From assembly GCA_030062745.1 (NCBI GenBank), contig CP099846.1:29347201-29411200 (forward strand): a stretch of 64,000 bases of DNA, written 5' to 3'. The notes under the pieces are model-generated. The model searched no databases. It had not been told where the DNA came from and saw nothing but the letters and a program-made list of their open reading frames with translations. The position numbers and the translations under genes were made by a program. This DNA comes from Capitulum mitella. Its lineage: Eukaryota; Arthropoda; Thecostraca; Pollicipedomorpha; Pollicipedidae. Below are positions 1 to 64,000 of this stretch, piece after piece (the stretch's first letter is position 1; every line of letters starts with the position of its first letter).

Positions 1-465
1 GTATCTGCCCTCGCATCCTCGTTAATCCCGATCCTTGGCCCTTAAACGCCTTCTTTTCGTCGTAAAAAGTGTCACTGAAACTTGTTTCCTTAGTCCCACA
101 GCTCCGACATGGCCAGAACTGCGCGAAGGGTCTCTGGCCGCCAGCCGTCTTACCGCAAACTGGTTATGCTTCCTGTTTGTTTAAGTGTTCCGCTACATCC
201 ATCAGATGCAAGTTGGCAGTGTGGACAGAGATAGGCAGCAGTTTCGGCCAAGCCTTTCAGGTCTGCCGTATCAGACCGTAATTTCAAATCGTCTGCAATC
301 TTGCCAAAAAACTGTGTTGTCAGGTTGCCTTGTGATTTCACACGGGCTGCAGTGTGGGCTACTCTGCAGTTCCAGATGGACTGCTGCGCATTCTGAGGAT
401 GTGGTTTTTTGGGGGGCAGGGGTATATATGGTGAGACGTTGTGTGGTGTCTGGCCTCCCTGCCAG
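1..465. other. intron of HPDL-like gene (no exon seen)
   Basis: No conserved coding sequence is visible here. The HPDL exon that follows begins after the acceptor at 464-465 and needs two bases from an earlier exon, so this stretch should be intronic. The N-terminal vicinal-oxygen-chelate half of HPDL must lie left of the window. Confidence 0.55.
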
Positions 466-2402
466 CTCTGAGCGCGTGTTTGGCGGCAGCCAGGACAGTC
501 CTGAGGACGGAGTGCGGCTGGACGGAGAGGTGGGGATGGCGCTGAAGGCCATGGAGTACTGGCGCTGCGCAGAGACGGGCCTGCAGTCTCCGCCGACCTC
601 CCCCGAGGACCCCACGCTCAAGTTCGTCATCGCCGAAAGCTTACACGGTAAGACTCGTGTTTTTTTTCTGGAGAACTGGTCGGTTTGACTCGCCGCTTCG
701 TGCATGGCCGGAACCGCTCTTGAACTTTAACGGATGTCGTGTGTCCGGCCGGGGAAAAGAAGTTCGTCAGTCCTACCACTGCACTTTGGGTGTCCGAACG
801 GGGACAAAATAATTGCGGGAAACAGACCCACGTTGTTACATGTTAACACTGAGCACCGCATGAACATGAACATGAACCAAAAACGTGGCTGCTGGACACA
901 GCGAAAATGGACCAGACCATTACCGTGTTTGTCGAACACCATTCGTCCGCTCTGGTGATCCGTTATCTGTGCAGTTGTTTTGCCATGGCGATACGTAAAC
1001 ATTAACTTGCCCTCTGTCAAGTAACGACGCCTGATAATGTTGTCGTCACAAATCTCCGCGAACGGCCATTGCTGGCGCCTTGTGGGCCCGCACATTCCCG
1101 ATGTCTCCGTCAGCTCTCACCACAGCACGGCCTCCCCCAGACTCATCCCACGTGGAGACGTTCATCCGGGAGCACGGTAGCCCGGGCGTGCAGCACATAG
1201 GCCTTCACACGAGTGGCATCGTGCCGCGTGTGGCCGACATGACGCGCCGGGGCGTACGCTTCCGGAGACCGCCGCCCGCCTACTACGGCCAGGTGGGCGT
1301 CGGCGGAGCTGTGCTTGCCGTGGCCAGGCGGGCTCTGCGCCAGCGAAACAGCCCTCGCTTAGTTTGCCGCGGTCTGTGCAGTCACTCTGTTAGAAATGAA
1401 TGGGTAGAACAGCTAGTTAGATAGTTGGATAGAATAAATAGATAGGCTAGAAAATAATCGCTATGATTGAATGGATTTTCGTTTTGGGCACGCTAGGCGG
1501 CGGCGGGATGTCCCTTAATTTTTGAGCTGTTTCCTCGGCTGCGATGCCGTTTGCAAGTGATTATGATCCTGGAAGATCACACATTCATCCGCAGCCGTGG
1601 TCTTGGTGACTTGCGGATCATATTTATCACGGCGTCAGGATTAGGTACACCCTACAGCGGCCTGCGATATCCGCCAGTGGACTAGCACCAGTGGACTGGC
1701 ACACCCTCCCCTCGTTTGGCGTAACACCCTGCGCTTCTCCGCGTGCCGTCCGTGCGCTGACTGAATCACCCACGCGCTGAATTCACCGTGCGCCGTCAGA
1801 CGGGCAAGGGCGCCGAGATCGCCGGCGCCGGCATCTCCGGGGACGAGCTGCGACTGTTCCGCCAGCTGGGACTCCTGCTGGACTCGGAGGCCGACGAGGA
1901 CTCCGACAGCACCGACAGGCGAGTCCGACGTCACGCGGAAACGAGGGGTTGCTGACGTGGCTCGTCGCCGCCGTCTTGTCGTTCGCACGTCTGACCGCAG
2001 TGCCACGCCTACGTGGCTCAAGGTGCTTCGTACACACGGTGTTCAGCGAAGGAACTTGTGAAACAGTGACAAGATGCACAGGGATGAATTGCCATCGTTT
2101 TAGGAAACGAACGGCAAGTTTTTGTAAATAATCCCTGGGACGATTGCTTGCGTTTCCTGTCACATGGCTGGCGTGGATTTCTGAGCGGGACCTTGCGAGG
2201 CAGGCACGGAAGTTACACCTGACCAAGGTGCTGTTCGCTCAGGTACCTGATGCAGATCTTCAGCGAGCCGCTGTTCGAGGAGGACACCTTTTTCATGGAG
2301 GTGCTGGAGCGGAGGGGCGCGCGCGGCTTCGGCCAGGGTAACATCACGGCCCTGGCGCGCTCGATCGTGGAGGACCAGCGCCAGCGGCGGCAGGCCGGCT
2401 GA
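466..2402 (+). CDS. HPDL: 4-hydroxyphenylpyruvate dioxygenase-like protein (3' part, four exons)
   Basis: This is the C-terminal half of an HPD/HPDL dioxygenase-fold protein. Exons read as 466-647, 1141-1292, 1800-1918 and 2243-2402, and every junction keeps phase: 647 ends in phase 1, 1292 in phase 0, 1918 in phase 2. The second exon carries GVQHIGLHT; its His at 1194-1196 matches the second metal ligand of the family. The last exon carries TFFMEV, whose Glu at 2298-2300 matches the third ligand, then GFGQGNITAL. Stop TGA is at 2400-2402. EDTFFMEV and GFGQGN favour HPDL over classical HPD. In vertebrates HPDL is mitochondrial and makes 4-hydroxymandelate for the coenzyme Q head group; the same role here is inferred. 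The third intron uses a GC donor (1919-1920). The first His ligand and N-terminus are outside the window. The start of the 466 exon is the least certain boundary. Confidence 0.85.
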
Positions 2403-4685
2403 CCCCGGCCGCCTGCCGATGTAGCTCACTGTACCGTACCCGGAGCCGCGACCGCTCAGCTCTGACGCGAGGGCCCCCTGCCCGGAGCGTGGACACGCCG
2501 TTACTGGTCGGCGGCGCGGCGGCGTCTTCTGCGAGCTTCGGACGGACGTTACCGGGGGCTGCGGGCCGAACTGAGACTAGCAGGGATGGCCAGGCCACGC
2601 CTTACAGCCGCTACTGGAGGCCGGCAGGACCAACCCATGCGGCTCAGAGCGCGCTCTCGAGGTCACGGCCTGCTGTGGCGGCCGCGGCCAGGCCTTAACG
2701 GACGGGCAGATGCTCGTCAGTGTCCCAAAGATGTTGACTGTTAAGATTATGACTGCAGCCCTCGTTCCCTCGGCTCCGCGGGCGCTGCATTGCGAGGCGT
2801 TCTGCTCCGCTGCCTGTGAAGATTACGTCCCGTCTGCAAATACACTGCCCTGTCGACTGAGTGATTATCGAGGGTAAACAGTGCACCATCTTCGTGGCCA
2901 TATGAATCACACTGCTCTATCGAAATCCGACGCACCAACAGACAGTCGTGCAATGTCTGCTCACGGATGCCAAGAACCGATACGGTGGTTTAAAAAGTTG
3001 TTCTCGATAATTCAGTTGCTCACTAAGCGACTCTAGATTGTTTCTCAGCAGCTCGTCTAGCAAATGGGAACACGAAATAATGATATGTTTTTCGGAATAC
3101 ACGTGAGTACACTGGGGTTGTTACAAAAGCCTGAATATTTCGGCACTTGATGAGTTCGTCAGTGAGATACGTGAAGCACTGATCCCATTGACGAAGACGT
3201 ACCAAATTGTGACGAAATGTTTCGCTTTTATAACAATGCCACTCTCACGCACCTATATTCCAAAGAACGTAATCGTTATCAACTGAGTGGGAATGTCATC
3301 ACGGACCTGTATCAACAAATAATGATGTTCTTTGTAGCATCAATCCGAATTAAAGCGATACGGGAAACAGATATCCCCCGGGTGGGAGCTATCAGAAACA
3401 AGCAACCATCTCACGGGATTTCAGTAAATATTGGTTTGTAAATATTGCAAAAGCAGTCGAAATTCCACACTATCAGTGGCACCTGAGGCAACTATAATCC
3501 GTCTTTTTTTCAAAAGGCCATTTCCTTTAATCGCCCACATTACAAGTGCTCGTGCAAAGCAGACCGAAATGTACGGAGGGACGGTTCACCTTTACGCTGA
3601 CCGCCAATCTATTGTAGTAACAAAAATTAGGTATGGACCCCATCTGAATCCATGTGACATCTTCATTTGGGCGCTTCAAGGAAAAGGCCTACAGAAAAAA
3701 CGAATCATAGGCAATGCTACAAAAGTCTTGCATATGTGGGTACACGATGTGAACGAAAAAAGACGAGCGTCTAATGCCTCCTCAATATATTTATGATAAC
3801 ACAACCGAGTCACCATGCAGAGTATACATGAACGACTACTGGAATCACAGGCTTGTCGAAAACTGTATATTTACGCTCCACCTTGGAAGCAAACGTCAAC
3901 AGCTAACAAACTTGCACGGGCCCGTGAACGTGCTAATTATGTTAACATATCTACACCCATCGTTGATGAGATTCGTCAACGGCGAGATTCACTAGTAATG
4001 CAACTGTCACCAGCGCTATTGGCGAGTCACTGAGACAGTCTCGTTGCCTTGAAACATCCTGGCTTCAACCGTGGCGCGGGTAATGCAGCTGAGTACATCC
4101 GTCACATCTAACGTAAAACACGACTTGAGCGACACCGACGCGCCCCTTGCGATAACTGGAACACAAGCACGACTCTTGAGTGAACTACTCCGCCACCATT
4201 GCACGTCACAACAGCCACAGTGAACGGCGATAAACATTTAAAGATGCCTCTGCTTATGAGCAACGCCGTCCAAACGCAACGCACGACCGAGACGCACGTC
4301 GGCGTCTGGTCGGGTAAAACGTCAAACAGGGAGGGCGGGCAGCCACGCCACGTCCGAGCCCCGAACATCTACCAACATCCAGCAAACGGCCATCCGCCAG
4401 CTTCCTGGCAGTGACAGGTATGGATTCAAACACAGTCAAACCGCGGGCCTTTCCGTGCAGGCCGGGCGGCCCAGCGCCCAGCTCGAGTACACGCGGCGCC
4501 TCGTCGCGCCTGGCAAGCGGGCAGCTGCGCGTTCGCAGCTCGCGGCGTCTGACACGGTCAGCCGCTACTCGGGGCGTGCTTGGCACATGACTTAGTCGTC
4601 GCGCGGGTGTCGGGAGGGCCCCGGCGTCCGTCTCCTCCGTGGTCCACTGGTCGGTCGCTGTGGTCGGCCGGTCTCTCGGGCCGCC
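2403..4685. other. intergenic interval between convergent HPDL and srGAP
   Basis: This interval separates two 3' ends and should hold both 3' untranslated regions. I see no conserved exon. The part from 3200 to 4060 is AT-richer than its surroundings and carries a possible decayed transposase remnant, listed separately. The rest shows nothing I can name. Confidence 0.6.
3431..3796 (+). pseudogene. possible mariner-type transposase remnant
   Basis: The reading frame contains PHLNPCDIFIW followed by a lysine-rich stretch. This resembles the block around the last catalytic aspartate of mariner-like transposases, where the pattern is P-D-L-x-P-x-D-F-F-x-W. The rest of the frame aligns to nothing I recognise, and no terminal inverted repeats were found. 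It lies in the 3' intergenic region between HPDL and srGAP. The call rests on one motif, so it is tentative. Confidence 0.3.
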
Positions 4686-7260
4686 TCAGGCGGCTGGCGG
4701 CTGTTTGGCCGCGCTCAGCAGGTGCTTGGGGCTGGGCTTGCGCGCCGGCTGCGGCTTCACCCTGGCCTGCGGCCGCAGCGCGCCGAGCCGGCCGGGCTCG
4801 TCCTCGCCGGTGGCCGGCAGCGGCCGCTCGGCGACGGGCGCCACGATCGGGACGGGCCGCGGCGCCGCCGGCCGAGGGCCGTCCGCGGCCGCGGCCCGGC
4901 CGGCCGGCCCCGGCGCCTGCCCGGCGGCGGCCTGCGCCACCGGCGCGGGCCGCGCGGCCGGCCCGTCGGCACGGCGGCCGGCGGCGGCCGAGTCGGGCCG
5001 CGCCGGCGGCGAGACGCGTCCGCCGCGCTTCACCGTGCACTGGTCCTGGCGCGCGAACGTCTCGGCGCCGGTGATCGGCACGGCAGCGCCCTCCTCGGAC
5101 GAGCCGCTGGCGCTGCGCTGCAGACAGCTCCATTCGGCCGGCAGGTCCATCACCAGGTCGGGCGTGTGCTTCAGCGAGAGGCGACGCGGCTCGCCGGCCT
5201 CGGCCGCCGCCCGGCTCTCCCAGAGGGCGCGCCGCGACAGCACGCTGCCGGTCGGCGGCGGTGGCGGCGGCGTGGCGACGGCGGCGGCGGCGGCCCGGCG
5301 CGGAGCGGCGCGCGCGCTGGCCGGCGCCGGGGGCGGCGGGTCGCCATGCTCGTCGGGCGACAGCTGGCCGGCGCGCAGCCGCTCCGTCACCAGCTCGATC
5401 TGGCGCATGGCCAGCTCCAGCTCGTCGGTGCCGGCCTCCTGCTCGTCGTTCGTCCAGCGCTCGGCGAGCGTCACCTCCAACGCTGGCCCGGCGCCGTCCC
5501 AGCCGTCGGCGAAGCCGTCCTCGGGGCTGCGCTGGCCGTCGGCCCAGCGGCCGGTCGGCTCGCCCTCGCCGTCCTCGCCGTCGGCGGCGGGGGCGGGGGC
5601 GGGCGGCGCCGAGCGACGCTGCTCGGCCGGCCGGCGGCGCGGACTGACGGCCGGCTCGGTCGGCGCCGGGCCGCGCTCGGTCGCCGCCCGGTGCAGCAGC
5701 GAGAGGGAGACGGCGCGCGGCGCCGGCGTCGGCGCGCCGCCGCGCGGCAGCGTGGCGCTCCGGTCCGGCACCCAGCGCTCCTACGGCCCGCCGGAAGAGG
5801 CAGGTCAGGACCGACTCCGGCATGGCAGCGGCCGACGGCCGGGCGCCGCCGGTGCGCGGTTAGTACCGCAGCCCACACCCGACACCGCCGGCACGGACCA
5901 GGAGACCCCAGCAGTCGGCTACCGCATACCCCCGGCCGCCGAGACCACCTCCGTCAGTCACGTGCCACGAGACACTATTATATAGCAGTGAGAATACTCC
6001 ACAACCGTACTATCGTACTAGTCACAGCACGTGGATAGCGTTATCACCCATCGCGCTACACCCAAGCAATATGCAGATTAGCTCGCCCGTATCATTCACA
6101 GCCTATAGCGTTATACCCTGCCTCCAATTCGGTCCAGTGCAACTGCAAGCTCAATCATGATTGGTAACTGAATGCGGGCGATTCCTAATCCACTACTGAC
6201 AGGCCCCGCACAGTCACCCACAGACTAAGTACGGTAGGTACGGTAGAGGGCCGTCCAAAGCATAAGCCCTTTGTTCGAGCTTTTACGCTGCTTCCAGATA
6301 ATGGCAAAACGACAGAGGCTGAAGGTAATTTATGGAGACAATCCATCATGCATCCGATCTTGAGATATTTCACTAACTTGGTGACACCACAAACTGTTCC
6401 AAATGCATGCTTTGAGGAACTAAGTAAAACATAGCCAGTAAGCACTTTGTGCTTGTTGGCCATGCGATAAAAAATATAACAGTCACCAGCAAGGGCCTCT
6501 CACAAATCTTCAGCCAGCACCTTACACCTTATACCTTATACCAAGAAAGTATTGTAGCGCTACTCCCCACTCATAACCAAATGCACATTCGGTGGATAAA
6601 GTCGGCTGTACCCCATTCAAAAGCTCTAACTGCGTGGTGGTGATTCTTTGGGTTCGCGAAGCTCAGGCTATGCGGCCCACGCTGTCCCGTACCCTGTGCT
6701 CCCTATACTGAGCTCCCAGAATGCCAAAAGAGTGGGAGAAGCGAGCCCAAGCCATTCTGAGGCGCAGCGGCGGGAAATCAAAACGAACTCACGTTTCGAA
6801 AACTAACAATGGTCGCTTCCAAAAGGGACACATGCCAGTGTTCATGTACTCGAAATACCACGTGCTATTTACTGGCGTTAGTGGACATAAAATAACTGAA
6901 AGCAAGCATCAGTGAAACAAGCACGCGAGCCGAGCGCGATATATACACACAAGCAGTGTTACATGATGCCACCTCTGGCGCAACCCCACAACGACGTCCG
7001 TGTACCGAAATTAGACGGCAAACGCTTAGTCTCCCGGGCCGGCATGCTACACGGACGTCTCCAGTACCTCGGCCGGCTCCTGCGCGGAGGAACTGGACAC
7101 GGTGGACAGGGTGGAGGTGGAGGAGCGCGTGCTCTTGGTGGCGGCCGCCGCCGTGTCGCCGGAGACGGAGGCGCGCGGCTGGCTGCCAGATTCGGAGCCG
7201 CTGGCCCGGTCCTCGTCCCTGGAACGGCCGGCGCCAGGGTCAGCGGCGGCACGCGCCCAG
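4686..7260 (-). CDS. srGAP: srGAP C-terminal tail (two exons)
   Basis: Exon 7260-7068 encodes a serine-rich, low-complexity linker (SGSESGSQPRASVSGD, then SSTSTLSTVSSSS) and ends in phase 0. Exon 5780-4686 starts after a TAG acceptor and encodes about 364 residues rich in Pro, Ala and Arg. It includes one amphipathic segment (ELELAMRQIELVTERL) and a basic end (ARVKPQPARKPSPKHLL), comparable in character to the disordered tails of vertebrate srGAPs. GC content is extreme. Long open frames on the other strand here are a by-product of that composition. Stop is at 4686-4688. Confidence 0.85.
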
Positions 7261-10200
7261 CTGACGTGGTCAGTTCCGGTACAATAGGGACGGCCAATCC
7301 GTTAACACGTCCCCTCTCACCCCAAGAGAAACGTCGGGTACTGCGTACTGCTAACGTACAAACTCGCACAGAATCTCGACAATTCTTTACAGCCCGCGCT
7401 CTTTCGGACCTGACCCAGGGGTCTCGGACATTCACCCACATCGCAAGTCGTACTGCATCTGGGTTACCTACCTGATCCTCAACATGCTGTATTTACCAGG
7501 CAACAGGTTGTCGTCCCCACCAGAGAAGCGCGACCCAGCAGATCCTGAGCATGATGAGCTTGCACGGCACGAGACCACGGTCCCAACCCGAGAGGTGCGA
7601 CCCACCTGATCCTGAGCATGACGTAATTGTCGGACGCGAGGCCGCTGCCCCACCGGAGGGTGGTAACCCACCTGATCCTGAGCATGATGTACTTGCCAGG
7701 CATAAGGCCGCTACCCCATCGGAGAGTGGTGACCCACCTGATCCTGAGCATGATGTACTTGTCGGGCACGAGGCCGTCCTGGCCGCGGAAGTGTCCGCGC
7801 CACCAGTCGGGCGAGACCTGCCTGTAGAGCGTCAGCACGTCGCCGCTGTGGAAGCTCAGCTCGCGCGCCGAGCGGGCCGCGAAGTCGAACTGCGCCACCG
7901 CCTCCAGCTGCTCACTCTCTGCGGCAGCCGGCCACGCGGCGGTCACCGGCCGCCACCGGACCGCAGCCGGGTCATGAGGCGCTGTTGGGCTTGCCAGGTC
8001 ACGTGGCCACCCTGGTCTGGTGAGTATGACGGGCGGCTGGGTGGGTCTGACGGACCAGGTGGATCGGGCGGGTCAAGTGGGTCAGGTAGGTTTGTCAGGT
8101 CAGGTCGGGTGGGTTTGGTAGGTCTGGCGGGTCTGGTCGGTTGGTCAGGTCACGTCAGATGGACCTGGTAAGTCTGGTCGGTTTGGCCATGAGAGTCAGG
8201 TGGTTTGGGCGGAGTCGCACATCTCATCGAGTGAAGGTGCTACGAGGACAGTGTTGGAAACCTGGTTTTTCTTCCTGGTGTCGGAACACAAATTCTGTTT
8301 TGGAGTATAAAATGTCATGCGTTTACGTGAGAAACATGGACTAACTAGGTGCTTTGCAAGCATATGTGGCCAGCAGGAGCGGATCCAGTGGCTCTGTTTG
8401 GGGAAGCAAACCAGTTTCCTGGGTCTACTTGGTAGGTCAGCGGAGTCGTTGACGGGGGGGGAGGGGTGGAAGGCGGGCAGGCCGCGGATTCGTCAGAGCG
8501 TACTTCAATGGCTGAGTATGAGTGGTAAATCATTATCCGGGGGGGGGGATGCTAGGCAACTTGAAACCCTGGATGAGTAGAAATATCCATGTCTTTCTTG
8601 GGGAGGGGCAAATGACCGTTTTGGAGTACAAAATTCTTCTTGGAGTACAAATTTTTTGGTGCTTCTTGACACCAGAAAACGAAAGTTTTCCCAACACTGT
8701 ACGAGGATGCAGAGGCGAAGGGATCACAAACAAGCCTCCGTCAGAGCCATAACGAGGCTCGGGCTTGTGCTGTGGTTGCGTCACGAGTTTACAATCGCTA
8801 CCATAAATAATTCATACGACAATCAGGTTCTGAAGCAGACGTCACTGCAGTGCCGAAAGTACATGCGCCGCTATTCACCGGCTGCAACAACAGTTTCCAC
8901 TTGGCGCATACTGCAACACCCCGTGCACGATGCTCGGGCGGCCATTTTGCATCGTCATGCGGCCGCGTTGTGTGTCCGATTACGACGCACCTCATGCAAC
9001 TCAAACAATCGCAAAATAAAACCCCGTGAATGGCCCTATCAGGTGGTGGTGCGTATCTCATGATGAAAGAAAACGGATACTGCATCGCAATATGATGAGG
9101 GGATAAAGACATCCACTTACTGCCAAATATCTGCAAACTTATGTCCCTCTCCCTTTCTTTGAGGGTCGCATCTGTAAAACAAAATGGAAAAACAGCGGCT
9201 AAGAAAACAAAGACAGCATGGGAAATATATATAAAACATAAAAAGAAGACAAAAACGTACCGGTGTGCCAATACCAATAAAACATAAAATTAAAAGCTAC
9301 ATAAAATACGGCCATAACATGAAGACTTCACGCTAGCAAAACGTGTGTTACAACAAAAAAATAGTCTTTAAGCCCAGCATACGAAAGGTGGTCCAGACTT
9401 TAGTGTATGATTAACATGAATATCCCATCTGCAAGAGCTGCTATTCAGACAACGCACTTTTAACCGCCATAATCCGAGGAAAAGGCTCAGGCAATGGGAA
9501 TCTGGGAGTAACTGCCATCTCACTACAAACTGAGGGCAGCGCGCGCATAAAAAAAAAAAATGGAGGACAGCTCCGACCCAGTGCCATCCGTGGGAGGACA
9601 GTTACAGCATCTCACCGTCCTCAGAACACAGTTCCCACCGATCACCGCCTTTCGGGAACGGCTGCGGCTCCTTACTGCCCTCGGAAGACAGTTCCAGATC
9701 TTCAGCGTCCTCAGCGGACAGCTCCGGCTCGTTAACATCCTCAGAAAACAGCCAACGGCTCTCACTGTCCACAGAGGACTACTCTGGCTTCTCGACATCC
9801 TCGGGAGATCATTCTGACTTCTCAATGCCTCCGGAGGACAACTCTAGAACCTCAGTCCTCAGAAGACTATCCTAAACGTTATCGGAGGACTACTCGAGCC
9901 CCTCAGCCTCCTCAGAGGACCACTCTGGCTCCTTACCGTCCTCGGAGGGCGGCTCCTGGTCCGGCTCGTCCACGGAGGCGGCCGACTCGACGGGAGCCTC
10001 CCCGATGTCCTCGGCCTCGTCTGGGCCCTGGCTGATGTACTTCTCGTAGAAGGGCCCGCCGTCGCGCGGGAAGATCTCCTCGTGGCGGAGGATGATGTGC
10101 TTCATCAACTCGTTCACCAGGTTCTGGTACTGGACCTGGTCCTTGCTCTCCGGGATGGGCAGCAGCGTCGGCCCAAAGCAGATGGCCAGGTTGTATGGCT

Positions 10201-13200
10201 CCATCATGTTCTCGTCGCTGAACTCGGAAAGGCTGCGAAATGAAGGCGGTCATTCTATATTGTCAACAAATGTAACTCCCTGCACTACATACCTGGAATT
10301 AGATGCAATGAGCAGTTTACGGTCTCTGGCGTGAACCAACACAAAAACGTTCTGCGCAACACATCAAAACGATTCAAATGTTGTACTGTTGCAAAATGCA
10401 GAGTGAAAACAAGTCAAAAGAAGCAGCAAGCTTGTGTAGTTCGACAAGACAAATTTCCACAGAAGACGGCAGTGCGCCCTGTCTCACGCCGGGGCACTCA
10501 CTGGCTGAGGAAGGCGAACAAGTAGCGCATGACGATCTGCACCGAGCGAGGCAGAGTGGCCACCATCTCCCGCAACCGGACCGTGCGCTCCTCAGTGCTG
10601 TTCAGCTCTGAAACAAGCGGCCGTCATCACACCACCGGCCTGTAGAACAGCGACACTGACAGCGGCGTGTCCATCTCAGTAACAGGCGGCCGGCTGGTAA
10701 ATGGTACTGAGAAACATATATCAAGATAATGAAATACATTACAACTACAAGGATGAAAAAATGCAACAGAAATTAAAGGAAGTTTTCGACGTTGGTCGAC
10801 TTTTTAAACAAATCGATTTGTTTGGTATGAGGAGCATTGCTCAAAACGTTTTCAGCAGAATTATCCCGACAAGTGTTCAGAAGATTCAGAAAATATAGCT
10901 CATTAAAACGTCCAATATGTAGTCATATGTCGTCATGTTGTCAGTCATCCCATGATATCACACAATGCGGGCCTGTGCAGACCCATGAACGCTGCGACCA
11001 TTGACCTACATCCATTCATTATGTCATGGAACAGTTGTAAATAGGATACGGCCGAACAGGATACAGGAAAACCATAAGAGATCGCAATGAACTTCCGTAG
11101 GTAAAGAGTTCAAAGATAAAATGCATGTAACAGACTGGTTTCTAAAGCTAGATGCTACAACTTGACTATCCCAGGCCAAAACAAGTGTTAGGATGGAACA
11201 TCCTCTAAAGGAATGTTTCAGTTTAAAAAGGGGTATTTGCGTTCCGCCCCTCAAAGTGAACTCCTCGGGGTTCAACGTGTGCAAAGCATCTCAACATGAA
11301 CACATTCAAACATCCTCTAAAGGGATATTTCAGTTTAAAAAGGTGATTTGGGTTCCGCCCCTCAAAATGAATTCCTTCGGGATCAACGCCAGCAAGGCAT
11401 CTCAACATGAACACATCCAAAAAAGTATATTTTCTGAATGGAAACTTAAAATAATCCATTGTATTTCACCCCCCCCCCAAAAAAAAAAACGGCACTGCAA
11501 TGTACAATGTGCTGTGCATGGTGACGAAACTCACGCGCGATCTCCATGCACTGGTCGAAGTACTCAGTCGGGAAGAAGGGCTCTCGCAGCTCGCGCAGAT
11601 AGAGCTTCAGGACGCCGGCCACCGAGTTGATGTCGGAGGCGTCCGACACGTCGGCCAGCGGGTCCTCGCCGCGCTCGAAGCTGTCGCGGAAGTTGTTGAT
11701 CTCCACCTGCGGCGGCGCAGCGACCGCGGTCAGGGAGGCGTCTCCAGCGTACCAGGGCCAGGACAGAGGGCAACGGGACAGAGGACGCCCGAGCCAGACC
11801 GGGGACAGGACAATCAGCTACTTAGATTCTGCCCTTTACGGTCGAAGAGGCAATGGCCATGAACATAGTGAGGGCGTTTGTGACGAGGCAAAAGTGATGG
11901 AAAGTGAACAAACTACGCGATCTTCTGTACCATTCACCATGGTTGGGGAGACACAGGCATGCAGATGTACGAATTTTGCCCCCCCCAAACAATACATCAT
12001 GGCGGGAGGCTGCTAAAGGCATCGCTTAATCGCAGAGCCGAATACCTTTGCATTCCCCCCCCCCCAGAAAAAACTGTCACTGGAATAGTGCCAAAAGCAG
12101 AAAACCTTCGAGAAACATTCACGTTAAATCGCGTCAGCGAGAGCCAAAACTCGAGAAAACACTTCTCAGAAGAACTCATCAAGAGGCAAACCCACTCCAT
12201 CTCCTCGTTCATCAGGGCTGGAAATTTGGTAATGTTCTTGGTGTCAGAGTGTAATTTTTGTTCTGGAGTTAGAAATTTTACAAAGATAATAGCAGTCTCG
12301 CTCGGCAATATTGATGTTATTCGGTTCTGACATCACACCTGCTTCTTACCAGAGACAGTCATTTGCTTGCTGAGTCACATATTTGTCAACATAGTTATAA
12401 TGAAGCTTTTTAATGAAGCATAAAAACAAACTTTTGGAATATAAAATATTTTTGGGGCCCATATTTTTGGCGTTCTTCAACATAAAAAAAAACAGCACCT
12501 TTTCCAACCCTGTCGCACATGGTCCGTCAACCCAAGACTCACTCGCACCAAAATCCCTCCACACGACAGCGCCGTTCCCTCACGCACCCAGGCCGACGGC
12601 ACCACCCTGGGCCGCCTCACCTGCGAGCCCGAGACGCGGAAGATGCCCTGGTGGTGCAGGCCGAACAGGTTGATGACGCGCACGCAGGAGCGCACGATGA
12701 GCGGGATCTCCTGACCGCTCTGTTCCAGGTACTCGACCAGACTGCCGCCGAACAGGCGCGGCTGGCCGTCGGCCGGCGCGCGGCCGGGACGCTTGCGGCG
12801 CGGCCGCGGCGGGCAGACGGCGCGGCTGGGCCGGCCCAGCTCGGGCGTGTGCTCGCTCAGACCGGAGCGGAGCAGCTCGCGCTTCACCTGCAGCCGCGCC
12901 AGCAGGCTCGAGTCGGCCACCAGCTCGGAGAATTTCTGCCGGCAGAGAGGGCCGGTTAGAGCGGAGAGACGGCCGCCGCCACCCGCGGTCGGCTCGCGCT
13001 TGAAAGCAGATCACGGCAAAATGTGCTGGAGAAAATCAGGCCTAATCAGTAAAGCCTAAAATGGAGCCCTAAATAAGACCTTAAAAACTTAAGCGTTTTT
13101 GAAAGCCCCAAAACCAAAACTTTTTAGAACAGTCAGAAAACACAGGCGAACGAAAATGGCATGGAATGAGCGGTATCACAGGATATGCACACTTCCCGTA

Positions 13201-16200
13201 CAAATCTACATTTAACTTTTTCTCTCCCCGTCCCCCAGCGATCGTTCCAACAGGAGCGCGCGCCGTCCGGCGGCCGGCGGCGGCGCACCGTCAGATAGAA
13301 CTGGCTCGTCTCCAGCTGGTCGCCGCGCTGCTTGGCCAGCGCCGTCTCGGTGGGCCGCGGCGGGCTCTGCGGCTGGAAGAGCGCGCCGCAGTCCAGCTCG
13401 GCCGCCGCCGCCATGGCCAGCAGCGAACGCTCGGCCGTCTCCATCGTCTTCCACTGCTCGTCGGTGGCCGTGCGCAGCGCGTCGATGCGACGGCAGAGCG
13501 CGTCGTAGCGCAGCTGCGTCTCCTCCAGGATGGCCGGGTCCACGTCGTAGCGCGACATCTGCGGCGGCGCGGCATCACGTCACGCCGCGCGGCGTCACCC
13601 AGTCACGCGGCGGCAGTGGTGACGGTGCCGTGACGTGGGGTTCGGAGGCGACGGAGCGCGGCCCGGAATCCGCGGCCGCACTGAATGCGCGTTAAAAAAA
13701 AACCAGTCAACTGAAGACAGGTGTCTGCCCAGGCCGAGCCGTCTTACTGATCAGTCTACATGTGGTGCTATCATTCCCACAGAGGCCGGGATTCAAAGCA
13801 AAACAAACGCGACGCGAGGTCACGCTGCCGCCGGTCGCTTTTCCGCGCCTCGGATGGCGGCTCAATCCAAAACCGGCCCCTCCCTCCCCCGCCGTCCCCA
13901 ACAATCGCCGCGGCCACTTACGATATCGCCCTTGCACGGCACGAACTCGAACTTCCTGGGCAGCGTGAAGGCGCCGCCGTTCGCCTCGACGAAGCGCCGC
14001 TTGTCTTGTCGCGCGTCCAGCTCGGTGGCCACCTTGCGCAGCAGCTCGACAGCCAGCCGCTGGCCGCCGATGACGGCGTCCTGCGCGTCGCACGCCATCA
14101 GCAGCGCGCGCTCCAGCGCCGCGTGAAGGCCCACGTCCGTGCAGTCGATGGCGTCCGGCAGGTCGTCCACGAAGTAGCGCTGGACGGCCGCGTTGGCCGC
14201 CTCCAGGCACAGGATGAAGTCGTTGCGGGCACGCAGCGCCTGCAGACGCGTGTCCTGGTACTTGTTGAGGCGCTGGGGAGAGCGGGGGCGGCTGTGAGCG
14301 GAGTCCGATTACAGACGGCGGACGCCAAAATGGTTGACGGCAGGGCATTACTCCAACGTGAGACGGGATTGTCCAGAATGGAACTAATACAGCCGATACC
14401 TACTCGTTTTAACGGCTGGCCACCTAATGCACTGAAGTGCACACAGCTGTAGGATGTCACCGCACAGGTGTTGTATGAAAATGCCTCTTTCAAAAAAAAA
14501 TCGAACGCAAGTTCTAACTTCGCTCATAAGGAACCGAGTAATCATATGCTTCTATGATCTGGAACTGAGGATGGCGGAAAAGTACAAAAATACAAAAAAT
14601 GACTCAAGCAGGAAACTGGCGAAATTTGAAATGCAAAAACATGATATGAGACTGTCAAATCACCTTAACAATTTCCTTTTCCACAAGGCGAAACTTTCTG
14701 GATTTGTCCAGCTTGTCCTCTGGTAAGTTGACCTCCAGTTTTGCTTTCTGGTTGATCACATACTGCAGTTTGCTTTCAGCTGTGCTAAACTGGGAGTAGT
14801 ATGTGTTGTACGTTTTGGTGGAGACTTGGAGCTCGTGAATGAGCCTGAAGAGCTCCTCATGAGTATCCGTGCAAATCTGTCGACACTGAAAGACAACAAA
14901 TGCCACAATGAGATACAACTAACTAGATCAATCAACACAACATGACCAGAAATGTGTCAGTTACATATGAAATACACGAGGCAGGTGGTCAAAACACTAG
15001 TTTCAGTATTAAGTATTGCATATAACAAACCAGTTCCATGGCAATGTACAAGAAATGTCTTTAAAAGCCAAACTGTCAAAAACGAGCATTTCTTGTTCAG
15101 GAAATCAAGTTTAAACCAGTGAGTGTTTGCTCTAAACTTCGAACAAATTGTTTAAGCAAGTCTAAGAAAGTTAATGTAGGGTTTATCACGTTCCTCCTTA
15201 TTGTACCTTCATCATGTTCCTCTTTATCGTTCGCGTTATCGCGTTCCTCTTTATCGTAATGTTTATCACGTATCACGTGTTCCCATTTGATGAGTTCTCA
15301 CTGCACATTACCACCCCTCATGAACTTCCCTGGCCGACAACCCCACGACAGACAGTTGCCGCGACATCCAAGCAGCGCCTGCCTCCTCCGCCCCGTCCTC
15401 CTCGTCAGCGCCGCCGGCTCTCGACGTCGCCAGCTCTCGATCGACGACACGAGAAATGTGGACTGAACATCGGATGCCTGGAGCCAAGTGGCTGACACCC
15501 CTAGTCACCCCCCCCCCCCTGCTGGCGTCAGCGGCGACCTCCGGTCCTGGGGGCGCCCCCCCCAGCTCACTCGTTTGTGGGCGCGCAGGAGGTCGTCGCC
15601 GATCCTAGCCAGCTTCTGCGGCACCACGCTGCTGTAGACGTCGCCGAGGGTGGCGCGGTCGCGCGCCTCCTGCCGTGTCTGCTGCAGCAGCCGCTGCCAG
15701 CAGCAGTACGACGAGAAGAGCGGCGCCTGCTCCCGCCTGGGGAAACAGTCGCGTCCGACGCCAGCGTCAGTCCGGGAATGACGGAATGACGCTGGTGTTA
15801 TCTCGCTTTGTGAAGTGCATGAATGTTCTTGGCAAAACGCATCTTACTCGTGCTGTTGAGGTAAAATGGGACAGTGCTGTAGCACACAAGAATGACAAAC
15901 CTGCTACCAGAATTTGCAAGCTGTATGTCTACTTTCCAAGAGTAAAGTCAAGAGTGCTGCTGCATGTGAAGTTCCCCCCAAAAATTATATCATTATGCTG
16001 CCCACTGGGTGGGACTGCACTGGCCACAATATGCAGCCAACACTGTCAGCAGCACAAGTGGGCAGACCAAAGGCCTACTGAGCCCCCAGAACCTGTGCCA
16101 GTCAAGACACACACAGATTGCATTACCAGACACTGAGATTGCACTACATTCAGTGGACAGGAGGGTTCAGTTCAAAAGGGCACTCCTGATCAGCAATGCT

Positions 16201-17076
16201 ACAGCCCCACTCACCTCTGTGTCAAGTCTTTGTGGCGCTGTGTGAGGGACTTGTGCAGCTTCTCTAGACTTCGACTGTACTCCAGTTCCACATCAGCTCG
16301 CCGCCGAAAAAAGTCCTGGAACAAACAAGGCAAGCAATTCAGGGAAAGGCATTGCATTCTACTGCACTACTTTTTATCAGTTACCTAGATAATGAAGGTA
16401 AGAATGCACTCACCTGCACAGATGCAAATATCTTAGCCCATGCAAAAACCCCAAGTCCCACAAAAATATAACATTACATAAAACCCAAAATGCACACTAG
16501 ATGCAACACAGAACTGCAGTGGCAAGTCACAGGTGGTGTTAATGTACAAAGGCTGTGGTACTGTTTGGAGTAATGGGGTGCAAACAAACATGTGTGATCT
16601 ATGAATATGTAACAACCTTTTAGACACACAACAAATTTCTCACCTGCAGTTCAAAAAGCAGAGCTGACTGTGTGTCAACACGGGCATCCAGACATTTCAG
16701 CTGCTCGGACAGCTGCACCTTAAGATCTGCAATAATTGCTTGGCTGAAGACAGGAAGTGTTTGGCATACATGTAGAACCAATCAAAATATTTCCATGTTC
16801 TTGACGTAAGTTATGCATAGGTTAACACAGTGGGTGCAGTCCAGTACTGTAATGTAGGCCCAGCATAACATTTACCATGCACAACAAAACCAATGTCCTC
16901 ATCTCTTTTCCCCTCATCATACTTGATCATCATGCTTATGTCCAGAAGCACTTGCCAGATAGCATGTGTGATTGTTTCCACCCTCTGGCCAATACCTAGC
17001 ATCTGAAAAACCTCACCTTTCACAATACCTTCAAAACCAGCCTCCTTCTTGGATGCCCTTTTTTCTGATGACATGG
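4686..17076 (-). CDS. srGAP: SLIT-ROBO Rho GTPase-activating protein (srGAP), 13 exons plus tentative start exon
   Basis: The gene encodes a cytoplasmic adaptor that bends membranes through its F-BAR domain and switches off Rho-family GTPases downstream of Slit-Robo signalling. Minus-strand exons in order of translation: 16743-16644, 16315-16215, 15736-15571, 14885-14664, 14272-13922, 13558-13289, 12935-12621, 11706-11535, 10607-10502, 10232-9937, 7918-7738, 7260-7068, 5780-4686. All junctions keep phase and use AG/GT sites. They give about 1,190 codons, near the 1,050-1,100 of vertebrate srGAPs. Order is F-BAR, RhoGAP, SH3, proline/alanine-rich tail. Family-specific blocks include RRRADVELEYSR, ERGEDPLADVSD, DINSVAGVLKLYLREL, RYLFAFLSHL and NLAICFGPTL. 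The true start codon is not settled. The gene converges with HPDL and diverges from WDR11. Confidence 0.93.
7466..7782 (-). repeat. 66-67 bp tandem repeat, five copies, overlapping the srGAP SH3 exon end and donor
   Basis: The conserved core gatcct occurs at 7474, 7541, 7608, 7674 and 7740, giving periods of 67, 67, 66 and 66. On the minus strand each unit is about 39 bp of SH3 exon end (ending KYIMLRI) plus about 27 bp of intron start. The rightmost unit is the genuine exon end. The splice donor GTGGGT is kept in the copies ending at 7738, 7672 and 7606, is lost in the fourth copy (near 7540), and appears as GTAGGT in the fifth (exon end at 7472). The first three copies are in one open frame. 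Confidence 0.9.
7738..7918 (-). CDS. srGAP: srGAP SH3 domain exon
   Basis: The exon encodes a full SH3 fold: AVAQFDFAARSARELSFHSGD, WWRGHFRGQDGLVP and DKYIMLRI. These show the ALYDF-type start, the E-L-S-F RT-loop end, the paired Trp and the terminal P-x-x-Y. SH3 domains of srGAPs bind Robo and WAVE-family proline motifs. The exon begins in phase 1 (acceptor at 7919-7921) and ends in phase 2. Its donor at 7737-7732 is the first of a tandem series of near-identical donors 66 bp apart, described separately. It joins 7260 to give an S-W-A-R-A junction. Confidence 0.93.
8020..8215 (+). repeat. G/T-rich simple repeat (ggtcaggtnggt type)
   Basis: Irregular tandem repetition of about 8-11 bp units such as ggtctggcgg and ggtcaggtcg lies in the srGAP intron between the SH3 and linker exons, directly upstream of the hAT-type MITE at 8249. 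It opens several spurious frames. I see no function. Confidence 0.8.
8249..8699. mobile_element. non-autonomous hAT-type MITE, copy 1 (451 bp, 8-bp target duplication)
   Basis: The element starts CAGTGTTGGAAA and ends with the inverted match TTTTCCCAACACTG. It is flanked by a perfect 8-bp direct repeat, TACGAGGA (8241-8248 and 8700-8707). CA-G termini with an 8-bp duplication are typical of hAT transposons. The inside is non-coding, with repeated ttggagtataaaat-like text. It sits in an srGAP intron. Related copies are at 12213-12512 and 47812-48115. Confidence 0.85.
9560..9960 (-). repeat. 30-bp minisatellite overlapping the end of the srGAP linker exon and its donor
   Basis: About 13 degenerate units of roughly 30 bp run leftwards from the 3' end of exon 10232-9937. 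The plus-strand consensus is near aggacagctctggctcctca plus ccgtcctcgg. On the minus strand each unit carries exon end (encoding Ser-Glu-Asp/Glu) followed by a donor-like gtaagg or gtgaga. The donor in use is at 9936-9931. Good copies of the donor also sit at 9675-9670, 9615-9610 and 9765-9760. A TAG at 9890-9892 closes the frame soon after the real exon end, so donors further left could not give a full-length protein in this frame. Confidence 0.85.
9937..12715 (-). CDS. srGAP: srGAP RhoGAP domain exons
   Basis: The GAP catalytic domain starts in the 3' part of exon 12935-12621 (IPLIVRSCVRVINL, then GIFRVSGSQ, with the catalytic arginine finger in GIFR). It continues through 11706-11535 (VEINNFRDSFERGEDPLAD, LKLYLRELREPFFP), 10607-10502 (TLPRSVQIVMRYLFAFLSH) and 10232-9937 (FSDENMMEPYNLAICFGPTL, then VNELMKHIILRHEEIFP). 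The arginine finger and the LPxxxxxLxxYLF and NLAxxFGPxL motifs are intact, so GAP activity is expected. The last exon adds an acidic linker and ends at a gtaagg donor after 9937. Confidence 0.92.
11199..11423. repeat. 112-bp tandem duplication in an srGAP intron
   Basis: Two head-to-tail copies begin catcctctaaagg at 11199 and 11311, with a period of 112 bp. Both include gttccgcccctcaaa and aacatgaacacat. They differ at scattered positions, so the duplication is not recent. No coding function is seen; open frames through both copies are shadows. Confidence 0.85.
12213..12512. mobile_element. hAT-type MITE, copy 2 (300 bp)
   Basis: It runs from CAGGGCTGGAAATTTGG to TTTTCCAACCCTG, with flanks tcgttcat and tcgcacat matching at 6 of 8 positions, a worn target duplication. 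The interior shares gttcttggtgtcagag, tttttgttctgga and acctgcttctta blocks with copies 1 and 3. It lies in the srGAP intron just downstream of exon 12935-12621. Confidence 0.75.
12621..16743 (-). CDS. srGAP: srGAP exons encoding the F-BAR domain and linker (7 exons)
   Basis: These exons form the inverse-curvature F-BAR dimer that binds plasma membrane. Exon 16743-16644 gives the first helix (QAIIADLKVQLSEQLKCLD). Exon 16315-16215 has DFFRRRADVELEYSRSLEKL, the most conserved F-BAR segment. Exon 15736-15571 has TRQEARDRATLGDVYSS. Exon 14885-14664 has HEELFRLIHEL. Exon 14272-13922 has NKYQDTRLQALRARNDF and the DLPDAIDCTDVG block. Exon 13558-13289 supplies a long coiled-coil. Exon 12935-12621 continues with KFSELVADSSLLARLQVKRELL and ends inside the RhoGAP domain with GIFRVSGSQ. 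Introns range from about 330 to 1,080 bp. Several of them contain transposons. Confidence 0.92.
17018..17076 (-). CDS. srGAP: tentative srGAP start exon
   Basis: A pyrimidine-rich tract and acceptor (minus strand, about 17077-17095) lead directly into CC-ATG at 17074-17072. The frame starts MSSEKRASKKEAG, similar in character to the short basic starts of srGAP proteins (M-S-S-x-x-x-x-K-K). The best donor, AAAG followed by gtgagg near 17018, leaves phase 1, but the next recognised exon (16743) needs phase 2. So either a small exon is missing, another donor is used, or there is a sequence error. The acceptor implies an upstream untranslated exon. The frame runs open to about 16811 if unspliced, which I do not think is coding. 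Confidence 0.4.
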
Positions 17077-18170
17077 CTGAAGTGAAAAGGAGAAAGATGC
17101 ACTGTCAATCCAAAACACAAGGTACTCATAGCAATCACAGGAGAATAATTTGCCTGTTCACCAGATTTCCCCTAAACTCCACTGGCTCTGTTTCTTGGCT
17201 CACTTACTTTATACATATCTCATTTTACAGATTCATGAGCCTGGCAAAATTCTTCAAACCTGAAAACTTTACACAATGACTGTTAAATGCAGAAACAGTA
17301 AATTCCTTCAGACTCACTCAAGTCATGCAACAACTCCATCAGTTTCATTCCACAGTGGTCAGAAGGACTATAAAATTGGGTGATGTATTTTTAAATCCTA
17401 CGCTTAGAAAACATCTTTCAGGTCTAAGAATAGCCAGCACTGGTTCTAACAGTGTTTTTGAACATGACTGCAATCTTTGTTGGGAGAGGTGCTTGGCACA
17501 AATGTGATGCATGGCTAGTTGCGCAAGTCACAAAAAACACCTTGTAACGAAATTAACATAACACCCATCTATCCTATTCAAGATGCACATATGCCAGGTT
17601 TCATTATTTGTAAAACTGAGAAATGCAAGTAGTAACGTAAATTCAGCGGCACATGATTATACCCTCCTAATTATTCACTTGTATCAAGTGAATTATTCAC
17701 CCTAATCAAATGATCAATTCATCTATCATCTTCCTTTAATTAAGGGATCATTACAGAAGGCAATGCCATTAACACATTACAATAACGAAGATCAACTAAC
17801 CAGCGCCTCCTTCCCCGCCAACCCAGTGACCGCCTCCCCGCCCTCTGTTGTTCTTGTCTGTTTTCACTTTCGTTTGCGAAACACCGTAATAGTGGTGCGC
17901 CAGGACTGTAAAACAGAATAGTGAAACGATACAATTTTTGGAATGAATGAAATATGTCTCAGAATTACCAGTCTAAGTGAAAAATCTAGTCATTCTTGTG
18001 ATATTTGAAGCGGAATACATGACCTGCATCTGTCATCTTAGGGTTATTACGAAAAACTGTAGAGGCTTTCCAACGCGGTTTGGCATCTCACCACTATACT
18101 AGTCTGTTGTCAAAAGTGGCACTATGAGACAAAACATTGCGGATTTCCGTAGTTTGGCTTATGGGTGTAT

Positions 18171-18420
18171 TCTTCGTCAGGTAAGTGGGTAAAGGTCCGG
18201 ACTCATAATTGTAAGGTTGTGGCCAAGGGTTGTGGGTTTAGATCTCGACTCTACTAGCTCTCTTTTGGTGCCACGTATGGTCTGTATCTGTCATCCGCAT
18301 GGTGTGGACTGTACACGGGACGATTGAGCCCAGGTGGCTGTGCGCCCTAACCCAAACCAGGCATCCAACCGACGGCTTATGGCTGTTTATCGCTAAAGTA
18401 ACTCCCTACCTATAAGTACC
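18171..18420 (+). mobile_element. tRNA-derived SINE-like sequence
   Basis: The head (about 18171-18258) resembles an elongator Met tRNA: an anticodon-arm-like gactcataatt with CAT, followed by aaggttgtgg and a B-box-like gggtttagatctcgac. The tRNA is not intact; the arms do not pair properly and there is an insertion. The body to about 18420 is unrelated to tRNA. I call it a SINE rather than a tRNA gene. Confidence 0.35.
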
Positions 18421-18599
18421 GTAAAGTAACTGTTATATGGTCCTGGCAACAAGGATATGTGTTTCCCTTGCACAACTCTGCCCTATTAACACATAACTGA
18501 GACACAGGAGAAAGGATTTGTAGTTTCCCATCCCTGCTTGTGCAAATAAATTACAAGGAACATTGGACAGATAATCAGACTGGTGTGCATCGCACAGAT

Positions 18600-19184
18600 G
18601 GTAATCCTTACCGATCGCACACCATGCGCAGAGTCGAGGGTAAGGTTAACGCGCGAGTGTAGTTTCCGATTTCGCCACCAGGGTGATATTCGTTCTTTTT
18701 CTCGCCGCTAGGAAGAGTACGTAAAAATACTGACATTCGCTAGGATGGTTCCGCTCAAGAACGCACGAGTGTAGTTTCCGATTTCGCCACCAGGGTAATA
18801 TTCGTTAGGTTAGGTTAGGTTAGGTCTGAACGAATTCATCTGCTTTCCATCGTGGTTCGGCAATTCCGGAGAAAGTGGTCCTTTTTCCGTGATTGACCTC
18901 ACCTGTGACGTCATCAGCGGGTCAAAAGTAAAAAAATGTGTAAGTTACAGAAACGAAACGTTCGGCGCTATCAGCTGGCGTTCGAATCAGCCGAATCGAA
19001 CTACTGGTTATCATACCATTGGTTCTTGAGCGGAACCATCCTAGCGAATGTCAGTATTTTTACGTACTCTTCCTAGCGGCGAGAAAAAGAACGAATATCA
19101 CCCTGGTGGCGAAATCGGAAACTACACTCGCGCGTTAACCTTACCCTCGACTTCGCGCATGGTGTGCGATCGGTAAGGATTACC
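18600..19184. mobile_element. 585-bp inverted-repeat element with 163-bp arms and 8-bp target duplication
   Basis: The arms 18600-18762 and 19022-19184 are almost perfect reverse complements; the clear difference is ag/ga near 18629. Termini are GGTAATCCTTACC and its complement. The flanks carry a perfect 8-bp duplication, GCACAGAT (18592-18599 and 19185-19192). The 259-bp centre contains a second direct copy of an arm segment (18762-18805 repeats 18651-18692) and four TTAGG-type units. There is no coding capacity. The 8-bp duplication fits the hAT, P or Merlin groups, but the ends are not hAT-like, so the superfamily is open. Confidence 0.9.
18804..18824 (+). repeat. short (TTAGG)4 telomere-type array
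   Basis: Four consecutive TTAGG units occur inside the inverted-repeat element. TTAGG is the ancestral arthropod telomere repeat. Such a short array inside a transposon is not a telomere, but it fits an arthropod genome. Confidence 0.8.
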
Positions 19185-21287
19185 GCACAGATATGCCTTG
19201 TTCTTGGAGAATTCCATTGCAGACAGGAAGATACTGCGCAGCAGGTGATCACAGTTTGAGATTTGTGAAAATGATAAGATTTCCTACTCTTCTCAGTCAT
19301 CACCATAGGTGTAATATTTCAGTTGCTGGCCATACAATGCATTTTTACCAAGAACTTATTCTGGCAAAAATAGTATAAATGGCATAAAAAATCATACAGT
19401 GGACAGTTTCAAGGCATATACTTGTGATTCTGCACTGCATAATATCATTTGAAGTTGAAGAATGTGAACAACTTATGAAGTAATGCTACTCTATTGGTCA
19501 CTGAAGGCTGCTCCATTTATCTAGTTTCTGCTGTGGATTCTCCAGTAAAAAATTCAGAAATGCAGTTTCTGAGGTTGAGGAATTTTGTGCTTATGATGTC
19601 ATCAGTATAATCAAACTTGATTAGTAATAAACAAGATAAACAAGATACCTAATCTAAATGAACCCAACCTCCATGACCTTTAAAATCATACACAGCATTT
19701 TCAGGGCACATGGTTGCAATTTCAGTGCAACATTATGCCCCATGAATGTTCCTTTATTGACCTGCAGCCTCTAGTATCATTTACTGGTAACATCATGTAA
19801 CATCATGCGAAACATAGGGCACTGTTAGAGCAGAGGCAGTGTAAACAAGATGGCACTGCCAGTTCTAGCCGCATTTGCTCGCAGTGAAATATAACTCCAT
19901 TTCCTTTGGAAACTGTACTGGTAGTGTTGCCATTTCTTTCTTTAAACTGGACTGTTAGTGTACTCAGTTAATGTGTTTCATTGATGCATTTGACTGTTTT
20001 GCCATGATGCAGAACCTCAGAGATGCCATTTATTTTCCATGCAGCTTCAGTGATGATCTTATAGGCATGTTATGAAAAAATATTTAAATCACCACCATAA
20101 ACCATGCTAGTTTAGGTAGTTTAGATAGGCTTGGTCAGACTATTTCTGTCATTTCCAGCCCAAACAGTAATCTGGAAACAAGTTATTGCACTTCAGCCTA
20201 TAATATGACCTGTTTTCTGGGTCTTCTGCCCTAATAGCACTTAACATTGTGAGATTTATTGTTAATTGAGCCCAGTATTTCTGCAAAATATTGTGTCATT
20301 GGAGTGAGACTATAAAGTTGGTTGTTGCTCTTGTCCCATTGTTTTCTGCTGTCTATGGTGTTTGATTGTATGGTCTGTGCTTGAATATGCTTTGGAATGA
20401 AATTTTTGTGTAATGATGTTGACAAATAAAATTAAGTAGTGTGCAGAACTCTGTGCAAGTTGTCTATAATGTATCAGGTGTGCTCTTGTACATTGTGTTT
20501 TCAGTAGTAAAAATGGTAAACCAGGACTGGATTTAGTTCATGGTTACACAAAAAGTCATGTGTACTGTAAAGGGCAAAATGGTCTGGGCAATCAGAATAT
20601 ATCTGTGAGTGCCATTGTTATGTTGAATGGCTATTTTCACCTGTTTTGGTGTGTTCCTATATAACCTTTTGATGATTTATGTGATTGGCATTGTGATAAT
20701 ACTCCATGCTAAGAATAGCAAGATATGCAGACTTTCAGACCCAGCTACTCTTCAGTAAAACCTCCGTGGGCAGCCATCTACATTCCAATGCCATGTACAC
20801 AAAACCAGGTGGTGCTGAGGAACATTTCAGGTGTTATCAGGGCCACCATATGTTCGCCATGTTGTTACAGACCCACTGTGTTTGGGATTGAATGGCCTGA
20901 GCTCCTCTTCAGATTGGAACCTGGTGCCTGAAGCTTGCCACTTGTGAGCTAAATATGGTGTCACAGGACCATAGGGACATAACATTACTGCTTTCATCAT
21001 TGAAACTGATGAGCATTGCTGAAAAAATCATGACTCAAGGAATGTCATTCAGATGCTAAGATGGTCAGACAGGGTTTGGAAATGTGTTTGAGAACATGTT
21101 CTGGAATTTTTGTAGGACAGGTTCAAGGATATGTCTCAATGAAGTCCTAGTGGTGATATCAAACTGGCATGGTGTGAACTTTTGACCATCACATACCAGA
21201 CCAGCCCAGAGCTCTCATTCGGAAACAGAGCGGGAAATGTGCGTTTCAGGTATCCGAACTGGTGACAGCTTCTCTGGCCGAGCAGCC

Positions 21288-22680
21288 ATGGCCGCCGGAC
21301 AGCCGGTCTCAGACCATGCCGTGCCTCTGCGTCTGCCGCACATCGTGCCACGGACCATACCGGGAGGCATGCTCTACCCGGAAGTCCGGGGCGCCATGGA
21401 CTGGTAAACGAACACTGCAATACTACGCAGGTGTTGGGGCGCAGCTGACGGCCGTTTCAGAGACTCCCCACGTTGGATGTGTATTTTAGTTTCTAGCATG
21501 CGCAATCAATCAATGCTTACGGGGTCAAGGGTTAAGTGAAGGCATGTTTTTGCGCCCATCAGCGGGTGTTTTAATGGAAGTTTGACTTTCCGGCGAACGT
21601 TTCGTCACCACTACAGAGTTGAGGTTTACTACGTGATGGTGCTTCGCGCTCAGTGAGGTCACCGGAGTGTTGATAACTCACCAGACGGTCGGAGCGTGTT
21701 GTTCGTGCTTTCCACCAGTGCGTTTATCCCACTCGTCGGCCGAACTGGTCGTCCGATGCGGTTTCCCCACTGGCTCGTTGACATCATTACCGCTCAGTGC
21801 TCGGTGTTAGCACGTGGTGGTCCGCCACCACTGGACGGGCGTAAGGGCGTCGACCACGGTCTGACGCGCGCCGCCGCCACCAGGGGCTGGCAGGGTCTGC
21901 TAGCGTACGGCTGCAACTACACGGTGGTGGTGGCCGACCCGCTGACGCAGCAGGTGGTGCAGACGCTGGAGAAGCACAAGGCGCTCGTCACCAAGGTGGG
22001 CCGCGCCGCGGCCGTACCAGCCGGCACCGTCCGGTGTCCTGCGCCCGGATTCTGATCAGAGTCGGCGGCTAGAACGCTGCAGGTTCTTGAGGTCGATTTA
22101 TCACGGATCGGCGGATGTTGTTGGTATTTATCACATCGTATCCATATCGGTGCTGCGATGACTGTGACAGCGGGAGCCCGCTGAACTGTCCGGTGCTCAT
22201 GTGCGACTCTTCTGTATGAAGCACTTAGGGCCAGCATGTGGCGTTTTCTCGTGCTTTTTTTTGGTAAGCACTGTCGAATTCATCATGTTCTACCGAGCGC
22301 TGCCACTGAGATCAGCAGAACTTAAGATTATATTTGAAATATTTGGAAGCAGTTTTTTCGCTGCAACATATTTTTCACATATTTGTAATACGAGAAATAT
22401 GTTATAACATAATGTAATGTAATATGACAAATATGTTAAAACATAATAACATATATATTTGTAATTCTGAGCGTGAGTCGCCATTGCCCCGTGCTAGAGA
22501 CGCCGTTGACCAGTGCCGGGCGCGGGTCGCAGGCCAAGTGGCAGCGATCTCAGCTGGACGCGCGGTTCTCGTACCGGGCCGTGCTGGCCACGGCCGACGC
22601 CGCCGGCCATATCGTCATCTGGGACGCGCGCGAGGGCTTCTTCACCATGCTGCTGCAGGACGGAGGCCGCCCCATTGCCG
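21288..22680 (+). CDS. WDR11: WDR11 exons 1-3 (N-terminus and first WD repeat)
   Basis: Exon 1 reads MAAGQPVSDHAVPLRLPHIV and ends ATG-GAC-TG, joining the G of exon 2 to make Trp. Exon 2 (21884-21995) encodes GWQGLLAYGCNYTVVVADP and the EKHK segment. Exon 3 (22533-22680) encodes AKWQRSQLDARFSYRAVLAT and GHIVIWDAREG, the end of the first WD repeat, and ends in phase 1 before gttagt. Exons 2 and 3 are markedly GC-rich, unlike the introns. Confidence 0.9.
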
Positions 22681-25600
22681 GTTAGTCGGCCCGGACGCCC
22701 CCCCCCCCCCACTCTGACGCCGCCCGGCGCGGTCTGGGCCCGCCGGGGAGGGCATGTTGTGCTGTTGCTCACTACCACTTGGTTCAAAGCCGGCCCCGGT
22801 AGAGCCGATGCGTGATCCGCGCAGTGGGGGACTGGATGCTGCGTTTGCTTCATTTGTATGATGTACACGTCTCCACAAAAGTAATGGCAGGTATTAGTGC
22901 TCTTGTGGTAAACCGGCGACAGCTCCGGTGTTTACGGTGCTAACTTGATTTGAGCAGCTATTTGCCCCGACGTAGGAGTAGCCGTAATAATTTTAGACCT
23001 GTTTCATATTTCAATTTCATGCTGAAAACACGAAAAGCTATATTTACGCTCGGTAGGCGGGACGTTGGGCAGGTTTCATAGTTCCGCCACTGCGCTAACC
23101 CTCTCGGCTCTCAAACTGATAAGATAAGTTGCGTTGTGAATAGGACACTGGGTAAAGGCCATGACGAGGGAGTGCGTCTTGATCACGAGACATGTTCTGC
23201 CGGAGGGCCGTGAGGGCGTCGTGGAGACTGACCAGGCCGTGTCCGACCCGCAGTCCTTTCCTTCGGTGCTCAGTTGGTTCAGCGTCTGTTACCGCTGCCC
23301 ACCATGGCCAGGTGGGTTCGAATCGTCTCGGCCCTCACTTTTTCTCCTAGAGGCCATTTAACCCTCCAAGCGACCCATAGAAGGAGATGCTGAGTACCGC
23401 TCGATCGTGTGGGTCACACCCGCACGTTAAATTTTCGGCGTCCGAATTATGCAGTTAGGTTGGCATAACGCCATCCGGTGTATGACAGTCCGTACAAGCA
23501 CTGCTCAGCACGGACTCTGACTTTAATGCACCCCAGAAAACCATTTGCACCATTTTTTGTTTTGATAATGACAGTAAATAGACGTGGAGTACGGTGATAT
23601 GTTTCAACACTTCTCAATACGGCTATGACGTGTCTCCGAATGGAGCGGTAGGCCGGGACACTTTTCCGAGCACCTCGGCAGACCGGGACACCTCTCAAAG
23701 CTGGGCTCTCTCGTGAGACTGTATTCGGTTCCTCCCAACAAGCGCACGTCAGGTGGGATGGTACAACCACCGCACAAGACTAGATACGGTCAACCGGTCG
23801 GCCGCGGAGGCCCGCCGGGTCAGCGGGCCGCAGGCGCCGGCGTCCCAGCCCAGCGCAGTCATGGCTACAAAACACTTAACCCTAAGACGTGGAGGAGACC
23901 AACCCACACTTCCGATCATACACACCACCGCAAACAGAACAAAGCAGCAGCCAATAACAATGCAGTTACCCCCACAAAACCGATCATCACTGCTTGGCCT
24001 GGATACTACTCTGCTGTCGTATCTTTCACACGTAACGATACATTGGCGCGGGCCAGTTAACCGAGAGTTTCTGCGGCCGCTGGCGTCCTTGCAGACCGAG
24101 TCCAGTCCGCAGCCCGCCTCGCGGGCAGCACTGCCGGAGTCTAGCGCCCATGCGGTCGCTGCCACACGCAACGCCGTTGACGCGAAGGCCGCCGCAGTCG
24201 CCATATCCAACGTCGTCGGGGCCGTCGTCGCGGCTGCCATCGCCCTTAACGCCGTCGTCGCCGCCGTGGCGGTCGCCGGAATTGAGGCAGCTGCCGCCGC
24301 CGTTGTCTCAATCTCTGCCGCCACCTTGCAAGACTGTCACGAACGGTCGCACAGGCCGGAGACACCGGCTGTTGCGCCAGTATATGCGCTCGCTGGGCAT
24401 ACGTGCCAGGTAATTTCGTCGCCAGCCAATGCCCATGACGGTCCCCGACCGTTCCCACAGACCCATCTTGAGGTCCTGCATGAGGACGTGCTGTCCGGTA
24501 CGGAGAGGCCGGAGCGGGCGGGCGCACATGTAGTTACAAATATAGTTACAAGCGTCCGAGACGACAGACATGTAGTTCCATGTACAAAACTACACGTTAT
24601 TATTACGTTTTGTCGTATTTACAAATTTCAGTGGCATTTTTTGCATGATAATGGTACGCATCAATTAACTGCCCATTTATTTATGATACCCGTAATGCAG
24701 GCTGCAACCAGCTTCAAACTTTTTGCATTAGATCTGTCTGGCATGTCAATGGTAGCTGAACAATCCAGATGGCATTACATACAATCCAACTGAGCAAAGT
24801 GAAATGAAAACAAGACAGGTGACATGGAAGAAGGGAATGTCAGGAGTCATGCCGCACCTTCCATGCTTGACTGTTTTTGTAAATCAAGCATATCTAACAA
24901 AATGCATCATTTTCCATATATGATAAATTAACTAGATATTACTTGTAATTACGATAACTCACTTCATATTCACAGATCTAGCATTACATGGTCCAGATGT
25001 AGTGGAAGACTGTGCACAATTAATACTAAGACTAGTGGCCTTCCAATGATTTATATAAAACACAAATGAAATAAACTGGTAAAAGAACAGCATGCACAAA
25101 ACAACCAACAAAAAGTACACCAGCCAGACATGCTTATCACCTGGTGTCATGAGCACTCAGCAGACACTTTGTTTGCATGATAATGGTAGAAATATATGTT
25201 GTTGTGAGGCTGTGAAAAAAAATACTGTCAAGACTGCTAGCTGAATGCCCATCTGACTGACCTGAGTGACTAAAGACTGTTGTTTGCAGAATAAAAAGCT
25301 GCAGACAACTCAGATGCTTATCAAATTAAAATGGGTTTTCACTGGCATCACTGATGCAGTATTTTGACCAATTTTGCTTTTTGGCACAGGTCATGTGAAT
25401 ATCTATGCAATTAATTATTGTTCTCCTGTGCTGTACCTACTGAGATTGATAGGTGATATCAACTTGCAAATAAGCAACAAAAGCTTGTCATACCAAGAGA
25501 ATGGCAAACCTTTCCCAACCTGGCAATAAACTAGGGGCAAAGCTAGCACTAATGCATTGAAAGAAAAACGTTAGTTGCTACCCAAGTAGTGCCACAAATA

Positions 25601-28170
25601 ATAATGCATCTGGGGAGGCAACAGAGCCATGCCTCCCCCCCCCCCCCAACAGAAAAACCTAGCAAGTTGATGCAGATCTGGAATCTGAGAAAAATCTAGG
25701 CAGTTTTTATGAAGAAAAGTTTGTTTTACAACAGTCTTTGAGGTAAAATGAGGCAAAATCCAATGTTTTTTAACCAGTACACTTTTTTGGAATCTGGCCC
25801 CTCAGACTGGCAAAACCAATGCTCTAGATCCACCCTTGGCCACAAATCTAATACTTTGACGTGCATGATGGAAGACTTTTGGATGGCAATGCACCACTTC
25901 TCAGCACAGCTTCAATACTGGCAACCACTCTTCTTCACAAGGCATAATGGACCACAATTTTCCTCCACAAAATACTCCAAGCAAACTGCTGCATCAGCTA
26001 TGTTAGACTTCTCTCCTCTAACACACTTGTACATCCACGGTACCCTAGCGCCTTCCTCTTTTGGAAATCAAAACAAGGACGAGCTAAGCTCTTGGCATTT
26101 ACATTAGCGCCCTTGGCATTTACATTAGCACCAACCCGCAATGAAAAGGTGAATACAGCACAATTGGCATCTTTGCTTGTCAGCTCATACATGAAATAAA
26201 GGATGCAAAAATAGACAAGCTGCCAACACTTAGTTGCAAGAGGTATGGCCACAGTCACAAGCCTTTAATGTTGTTATAAAATGCCACTGAAACATCACAA
26301 CATAAGCAGGTCATGGTAAGTCATAAGGCACCACTCAAACTGGCTGATAGCACTGGTGACACTTCTCTGGCCAGAACTATCTTTCCCGAGCCGGCGCAAC
26401 ACGTGTCCACCACGTGCCCATTGTCCGAAAATGTTTTCAGCGCTGTTCGGCTCGTCGATCACAACATTCCTATCAATAGATGGTGCCAGTGTCGCCGCTG
26501 TCGGGGTTCTGCGGGGAGTGTCCAGTCCGGTAGTATAATCCACGTTGGCGAAAGGAGCTGGGTAAAACCGATGAATCTGTACAGGCAGCACGGTGCTGGA
26601 GTAATGGCCAATATCGGTAAATATTTGGCCGTTGTAGGTCAGCAAAGGCGATTTGGGGAAAACGAATGATACGTGACGATTCAAGCCAGTGTTCTCTTTG
26701 GTCGCACGTATACAGCTAGAATTCGATGTTTGACTAGACACACTCCCTTGAACTCGTCCGAATATATTTTGGCATATATACACACACATTTCCAAAGCCG
26801 GAGCTTTGAATCTCTTGGGTGAGGGGGCATCCCCCAATGTTCCGTTGACCTCCCAGTGTTGAGTCCCCCTTTCTCCCATTGCTGGGCTGGGCCCCTTCAC
26901 AGTGTGAAACTTGGCCCCCCAATGTTTTATCAGCTGGCAATGGTAAGCACTTAACCCTCGCCGGACGACGGGGATGGATGCCACTCCCAGGCATTGTTTC
27001 CGGGACCACGGCAAAACGGCGTACGACAGCGCCGTGAACTTTGGCATACCTGACGACATGTTCATTGCACATGTTTTGAAAAAAGAGTGACCCCATCTTG
27101 TGTCAGGCCACCGAGTCATGACATTGTTACTGAAAGCTTGCAGAGCGATTTTTGCGCCAAGTGTCGGTTTCTTTACTGTTTTGGGACAATAGACATGCAT
27201 AAACGGCAGATGACGGGCATGGAATCGGTTCAGAGTGGTAGTCCACATGAGGGCAGGTCACTTTAGATAGCCCAATCACCTTTTAAAGGTCAAACGAGGT
27301 CAGTGACCTTAGATGACCTTTCCTGGCCGTAAAATGTTCCTACAAGTTTTTTTTTGGGGGGTGGCGAGACGATTTTAGGCCTATTTGGCCCCAAATGTGT
27401 CGTGTTTAACTGGGGGAAATCAATTTGTAGCTCCCAAACAAAGTATGACCTGACCGAGGATGTCACTGGCTGAACCGATGGAGTTGACGCTGTTACCATT
27501 GGATTCCTTGGGCATACGGCTATCGATTTTTTCTTGTCCCGAGGCACTAGCTCAATTAGGGGCGAAATGGCGAGGAGGGTGCCTACCCCTCCCCCCGTCA
27601 TCGGTGCGAGTGAAAATCCCTCCCGTCCGGCGAGGGTCAAACAAGCGTAAGCATTAGTGCTGTGAATGTTGGAAAAACATGGATATGCATACCCTAGCCA
27701 TATCAGACATTTCAAGTGATGTCAAGATAATGCAAACAGAAGAGAGCAAATGGTAGATCAGTTATCCGTTCCCGGTCCGATGAGTCTGGGATGACCAGTC
27801 GGAGCGTAACGTTCGACACCATGGTGTCACTAGCACAGATTCACTCATGTCACCGATGTCGTCTTCCATTGGATGGATTTGCATAACTGCAACTTCTGTT
27901 TAACTTGGTTAGGTCTGAAGCGTTCAAGCAAATTACCAGTGGTGTATGATATGCATGCCTTTGCATACGCATCATTTCAACGAAACGAATGAAACGGGCG
28001 ACCGTGTAGCACTGTCGTGAAACACCATATACAGTAGTAGCATATGGTATCACTGCAGAGACATAGGAGCGTTTCATAAAGGGACAGGGGACATTGCCTT
28101 TTTTTTGCTCACCGAATACGGAGGGGAGAAGGTGATTAAGTTCGACAAAAATATTTGGTTTGATATGGCG

Positions 28171-28212
<42 letters not shown>

Positions 28213-31200
28213 GTATAGTGCAAAACATTAATGATTCCTTGGAATAGCGAGAGATTAAAATGTTCTTGCAGGGGCTTCCCTGAAATAAGACTTCGTGCTG
28301 AAAGGGCTTCATGTTGGGAATCTCCGGCCGGAATCCAGTGGAGGGGCGAAATCCATCCCTACCTCCGACCTCATGTTTGTCGCGGATTGTCTGTTTTCGC
28401 ACACTGAACTGATATCTAGTGCGTCGTCAAAACGAAAAAAAATGAGATGGGCATTTTTGGAGGTATCGTCCCGTACAGTCCACCGCAGAGCGGCAAAACC
28501 AGCCGATGCCCCGCCCCTTCTCCCGGCCATGCGTTACCAACGGCGATATCAGGTGATATAAGAGCGGTCTGAAGTTAAATGCTGTAATCTGTTTGCCAGC
28601 CATTGTGGATCTCCCTTGAAATAAGGATGCGTCTGATTTTGGCATACTTTCGATCAACTATGGTAATCATCCGGAAAAAAGTCACAAAAGCTGCCAAATC
28701 GACGAAATTTTGGGCATTTGACCCGATCTGATCTCGAAAGCGTTGTCCTAGGGTCACGAAATTTGGACAAACGTAGTTGCCAACGGGTTTCCACTCGCTC
28801 TGAAAGTTTCATGTCAGTAGCTGGTTTCTGAAGTTTGGGGGGATGGAGGGAGGGGTTGGAGAATTTCGCGCCTCTCCTTCACTGCATGTAATTTTCATAG
28901 GCCCTCCAGTGTGTCAAAAACATGGAACAAGTTGTTTGTCAAGCATAATTACACATAAAGTAATACCACGATAGATGTCGGGTGTGTCCAGCGTTCTTAA
29001 CTTTACGGACATTTCGCAAGACAGGAGTGTAGTATTTTTTGCCGTCTGGTAGGAATAAGAGCTCTGTCTTCCCCGACGGAGCCTAAATTGCCGTTTAATG
29101 ACCTCTTAATTAAAGATATCGCTCGCTGCCGGTGTAGGTTAGGATGGGCTTTATGCCTTCCCCAAAGTAGACATCACTTTAGCTGATGGATTATTTCCAA
29201 TCGCTTGATATTATCACGTTGTGCAACGCCTGTGTTCCCGACGCAGTCTGCATCCCACTGTTCCCACGTACCCTGTGTGCCCAGAAATGAGAAAAGATGA
29301 GACAGAAACAAAAGGGCTATATCCAGGGGCGCGAACTCGCGATTCCACATCGCCCATTTCAGGTTAAACGATAATACCACTCGGCCAACCAAGAACGCTG
29401 CGCGGTGCGCGACTGTGTTGGTCAAGTTGCTCGGAACCTAGCCACTACGCTAATGAATGGGAAACTGGTTCTCTCCTCCCTCTTACGGCGCACGAAACAC
29501 ATCCGCTCATTGGTCGGCGTGTTAACAGCTGTCCAATCTACTACGAAAGGCAGTCTCTGAACCGGCCCCCGACACAACTGGCCACCTGTCAGCGAAAGAT
29601 CGTAACTGGCAGTCACGCACCCAGCAGGAAGCGGCGAAAACTCTGGCGAGTGAAGCAAAAAGCATTATTTTAGAAAATTCAGCGCTGCCAAGACAATGCA
29701 GATGAGCGCATCTGTATAGAATGATGCGAAGCATTGTCACCCACCATGTTGTGTACTTGTGACGATGTATTACCCACAGTTCGGGAAATACGCTCCATAT
29801 TGTCAAGGAGCCTAATACCTACCATTACTTTTGTGGAGAACCGTACATCGGTTTCGTCATGCCGGTGATGTTGCTCATCCTAACGGCTGATCGCGTGGCC
29901 GTGTGGCGGGCTATGCGTCGGGTCCGTCACGGGGCGTGTGCTGTCGCCGTTTTCTCTCCGTGGAGATGTAAAATGAATATGTCACGCGGACGGCTCGTGG
30001 GGATGTGGCCTGTGGCCACTTCCTCGTTGGTAGATATGAAGTGGTTTTGCTGCTGTTACGGGATCGGGTATTTCTTCCGCTGTCGCCGGTCGTGAATAGG
30101 TTATTCCACGGTTACAGGTGGGATTGTTTGCGTATCTGTTGTCAGACATGAACTGGGTGTACCACGTGGACGGATGTGGACATCTTTTGCTGGCCGTGCA
30201 CCCGCCAAACTCTCTCATCCTGTGGGACACGGACAGTGGCAACAAAATCTGGAAGAAAACTTTCAACGAGCAGATTGTCAGCTTTGATTTTGATCCATTC
30301 GACCCTAGAAAGTTGGCTTGTAAGTATACCGAAACCGTGAAAACGCCGCTATGTTCACGTTTGTTGCTCAGGTTGGTTTATCACTATTATGTACTTTGGG
30401 CAGTTTGTTGCGTGTTTGACATTACTGCATCCAAACTTGCATTGTGCTTGGCAGTGCTGCGTTTGTGTTTGGCAGTGCTGTCCGAACTCTATCCTGTATT
30501 TGGAAACGCTGTGGCCTAGCTCTGCCGTGTGTTTTTAAGCGTTGTATCTAAACTCACTACCGTGTGTTTGTTCCGTGAATGTGTCAGCGTTTTGTGTGAA
30601 CTCTGCTGCGTGCTTGTCAGTTGTGTATCTGAACTCCCTGCTGTGTGTTTGCCAGTGTTGTGTCCGAACTCTCTGCTGTTCATGGACGACTTCACGGTGG
30701 CCCGGTGCCCGGCCGGCGGCGGCAGAAAATTCTACCTCTCCGGGGTGAGGAACAGCAGCGCTCCGACCACGCCCGGTACGTGCCCGCTCGTGTGCCACGG
30801 CCTGGGTGCCGTGCCACTGCCCCGTCCCGTCGCTCCGTCCCACCTCTCCGTCCCACCGCCCTGTCCCACCGCTCTGTCGAGCACCGTGCTCAGCTCAGCT
30901 CGTGCTCAGCTCCATCCTCCACCTTGCCCCATCATACGGCGACCGGCGAGTGCGATCGGCCAGTGCTGTTGCCGATAGTGTTGTTTGTTGTGTGACAAAC
31001 CGTTTGAGTCGTGAGTGACTGTTCTTTATAGTGGGCTGCTGTGTCACATTAATGGTATGAACCGGACCTATTCGGATACCTCTTTGGGCTTGAATGGTCC
31101 GGTTGGCCGAGTCCTCCGGTGTTTCCCAGAGGTCTCCTGAACGGTTCGGGTCGTATCGGCCCGTGATCTGTTTTTGTATGTTTGCAGCTACGCCCACATA

Positions 31201-34200
31201 CGACGAGAAGTCAACCCGAGACAAACTGAAAAAGAAAGTGTTAGATCTGGTAACTGGAGACGTCCCTGGGTAAGTTGCTCTGCATCGGAGCTGTTATGCT
31301 CGCTGATTTGGTTCTCAAGTGATGTATGGTGGGACGGTGCTGGTATATTGCATACTTGTTCATGGATGCTACTGTTGTCGGAGTTGAAATTTGCTTAGCT
31401 GTGCCTGACATCAGGGACAGGGAAAACGAGTTCAAGATACAGTCATGTATATGCTACAGTATAAAGTATGCTGCTACGCACTCTAGCACTTCTCTGCTAA
31501 GCACGCGGATCGGTATAAAATCAGAACGGCAAGATTTTCATATATAGATACAAAAATCAGAGCGATAAAATTTTCATATATAGATCCAACGAGGGCACTT
31601 CGTAAAGGTGCCTTTCTTTCGTAAAACCGTCGGAACGCAAATGCTTCTAACTTCCTAACATCTCCGGTCTGTTGGTAATCATAACTAACGTTTATACATT
31701 TGTTAGTTTGTCTTAAAAAATGAAATTTTTGTCGCCCCCAGAAACAGATACGCCCAAATCCCACACTGCGAAACATTTGACGATTATCCCATACTTGTTA
31801 ACGCTTTCAAGTATTACATTTGGAATGTTTCTGGATATTGGGCACCTTTCCCTTCAGTCATTTTGCAACATCCCCGGTCTTCCCTACTCACACACGTCGT
31901 CGGTTTGAAGGATGGCTGTACAAAGCTTTTCAGGACGATTGTTTTCAAGTTGCCAGTATTGTTAAGATAGTGGGAAAGGTGCAACTGGAGGAATTAGAGT
32001 GAGCCGCATTTATGCTTAACTCTACTTCCGGAGGGCTAGACGGTATGACCGATTCCCGGCAGGGGGGCATTCGCCCCCCCCCCCGAGATCTCGAGAACTA
32101 TACATCCGATTTCATCGCAACAAACGGCAATCGATTTGCTATGACGTAAACTACACTTTAAAAAGCCGTTTTCAAAATTTTGAAAGGGGTAGATACAGAG
32201 AGCAAAAATATCAAAATGGGGGGCGCTTTTGGACTTCTAATAACTCCGTTGTTTATCGACCGATTTCGATGAAATTAGCATGAATGGAGAGATTATGGAT
32301 GGGACTTTTGCCGCTGGTGCACATATCTGAAATTTTGAGAAAATTCATAGGCGTTCACAGGATTTCAAAAATAGGAAGATTACCTTTTCAATAACTGAAT
32401 GAACGAAAAAGGTGAAGGTACTTTTTTTGGCTTCTGCTAGTCATGTTATGCTATAGAAGTGCGAATCGTACTACAATGTTTGTATAATGTTAGCATAGGC
32501 GGTGCCAGGGACGTGAAAAGGGGAAACTGCCATGGTCATATGTTCTTCAGATAAACTTGTGACCTTTGACCTTAAATGACCTCCAGTGACCTTGGAGTCA
32601 CTTGGAATGATCTCGTGTGCATTCAGCATTATCCGAAAGCGCTTTCAGTCATTTGAATTCCCTCTGTTTCAAAAATTTCATTTTACGACTATTGTGATGT
32701 AAGGTACGCGCACTGACATTTTAGGTCATAGCTCCGTGACCCGACCTGATATCAAGCTGAAACTTGATACACAAGTAGAGGGCACTATTCTAAGTCATTT
32801 GTGTTCCGGGTTTGGTGTTTGAGAAAGTAGCGCCAAAATTATTACTATAAAACCAAATTTTGGCTTTTGACCTTGACCTGGCCTTGTAAAGTAACCTCAG
32901 ATGAACCAAGTTGTATTTGTACGTTGCCCCACTGCTTGGCTATACATCCATGTTCTATCTTGAAACGCTGTTTTTGGCAATCATTTTCGTTTTACCCATA
33001 ACATGGCCAAAAATGGCCTGAGGTGCCTCCCAAAAACGTTGCCTGGCTCCGCCCCTTAGCAAAATAGGATTTCGAAATTTTGTCATAGTACGTAGAAAGA
33101 ATAGCTGGGAAAATCCGCCAAGTTTCGTGAAGCTGCGCCAAAGACCCTGGAATTCGCAAGCAAAAAACCCGAAGGGGATTTTGTTCCCTTTTAGCCCCCC
33201 CCCCCTGCCGGAAATAGGATTATTGCACCTTTTGCTCTTTTCTGGCCGTCTCTCCGAGCTTCTTTTAGCTGGGGCTGGAAGCACCCCTGCACATTTACTC
33301 GGCACGACTGCGCACGGCACTGGTCTGAAGCCTCGTCTGACATCTCTAATATACCTTGTTTATAAGCATGTGGCGCCGCATAGAACGGAGAGCTGAACTT
33401 CAACTCAGTTGTTTGGGAACGGATCGACAGATTCTCCTTCCCGGTATTCTGAGATATGGTAAACGAACGATGCTGAATGGTTGCGTCCCTCCCTCTGCCG
33501 TTTCTAGTTATTTAGGACCAAAAAGTGAGTTCCATTAGTTTTGCGCACTGGCGGATCCAGGGGCATAGACCATGTGAGCTATGACCCCTTCCGTTGGAAA
33601 GCCTGGTGTCAGTATGTCTGTTGGCCTCGATTTTCGGATGGAAGGTTAGAAAAAGACATGGACATATACTTGGGCAATCCACAAAGCACTTGTGGCTGTT
33701 ACAGCCCATCGCCTAGATGATAAAACAATGCGGGGGCCAGAGGGCGGCAAAAGCCGCGCATAAAACGATACATGACTAAAAGAAGGAGAGGGTGGGGGGA
33801 AACAAGAGGACGACGGACGAGGATCCAACATCCGGCTTCTGCAGCGGAGACTACCCTCTTCACGTTTCCCACTCCTCCTCTCCTTCAGTTCCCACACCGC
33901 ACTTTTTAGAGCCCGTGTGGTAGCTTTCCCCCTTCCTGTCTTGTACTGCCCTTGTCAGGGCTGTACAGGGTGCCCGCCTTTTCCTTCCCACCCTCATTCC
34001 CTTTCGACCCCCGCCCCTCCCCCCCAGTCCCCACACCGCACTTTCCAGAGTGTGTGTGTGGCTGGCTCCCAACCCTTCAGTCCTGCTTTGCCTTTGTGAG
34101 GGCGGTGCAGGGCGGCCTCCCCGCTTACCCCAGCCTCTGTTCCACCCGGGGATAGCACAACGCATTTGTGGTGCGTGTCTGTTCCCTCCCCCTTCGGTGC

Positions 34201-37200
34201 TTCCACCGTAAGGACGCCACTATCGCTTCGGTGACTGCGGTGCCTTACTGCCCTTGTTAGGGCGTGTAACACTCCCCGGTGTAGAGCCTCGTGTTCTGCT
34301 CCGCCGCGTAAGCGGCGTCCCTTTTTTCTCTTTGCTCTCCTGAGTCTTTTTCTTTACTAAGCCAAAGCCACTGGGGATACCTAACGGTGCACAGCCTCCT
34401 CACTTGGCCCTCCGGGGGTGGTGAGGAGGTTCAGCGCACCAGGTGCGCGCTCTAGTTCCTCTTCACTCCCTCTACTAGACCTACTCTGTCCCGCCTTTCC
34501 ATCCTCGCAGTGGCCACATATAGCCTCACTCCACTACACATATAGTCCCACTACACCACACATCACACAGGAAACAGTATTTCTCACACGGACCTCACGC
34601 TTAACCTGTCGCAGGTTGTCGGGCATGTCCTCCCGGGACCCCCGAGGGGTCCCGTGAAACCGGTGGTGCCCCTCGGGTGGCGTGTGTGTCCCCCGAGTTT
34701 CTGCCGCCTCTGGATGAGCCGTTCATCTTCCTTCGACCTCTTGAAAGTCGCTTCACTAAAAACCCGTTCGCCCTCAAGAGGGAGTTCGACACTACCCTGG
34801 GTCCGGTCCGCACTGCCAAGGTGGTGCGGTCCGGATCCATCTTGATCCAGACGCAACACAAAGCCCAGACGGACAAGATCATGGGACTGACCTCCTTCCT
34901 GGGGGTCGCTGTGTCACCGGAAGTGGCATCCTTCCTTAATGCCACTATTGGCACCTTGTATGCCCCAGAATTGTCAGACTTGTCTGAGGAGCAGCTCCTG
35001 GTCGAGTGGCAGTCCCAGGGGGTCTGCCAGGTGTCTCGACCTCCTTCCTGGGGACGGGACCCGGCCCCAACCATCAGGGTAGCCTTTTGGGGTCCCCGCC
35101 TCCCTCAGCATATTTATGCTGGCTATCTCCGTCTCGCAGTCCGACCATTTGTGCCCGCCCTCAAAGGATGCCGGCACTGCCAGCGGTACGGACATACTGA
35201 CTGTCGCACAAAGACACCCACTTGCGGCATGTGTGCGGCTGCCCATGGTACTCGGGCCTGCCCAGAGGACGCCTCCCCTCTGTGTGCCGTTTGCGGCGGA
35301 CCGCACCCCGTTTGGGACGCCGGCTGCCCGGGTTGGGCGTACTTCTTCCGGATGGAGGCCGAGAAAGTCGAGAGGCGCCTTCAGGCCTCAGACCTCCCCC
35401 CTCGCGGCCCCCAAGAATGGCCGACGCCTAGCGAGGCCCACGGAAGCCAGAGACCTCGCCTTCCTGGCCCCTCTCAGGCAGACAGGACCCACGAGACGGA
35501 TCCTGCCCCCCTCCACGCGGGATCCTTGTCCTCGTTCCAGGCCGGATCCACTCCCGGCCTCCTCAGTTGCCCAGCCTAATGTGGCCCTGAGCCCGCCCTC
35601 CGAGAGCTTCTCAGGGACGACGACTCCTCTCCCCTTCCCTCGGTTCCCAGCTCGTGGAGGAGGTCCCTCTACTCTCCTGGGTCATGCCCGTCCATGGGGG
35701 TCTCGACCTCAAGCCGGGCAGTGCAGGCCTCCACTCTGTCCTCCAAATCAGAATCGACTCCTCGCGAGTCTGAGGGAGCCTCTGGTCCCCTGACGCCGCG
35801 GACTCGCTCGCGACTGCGGAGGGGCGGGGGTCTGCGCCGGACGCGCGACCCCGGCCCTAGTAGCCTCTAGTGGTGTCTCGAACTGGCTCTGAATTGCTGC
35901 TCCAGTGGAGCACTAACGGATTGGTGGGCCACTGGGCGGAATTCAGAGTATATCGTCAAAAACAGACCATTAGTTTCCGCCATTCAGGAGACTCATTTTC
36001 TCGATTTTGATCAGTATAATTCCAACATTTCTGGCTATTCCCTGTACAAACACTGCGTTAACGTAACTCCCCGCCGAGGTGGCACGGCTCTCTTTGTTTC
36101 CAGTTCCCTCTTGCACTCTAGAATTCACCCCAGATGTAACCTTGATTTTGTCTCCATGAAAATTCAACTTGCGCAGTTCCCCCTTACGTTGCTCTCGCTC
36201 TATCTATCCCCCTCTGACCGCGCTGTCACCCACCCCTCTCTCTCTCCACTTTGTTTCATCAGATCCCCTCCCCTTGCGTAATTTTGGGCGACTGCAACGC
36301 TCACCATGCCGCATGGGGTTGTCGCATTACAGACTCCAGGGCCCGGTCCATTGAAACGCTTCTACACGACCACAACCTAGTATTCCTCAATGACCGGAGC
36401 CGCACACATGCAGCTGTTAGATCACATTCATCCATTGACTTCTCTCGTGTTTCCAGTAACATATCTGTGTGATTTACGTTGTGCGTACAACCAGACAGAT
36501 ATTTTAGCGACCATTACCCCGTACACAGTCATCTGCATAACACTCCCTCAGGCCAACACGACCACTTCCTGACCAGGTGGAACATTAAACGCGCAAACTG
36601 GCCATCCTACGACATGCAAATTGACGCTAGTCAACCTCCAAATTCGACGCCTCCGCTTACACAGTTCCTGGATACAATTCTTCAAGCAGCACACAACATT
36701 CCACATACCTGACGACCACACGGCCGCATGCAGGTCGCTTGGTGGTGACGCCCGCCAGAAAGCAGTGGCGATCCGGCGCCGACCCGAGCAGGTTTTTTAG
36801 AGGCTATGTCTGCGGCCCGCACGAGGAGGCGGCTAGACAGGCACGTACACGGTGCAGACGCATAATTCTTGCAGGAAAACGCAAATCCTGGGAACTGCAC
36901 AGCAATAATTTCAACAGACACACCCCTCTTACGAAGATTTGAAATCTTGTACGCGCATTTCCTACGAAATTTTCACCCCCAGAGCTTTTCCACAACTGAC
37001 TACAGAGGGCATGACGTATTCAGCACCGAGAGAGGTCGTGACACAGTTTGCACAGCACTACGCGGCAGTCTCTGCCAACTCACAGCATACACAAACCACA
37101 CTCACCCATTTAAATTTGACACTGCAGGCATGCCACTTCCACTCAGACAACACTGAAGCATGCAATCAGCCATTCACCCTCGCAGAACTCATGCACGCTC

Positions 37201-40200
37201 TCAGCAGGTGTGGCAACTCCTCGGTAGGACCGGATCAGATAGCGTATCCCTTTTCGCAAAATCTCCCTGAATTCGGTCAATTACAGCTGTTAAGTGCATT
37301 AAATAAAACCTAGTTAAACGAAGACTTTCCGGCCACCTGGTCTTCCTCTACCGTAATTCCTATCCTCAAAGCGGGCAAACCTTCCAGTAACCCTGCCAGT
37401 TGCCGCCGCATGTCACTCACCAGCTGTGTGAGCTCTTCGAGAAAATGGTCAACGATCGAATTAGAACCTGTCTAGAAACAAATAACATCATCTCTCCTCA
37501 CCAAAATGGCTTTCGATCGCGCCGCTGCACGGTCGACAGTCTACTGCACATCATACAAAGGCAGCTAAATTTATCTCTAACTTTCTTCGTTTAAGAACAT
37601 TCACAGTGCGTTGCGGCAACGTCCACTCCCCTTCTACCGTTCAGGAGCAGGGCTTGCTGCAGGGCAGCGTACTTTCCCCTACTTTATTTCTTCTAATGAT
37701 CAGTGACGTCGCGGACGATCTCCCAACCATACACCCGGGCCTCAAATACTCACTGTGCTGATGACGCAGCGGTGTAGTTCACCCACCCCAGCGTTGACCG
37801 CGCCAACACATTTGAGCAACTCGCACTTGATTCTATTCATCAATGGCGTAACCGGTGGGGCTTACAGGTTTCAGTTCCTAAATCAGCCACGACAGTTTTT
37901 TTCACATTTTCCTCGTAATATACAACCTGTAACTCCTTTGCGTCTCAGAGGCGAAGACATCCCTGTCCATACTCATTTCAAATATTTAGGCATCACATTA
38001 GATCGAAAACTTACCTTCAGCGCCCACGTTGCCAACTTACGACAACGTTGTCTTCGCCGTCTTAACATTTTACAATGCATTTCCGGCCAGGACTGGGGGC
38101 CGACAGGCGCACCTTCCTGTGCCTCTACATGGCTCTAATTCGATCGATTCTAGAATATAATGCGTTTCTTTTTGACAATATCTCTTCCTCCCTTGCTTCG
38201 GTTCTGAAGGCCATCCAGGACCGAGCACTTCAAGTCACCACTGGTGCCTTTGCTGCGTTCTCGTGCGAGAATCTCCGGGCCGAAGTTGGCATTCCTTCTC
38301 TCGCACATAGGCAAGCACTTCTCATGAAATACTCCATCCGAGTCCATACCACCCATAATCACCCCATAATCACCCATCACAACACATTCTGACTCGCAGT
38401 CGGTGCAGACCACGACGGAACACCCACTGCATCGCGCAGCAATTGAAAAACGTAATAAACACGTCGGGCTTCCGCCAAATCCCTTACCACTCAACTCCAG
38501 CACCCGGCAGTCATTGGACTTATCGTTAATTTGATATTGGATACCTTTTTACGGAGAACAAAAATTTCGTCACCTCCGCGGAAACACTCCAAACCTTCAC
38601 TGAATTTAGAGAACAATTCCTGGACTACACCTTTTTGTACACTGATGGCTCCAGGACCCCAAGGCCACGGGAGCAGCATTCATAGGAGGTGGGGCCCGCC
38701 TCTCCATTCGGCTTTCTAAATTTCACTCCATCTTCACTGCGGAAATCCGGGCCTTGTTTGCTGCCTTGAATCATATCAGACACGAAAAATGGCACCGAGT
38801 AGTCGTCTGCACGGACTCTCAATCTTCACTTCATTCACTATGCCGACTTCACAGTATAACACATCAAGACATCCATGAACTAATACAGACACACAGCACA
38901 CTTCCTGACAACACTCACCTCATTTTCCTGTGGGTGTCGGGGCACAGCTGCATCCCTGGGAACGAGGCCGCTGACGCCCTGGCAACACTTTCCCATTCAC
39001 GACGACGACCCAGTGCATTGCTCAGACTTACGTGCCCTCTCCGCCTAAAAATTTAAACATGTACAAAGGCACTGGGACTCTCACGTTCATTTTCATATGC
39101 ACCCCATCAAACCGGAACTCACAAACCGGGAAACTTCCAATCAAAACATTCGTCAGGAGGGAGCTGTCCTGTCTCGCCTCCGCATTGGTCACACCCGTCT
39201 CACACACTCCTACGTCTTTGGTGGACTCGGACCCACCCAATGCCACGCATGTCACACACATTACAACATCGCACATTTTCTCATACACTGTCCCAGATAT
39301 ACCAGGCACCGACTCCCTCTCATCGCCTATGTGCGAGATAAGCAGATCCCCCTGGTGCTGCCCACTTTGCTAGAGAATGATCACCTTGACCTTATCAAGC
39401 TCGTTTTTTCATTCCTCGAAAAAAAACGGGCTTCACCAATTTTATCTAGTACACTTTCTGTATCATACCACACAACACAACAGAGCACTATCCCAAATAA
39501 CAGGATACAAACACGAATTCCACCACGCAATAAAACGAATTCCACAAACGTTGGAAGTGCTGGAATTACAACAAGTAACACCTAGAAAAGGATTATAATA
39601 TCCATCAATATGTATACAAGATATGAGGTTGTGAATCACTATATATACCCTCACTGGAACAAATACAAATAACATGTATGCTCTTGAATTCGATTAAACC
39701 CAACAGGTTTAAACCGATTCCATTGTTCACACAAACAAACAACACTATCACGAAATCCAGGACACTATCACGAATCACAGTACACAAACAAGATAATATG
39801 GAAAACCGCCTTATTAAAAAGTTAAACGTAAATTGGGTTTACTCCCGCGCTTCCGGCTTCGTGTGAGTTTTTTTCCCAAACGCCGCAGCATACAATACAT
39901 AGCGCCATAACACATAGCACACTGGATGTCAGTGGAGCCAAGGGGGCCCCTGTTGCGGGATGCCATTGCTGGCTGAGCCAAGGGTCCCTCTGTTGCGGCA
40001 ATGAAGCTGGTGTCCCACTGTGTGGATTCAACGAAGCCAAGAGGTCCCACTGCAACGCCCTTGGGCAAGGTGCCTCGTCATATTTCCATGTTCTCATATG
40101 CTATGCTGTCGTCTGGCGGCCTTGGGCAAGACGCACGGTCTTCCTTCCGTCCCGTCTCCTATCGTCGTCTTCTCTGGACCTCTGCTGCGGTGACGATGTT

Positions 40201-43200
40201 GATATTCACACAGTCTACGCCCGCTCACTGCCTACAGCCGCTATATATTGCATGTCGTGCGCTTGCTTTGCAAATGTATCTTTTTTCATTTCAACATCAG
40301 AGTGGCGGTCTGAGGCGGTCTGAGGCAGCATCCTTCAAAGCAACCCTCCGGCGCGTTCCGCTGTTTCGGCTTTGCTCCCCTTGACTTTGAAAACCAGACA
40401 TCTATGAGCTCGTATAAAGTAACTTGTTTAAACAACAACGAACATAAAGTAGGTTGTCCCCAAGGCAATTACCTTACGACCAGCCTGATGTAAAAAAATG
40501 ACTAACAGGCACTGCCAGGTCCTGTTACTGATGGCGGGCACACACCAAATGACGCTGCAGTGCGCGCCTGCATGGCGGCACGGGCGGTCCATGGAAGTCA
40601 GATGGCAGGGTGTAGGGCAAGACAACGTCTCGCGTGCATCGACGGCGCGTGCCCATTTCGGAACGAGGCCGCTGGACATGTAAATCACCGTCCTGCCTAG
40701 TGTTCCTCTGATGCGTCTCAGATTCTGTACGGAACCGACCGACAAGGTCGTTCCGTGCAGGCACGCCTTATGTAATACCATGAGCGTATTACAGCCGTAT
40801 GATTCTGAAGCAGGTCCGACACACCGATTTTTTGCGACCGAAAATAACTTGCTGTCGAGTGGTGGAGTTGTAGATATTTTGCTTTCAAAAGAAAAGTTTA
40901 TAGGCACTTTAATTTTGGAAAAGGGCTGAACAAAGCGGCCGACACCCAAAGTATCGAAATAAACATTTAGAGATAGAAAACGCTACACAGATGGAGATTT
41001 GACCCCTCCCCCTGGCGGGCGGTCTGGATCCGCCCGTGGTTTTGTCCATGTGTCCAGAGTATGCAAAGAGCCATCGCGATGATAATCTTCGACTGACGGC
41101 TCTGCAACGCTGTTGCATGGCATGTAACGTAACGCCATCGAAATACGACGGCGCTGTGCCCGGAACCGCCGCGGCGGCCCAGACCAGTCGTCACTGACCC
41201 GTGAAGTGATGTCTCAGCATGTGAAATGTTCGTGGAAGCTCCGCCGGCCACCTGACCAACAGGCAACCTCCAGTCTCAACTCAGTCACAAGCTACACTCC
41301 GTTCGGTCCGCACTGGAGCACCAGCATTCGGCAGCCTACCCCCTCTACACACACAAAACATGAAGACCCTCGATCCGGCTGAATCTCACAGGTCTCGTGT
41401 TCGAGGTTGACGAAGGCAAGCTTCCCGCTGCCCTCGCGACATTCCGCTTGGTGACACCGCTGCGTAACCAACATACATTGTTCGGGTCCACCACCGGTTG
41501 TCACCCTAACATCGTCCTGACTATACCGGTAATCTCCCCTCCGTAGTCCTGAGGTGTGGGAAGGTTAAAAAAGGTAGGGTTTGAGGAAGTGTTGAGGAGT
41601 GCCCGGGGAAGTACTCAGGACGGTAGTTCAAACAACAGATCATTCAGATGTTTGGTCAGAACTCCATTCCCAGCAATCGTCCTCGGCCGGACGGAGTCGC
41701 GCTGCTGGTCTTCTGCGTGAAAGTTACAGTCGGCTTTTAAACGGAACATCTCTTTGTTTTAAGACGTCTGACAGATCGGATCCCTTTAATGGCTTGGTGG
41801 TAACCGACTGGCCTGCATAGCCGCGCGGATTATGGTGTCATGGTCAGCACTGCCAGGTCGCGCGCCACATCCCGCGCAGGAAGGCGAGTCAGCGAGAGCA
41901 GTGAGAGTTGCGTCTGAGTGCGCTGAAGAGTTCGGGCTCTTCGCGAGAATAGTGGCGAGGTGCCAGTATAAATATCGGAGCTGTGCAAAGCCGAGGCAGG
42001 CGGGCCGGGTGCCAGGCGCCGCTGCGATAAGCACAGCTGTACTGTGAAGGCACCTCTGTTCGGCGCCTGCCCGGAGATCCGGAGAGATAGCGTGTATCGG
42101 TTTGACGGTATGCGGGCGGTCAGCGCGGCGGTGTCATCTCGCGCCGGCCGCAAACTAACGGCCCGAGGCGCCGGGGGGGGGATGGTCGGTGCCGACTCTT
42201 ACATCACCCCGACCCTGTATGAGCCGGAAGGAGGAGAGGAGAAAGCCGGGCTGTGCCACTTCATGAATAGCCCATCTGCCAAGCACTTATCCTCGGCCTC
42301 GTACAAAGCCCATTGACGTGGAAGACATGTGGCAAAAATATTTTGATGCCCACCTTGGTTTTTGCGTTGGCGTTGGGATTTTGACAAAAGCCGGTTTGTT
42401 TAGTCTGGTCCCCGAAGCTTTGAAGGACGATAATGTTAGCAGACCAAGGTCGACGTGTGCCTGTGTTGTTAGCTTTTAGCGGCCCTCAAAGCGAAGAGCA
42501 GATTCTACGCGAAAAGTGATGTGCCGTTCTCTGTGCTGCCATGTCGCCGTGACGTCAGCAGCCGTCACGGCGCTGACGTCACGCCGTTACGACGCCCGAG
42601 ATCGTCTGCAGAACAGACGACCTCGGGTGTCAACGACGCTGGCGGTCTCGAGGTTTGGCTGTCAGTAATATCGCACACAGTGGAGCTCTGAGGCTGCTGT
42701 CTGGGGAAATGAAGCTTACAAACACGGTAAATGAGTAAAACAACTTCTACATGCTACCACGCATTAGCCACAGTCCATAGAACACTTGATACGGTTTTCC
42801 AGCATAACTTGCGTATATGCGCAGTGTGACGGGCAGATGTCTGATATGCTTGTCTGTTAAACGTTTTTTGTCAGTGTGAGTATCCTAGATACAATTTGGC
42901 GTCTTTATTTAATCTGAAAGTGGCGCCGCACTATTATATATTTGTCCGCTATAAACAAACAAATGCTCTTCCCGAAAATCGTGCATGAGTTTTGCATATG
43001 AAGCCAAAATTTCAAGTAGTTGTGTGTCAAAATGAAACCATTTTTCGTAGCGCGGACTGGGGGTATGGGGATTTCGTGGTACCCACAAACGTATTGAAAA
43101 CTGGACACCGTCGCTGAGGGTCGTAGTTTCTGGCGGAGGTAAGCATCAAACTTCGAAATAGGTTCAGGTGCTCACACAAATAAACAATTTACAGTTTCCG

Positions 43201-44622
43201 TAAGTAAGCCGTTTTTTTCAAACGTGAAACATATTCCTAAAAATGATGTTTTGCGGCGGAATAACTTCTCGCTACGAATCCCTCCACTGGCATGTCCCTC
43301 CTGCATCGTGCGTTGCTTATGTCCCCTAGCATTAACATGTGGTAACCAAAACAAATGGCGCGGGCGCTATATGACCATGCGCAGTCTGCGCGCTGTACAG
43401 TAGCCCAGATACACACAGTCCTCGTAATCGGACCTGCGAAAATGTCCCATTGGATTTCAGTGATCACATAAGAGGTGAGTTTGGGACGGTGCTGGGGAAT
43501 CCCCTCGAACAACCAGTGACACGGCTGAAGTCTTATCCAACCAGAACATTAATCAGTCGCCATGCTCAGTCTGAGCAGTCACCGCCACCAATGGCCTGTG
43601 GATGACGGCATCGATGACGGTGCTGGTCGACGTCGTGTGGATGGCGGCATCCCAGCTCTCACAGACGCTCAGTAACATCAGGCCACGCCAGCCACGTCAG
43701 CCGCGCCGGCCACGAGTCCGCGGCCGGCGCGACTGACGTCGCTGCGCGCCAGTCGCGGCTCGCTGACGCCGCCGCCGGCTCGGCAGGCCGGAGGAGACGG
43801 GGGCCGGTCTACAGGGCTGTCTGCAGATGAGCTACCACCGCGCCTGGCGGCACCTGCTGGTGCTGGTGTACTCGCGCGAGCTGCTGCTGCTCGACCTGCA
43901 GCTGCAGCAGGCCGTCGCCACCGTGCCGCTCGACAAGTCCGGCTCGCCGTTCGTGCAGGTCAGGCGGGGGGCGGAGTGACGCGGTGGCGGCATGAACTGA
44001 CCGAGTGGTTTATGTGTGCCGTTTGATTGGTCGACGTGTAGCCCTGCCCGCTGCCTCCCGCGCCGTTGGTCCGCGTCCATTGCAGCGCGCCGACGGTATC
44101 CCGAGGTTCGTTGCATCAGCTGCTGCCCTAAGTCCTGGTCTGGTCATCCCTGCGTTACAAGTGCACCGTATGTCGATGCTCGTGCTGAGGCCGTCAGGCT
44201 CCGGCCGACCCGGCCGGTCGGCGAGCCGCCCGGTGACGTCAGGCGCTGTCCGCCAGGTGCTGCCGCTGTCGCGCGCCGACGCGCTCTTCACCGTGTCGGA
44301 GAGCGGCGTGGCGACGCTGCGCGGCCGCGCGCCGGGCGCCGAGCTGGCCTACGAGCCGCGCGGCCAGACGGACGCGCCACGGCTGACGCGCCACCTGCGG
44401 CTCTCGGGCGCCGCGCTCGAGCCCGTCTCCGAGGCGCGGCTGGCCGTGCTGCTGTCGGACGGGCGCGTGCTGCTCTGGGAGGCGGCGCCGACGGCGGCCG
44501 GACTGCGACCGCTGTGGCCACGGCTGCCGGCGCGGCTGCTGCTCTCTGGCCTGCTGCCGGCCGGCCCAGCCGCGCCCACCGTGCTGCGCATGTGCCCGCC
44601 GCTCACCTCCAAGAACTGGCAG
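21288..44622 (+). CDS. WDR11: WD repeat-containing protein 11 (5' part, eight exons)
   Basis: WDR11 is a large beta-propeller protein that, with FAM91A1 and C17orf75 in vertebrates, tethers endosome-derived vesicles at the trans-Golgi; it is also linked to Hedgehog signalling. Exons: 21288-21403, 21884-21995, 22533-22680, 30146-30319, 30656-30775, 31188-31269, 43787-43958 and 44257-44622. All junctions keep phase and give 430 codons, roughly the first third of the 1,224-residue human protein. Diagnostic blocks are MDWGWQGLLAYGC (across the first junction), TLEKHKALVTK, GHIVIWDA, LLLAVHPPNSLILWDTDSG, SFDFDPFDP, CLQMSY, SREL plus LLLLDL, and RMCPPLTSKNWQ. The start ATG at 21288 gives a 39-residue N-terminus similar in length to human. 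Introns of 7.5 kb (22681-30145) and 12.5 kb (31270-43786) are packed with transposons. No later exon is found in the window. Confidence 0.92.
23264..23335 (+). mobile_element. tRNA-like sequence with A and B boxes (SINE head or tRNA pseudogene)
   Basis: The segment has an A-box-like ctcagttggttcagcg and a B-box-like ggtgggttcgaatcg at tRNA-like spacing. The acceptor stem does not pair convincingly. I treat it as the promoter head of a SINE or a tRNA pseudogene. Confidence 0.4.
24308..24530 (-). pseudogene. LTR-retrotransposon (Gypsy-type) integrase C-terminal fragment
   Basis: The minus-strand frame reads RTGQHVLMQDLKMGLW, then RSGTV and RIYWRNSRCLRP. This matches the end of Gypsy-type Pol proteins: a V-x-V-Q-D segment, K-x-x-W, R-x-G-x-V and Y-W-R-N-x-R-x-L-R-P. 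No upstream reverse transcriptase or LTRs are visible, so it is a fragment. The GCC-rich stretch next to it (24170-24330) produces long spurious frames on both strands. Confidence 0.55.
26295..27248 (-). other. unexplained 317-codon open frame in WDR11 intron 3
   Basis: A stop-free frame of 954 bp lies antisense in the intron. The translation (starting MWTTTLNRFHARHLPF) contains no domain I recognise. It shows no clear codon preference and includes homopolymer-rich text common in nearby transposon debris. It could be a transposon reading frame, a lineage-specific gene, or chance. Confidence 0.3.
28173..28209. repeat. (AT)n microsatellite
   Basis: About 18 TA dinucleotides in WDR11 intron 3. 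Confidence 0.95.
29320..29398 (-). mobile_element. tRNA-like sequence on the minus strand (SINE head)
   Basis: Read on the minus strand it has a canonical A box (tggccgagtggt) and a B-box-like cgagttcgcgccc about 45 bp later, followed by unrelated sequence. Stem pairing is poor. It is a SINE head or tRNA pseudogene. Confidence 0.45.
30146..31269 (+). CDS. WDR11: WDR11 exons 4-6
   Basis: Exon 4 (30146-30319) encodes MNWVYHVDGCGHLLLAVHPP and the NSLILWDTDSGNKIWKK WD-repeat end, then SFDFDPFDP. Exon 5 (30656-30775) encodes PNSLLFMDDFTVAR and GRKFYLSGVRNSSAPTTP. Exon 6 (31188-31269) encodes TYDEKSTRDKLKKKVLDLVT and ends in phase 2 before gtaagt. These exons are nearer 50 percent GC than the first three or the last two. 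Confidence 0.9.
32053..33214. mobile_element. 1.16-kb element with poly-C inverted ends
   Basis: The left end ttcccggcagggggg and right end cccccctgccggaa are inverted matches. Between them is non-coding DNA with phrases typical of invertebrate repeats. It includes four TGACCT half-sites at 32560-32592. A clear target duplication is not visible. It resembles the TTAA-flanked element at 54798-56032 in size, poly-C ends and half-site content. Confidence 0.5.
33890..34300 (+). repeat. LINE 5' region with tandem-repeat-like segments
   Basis: Three related segments start near 33893 (cccacaccgcactttt), 34031 (ccacaccgcactttcc) and 34155 (gcacaacgcatttg). Each is followed by a ctgcctttgt/ctgcccttgt-gagggcg block and a C-rich stretch. 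The spacing of about 139 and 123 bp suggests repeated promoter units at the LINE's 5' end. Confidence 0.5.
34677..35579 (+). CDS. LINE ORF1 (gag-like, three zinc knuckles)
   Basis: An open frame of about 300 codons encodes a nucleic-acid-binding ORF1p. The middle (SILIQTQHKAQTDKIMGL) fits the RNA-binding fold of gag-like ORF1 proteins. At 35165-35335 three CCHC-type knuckles follow: CRHCQRYGHTDC, CGMCAAAHGTRAC and CAVCGGPHPVWDAGC. The C-terminus is Pro/Ser-rich. The start is uncertain because the frame begins at a GTG and the upstream ATG (34625) is in another frame, so the 5' end may be frameshifted. Confidence 0.7.
   Translation: MACVSPEFLPPLDEPFIFLRPLESRFTKNPFALKREFDTTLGPVRTAKVVRSGSILIQTQHKAQTDKIMGLTSFLGVAVSPEVASFLNATIGTLYAPELSDLSEEQLLVEWQSQGVCQVSRPPSWGRDPAPTIRVAFWGPRLPQHIYAGYLRLAVRPFVPALKGCRHCQRYGHTDCRTKTPTCGMCAAAHGTRACPEDASPLCAVCGGPHPVWDAGCPGWAYFFRMEAEKVERRLQASDLPPRGPQEWPTPSEAHGSQRPRLPGPSQADRTHETDPAPLHAGSLSSFQAGSTPGLLSCPA
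35900..39340 (+). pseudogene. LINE ORF2 (endonuclease, reverse transcriptase, RNase H), broken
   Basis: Fragments fall in all three plus frames. Endonuclease: ETHFLDFDQY, LGDCNAHHAAWG (near 36277) and SDHYPV (near 36494). Reverse transcriptase: GPDQIAYP, LFEKMVNDRI, SPHQNGFRSRRCTVD, and the catalytic box as CADD at 37754-37765 instead of the usual (Y/F)ADD. Thumb: THFKYLGITLDRKLTFSAHV. RNase H: YTDGS near 38640, CTDSQSSLHSL and WVSGHSCIPGNEAADALA. No single frame spans the domains, so the copy is dead. Confidence 0.8.
42548..42627. promoter_or_regulatory. paired CRE-type palindromes and a second hairpin
   Basis: Two perfect TGACGTCA sites (42550-42557 and 42574-42581) are arranged in a 36-bp near-perfect palindrome (42549-42584). 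A second inverted repeat follows at 42594-42627 (cccgagatcgtctg against cagacgacctcggg). Function is unknown; it lies 1.2 kb upstream of WDR11 exon 7, inside the intron. Confidence 0.5.
43787..44622 (+). CDS. WDR11: WDR11 exons 7-8
   Basis: Exon 7 (43787-43958) encodes GCLQMSYHRAWRHLLVLVYS, RELLLLDLQLQQAVA and DKSGSPFVQ. Exon 8 (44257-44622) encodes VLPLSRADALFTVSESGVAT, VLLSDGRVLLWE, LLLSGLLPAGPAAP and RMCPPLTSKNWQ, ending phase 0 before gtcggt. Both exons are above 70 percent GC. Both phases fit the preceding exon 6 across the 12.5-kb intron. Confidence 0.9.
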
Positions 44623-47600
44623 GTCGGTCCGCTCGGCCGCGCGCGCCGCCGGAAACGGTGCGGTCATCCGCGGCCGAAGTGTCAGGTCATGCGCTGCCGA
44701 CGCGCTCTGAGTAAATGTCCCGAAGAAGGTGTGAGTGGCACCGTCCGGTCTGCGTTTTGCTCCCTATTGTTTTGCGGCGATTTTATTGATGTAACATTCC
44801 TAATTTTGGAAGGAAAGCCATACGAGTCCGGATGTGCACAGAAGTTTGCGCCTACGCCGCGGCACCGGTGTAAATTACCTTGTTCTGTACAGTACAGTTT
44901 GTAAGTCTGTACAGTTTGCAGTTTAACTGTGGTGCTCACTGGTCTCAACCTTGCGGCCGCTGAATGCAAATCGAGGCGGCCCGTAGCCGGATGGTTAGGA
45001 TGCAGCGCGCCAGCGCGTCGGAAACTTCTCAGAGTGCCCTGAGTGTCGCCGCCTGCCTGTTCTTCGGCCTTCCGTTCAGACGGAGGGTCCCGGCCATTTC
45101 GTTTCCGATTTACCGGCCTCGGCCTCCCACTGCCTATGACGGAGGTGGCGGCGCCTTGTGCTCGTGGCCACCCCTGGCCGCAGCCGTGGAATGCCACAGC
45201 GACGAGCCGTTCCGAGACGGATTCGGGATTTTAGAAGGCGGCGTGGATATCTGCGGACAGCTGGATGCGCCTAAAAGGGAAGGCGCGTTAAGCACCCCGA
45301 TCGTCGTTCAGCGGAGAAACAGGCCACTCATACGGCCCTGCCCGCAGCCAAGTGCCGGGAAGCATGCTCTAAAAAGATAAACTAAGTGCAACGTAAGGGA
45401 TAACGAAATCTCCTTTTAACAGCCATGTTTACGTCCCAGAAGACTCAGCTTACCTTTTAGTTTACGTCGCTAAAAGCTGTGTCAATTTGCAGTTTAAACT
45501 ATGTTATGGTTTTCTTTGTCAACTGTTGTTTTCTGATCTGTTGTTTCTGTTGTTCGACCTTGATTTTTTATCGACTCTTACTTCCATTTATTCCAAATGG
45601 CGTCGCTATTACATGGAAATCTGCCCCCCCCCCCATTCTTAAATATTGTAACAATTATCCGGCTTTCGCTAAATGTTGCAATTGCATAGTTAACTCTTTC
45701 TGCACGAAGTTTCCATTGAGTCATAATGTGGCGACCTCATGGCACAACACCGTCGTCCTCTTAAAACCAGCGATGGGCGGCAAACTGTGATCACTGAGCT
45801 GACGAAATACAGCACCCGCATACCCGCCCTGCGGCAGTTAAGAACCAAACGCCACCCCAGAGTCTCGTGAACACGGCTAGATTTTAGGCATGGCGATGTT
45901 GCAGAGCTGAGTCATGCGCGTGGCCTTTGGTCAGTGAATGACGGCCAGCCGCTCACTCGCCGGGTTGATTCGTCAACGGGCAGACTGGATTTTGGGGCCC
46001 ACGGGTATGCAGCATTACACATTGGGCACACGGCGACCGAGGCCAAGACGTCAGCAGTTGTCCCGGCCATGCCATGCTGCCAAGATAAGGCCGGCGCGTG
46101 GCCCGTGGATAGTGAGTGGGACGCGGTTCACCCGCTGGAATGTTGACGATCACACCCGGAGGTTTTAGCGCCGCCGTCGTCGCATGATCAGGCGTGATGG
46201 TGGGCCCCGGGTCTCGCAGTGTCACGCGGCTGGGCCACCGACGTGTAGTCGGTGGCGGAACTGGCCGTTCACTTTCCTGGGGGTGAGGAGCACCGCCCAA
46301 GGTCAACGTTTCATCGCCACGGTCGTCGTATGGACAGGCTGAAGGATTGGGGCCCAAGGGTTTGCCGTGTCGCGCAGCCGAGATCCGGGAGGCCGAGGCG
46401 AGGTCTGGACACGCCGCCTAATGATCGGTAACATCGGACGTGTGAACTGCCGTCAGCGGACGGAACTGCGCAGCCCACTTGCCGGAACGGCGAACATCAT
46501 CGTCGGAAGATAAGACTTGCCGCCAACCGCCGTCACAAAGGCTGGAGCGCGGCGGATAAGTGCTGAGCGACGAAATAGAAACACTGATCGAGAACAGCTG
46601 GTGTCATCGAAGCTAAAGACCTGTATGCAGTACTCTTGTATGTGGGGAAAAGGTAGCCGTCATGTCGGAGGCACAGTTACGTGCAGTGGAGTTAATTATT
46701 AATATACTCTCGCCTTATTGGAGGCTGACGCCTGGAAAAAGGAGCTGACTGGCGCCGCAAGAGAGTGCTCAATCCCAGGACGGTGCCGACAGGGAGATTG
46801 ACCGCGACGAAAAGTATCCGTGGTGAGTGACATCCCTTAACTTTGCGGCTTACGCTGTGCTTGGGGCACATCTGGCATTTGCCCGAGGCTAACCAGGGGC
46901 AGGAATGGGAAAAGGATGCGGTGCGAAGTTACGGATCCGAAAGGGAAAAACGAGTTGCATCAAAGCAGCAACGCCAGTCAACCCAGATTTTACATTGCAG
47001 CGGGTTTCTGACTGCGTTGTGATAGTTGTACTTGTGACGGCCTGGTTCGTGTCAGCCTTTCTCGCGAATTCGATTATCAGCTACCGAAGAAAGCTCCCAA
47101 GCCCAGAACCTCTGTTCTTGACGCAGAAGCGTCGTTTTGTGTAAATTGATGGGGGGGGGGGCGATCCGAGTGCCCGACAAGCTCAGCTTCCCGCAAATGT
47201 GGATTTCTCAACGGATTTAGCCTACCTTATTATGATCAACGGACTAAAGACTTGTTTAGTAACGAAAAGCATTGGTAAGGCCCAGATGGACATCAGTAGG
47301 GTTTAAATCAATATTGGTTGGCCCCAAGCATCACCAAACGTTTGGAAACCGATGCTCCTAAACGGTATGCCTGTTCCATCACAAAATGCGTCACCATTTC
47401 TTTTCTGAATGATTTAAATCACTTTATGCTTTTTTCTTCACTTTCTGCGTGTCTTATCCATTTCGGCCGTTCTTTTCGCTATTATTGCCTGTTTCCCGTG
47501 TTAATTTCTTTACTTCCTGCCTGTCTTATCTGTTGCGGCTGTTCTTTTCGGTATTATTGCCATTCCCCGTGTTAAAACCGGCAGGAAATATTGAGGGGCC

Positions 47601-47716
47601 CAAACCAACATGGGGACGAATTAGCATTGGGGGCCAGGGTCGTCACAAACGGATACGAATTGACACCATGTGTTGACGTAAATCAGCAAACCAAACACCT
47701 ACACTGAGAAAAAGGC

Positions 47717-48308
47717 GAGACCAGTAGGGGTTCCGATTTTCCCGATTCAAATAAGACCACACGCTTTTGGTACCCTGGTAGGACTCATTTGAGAACGGTT
47801 TCACTCGAGACCAGGGTTGAAAAAGGTGCCGTTTTTTATGCTGGATAACATTAAAAAACATACGCTCGAAAAGCATTTTGTACTTCAAAAATTTGATCCT
47901 GTGTCTCCATGAAAAAGCTTCATTATATTCGTGTTGAGAAATTTCTAACTCCGAAAGCACATGAATCTGTCTCCGTTCAGTAAGAAGCAGGTATGATGTA
48001 ACTGACTCACACCAAGAACGCCAGTTTTAAGCAGCATTACTCCCTGCAAAATTTTGTATTCCAGGACAAAAATTAAACTCCGACACCAGGAACAAAAACC
48101 AGATTTCCAACTTTGCCCGAGATTGGTGCCGTTGGACCAGGTCAAACCACCTGGTTTCACCTGGTCCAACGTGGAACCTGTTAAACGTGGTTTCACGTGA
48201 GACGAGATACCAGTCTTGAGTGAGAACGTTCTCAAATGAACCCTCCCAAGGTACTGAAAACGTGTGGTCTGATTTGAATAGGGAAAGTGAGAACCCCTGA
48301 CGGTCTCT
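47717..48308. mobile_element. inverted-repeat element interrupted by a hAT-type MITE
   Basis: The arm 47717-47800 is an imperfect reverse complement of 48226-48308; both share attcaaat-agaccacacg and ggactcatttgagaacg-type blocks. The centre is occupied largely by the MITE copy at 47812-48115. The outer element therefore looks older than the MITE insertion. Confidence 0.6.
47812..48115. mobile_element. hAT-type MITE, copy 3 (304 bp)
   Basis: It starts CAGGGTTGAAAAAGGT and ends AGATTTCCAACTTTG, with flanks ctcgagac and cccgagat matching at 6 of 8 positions. It is in the opposite orientation to copy 2 and shares its interior blocks (taagaagcaggt, caccaagaacgcc, gacaccaggaacaaaa). Confidence 0.7.
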
Positions 48309-49328
48309 GAGACTGAGTACAGTTCTCACTTTCTTCCCCGCGAGAATGGTCACTGGTCTCAATGTCCATTGCCATTCCCGAAATATCCCACCTTAAGGTT
48401 TCGTTAACCTACTCTAAAAACGTGGTCTCAGAAACAAAAATAAAAAACTAAATGAGTTTGGATGGCAGGAGGCTGAGTTGGCGTCAGCCGTGTGACGATG
48501 ACACCGTTAACGCCGTCCAAACAGCTGTAAGTAATCACAGGAGTGTTGCGCCAGGAACGCACAAATAAAGAATTACCGCGCCGGTGTCATGTCAGGAACG
48601 CATAAATAAGGAATCGCCTCCCTGCGTTTTGACGATAGTAACAGAACTGTCGAACCATCGGCTCCTAGTTGACAGGTTTAAGTAGCGCGTCACCTTCCGT
48701 CCAGCCTGCCTGGACGGCTCACTCTGGGTTTCTTTAACTTTGAGACAATGCGAATAGAACCGTGAAATCACAGTGCAGTGCTAGTTACAGAACTGTGGAA
48801 TCACCTGTAATTCGTGAACCACGACAAAACTTTAAAATGAGAAACATCTTTGTACAAAAAAACATCTTCATGTCAAGTACCATACCATCTGTTTGTATGT
48901 ATGTGTGTATGTATGTATTTACGATCAGACCGTAATCAGGATTTCCGTTAGGGGCGGGGCCAAATGTCAGATTTTGTCATATACCGCTGGCATGTGACGA
49001 AGTTTATAGGAAAAAGCAGCAGTTTTACGTAATTAACCTCATATTTAACCCACAGGAATCAGACTATACTATTTTGCAACATATACGTGATCACTATTCC
49101 GTACTCGTGCGAAATCGTTATATTGCTAGTGCAGACCGCTTTGCTCAGGTGGGGCATGGCCCCCATGCCCCCCCCCCTTGGCTACGTCCCTGCTTACGAT
49201 CATATTCATGGGGTCTCCATTGCATAAGTGACTATTGAGTCCCACGTCATACGGATCACGAGCAAAACAAGCACGCGCAAAAAAATAACAGGCGATAAAA
49301 TCATGCACAGGCACATACAGGCACATAC

Positions 49329-49440
49329 TTTTATGGCTGTCGGAAGATCCCACAGCACACCTGATTGAGCTTGACACGCCTGACTGCATCCCACAACCAC
49401 CTCAAGCGGACCACATATCATTCAGCCATCTCACCACGAC
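49329..49440 (+). repeat. dispersed repeat A (copy 1)
   Basis: The segment from about gctgtcggaagatcccaca to ccatctcaccacgac is repeated at 57253-57363 at roughly 80 percent similarity by eye. The second copy is followed closely by aataaatgaatgaa. Together they look like the 3' end of a retroposon. Confidence 0.6.
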
Positions 49441-49837
49441 CGTCAGTGAGCAGGCGTGTCGATTTCTATTCATTTGAGAGGGCCCTGGCCCACTCATTGT
49501 TGGTCTAGGCCCCCAATGTTAGTTTTGCCCCCCATTATTTTGTGCCAGCTTTAAAAGGAAAAGAGTAATAATAACGAAAAGAACGGCCGCAGTACATAAG
49601 AGGCAGAGAGTACAGAATAAAGTCTAAAGCGATGTATTATCTTTCTATTTTCTGTTTCTACATACACCCGTCTGCGTGGGGACAAATGCAGTTTTCTATT
49701 TGATAAATAATAACAAAAACTTTAAATTTCCGTTGGTCAAAAAATTGGGCGAAATCCTTTGAGAAACCCACATCTGGAGGAGGATAGGTTGTCGGGCCCT
49801 TGGCTCAGCACCTCAGACCATTCACAGAAGTCGGCGC

Positions 49838-49975
49838 CCTGACAGTGAGTCAGCTGCTCGTGCAAGGCCGCCGATTCAAGGTCGCTAGCTCGAGCTTCTG
49901 CTTGCGCGCCAAAAGACGTCGCGATTTGTTCCCTTGAGACGCATGTACCACCTTGCCTTGAAACCAGCGACCTGT
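49838..49975 (+). repeat. dispersed repeat B (copy 1)
   Basis: It begins gagtcagctgctcgtg and contains gccgattcaaggtcgctag and accagcgacctgtctcac. A related copy lies at 57405-57525. In both places repeat A lies upstream (about 400 bp here, 40 bp there), so A and B may be parts of one element. Confidence 0.6.
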
Positions 49976-50831
49976 CTCACAGTAAACCCGGGGTCCAATC
50001 ATATGGCAGCAGGGGCGCACATTTTACAACCAGGCGATAGAGGCCCATGTTAAAACTGTTTCTGACGCACAAACAGGGCCACATTGGGTAAGCGACAGAC
50101 GCGCGGCGTGCGCTGACGCGTTTCCGGGCTCCAGATGTCTGAGGGTCGGTTTGCACGAGCGGCAAAAACGCGGCTACGCGTGGTTCTGCCACGCGAGCGG
50201 CCGAGTCTATCTCGCGACGGGTGAGCGGTAACGACTAGTCACGTTTTATGACGTGTTCATGACACTGTGCCAGTTGGTGGTGGCTTGGACTAGGAGGCCT
50301 GACGCTCGACACATCAAGCCCAAGCCGAGGCAAAACACGCAGGATTTCAGTTTGTCGCAGTCGGGGTAAAGATCTTTAATGGTTTTTTATTAACGTCCTC
50401 CATCAGGGTTGGCAGGCCTGTCGATGACGAAGTATTACGCATGTATGACGCAAGCAAATACGTGACGACCTTCGTCAGCTGTTACGAGGCTCGGTCACGC
50501 TGTTACAGCGCAGGGAAAATCACTCGCGTAAACTGGCCGTGGTACTGCGGAGCGCGTACAGCTGTCACCTGTGTTCCGCGGCCACCTGCAGAGGAAATGC
50601 ACCGACGGGTTCGATCATTGAAACGTCTTTTGGACTCCTGGCCGGTGAACGCTGGATTAATTACGATGGCATGGCAGTACCGAGCAGGGCCTATTTTGAG
50701 GAAAAATGACCGCGGGCGCAATTCTACGAACGAGGCGCATTGGCCGAGACCACCCCTTACCCCCGGCATTTGCGTTGTCCTTGTTCAACTTTATCCACAT
50801 CATCTGCATATATGTATTCGTAAGGAAAGAA

Positions 50832-50837
<6 letters not shown>

Positions 50838-50904
<67 letters not shown>
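50838..50904. repeat. (AT)n microsatellite
   Basis: An uninterrupted run of more than 30 AT units. It creates open frames reading Tyr-Ile repeats on both strands, which are not genes. Confidence 0.97.
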
Positions 50905-50906
<2 letters not shown>

Positions 50907-51332
50907 AGGCGAATTACGATGAAGGCTTTTCCAGAGTGCTCTTTCATTAACTGATGCGTCTTCTGGAGGAAATCATGCGTGCAAAATGTGGGCGTGGTCC
51001 AACTCTTTTAACCGCTTTCAAACGAAGATTGAATGTCGTGTGTGCTGGCTTTTATTTCTGTTTTGATGAAGTTCGCGCCGGCTTTTGTGCGTTCCGAGCC
51101 TACTAAAGTCAAAGAACACTACTCCATCTTTTCCCACCAAGAATTCATTCTTCATGGACTTGTGATCCCTGGGAGATTCGATCAGGGAGAGGTGTGTCTG
51201 AAATGCCCCCAAACGTGTTCTGTGATCCAGTTTTTTTAAACCAAGCGCACAATATGCATAAAATGCACATTATAGTACTCCTTTTGACACACTGGATCGA
51301 AAGGCACTTCACAGGCTGTCTCACGTCATAGG

Positions 51333-53607
51333 TCATTGGCCCTGTCGGCAGCAGTGTGGCTTAGGTGGGAATGATACTTCAAACCTCTTTGTGGCCTCGG
51401 GGTTCTGGCGACGATGCCATTCGACGACTTGTAGCAGGTACTGCTTTTGCCTTTCATCCTTCGTCAGTACCTCGTTGTACACTTGATTAAGAGCCACAGC
51501 TCGTTCGGCGAAGTTGCTAACTACCGCGATCCCGCGCAGGACTTCCTTAGCGTTCGTGAAGTCAGGTGCTGTCTCCCAGTCAGCGGGATCGGAGGCAGGG
51601 AAACCCACGTTGATGCCGTAGGCCGTCAGGTTGCCCACCAAATTTGCGGTAATGAAGTCGACGATGATCTTCCTGGGACGAAGGCCTCCTTTTCTGCGAG
51701 ATCCACCTGCGCTCGCTGGGAGGACTCTCCGATCCCTGTTCCTGGAGTGCCGCGATCATCCTCCTCTTCATCTCACACGGCACGCCCTCGTCGAAGAACG
51801 ACACACCAGCCAGTTCTTCACTGGGGCACCATAATAGGTGATTGTTATAATAAATCATATGTCGAATATAATGTCATAATAGATAATAGGTGACTGGCAA
51901 ACTCCTTGGAGATAGCCTTCGAGATTTCAGCATTCAAATCAGGCTTTGCAGAACGGCCAGGTCGTGTACGGGAGCGTTGACCGCCGATGAAGAGTAGAAC
52001 CATGCACTGAGGTACAAAACAGCCATGAAAGAGACGAAGCGCTAAGTACTCCCAATTCACTGAGAGTCACGGAGAACTGATGGCGAAGCAAGAAGGTCTT
52101 GATCCCGTAGGTTATGCGTGCCATCCATCTGGCACGGTGGAACCATCCATCTGGCATGGTGGGACCATTCATCTGGCACGTTGGAGATCACCTGGTTGGG
52201 GAACTTGATTCCCCGCGTAGACTGTTGACCAGAGAGGATGATCGAGACCTCAAAGAACTCACGATAATCATCGGTAGGCTGGATTTCGGCGATCTTCTCA
52301 TGGCAGAAGGCGGCGACACGATCCTTGGAGGAGAGAAACGTCTTGGCCACCGCTGGCTTCAGGTATGCATGCATCATGGGTTCGAACTTGCTCCAATCAA
52401 CGAGCGTCCATCTCTTCTTGAAGCGCTTGAACAAGGAGATCCCGGTCCCGAGAACGGACCGGAGCGCGTGGAGAAAGCCGCCTCTGCCACCAGTTCGAAA
52501 ATGTGATGACTGCAGACGAGGTGAATAGGTTGTCGCCGAAGCTCATGCCACCTCACGCTCATGAAGACGACCTTGTCCGGAACCTCCCAGCCTTCCAGAC
52601 AACCCAGGACAACGTCGGCTGTCGCTGCTCCAGCTCCGCGTACAAACTTCGGAACACCGAGGAGCTTGGCGGCACTTCTTGGACCGGTTATAATGACAGG
52701 GAGTCGATCCACCTTTTCCCTGCCATCGTCAGTTAACAGTTTGCCGTCCCAGTGGGCCACCAGGTTGGGTGGCGCGGCGAAAGAATGCTAGATTTCGTCC
52801 GCAATGGCTTTCCTTTGCGATCTACGCGCCCGCCTGGTCGAGCTTCTGTGATCGCCAGTTCAGAGGAAACGTGCCGGAGGCTGAAGCCGTCGCCGACAGG
52901 AAGTTGATTGCAGAGCAATCGTTGATCTTGGTCCGATCGAGCGCTGCTGCCAGACCAGGAGTGACGATGTTCTTGGCTCTCCTGCAGGGCCGCTTCTAAG
53001 GAGAAGGCATGGCGAAGGGCTGCCGGTCATCCTGATGTGTCAGTTGTGTGCTGTCGGTAGACGAGCATTCCCATTGGGCAGTTGCCTCCTGTTCGGTCTG
53101 CTGTTCAGTCTAACTGCGGGCCATTTCTTCGGCCTGCCCAAAAAGAAATTTATCGAATACTACCATGACACCTCGGCGACCTGGCTCCCTTTGGGCCTGG
53201 AGAATGTCTTTGCCTTCCTGGTTTTGATGATCTTAATGGTGCCTACATGGGCAATGTCAAAAATTTCTGTCATTTTTGAGGCTGTCTCTAAATTCCTTCT
53301 TCTTGTCAATTTCCGGGGTGGACCTCCAGCATTTGCCTTTGATGGCAGCTCGGTACTGGTCAAGCGTCCTGTTGAGCTTCTTTATTACGTTCCGCTCTGG
53401 TGCAATGAAAATACGGGCTTTGTTCCACACCCTCATCACTTCGCGGACGGTCTGTGTTTCGACCTCCCGCTGAATAAGCCTATCCACACGGTGGGGCTGA
53501 AAATATTGTTGCAGCACTTCTCTCCGCGAAGCCAGCTTGTTTCCAGGCACTGATTCGACCGGAGCGCCGATCTCGGCTTTTTTCTCGTGGTGCAGCCACA
53601 GTGGCAC
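51333..53607 (-). pseudogene. broken transposase-like gene of a family repeated in invertebrate genomes
   Basis: Minus-strand fragments lie in collinear order across 2.3 kb but in changing frames. First LASRREVLQQYFQPHRVDRL and FDIAHVGTIKIIK (53.6-53.2 kb). Then AHWDGKLLTDDGREKVDRLPV, LLGVPK and HHIFELVAEAAF (52.75-52.4 kb). Then MFKRFKKRWTLVDWSKFEP and TDDYREFFEVSIIL (52.43-52.2 kb). Then HARWM repeats (52.2-52.1 kb), LAGVSFFDEGVPCEMKRRMI (51.8 kb) and NFAERAVALNQVYNEVLTKD (51.5 kb). I know this layout as an uncharacterised multicopy protein of arthropods and cnidarians; the W-D-G, H-H-I-F-E-L and F-A-E-R blocks could be an RNase H-fold (hAT-like) core, but that is inference. Frameshifts show it is dead. 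Confidence 0.6.
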
Positions 53608-54797
53608 ATGCTTCCGTTATCAAAGGTACTTTCTGCATTGACGCAGGTTGCCGCTGGCGGTCCTTAAATATGCTGGCGTCTAAGAACGCGCGAGAAATTA
53701 ACAGACCGGCACCGTGGGTTACCGTGGCATGGCAAGGTATGGTGTTTCAGAGTTGTTATATATGAGTCGCAGTCTGCAAAAGATTGCCAGGATATTGACG
53801 ATATGTTGGGGCAGCTTCGATTCTTCCCTAAATGAGGCAGTAGGTTGGCCGTCCGGGATGGTTTTTCGTGGTCTAATCTATCCCCAAAATAATGTTTCTC
53901 ACTAAATTTTGGCCAGTATGTTTTTCAGTACTAGGCAGAAGTGAAAAAGCTGTCTCAACACACGCAGAATAAACTGTTCCATTTCCAGATTATCGGCCCA
54001 AAAATAAAAAAGCCACCTCAAATTGAAATATTCGCCTTAGCCCTGCACCAGTGAGATATCGTTATCACTTGTCATTATCTGCAGTCTGGGCCATGCCACG
54101 TTGGTAAAGCAGTGGAAAATGTCCACGTTGGTAAAGGTGGAACATGCTCATGGGATGCACAAACCCATGCACAAGGAGCAGCGAGAATGGCGGTTTTAAT
54201 ATATGATTGATTAATTTTCTGTTTTTCTCGCGTAAAACTTGGGTTCAGGCGCCTAGTTCAGTGAAGTTCTACCAATTAGGTACTGGGATTTTAGCAGGGT
54301 TTTCAGATCAGGATGACGACTACAGCACTGCTGGGATGTTATCGCATTCATATAAGCATTATCCCACCATAGCGCAACTGCCCTGATCACCAGCCCACCC
54401 TTCATTTTTCTTGCGTTTGAACACGTTAAACATCATCATCATCATCTTTAACGTGCCTGCAATGCAATGAAACGCTTTGGCCGCCCATCAGACAATCGCG
54501 GCATCGGGTTCCGGCGTACCAGTTACAAAACACGCTCGCCAACGGTCACTAGGCATGTGTGCAATTCGTATTATAAAGTGATGTTTCTAAGTGTGTTCCC
54601 ACAATACTCAGTGACTCAAAATATTCTTCGTTGATGAGATGCTGCTTAGCGAGACTCTCGTGTCCAGGGCTTTATGGAATACTCTCCTGGTTACGCTAGT
54701 ACTCCTAGCTGTTTTTTTTTTCTTTCCATGGGCAAAGGCTCTTGACTGGGGAGGGGGGGAAGAAGTGTAGGACTGAGGGGGCATTGTCCTCCTCCAG

Positions 54798-56032
54798 TTA
54801 ACCCGCGCACGACCGTCGGTCCGTCCCGAACATCGGCGACTGGGGGGGGGGGACAGTTGACTGCCCCCCCTCTAACTCACGAACGGTTGGTCGCACAATA
54901 AAAATAAGCATACCGTTGGAAAGCCTGTGACGAGTAGAGCTCGAAACTGGTCTCATTTTTAGTTTTAGATAATATGTAAGCCAATTTACGCCCTATATAT
55001 GTTTCCTCATAGCCGACTGCATGAGACCGAGAAATGGCCTGAATCTCAAGGGCTGTGACTAATAACTAATAACGCATAGGTAAAGGCACCAGCGCACAAG
55101 TGAAGGTCCGCGGATGCCGATACACGTCTAATTTCCTCAGATTTGTTCAATATATACGCCGAAACATTGAGTTAAAGACACCGTAATTCTCCCGGTCGGC
55201 CGTCAGTGTGCGCCGCTGCCGTATGCGGTACCAATTGACGGGAACTAATTTTGGCGTTTCTTCATTTTTGCAAAAAGGACAATCTATGTCAATTTTATTG
55301 ATCTTTGTGGTTCTTGTGATGGTTTCTCATGCTTAAATTTTGGGAAAATTGATTAGTTGGCAATCTACAAAGTTGGCGGAGCTTTATTCGCGAGAGCCTG
55401 TTTGTTTCCAAAATATGCTACTTTTTCAATCTTTTTGAGGTCCCTGGTATTAATTACGTCTGTACAAGCCAGTTCTGCCATTTTCTACCCATTCTGAGTA
55501 ATTCGTCGTCGATTTTGACCGTGGTACATTTTGGCCCACTACAGTTATTCGTGACCTGACCTCAGGTCAATGGCTGGAAGTCACTGATACTTTGCCCAAT
55601 GACGGTAACTAGATGTCTGCTTCATTCCACACTAAAAATGTTATGGAATATTCCGTCAATTTCCGAAAAAAACGGCAATATGTCATAAAAATGGGCTTGA
55701 CCTTAGGTCAATGACCCGGAAAATTCCGAAAAATCTGAGATAGCAGATTTGTTGCATCTATCACGATCACTAATCCCTGAAAGTATTATTGAGATATCTT
55801 GTTTTCCGAAAAAGTTGCAGGGCGCTAAACTTTTTGTGACATAGGCCTGTTTGACCTGACCTAGGTCAGGCACCTGACGTGATCTGAGGTCAAAATTTTG
55901 ACACAAGACGTAAAATTGATGGAGCAAAAGGTGCACAAAGTTTCGTGACTCTGCGTTTGTTGGTTCTCTCGCAGTCCCAGAAAAACCTCAGGGGGGCAGT
56001 CAACTGCCCCCCCTCAGTCGGGGACGGGTTAA
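54798..56032. mobile_element. 1.2-kb TTAA-flanked inverted-repeat element
   Basis: The ends are TTAACCCG and CGGGTTAA, followed inward by matching CGACTG, a G-run and CAGTTGACTGCCCCCC on both sides (left about 54838-54872, right about 55990-56020). A TTAA target duplication fits piggyBac or Kolobok-type elements. The interior is non-coding and holds repeated TGACCT/AGGTCA half-sites near 55555-55572, 55697-55708 and 55851-55893. Confidence 0.6.
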
Positions 56033-57106
56033 CATGTTAAAATAGGCCCTGGTACCGAGTCGTCGGACGTCCGATTGGTGAGGGGACCAGTGCCGACTGC
56101 GAACTGTCATCCGGAATCTGCACGTCGCGCAGTTGAACCGGCGGAATCAGCCCGCCGCGTATTCCGGCGAATACAGGATTTGATGGCCGTGGAAGAAGGA
56201 ACTGTTTATAGATACTGTTTAGGTAATATATAATATTGCCTAAATAAATAAAGGTACTGTTATTTATACTCTTTCTGTTATGCTTTCCTGGTGGTTTGTC
56301 TTATTTGGTCCGGAGTGCATCGCACACCCAACAGGTTTTTGTGAACGTTGAATCTGAATGGCCGATGTGGCGCACGTAACAGACAAGGGCGCAGGAAGCG
56401 GGGACGGAGTCAGCTACCCACCCCGAAACTCTTGAAATTTAGCATGGACCTTATGGGCGTTGACTGGAAAGAATTGATCCAAAATGCTTGTTTGCCCCCC
56501 TCCCCCCCCCACCAACGCCCCAACTGAGGAGTTTCTGCGCTCCTGGTAACATACATTGACGTGACGCAAAAGAGACGCTCATGTGAGAGATCGTGGGTCA
56601 CGGCGATGCTCATTGTTCATATCGTCACTCGCGCTGTCGTCATCCAGAAAATGATCACGAAGACAACAATGTCGCACACACGTGTCGAACGTTTCGCGGA
56701 GGAAACTCGCCTGCCAGGTTTTATGAACAACTTTGCCAACTTGGAGCGCGCGGCTGTTTCATTTCGGGAGACACCGTGACGACAGAGCAAAACGCCAAGC
56801 TGGTGCTGGCGGCTGGTGTTGTCGGGACTGAAGTAGCACCAGCGCCGCTCCGGGACCGGGCGAATTTCCACCGGCCAAGGCCAGAAATGCGACCGCTCCT
56901 GTCGCGTTCCTGTCGGGCGCGGCCAGGGATGTCGCACCCCGCTGATTTGCACCCCCCCCCCCCCTCCGCGTTGTTGGGACGTCACACCTATGAGTAAAAC
57001 AGTCATGCACCGGCCGCCAGGAAGACAGCGTCGACTGCGGCAGTCGAAAAATGACAAGATGCCTGCTTCAAGCATGCCGGTAACCGTAAAACCTCAATAA
57101 GGGTCT

Positions 57107-57525
57107 CAGATGGGCTACACTGGCCTTTTTTGAAAATCTGAGGGGTTCTTGATGCAGTCAGGAGTCTCCGGGAAGATTGGGTGGATACTGAGACGGCAAG
57201 ATGGGTCTTACACGGCAGAAGGCCCCCGAGACCGCCAAAAACGTCTCTCTGATGACTGTCAGAAGATCCCACAGCATGCCTGGCTCAGCTTGGCACGCCT
57301 GACCGCATCCCGCAGCCTCCTCCAGCCGACAACGTCCCTCGACCACCTCACCACCATGCATGTGAACATTGAGTAGTAACAATAAATGAATGAAATAACC
57401 GCCAATGAAAGTCAGCTGCTCGTTAACGCCACCGATTCAAGTTCGCTAGCTCCAGCTGCTGCATGCGTGCCAAAACACGTCGTGACTTGTTCCGTTGAGA
57501 CCAGCGACGCGTCTCACGGTAAACC
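57107..57525 (+). repeat. dispersed repeat cluster (copies of A, B and C)
   Basis: 57107-57250 (repeat C: gggctacactggcctttttt, gatgcagtcagg, gagacggcaagatgg) recurs at 59388-59525. 57253-57363 is repeat A, also at 49329. 57405-57525 is repeat B, also at 49838. An AATAAA lies just after repeat A near 57379. The arrangement suggests a composite retroposon, but no coding sequence was identified. Confidence 0.6.
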
Positions 57526-58549
57526 AGACGCGCGACCGCGAGACCAGTAGCCCTTCTCTCCGTGAACCGCCTTTATAAATGATATTTGTAGAACATTTGC
57601 CGGTTTACAGCAGCGACGGCGGAAAAGGGGGTAGGAGGGGCGGTCGCCTCCAGCCGTCAGGCTGGGGGGGCAAAACTATGTTTTTGTCCCCCAGAAATTC
57701 GGTTAATGCACCGAGCAAAATCGTAAAAAAATCAACCTTACACTATTAAAAAAAGAAAAAAGTCTTTGTGGAAGCATCGGCAACACATGATAACTGATTT
57801 CGCGAAATTTAGTAAAAATCCCGGGTTTTTTCAGATCTGGAAGTCATTAAATTTGATGGTACTCGGCGCCCATTGTAAGACGCGACGATTCTGGCGATGA
57901 TTTCATGAGTCATCACCACGAATGTACGCGGCAGCCTTTGGTACCAAACGTGACGTCAATAGGGAGAAATATAACCGTTTTTGTGGACATTAATACATGT
58001 GCGTAGGGAACAGGGGGAAGAGCGGAGCGCGGGGCCATTCCCCCTTTTTTGGAAATTCAGCTTTAGCCCCATGGGGAGAATTATATCATATTTTTTATAT
58101 GTTATCTTTATGTGATTTTAGCGTCACTCAGCTTGATGTATGTTGAGGTTCTTTTTTGTGTACCATGCGTAGTGGTGTTGGGCATGGAACTGATTGTTAA
58201 TCCCTTGGACACTCTGACAAGATAGTTCCGTCCATTACAGTGGAGTAGCCAAGGGGGCAAAGGAGCCATGCCCCCCCCCCCCGCTGGAGGCTAAGCGGGG
58301 TCACCTGGCGGCCGAGCAGGCCCCCTGGGGCCGAAGGTCCCAGTTTTTTGTGTGAGGCGTGAGGCGTGAGGTGATAAAGTACGGCGCACATTGGGCGTCT
58401 TACACTGTCCGAAGCAGACAATTGAAGCACAGTAAGAATATTTTAAGCATTAAAGAAGACTTACGAACCGAAAGAAAACGTATTCCGAATATACAAGAAG
58501 GCTTTGTGCTATGAAGAGAGGCCCGTGGTCTGAATGAGCGTTTAGGGGC

Positions 58550-60370
58550 CCTTGCTAGCTTGTGGGGAGTTCACTGCTTGTCTGGAGAGGGCCCCCTGTA
58601 GACCCATAAAGGGCCCCTGCCAGCCTCTGAAGGGACCTCCTTTCGGTCTGGAAGAAGGCCCCTGTCTCTGCCTCCAGAGGTCGACGGGGCCCTTTACAGA
58701 CAGACAGGGTGCCCTCTACAGACAGGCAGTGACCCCCTGGCCAACAGAGGCCCCTAAGCGATCATTCAGGGGCCCCTGCTTTGCTGTAAAGATGTCCCCG
58801 CCGACCTGTAAGAAATACCCGCCAGGTCGGCAGGAACATCTTTACAGGTGAGCATGGGCTCCGTTTACACTTTAGCGAGGCACCTTTACAAACCGACAGT
58901 AGTTTTAACCACATGGGGCCCCACCGATTACGAGGGCCAGGCGCGGATCCAAAGGGGGAGCAGTTAGGGTGACCGACCCCTTCCCCCCGAAAAGGGGCCC
59001 CTGTCAGACCTAAAAGGAGTCCCGAAGGGGCCCCTTATGAGCTTCACGGGGTCTCTATAAAAACCTGACGGGCTTTTGATGCAGTCAGAGAGGCCTAAGG
59101 TCCTTGATGTAGTCAGAGGGCCTCCGAGAGGGTTAATGAGACCCTGACACGGTAAGATGGCCCCTAAGATAAAAGAAGGGTCCTTGGAACTCTTCAAGGG
59201 CCCCTGGAACTGCAAGGGGCCCCAACACGGCAAAGGGTCCATGAGACCGCTAACATTGCCAGAGAGGCACCTGAGACAGAAAGAGCTTTAGATGGTGCCT
59301 GACATGGCATAAGGAGACCCTGGCGAGCCAGAGAGGCCCCCTGAACGGGGATTCGTCGGTGACCTTCTCAGCCTCGATAGGAGCCATAAATGGGCTACAC
59401 TGGCCTTTTTGAAACCTTGGGAGTTATTGATGCTGTCAGGGGTCCCCGGGAAGGTCAGGTAGCTTCTGAGACGGCAAGATCGGCCTGTACACCGCAGATG
59501 ACCCCTGAGAGCGCCAAAAAGGTCGCAGGGCCCTTGCGTGACCATGACGATAGGAGGACCTCTGAGACGGTATTTGGGTTTTATGGGGGCGCTGGACGGC
59601 CAGAGAGTCCCCGAGTGTAATAAGCGGGCTCCTGGCACGGGCAAGATCCCCCTGAGACTGCCAGTCAGGGCCATGAAGCGCCAACAAAACGGCTAGAGTT
59701 GTTACGGCTAGAGGGGCCCCAAAAGACTGCCAGATATACCTCATGTAACAAAGGAAGACCCCTGATACAGCCATGGCGACCACCGGAGACGTTCTTAGGG
59801 TCTATGACACTGCACAGGGGCCCTGAAATTGCCAAAAGGTCTTGTAACTGCCAAAGAGCCCCTGAGATGGCAAAAATGTCTCCCAGACACGATAAGGAGG
59901 TACCCAGAACCGCAGGGGGTCCACTGAGACTGCTAGAGAGACCTTTGAGACTGCTAAATAAAAACCTCTAGTAGTAGGGGCCCCTGAGACGACCAGAGGG
60001 GCCCCTGAAATTACTAGACCTTGAGACGTCCAGACTGCTCGTGAAACGGCCAAAGGACTTAGACGATTGCAAGAGGCGCCCCTGTCACAGCAGAGAGCGG
60101 TTTACACAGAGCCCTTTTTAGTGCCTGAGGGGCTCCTTAGACGGCAAAAACTTCCCAGGGACGACGGGAGGGAACCCAAGATGGCTTAAGCGTCCCTGAA
60201 ACTGCCAGATGGATCCCTGCGATTGTCCAAGGTGCCCCTGAAACTGCCAAAGGAGGGCCTGAGACGTCCCGCGGGACAAGTGAAACTGTAAAAGGAACCT
60301 GAGACCACTAGAGGATCCTGGCACGGCAAACGGCCCGAGACCACCAAAAGTGCCCCTATAACTGCAAGAG
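58550..60370. repeat. degenerate GC-rich minisatellite (about 30-bp units)
   Basis: About 1.8 kb is built from variants of gggcccctgagactgccaaa, with units of roughly 25-40 bp and strong drift. The frames it opens on the minus strand (LAVSKVSLAVSVDPL type) are repetitive by-products. One copy of repeat C is embedded at 59388-59525. Confidence 0.75.
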
Positions 60371-60371
60371 G

Positions 60372-60440
60372 GAACCTAAACTAAGGCGACCTAAACTAAA
60401 CTAAACACAACTAAACTAACCTAAACTAAAAAAAAAAAAT
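60372..60440 (+). repeat. (CTAAA)n simple repeat and A-tract
   Basis: About nine imperfect CTAAA units, ending in an A-run at 60430-60439. Confidence 0.85.
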
Positions 60441-62916
60441 CCAGAAGCCACGGGTTGGGGGAAGGGAACAGACGGGCTCCCGGACCAGATACAGACACGT
60501 CATTTCAATTGAAGGGAGGGACGGAACCGCCTAAAATCTCGTCGTTTTTTGTCATATTTCGGCCACTTTGTTTGGAAGGAAAACGCAGTATGTTCTCAAA
60601 TAAGATGACGCGTTTAATTTTTTTCGGTTATCTTATTTCGTAAAAAAAAAAACAGAATTACGTCATTTTTCATGTCTGAAGGGCAAAAAAATGGGGGCCC
60701 CGCGCTGCCCATTTGCCTCCACCCCCTCCCCCCGCCTTTGCGAAATCCTGGATCCGCCCTTGGCGAGGGCTCCCATTGGTTACCAGGGCCCCTTGATCCG
60801 ATTTGGCCCCTCCCCCCTGGGCGGAAGCCTGGCTACGCCTCTGATCCATGACGTCAAAGGTTTGGTGCTGGCATTATAACATTATGTGTGTGGGGGGACA
60901 GGCAAAGCTGCTTTGGCAAGTGCGTGAGATAATGATTTCTTTCTGGTGTGATAGTCTGTAAGAGGTTTGTTACTGAGTGTCGAGTTATAATTTAATGTGG
61001 GAGGAAACTCTTTCAACCGTTTACAAATGTACTTTATAATCATATTGATTTTGTGATGTAAACGCAAACAGCATAAAAAAGCAGAACTTTGCATCATTCG
61101 CCATTATGTAGATGGATGCCCAAGGGCAAAGAGCTGAAAAATGACAATGGGTACAGATGTGAATAGGAAAATCCACCCATTTTGGCGAACACAATTGTAG
61201 ACTAGCGCTAAAACCTGGGAGAAGGTTTGTTCATTTAACGAAAAACTGGGCGATAGCAAAAGGGACGGAATTCAGTTAATTTTTCGAGAGGGGGAAAGAA
61301 GACAACCCAAATGAGGTCGGCTGTTGAATCAGACAGAGATCAGACAGCCCTTCCCCCCCAGCCGAAAATGCAATCCGCTGTCCCTGGTTTACAGTGAGCC
61401 CTGCGATCCCGCGCGGGAAACTGATTTAGCAAGAGCTTAACTCAGCAGAGCTTTGCGCAGAGCTTAACTCAGCAGAGATTTAGCAAGAGCTTAATTCAGC
61501 AGAGGACTTAACCTAGAATGTGAGACGTAAAATTGGCTTAAAATAAGAATGTTTGTAAAATGTTCTCCAGTGATTTTCTTCGCGTTGAGGAACGGACGCA
61601 GCCGCCCAAAATCCCGCCGTTGTTGTCATATTTCGGCCACCTAATTCGGCAACAAAATGCAAAATTTTCTCAGGTAAGGTGACGTGCTTGAATTTCGGGG
61701 TTACTTTATGTCGTAAAACACAGAATTACATCAAATGTTGCCCATGGACCCCCGCGGATTAGCTTTTTTCATATCTGAAGATCAAAAAATGGGAAGGGTG
61801 GCCCGCTCGGAAGGGGGGCTCCGTGCTGACCATTCCCCCCCCCCGGCGAAATCCTGGATCCGCCCCTGGCAATAGCCAGGATTTTCTCCAGGAAGGGTCC
61901 GACTCAACCTGCCTGACCTTCAGCCCTGGGGAGGGAGGGCATGGTTCTGGACGCGATCACCAGTGATGCCCGTCAAGAGGCTAACCAGTTTTTCCTACGA
62001 CCATCGATGAAAAGGGATGAGCCGGGGTGACGCGGGCGCCATCGTCTTTGTCTTCGCTCCGTCGTCACGGGCTGCAAATGCATGGCTGGCCGCATGCGTG
62101 TGGTTCCGTGAGTCACTCTTCCGCTCTGCAGCTGTCGGCCCGCCTGCCGTTTCTGGCTCGTTTGTCGACGGGCAGCTTTGCCGAATCAGGGGATCCCGAC
62201 GACGCCACCACGCCGCTAGTCGAAGGCCGGCCGAGCAAACTGCCTGCGTCTCCCGGGGAAATGTATTGCGCCGCAGAAACTGACAGCCTCGGTCGGGGTT
62301 ATGGAAGCACGGCAGAGTCCTCTCCCTGTTGTCACGTTCCGGCCCAGCGTCGGGTCTCGGGCGCGCTCCCGCGACGCTCGCCGAAATTGATCGCCGCATC
62401 GGCGGCAGCTTTGTCCATAGTCACCTCGCGGACGCCTCGCTCGCGCGCGGCGGGGTCCTCTGCGGGCGGGCCGCTGCCGCGCCGGTCCACCGATCCGACT
62501 GCAGGCGACTGCACGTGGTCTCGCGCACTGGCGGCGGTGTGCCCACACTCGTTCCGACGCGCCGGCCGAGCGCACCGCACGCATCGCAAGTGGCGCCGCA
62601 GCGGCCGGACCGACGCTCTGACCGGCCCGCCGTCGATGGGCCACTGTCACTAGTCTCGACCACTTCGGGACAGCCACCACTGACTGCCGACAGGCGCACG
62701 GTCGCCGCGGTTGGCCCGCCGCAGCCGGTGAGCGGCGCACCACAGCCGTTTTCATCACCGTCCGGCCGGCGCGAGACGGCGGCCCCCGCGCCGGCCCCCC
62801 GTCCGCCGGCCCAACTGGGCATTGCACGAGCCGCGAGCTAGCGCCGCCGCACCCGCAGACGCGAGCCGGAACGAGCCGGAACACCGGCCGCGGGCGGTGG
62901 CGGCTGCAGGTCGAGC

Positions 62917-63819
62917 TCAGATCTTCTGCATGGCCTCCAGGATCAGGTCCCCCACGTGGTCGCCGTCGTTGTAGCGGACGATGCGCACCTGGCCCTGCAG
63001 GTCGTCGTCGGCCGCCGCCACGCCGACCAGCGTGTCCAGCATTTGGTGCATCTGGCTGCTGAAGTCCTCCTCGCTGAGTCCGGCCGGCCCGTGCTGCCGC
63101 AGCTTGCGCAACGTCTTTAGCGCCGAAACGGCGTCGAGCGCCACGTGGCGGCTGCGCTTACCGTCGCTGGAGCGCACCTCGTGCACGGAGAAGCCGCCGT
63201 ACGAGCGCTTGTTGCCGCCGGCGAAGCACCGGAACGGCTCGAGGCTGTAGAGCTGCCGGCCGACGCCGGCCAGGTCGTCGTCCTGCAGACCCTCGAGGTC
63301 GCCGTCCGGGTAGCGGCCGTTGCAGGGCGCCAGCACAATCACGGCCTCCGTGTAGAGCTTGTCGGCCTCCTGCGGGTGCTGGTTGCGGTGCGCCTGCAGC
63401 CGGCGGCGCACGCCGTGCTGGCCTCGCATCAGCCGCAGGTAGCCGTAATAATGGCTGAAGGCGACGCCGCCGCCGATCTGCCACGAGTGGACGGCCTCGA
63501 TGTCGCCGCGCGGCGGGCCGAACCAGTCGAGCACCGCCGGCGCGACGACCAGCACCAGCGGCAGCGCCGTCAGCCGCGCCAGCGGCGCCCAGCCCGTCTG
63601 CGTCAGCAACAGGGCGACCAGCGCCGCCGCCGCCGCGCCCCACCGCAGCCAGCCCGGCGACTGCTGGCTGTCCGTCTCGTAGTGCTGATAGCCGGGCCGT
63701 GCGGCCACCGACTGCGGCGCCGGCGGTGGCCACCACCAGCGCACCAGCGCGTGCAGCATCTCCACGGCGAAGCCCACTGCCAGCGACATGGCGAGCCGCA
63801 ACAGGATCAGCTTCAGCAT
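62917..63819 (-). CDS. STING1: STING (stimulator of interferon genes), complete single exon
   Basis: A 300-residue protein of the innate immune sensor that binds cyclic dinucleotides at the ER. Hydrophobic segments at about 5-25, 60-75 and 80-98 form the membrane part. The ligand-binding domain starts near 110: GGGVAFSHYYGYLRLM matches the human dimer-interface and base-stacking helix, with Ser122 and Tyr127 in place of human Ser162 and Tyr167. Arg205 and Tyr207 (KRSYGG) align with Arg238 and Tyr240; Asp229 and Ser232 align with Glu260 and Thr263. The end ILEAMQKI coincides with the end of the binding domain, so the TBK1/IRF3-recruiting C-terminal tail of vertebrates is absent. A stop lies in frame upstream at 63856-63858, and ATG 63819 has GCC before it. 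It lies opposite in strand to WDR11. Human STING has 379 residues and four membrane helices; here I see three. Confidence 0.9.
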   Translation of the reverse strand: MLKLILLRLAMSLAVGFAVEMLHALVRWWWPPPAPQSVAARPGYQHYETDSQQSPGWLRWGAAAAALVALLLTQTGWAPLARLTALPLVLVVAPAVLDWFGPPRGDIEAVHSWQIGGGVAFSHYYGYLRLMRGQHGVRRRLQAHRNQHPQEADKLYTEAVIVLAPCNGRYPDGDLEGLQDDDLAGVGRQLYSLEPFRCFAGGNKRSYGGFSVHEVRSSDGKRSRHVALDAVSALKTLRKLRQHGPAGLSEEDFSSQMHQMLDTLVGVAAADDDLQGQVRIVRYNDGDHVGDLILEAMQKI

Positions 63820-64000
63820 GGCGATTCGGCGCCACGCGCCTCCGGAACGACTCGGTCACGTGTCGACCGCCGTCTGACGCCGCGCGGTTGCACCGAACCC
63901 GCACCTCACCCGCGCGCCGTCTGTCGGACACTGGTACTGCGTCCTTCTGCACTGTGGCGCATGGCCTTGACTCCAGGGGCGCAGTCAGGATATCGTAAGG
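63820..64000. other. STING 5' flank
   Basis: GC-rich sequence upstream of the STING start. It should contain the 5' untranslated region; no promoter motif can be defended. Confidence 0.5.

Follow-up and report, generated by a model that had tools for sequence, protein, structure and literature searches.

Tandem copies of a splice donor lie behind the SH3 exon of an srGAP-type gene, and judged from the sequence they are probably a decaying minisatellite at the exon's edge, a tolerated by-product in which the first donor would normally be used and the others might serve now and then as alternatives, rather than a length switch favoured by selection. The array looks like a by-product of a repeat-rich genome and not like a purpose-built switch, and being in frame and open is an outcome to be expected by chance in a fraction of such arrays.

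The srGAP-type gene and its SH3 exon

The window, that is, the whole stretch of DNA analysed (64,000 nucleotides), lies at contig C8:29347201-29411200 in a genome of 477,042,490 bases in 16 contigs. The domain order of an srGAP, a SLIT-ROBO Rho GTPase-activating protein, with F-BAR, RhoGAP and SH3 in this sequence, is present in the window, all on the minus strand, the FCH match being weak. The SH3 exon matched the Pfam family SH3_1 (E 7.2e-12), and in a phmmer search of the PDB the SH3 domain of srGAP2 (63.9 bits) ranked first among those listed chains that matched over a single stretch. Four listed chains (sorbin, GRB2) stood above srGAP2 by summing two SH3 domains; the best single sorbin SH3 domain reached 39.6 bits against the 63.9 of srGAP2. 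By its sequence, an open reading frame further downstream is probably the last coding exon of the srGAP-type gene, and we take it to resemble the tail of vertebrate srGAPs. The features of the gene and of the array are as follows, a slash marking a splice junction.

16229-16321, minus strand: FCH (F-BAR) fragment, PF00611 at C8:29363429-29363521, 28.3 bits against a cut-off of 27.8
12704-12615, minus strand: start of the RhoGAP domain of the same gene, Pfam RhoGAP E 1.6e-5
7918-7738, minus strand: SH3 exon, 181 nt, ending with two bases of a codon; preceding intron ends in AG at 7920-7919
7737-7672, minus strand: array unit 1, 66 bp; GTGGGT donor at its start, the exon's last 39 nt copied at its end; open
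7671-7606, minus strand: array unit 2, 66 bp; GTGGGT donor at its start; open in frame
7605-7539, minus strand: array unit 3, 67 bp; GTGGGT donor at its start; frame shifted by one extra base
7538-7472, minus strand: array unit 4, 67 bp; starts CTGGGT, donor lost; in-frame TGA at 7481-7479
7471-7466, minus strand: GTAGGT, the last donor, following unit 4; not in frame and beyond the TGA
7218-7068, minus strand: next coding exon after SH3, 151 nt, placed by homology to contig C1; donor GAG/GTACTG
5780-4686, minus strand: candidate last coding exon (KHTPDLVMDL...LQRSAS), an open reading frame with stop TGA at 4688-4686

Between the RhoGAP and SH3 regions, a short exon-like block at 9115-9151, followed by GTAAGT, is 95% identical over 37 bp to the gene copy on contig C1 described below. 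The intron just upstream of the SH3 exon carries a degenerate tandem repeat at 8077-8177 (TRF periods 18-50), and elsewhere in the window a gene with a STING ligand-binding domain lies at 62917-63855 on the minus strand (Pfam E 7e-15).

Anatomy of the array

The array overlaps the exon-intron boundary of the SH3 exon, as seen in the sequence, in the TRF scan and in the comparison with contig C1. TRF placed it at 7533-7776 with a period of 66, 3.7 copies, 78% matches and a score of 276, the second highest of 28 rows; read directly, it comprises units of 66, 66, 67 and 67 bp, and the array that an earlier sequence-only reading of this DNA had described is real. Most of that description held on inspection: the junction CAG/GTGGGT is identical after 7738, 7672 and 7606, units 1 and 2 are open and in frame with SH3, the donor of the fourth copy is lost (CTG/CTGGGT after 7539) and the fifth copy (CAG/GTAGGT after 7472) is out of frame. 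The last 39 nt of unit 1 are 90% identical to the end of the SH3 exon, unit 2 is 82% identical to unit 1, and a tree of the units had supports of 0.59-0.96 and one very long branch, so that we draw no sequence of duplication events from it. A search of viral contigs for relatives of the array found none.

Read in the SH3 frame, units 1 and 2 hold no stop, and the first one comes in unit 4, the TGA at 7481-7479. When the step from unit 1 to unit 2 was simulated under neutrality, 46-63% of runs likewise gave no stop, so the openness of these two units is weak evidence. The TGA would be premature, because the gene probably continues to the last exon at 5780-4686.

A second srGAP copy without the array

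A DNA search of the genome with positions 7400-7950 returned the window itself and C1:2824685-2824902, at 90% identity over query positions 6-222, and a protein search with the SH3 exon and the next exon gave six matches, namely the window's two exons, the SH3 exon on C1 (87%) and three others at 31-36%. The copy on C1 has the SH3 exon, one donor (CAG/GTGGGT) and no array, and its next exon begins CGCAG/GGACGAAGAC. Repeat copy number thus differs between the two srGAP paralogues, the C1 copy being without an extra unit. Aligned by blastn with the window gene, the C1 stretch gave blocks in the same order with most of the intervening sequence unmatched, and from this pattern we took the aligned blocks to be exons. 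They include 7221-7095 (78% identity), 12950-12616 in the RhoGAP region and, in several pieces, part of the candidate last exon (5448-4971). The window acceptor at 7218 reads CCAG/GGACGAGGAC; because the C1 exon starts CGCAG/GGACGAAGAC, the exon after SH3 most likely begins at 7218 and not at 7260, where it had been placed before, the phase being the same.

The SH3 exon on C1 (L002:1528-1709) carries one base more than that of the window and loses the frame after about 16 codons, and is otherwise conserved. It might be a pseudogene in the making or an assembly error, and since this exon is out of frame by one base the C1 copy may not be fully functional. An ancient whole-genome duplication has been reported for barnacles (PMC11331182), and our guess is that the two srGAP genes date from it.

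A further reading is that the array is an assembly artefact, a case that the sequence-only reading had also raised, or a collapse of reads. We give this a negligible chance, because the copies differ from one another by 18-37%, unlike the product of an assembly duplication; in its favour we found nothing in the array, and can point to the one-base frameshift on C1, which might itself be an error of assembly.

Composition and origin of the repeat unit

In all four units the leading 27 nt match the opening 27 nt of the C1 intron, with shuffle p values of 0.0005-0.0035 with the donor hexamer and 0.003-0.04 without it, which are not four independent tests as the units are related. Against the exon's own preceding 27 nt, the same stretches gave no significant match unit by unit in nucleotide shuffles, and summed over units the match had p 0.050 with the donor and 0.25 without. 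When the summed test was run against the stretch following the last donor instead, p was 0.010 with the donor and 0.15 without; compared with the C1 intron start, the 27 nt that follow the last donor owe their match to the donor itself (p 0.03 with it, 0.35 without). Because the unit starts match the C1 intron start and not significantly the exon's preceding 27 nt, part of the unit appears to be intronic. On this sequence comparison each unit most likely joins the end of the exon to the start of the intron, in keeping with the earlier proposal of about 39 nt of the one and about 27 nt of the other.

An exonic origin of the whole 66-bp unit, whose spacing fits SH3 codons, was considered and set aside once the C1 intron start had been matched. 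In its fuller form, in which all 66 bp duplicated would be exonic and new splice sites would arise as in the tandem-genomic-duplication model, this account could draw on the frames of units 3 and 4, which resemble the SH3 residues WRGHFRGQD (p 0.01-0.02, the units not being independent), and on the summed nucleotide p of 0.050 with the donor. We regard it as extremely unlikely, the exon match being non-significant unit by unit or without the donor and the match to the C1 intron start being significant.

The reading that we prefer, a decaying exon-edge minisatellite, would then run as follows. A minisatellite would have arisen over the 3' end of the SH3 exon when the exon's last 39 nt and the intron's first 27 nt were duplicated head to tail, and the array would have expanded and decayed to its present 66, 66, 67 and 67 bp. 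The normal mRNA would come from joining the 7738 donor to 7218; those at 7672 and 7606, with equal U1 pairing, may be used and would then add 22 or 44 residues; and use of the donor at 7472, or intron retention, would lead to a premature stop. The array would be tolerated because the first donor and its exon remain intact.

Constraint on the insert

Of the 12 differences between units 1 and 2, 11 are transitions. Six changes are synonymous and six non-synonymous, an excess of synonymous changes over the 24-27% expected in simulation (P 0.02-0.04), and seven of the 12 fall at third positions (P 0.044-0.048). When the unit was split by hand, all four changes in the intron-derived 27 nt were synonymous, and the exon-derived 39 nt held two synonymous and six non-synonymous changes, about 25% synonymous being expected without constraint. 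Measured against the SH3 exon, unit 1 has two synonymous and two non-synonymous changes, and unit 2 none and four. The signal of constraint is therefore weak and in the wrong half, since SH3-like residues, if they mattered, should be the constrained ones, and these substitution patterns lead us to lean towards a 22-residue insert without protein-level constraint. A 22-nt run holding the donor is unchanged between units 1 and 2; the probability of this by chance is 0.077, and we did not take it as evidence of selection on the donors.

These counts bear on the proposal of a length-variable splice switch put forward by the sequence-only reading, in which a regulated choice among three equal donors would add 0, 22 or 44 residues and so tune the SH3 domain. 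The donors are identical and so is their U1 pairing, 66 bp is 22 codons with units 1 and 2 open, the synonymous excess goes in the right direction, and tandem repeats at exon-intron boundaries have been reported to yield alternative splicing in human paralogues (PMC2812944). We nevertheless consider a dedicated switch unlikely, given that the exon-derived half of the insert looks unconstrained (2:6), that unit 2 has no synonymous change at all against the exon and four non-synonymous ones, that the second srGAP copy is without an array, and that arrays recur in this genome regardless of frame, the one in THOC3 (below) being of the same type and unable to encode an extension.

Strength and choice of the donors

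Pairing energy with the U1 5' end was computed as -10.9 kcal/mol at the first, second and third donors, -3.5 at the lost donor, -11.3 at the last and -5.7 at the donor of the next exon. With the last donor at -11.3 against -10.9 for the first three, U1 pairing alone does not single out the first. Predicted accessibility of the last donor was the lowest among the five (0.18 against 0.44 for the first), and a small hairpin was predicted at each of the first three donors (-6.3 to -8.8 kcal/mol), as at the C1 donor (-4.9).

The slightly better pairing of the last donor would suit an unproductive-splicing brake, in which the 7472 donor or retention gives a frame ending at 7481-7479, the transcript is degraded and srGAP output is lowered. 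Transcripts of this kind would be degraded by nonsense-mediated decay, which this reading assumes. The in-frame stop lies before the last donor and one or more junctions should follow downstream (7068 to 5780), in line with such a brake; yet the difference in U1 pairing is small and the last donor is the one predicted to be least accessible, and we hold the brake to be quite improbable.

In DOK7 and many human genes, SRSF1 bound upstream is reported to suppress the intron-distal of two competing donors (PMC5585400), and because SRSF1 can act in this way use of the first donor is not certain. Competition of this sort can resolve toward the intron-proximal donor (PMC5585400), which, with the identical U1 pairing at 7606, could be taken to mean that 7606 is the donor normally used and that the longer form, with a constitutive insert, is the main protein. 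This seems to us very unlikely, as the matching donor on C1 is the only one of its kind, the following exon starts with DED codons and the SH3 residues copied into unit 2 have drifted. In vertebrate srGAPs, too, the exon after SH3 presumably starts with DED codons.

An array of the same kind in THOC3

Twenty arbitrary 10-kb stretches of the genome, 199 kb in all, were scanned with TRF, and arrays covered 5.6% of this sample, or 4.4% counting those with a period of 20 or more. Among 64 distinct arrays with a period of 20 or more from the sample, the window and the C1 stretch, two carried at least two strong donor 9-mers on one strand, namely the srGAP array and an array in the gene for THO complex subunit 3 (THOC3). 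The exon before the latter matched that protein (7znk_C, E 1.1e-23), as did the next exon (E 1.5e-36). The THOC3 exon end and its donor are repeated at 78-bp spacing (L010:8897-9249; contig C1:10008896 and on), giving five CAG/GTGAG junctions and then one CAG/GTAAAG 40 bp on. Skipping the first donor brings an in-frame TGA at once, so this array cannot lengthen the protein.

Splice-site arrays across the genome

Genome-wide, a pattern of three CAGGTRRGT donors with gaps of 50-80 gave 180 matches (138+42) against 32 (23+9) for the pattern written backward, and three TTTCAGG acceptors gave 224 (93+131) against 15 (6+9), all of these being counts of matches and not of distinct arrays. In the 20 sampled stretches the single donor motif outnumbered its reverse 9 to 3, some of the nine falling in the THOC3 array, and the single acceptor motif did so 46 to 22. 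The true enrichment is thus smaller than 180:32 and 224:15, since single motifs are commoner than their reverses and matches cluster within arrays. Counted by hand, the matches fall in at least 24 distinct places for donors and at least 47 for acceptors, some perhaps chance triplets; the CAGGTRRGT pattern for its part misses degenerate arrays such as that of THOC3.

We took the flanks of the first 12 distinct donor arrays among the matches listed. In eight of these (L036, L037, L038, L041, L043, L044, L045 and L046) the first strong donor ends a coding-type frame, by our judgement. GC3 minus GC2 was 0.28-0.50 in seven of the eight, the doubtful L037 having 0.14, compared with 0.39-0.54 in three known exons, and the two measured among the other four arrays showed no third-position GC excess (L039, -0.02; L047, 0.04). 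For L037, L041 and L045 the chosen frame is not the longest, the longer frames having values of 0.08, -0.40 and -0.10. Pfam gave no family for the 10 array-flank frames searched, and of five exon-type frames out of the eight compared with the PDB four were unmatched, the exception being L041, with a weak match to METTL3 (E 0.011) that reaches the last residue before the donor. Since Pfam and the PDB give nothing for most of them, most array-flank exons rest on frame and composition. A search of the genome with the L044 exon found no copy besides itself. On the acceptor side, a clear coding frame followed the last acceptor in three of eight flanks (L049, L052 and L053), again judged from the frame.

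Reading on past the first donor in the chosen frame, a stop comes immediately in L045 and L046; L038 runs for 23 codons, L037 for 44 and L044 for 55 before one, and in L036, L041 and L043 none comes before the end of the retrieved sequence. The first donor spacings are 66 in srGAP, 78 in THOC3, 62 in L036, 64 in L037, 34 in L038, 34 in L041, 72 in L043, 33 in L044, 30 in L045 and 28 in L046; five of these 10 arrays placed at exon ends have a spacing divisible by three, against 3.3 expected. Judged by sequence, then, the srGAP array is a member of a recurrent class of exon-edge minisatellites.

Several single arrays deserve mention. At L041:982 and on (near contig C2:35694481) a METTL3-like exon end and its donor are repeated at 34-bp spacing. 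The 72-bp exon-end units of L043 (contig C3:23721045-23721197) are identical in the part examined, in frame and open, and from these features L043 is a good candidate for a real length-variable exon end. A long array at contig C1:30096062-30097028, the start of which lies in L038, has units TCTCTCCGTCTCACAG/GTAAGT with an acceptor-like tract directly before the donor, which resemble back-to-back (recursive) splice sites.

A broader reading is possible, though doubtful: that a large genome-wide class of exon-edge minisatellites acts as a standing supply of alternative exon ends, and that the srGAP donors make real extensions of 22 and 44 residues. If so, exon length, isoform ratio and unproductive splicing would evolve through fast-changing repeat-copy number, at donors and acceptors alike. 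In searches of the open-access literature we found no report of splice-site-multiplying arrays as a genome-wide class, and what may be new here is how often arrays multiply existing splice sites in one genome, as sampled.

Comparison with known systems

How one of several identical donors at even spacing is chosen is a classic question in splicing, and here it is posed by natural arrays in several genes, including that of the core mRNA-export factor THOC3, with an array-less copy of srGAP as a control. Should the first donor always win, the arrays would be a clean natural demonstration that the exon side fixes the splice site; should it not, repeat-copy number would be a source of variation in protein and expression.

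Zhuo et al. in 2007 reportedly described human introns derived from tandem arrays, the new introns being bounded by direct repeats. The srGAP array shares with these the multiplication of splice sites by tandem duplication, but is without an evident new acceptor. Within human segmental duplications, internal tandem repeats that lie at exon-intron boundaries can change splicing (PMC2812944). As in that case, the srGAP array consists of tandem copies at an exon-intron boundary whose number differs between paralogues; whereas the human study concerned novel introns and examined transcripts, the srGAP array, described here from its sequence, reaches from the edge of the exon into an intron already present, whose donor it multiplies.

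Tandem genomic duplication of AGGT is a known route to intron gain (PMC3443670; PMC2891723), and in both cases a duplicated AG/GT junction becomes a splice site. In that model the duplication is of exonic sequence, one AGGT copy becoming the donor and the other the acceptor. The srGAP array does not have this arrangement: its unit is part intronic and only donors are rebuilt, and by eye we saw no pyrimidine tract before the AG of any array junction. A further parallel is DOK7 intron 4 (PMC5585400), where adjacent donors likewise compete for U1 and one choice shifts the frame. The DOK7 pair is regulated by SRSF1, with no repeat array mentioned in the excerpted text of that paper, whereas the adjacent donors of the srGAP gene lie in a repeat array.
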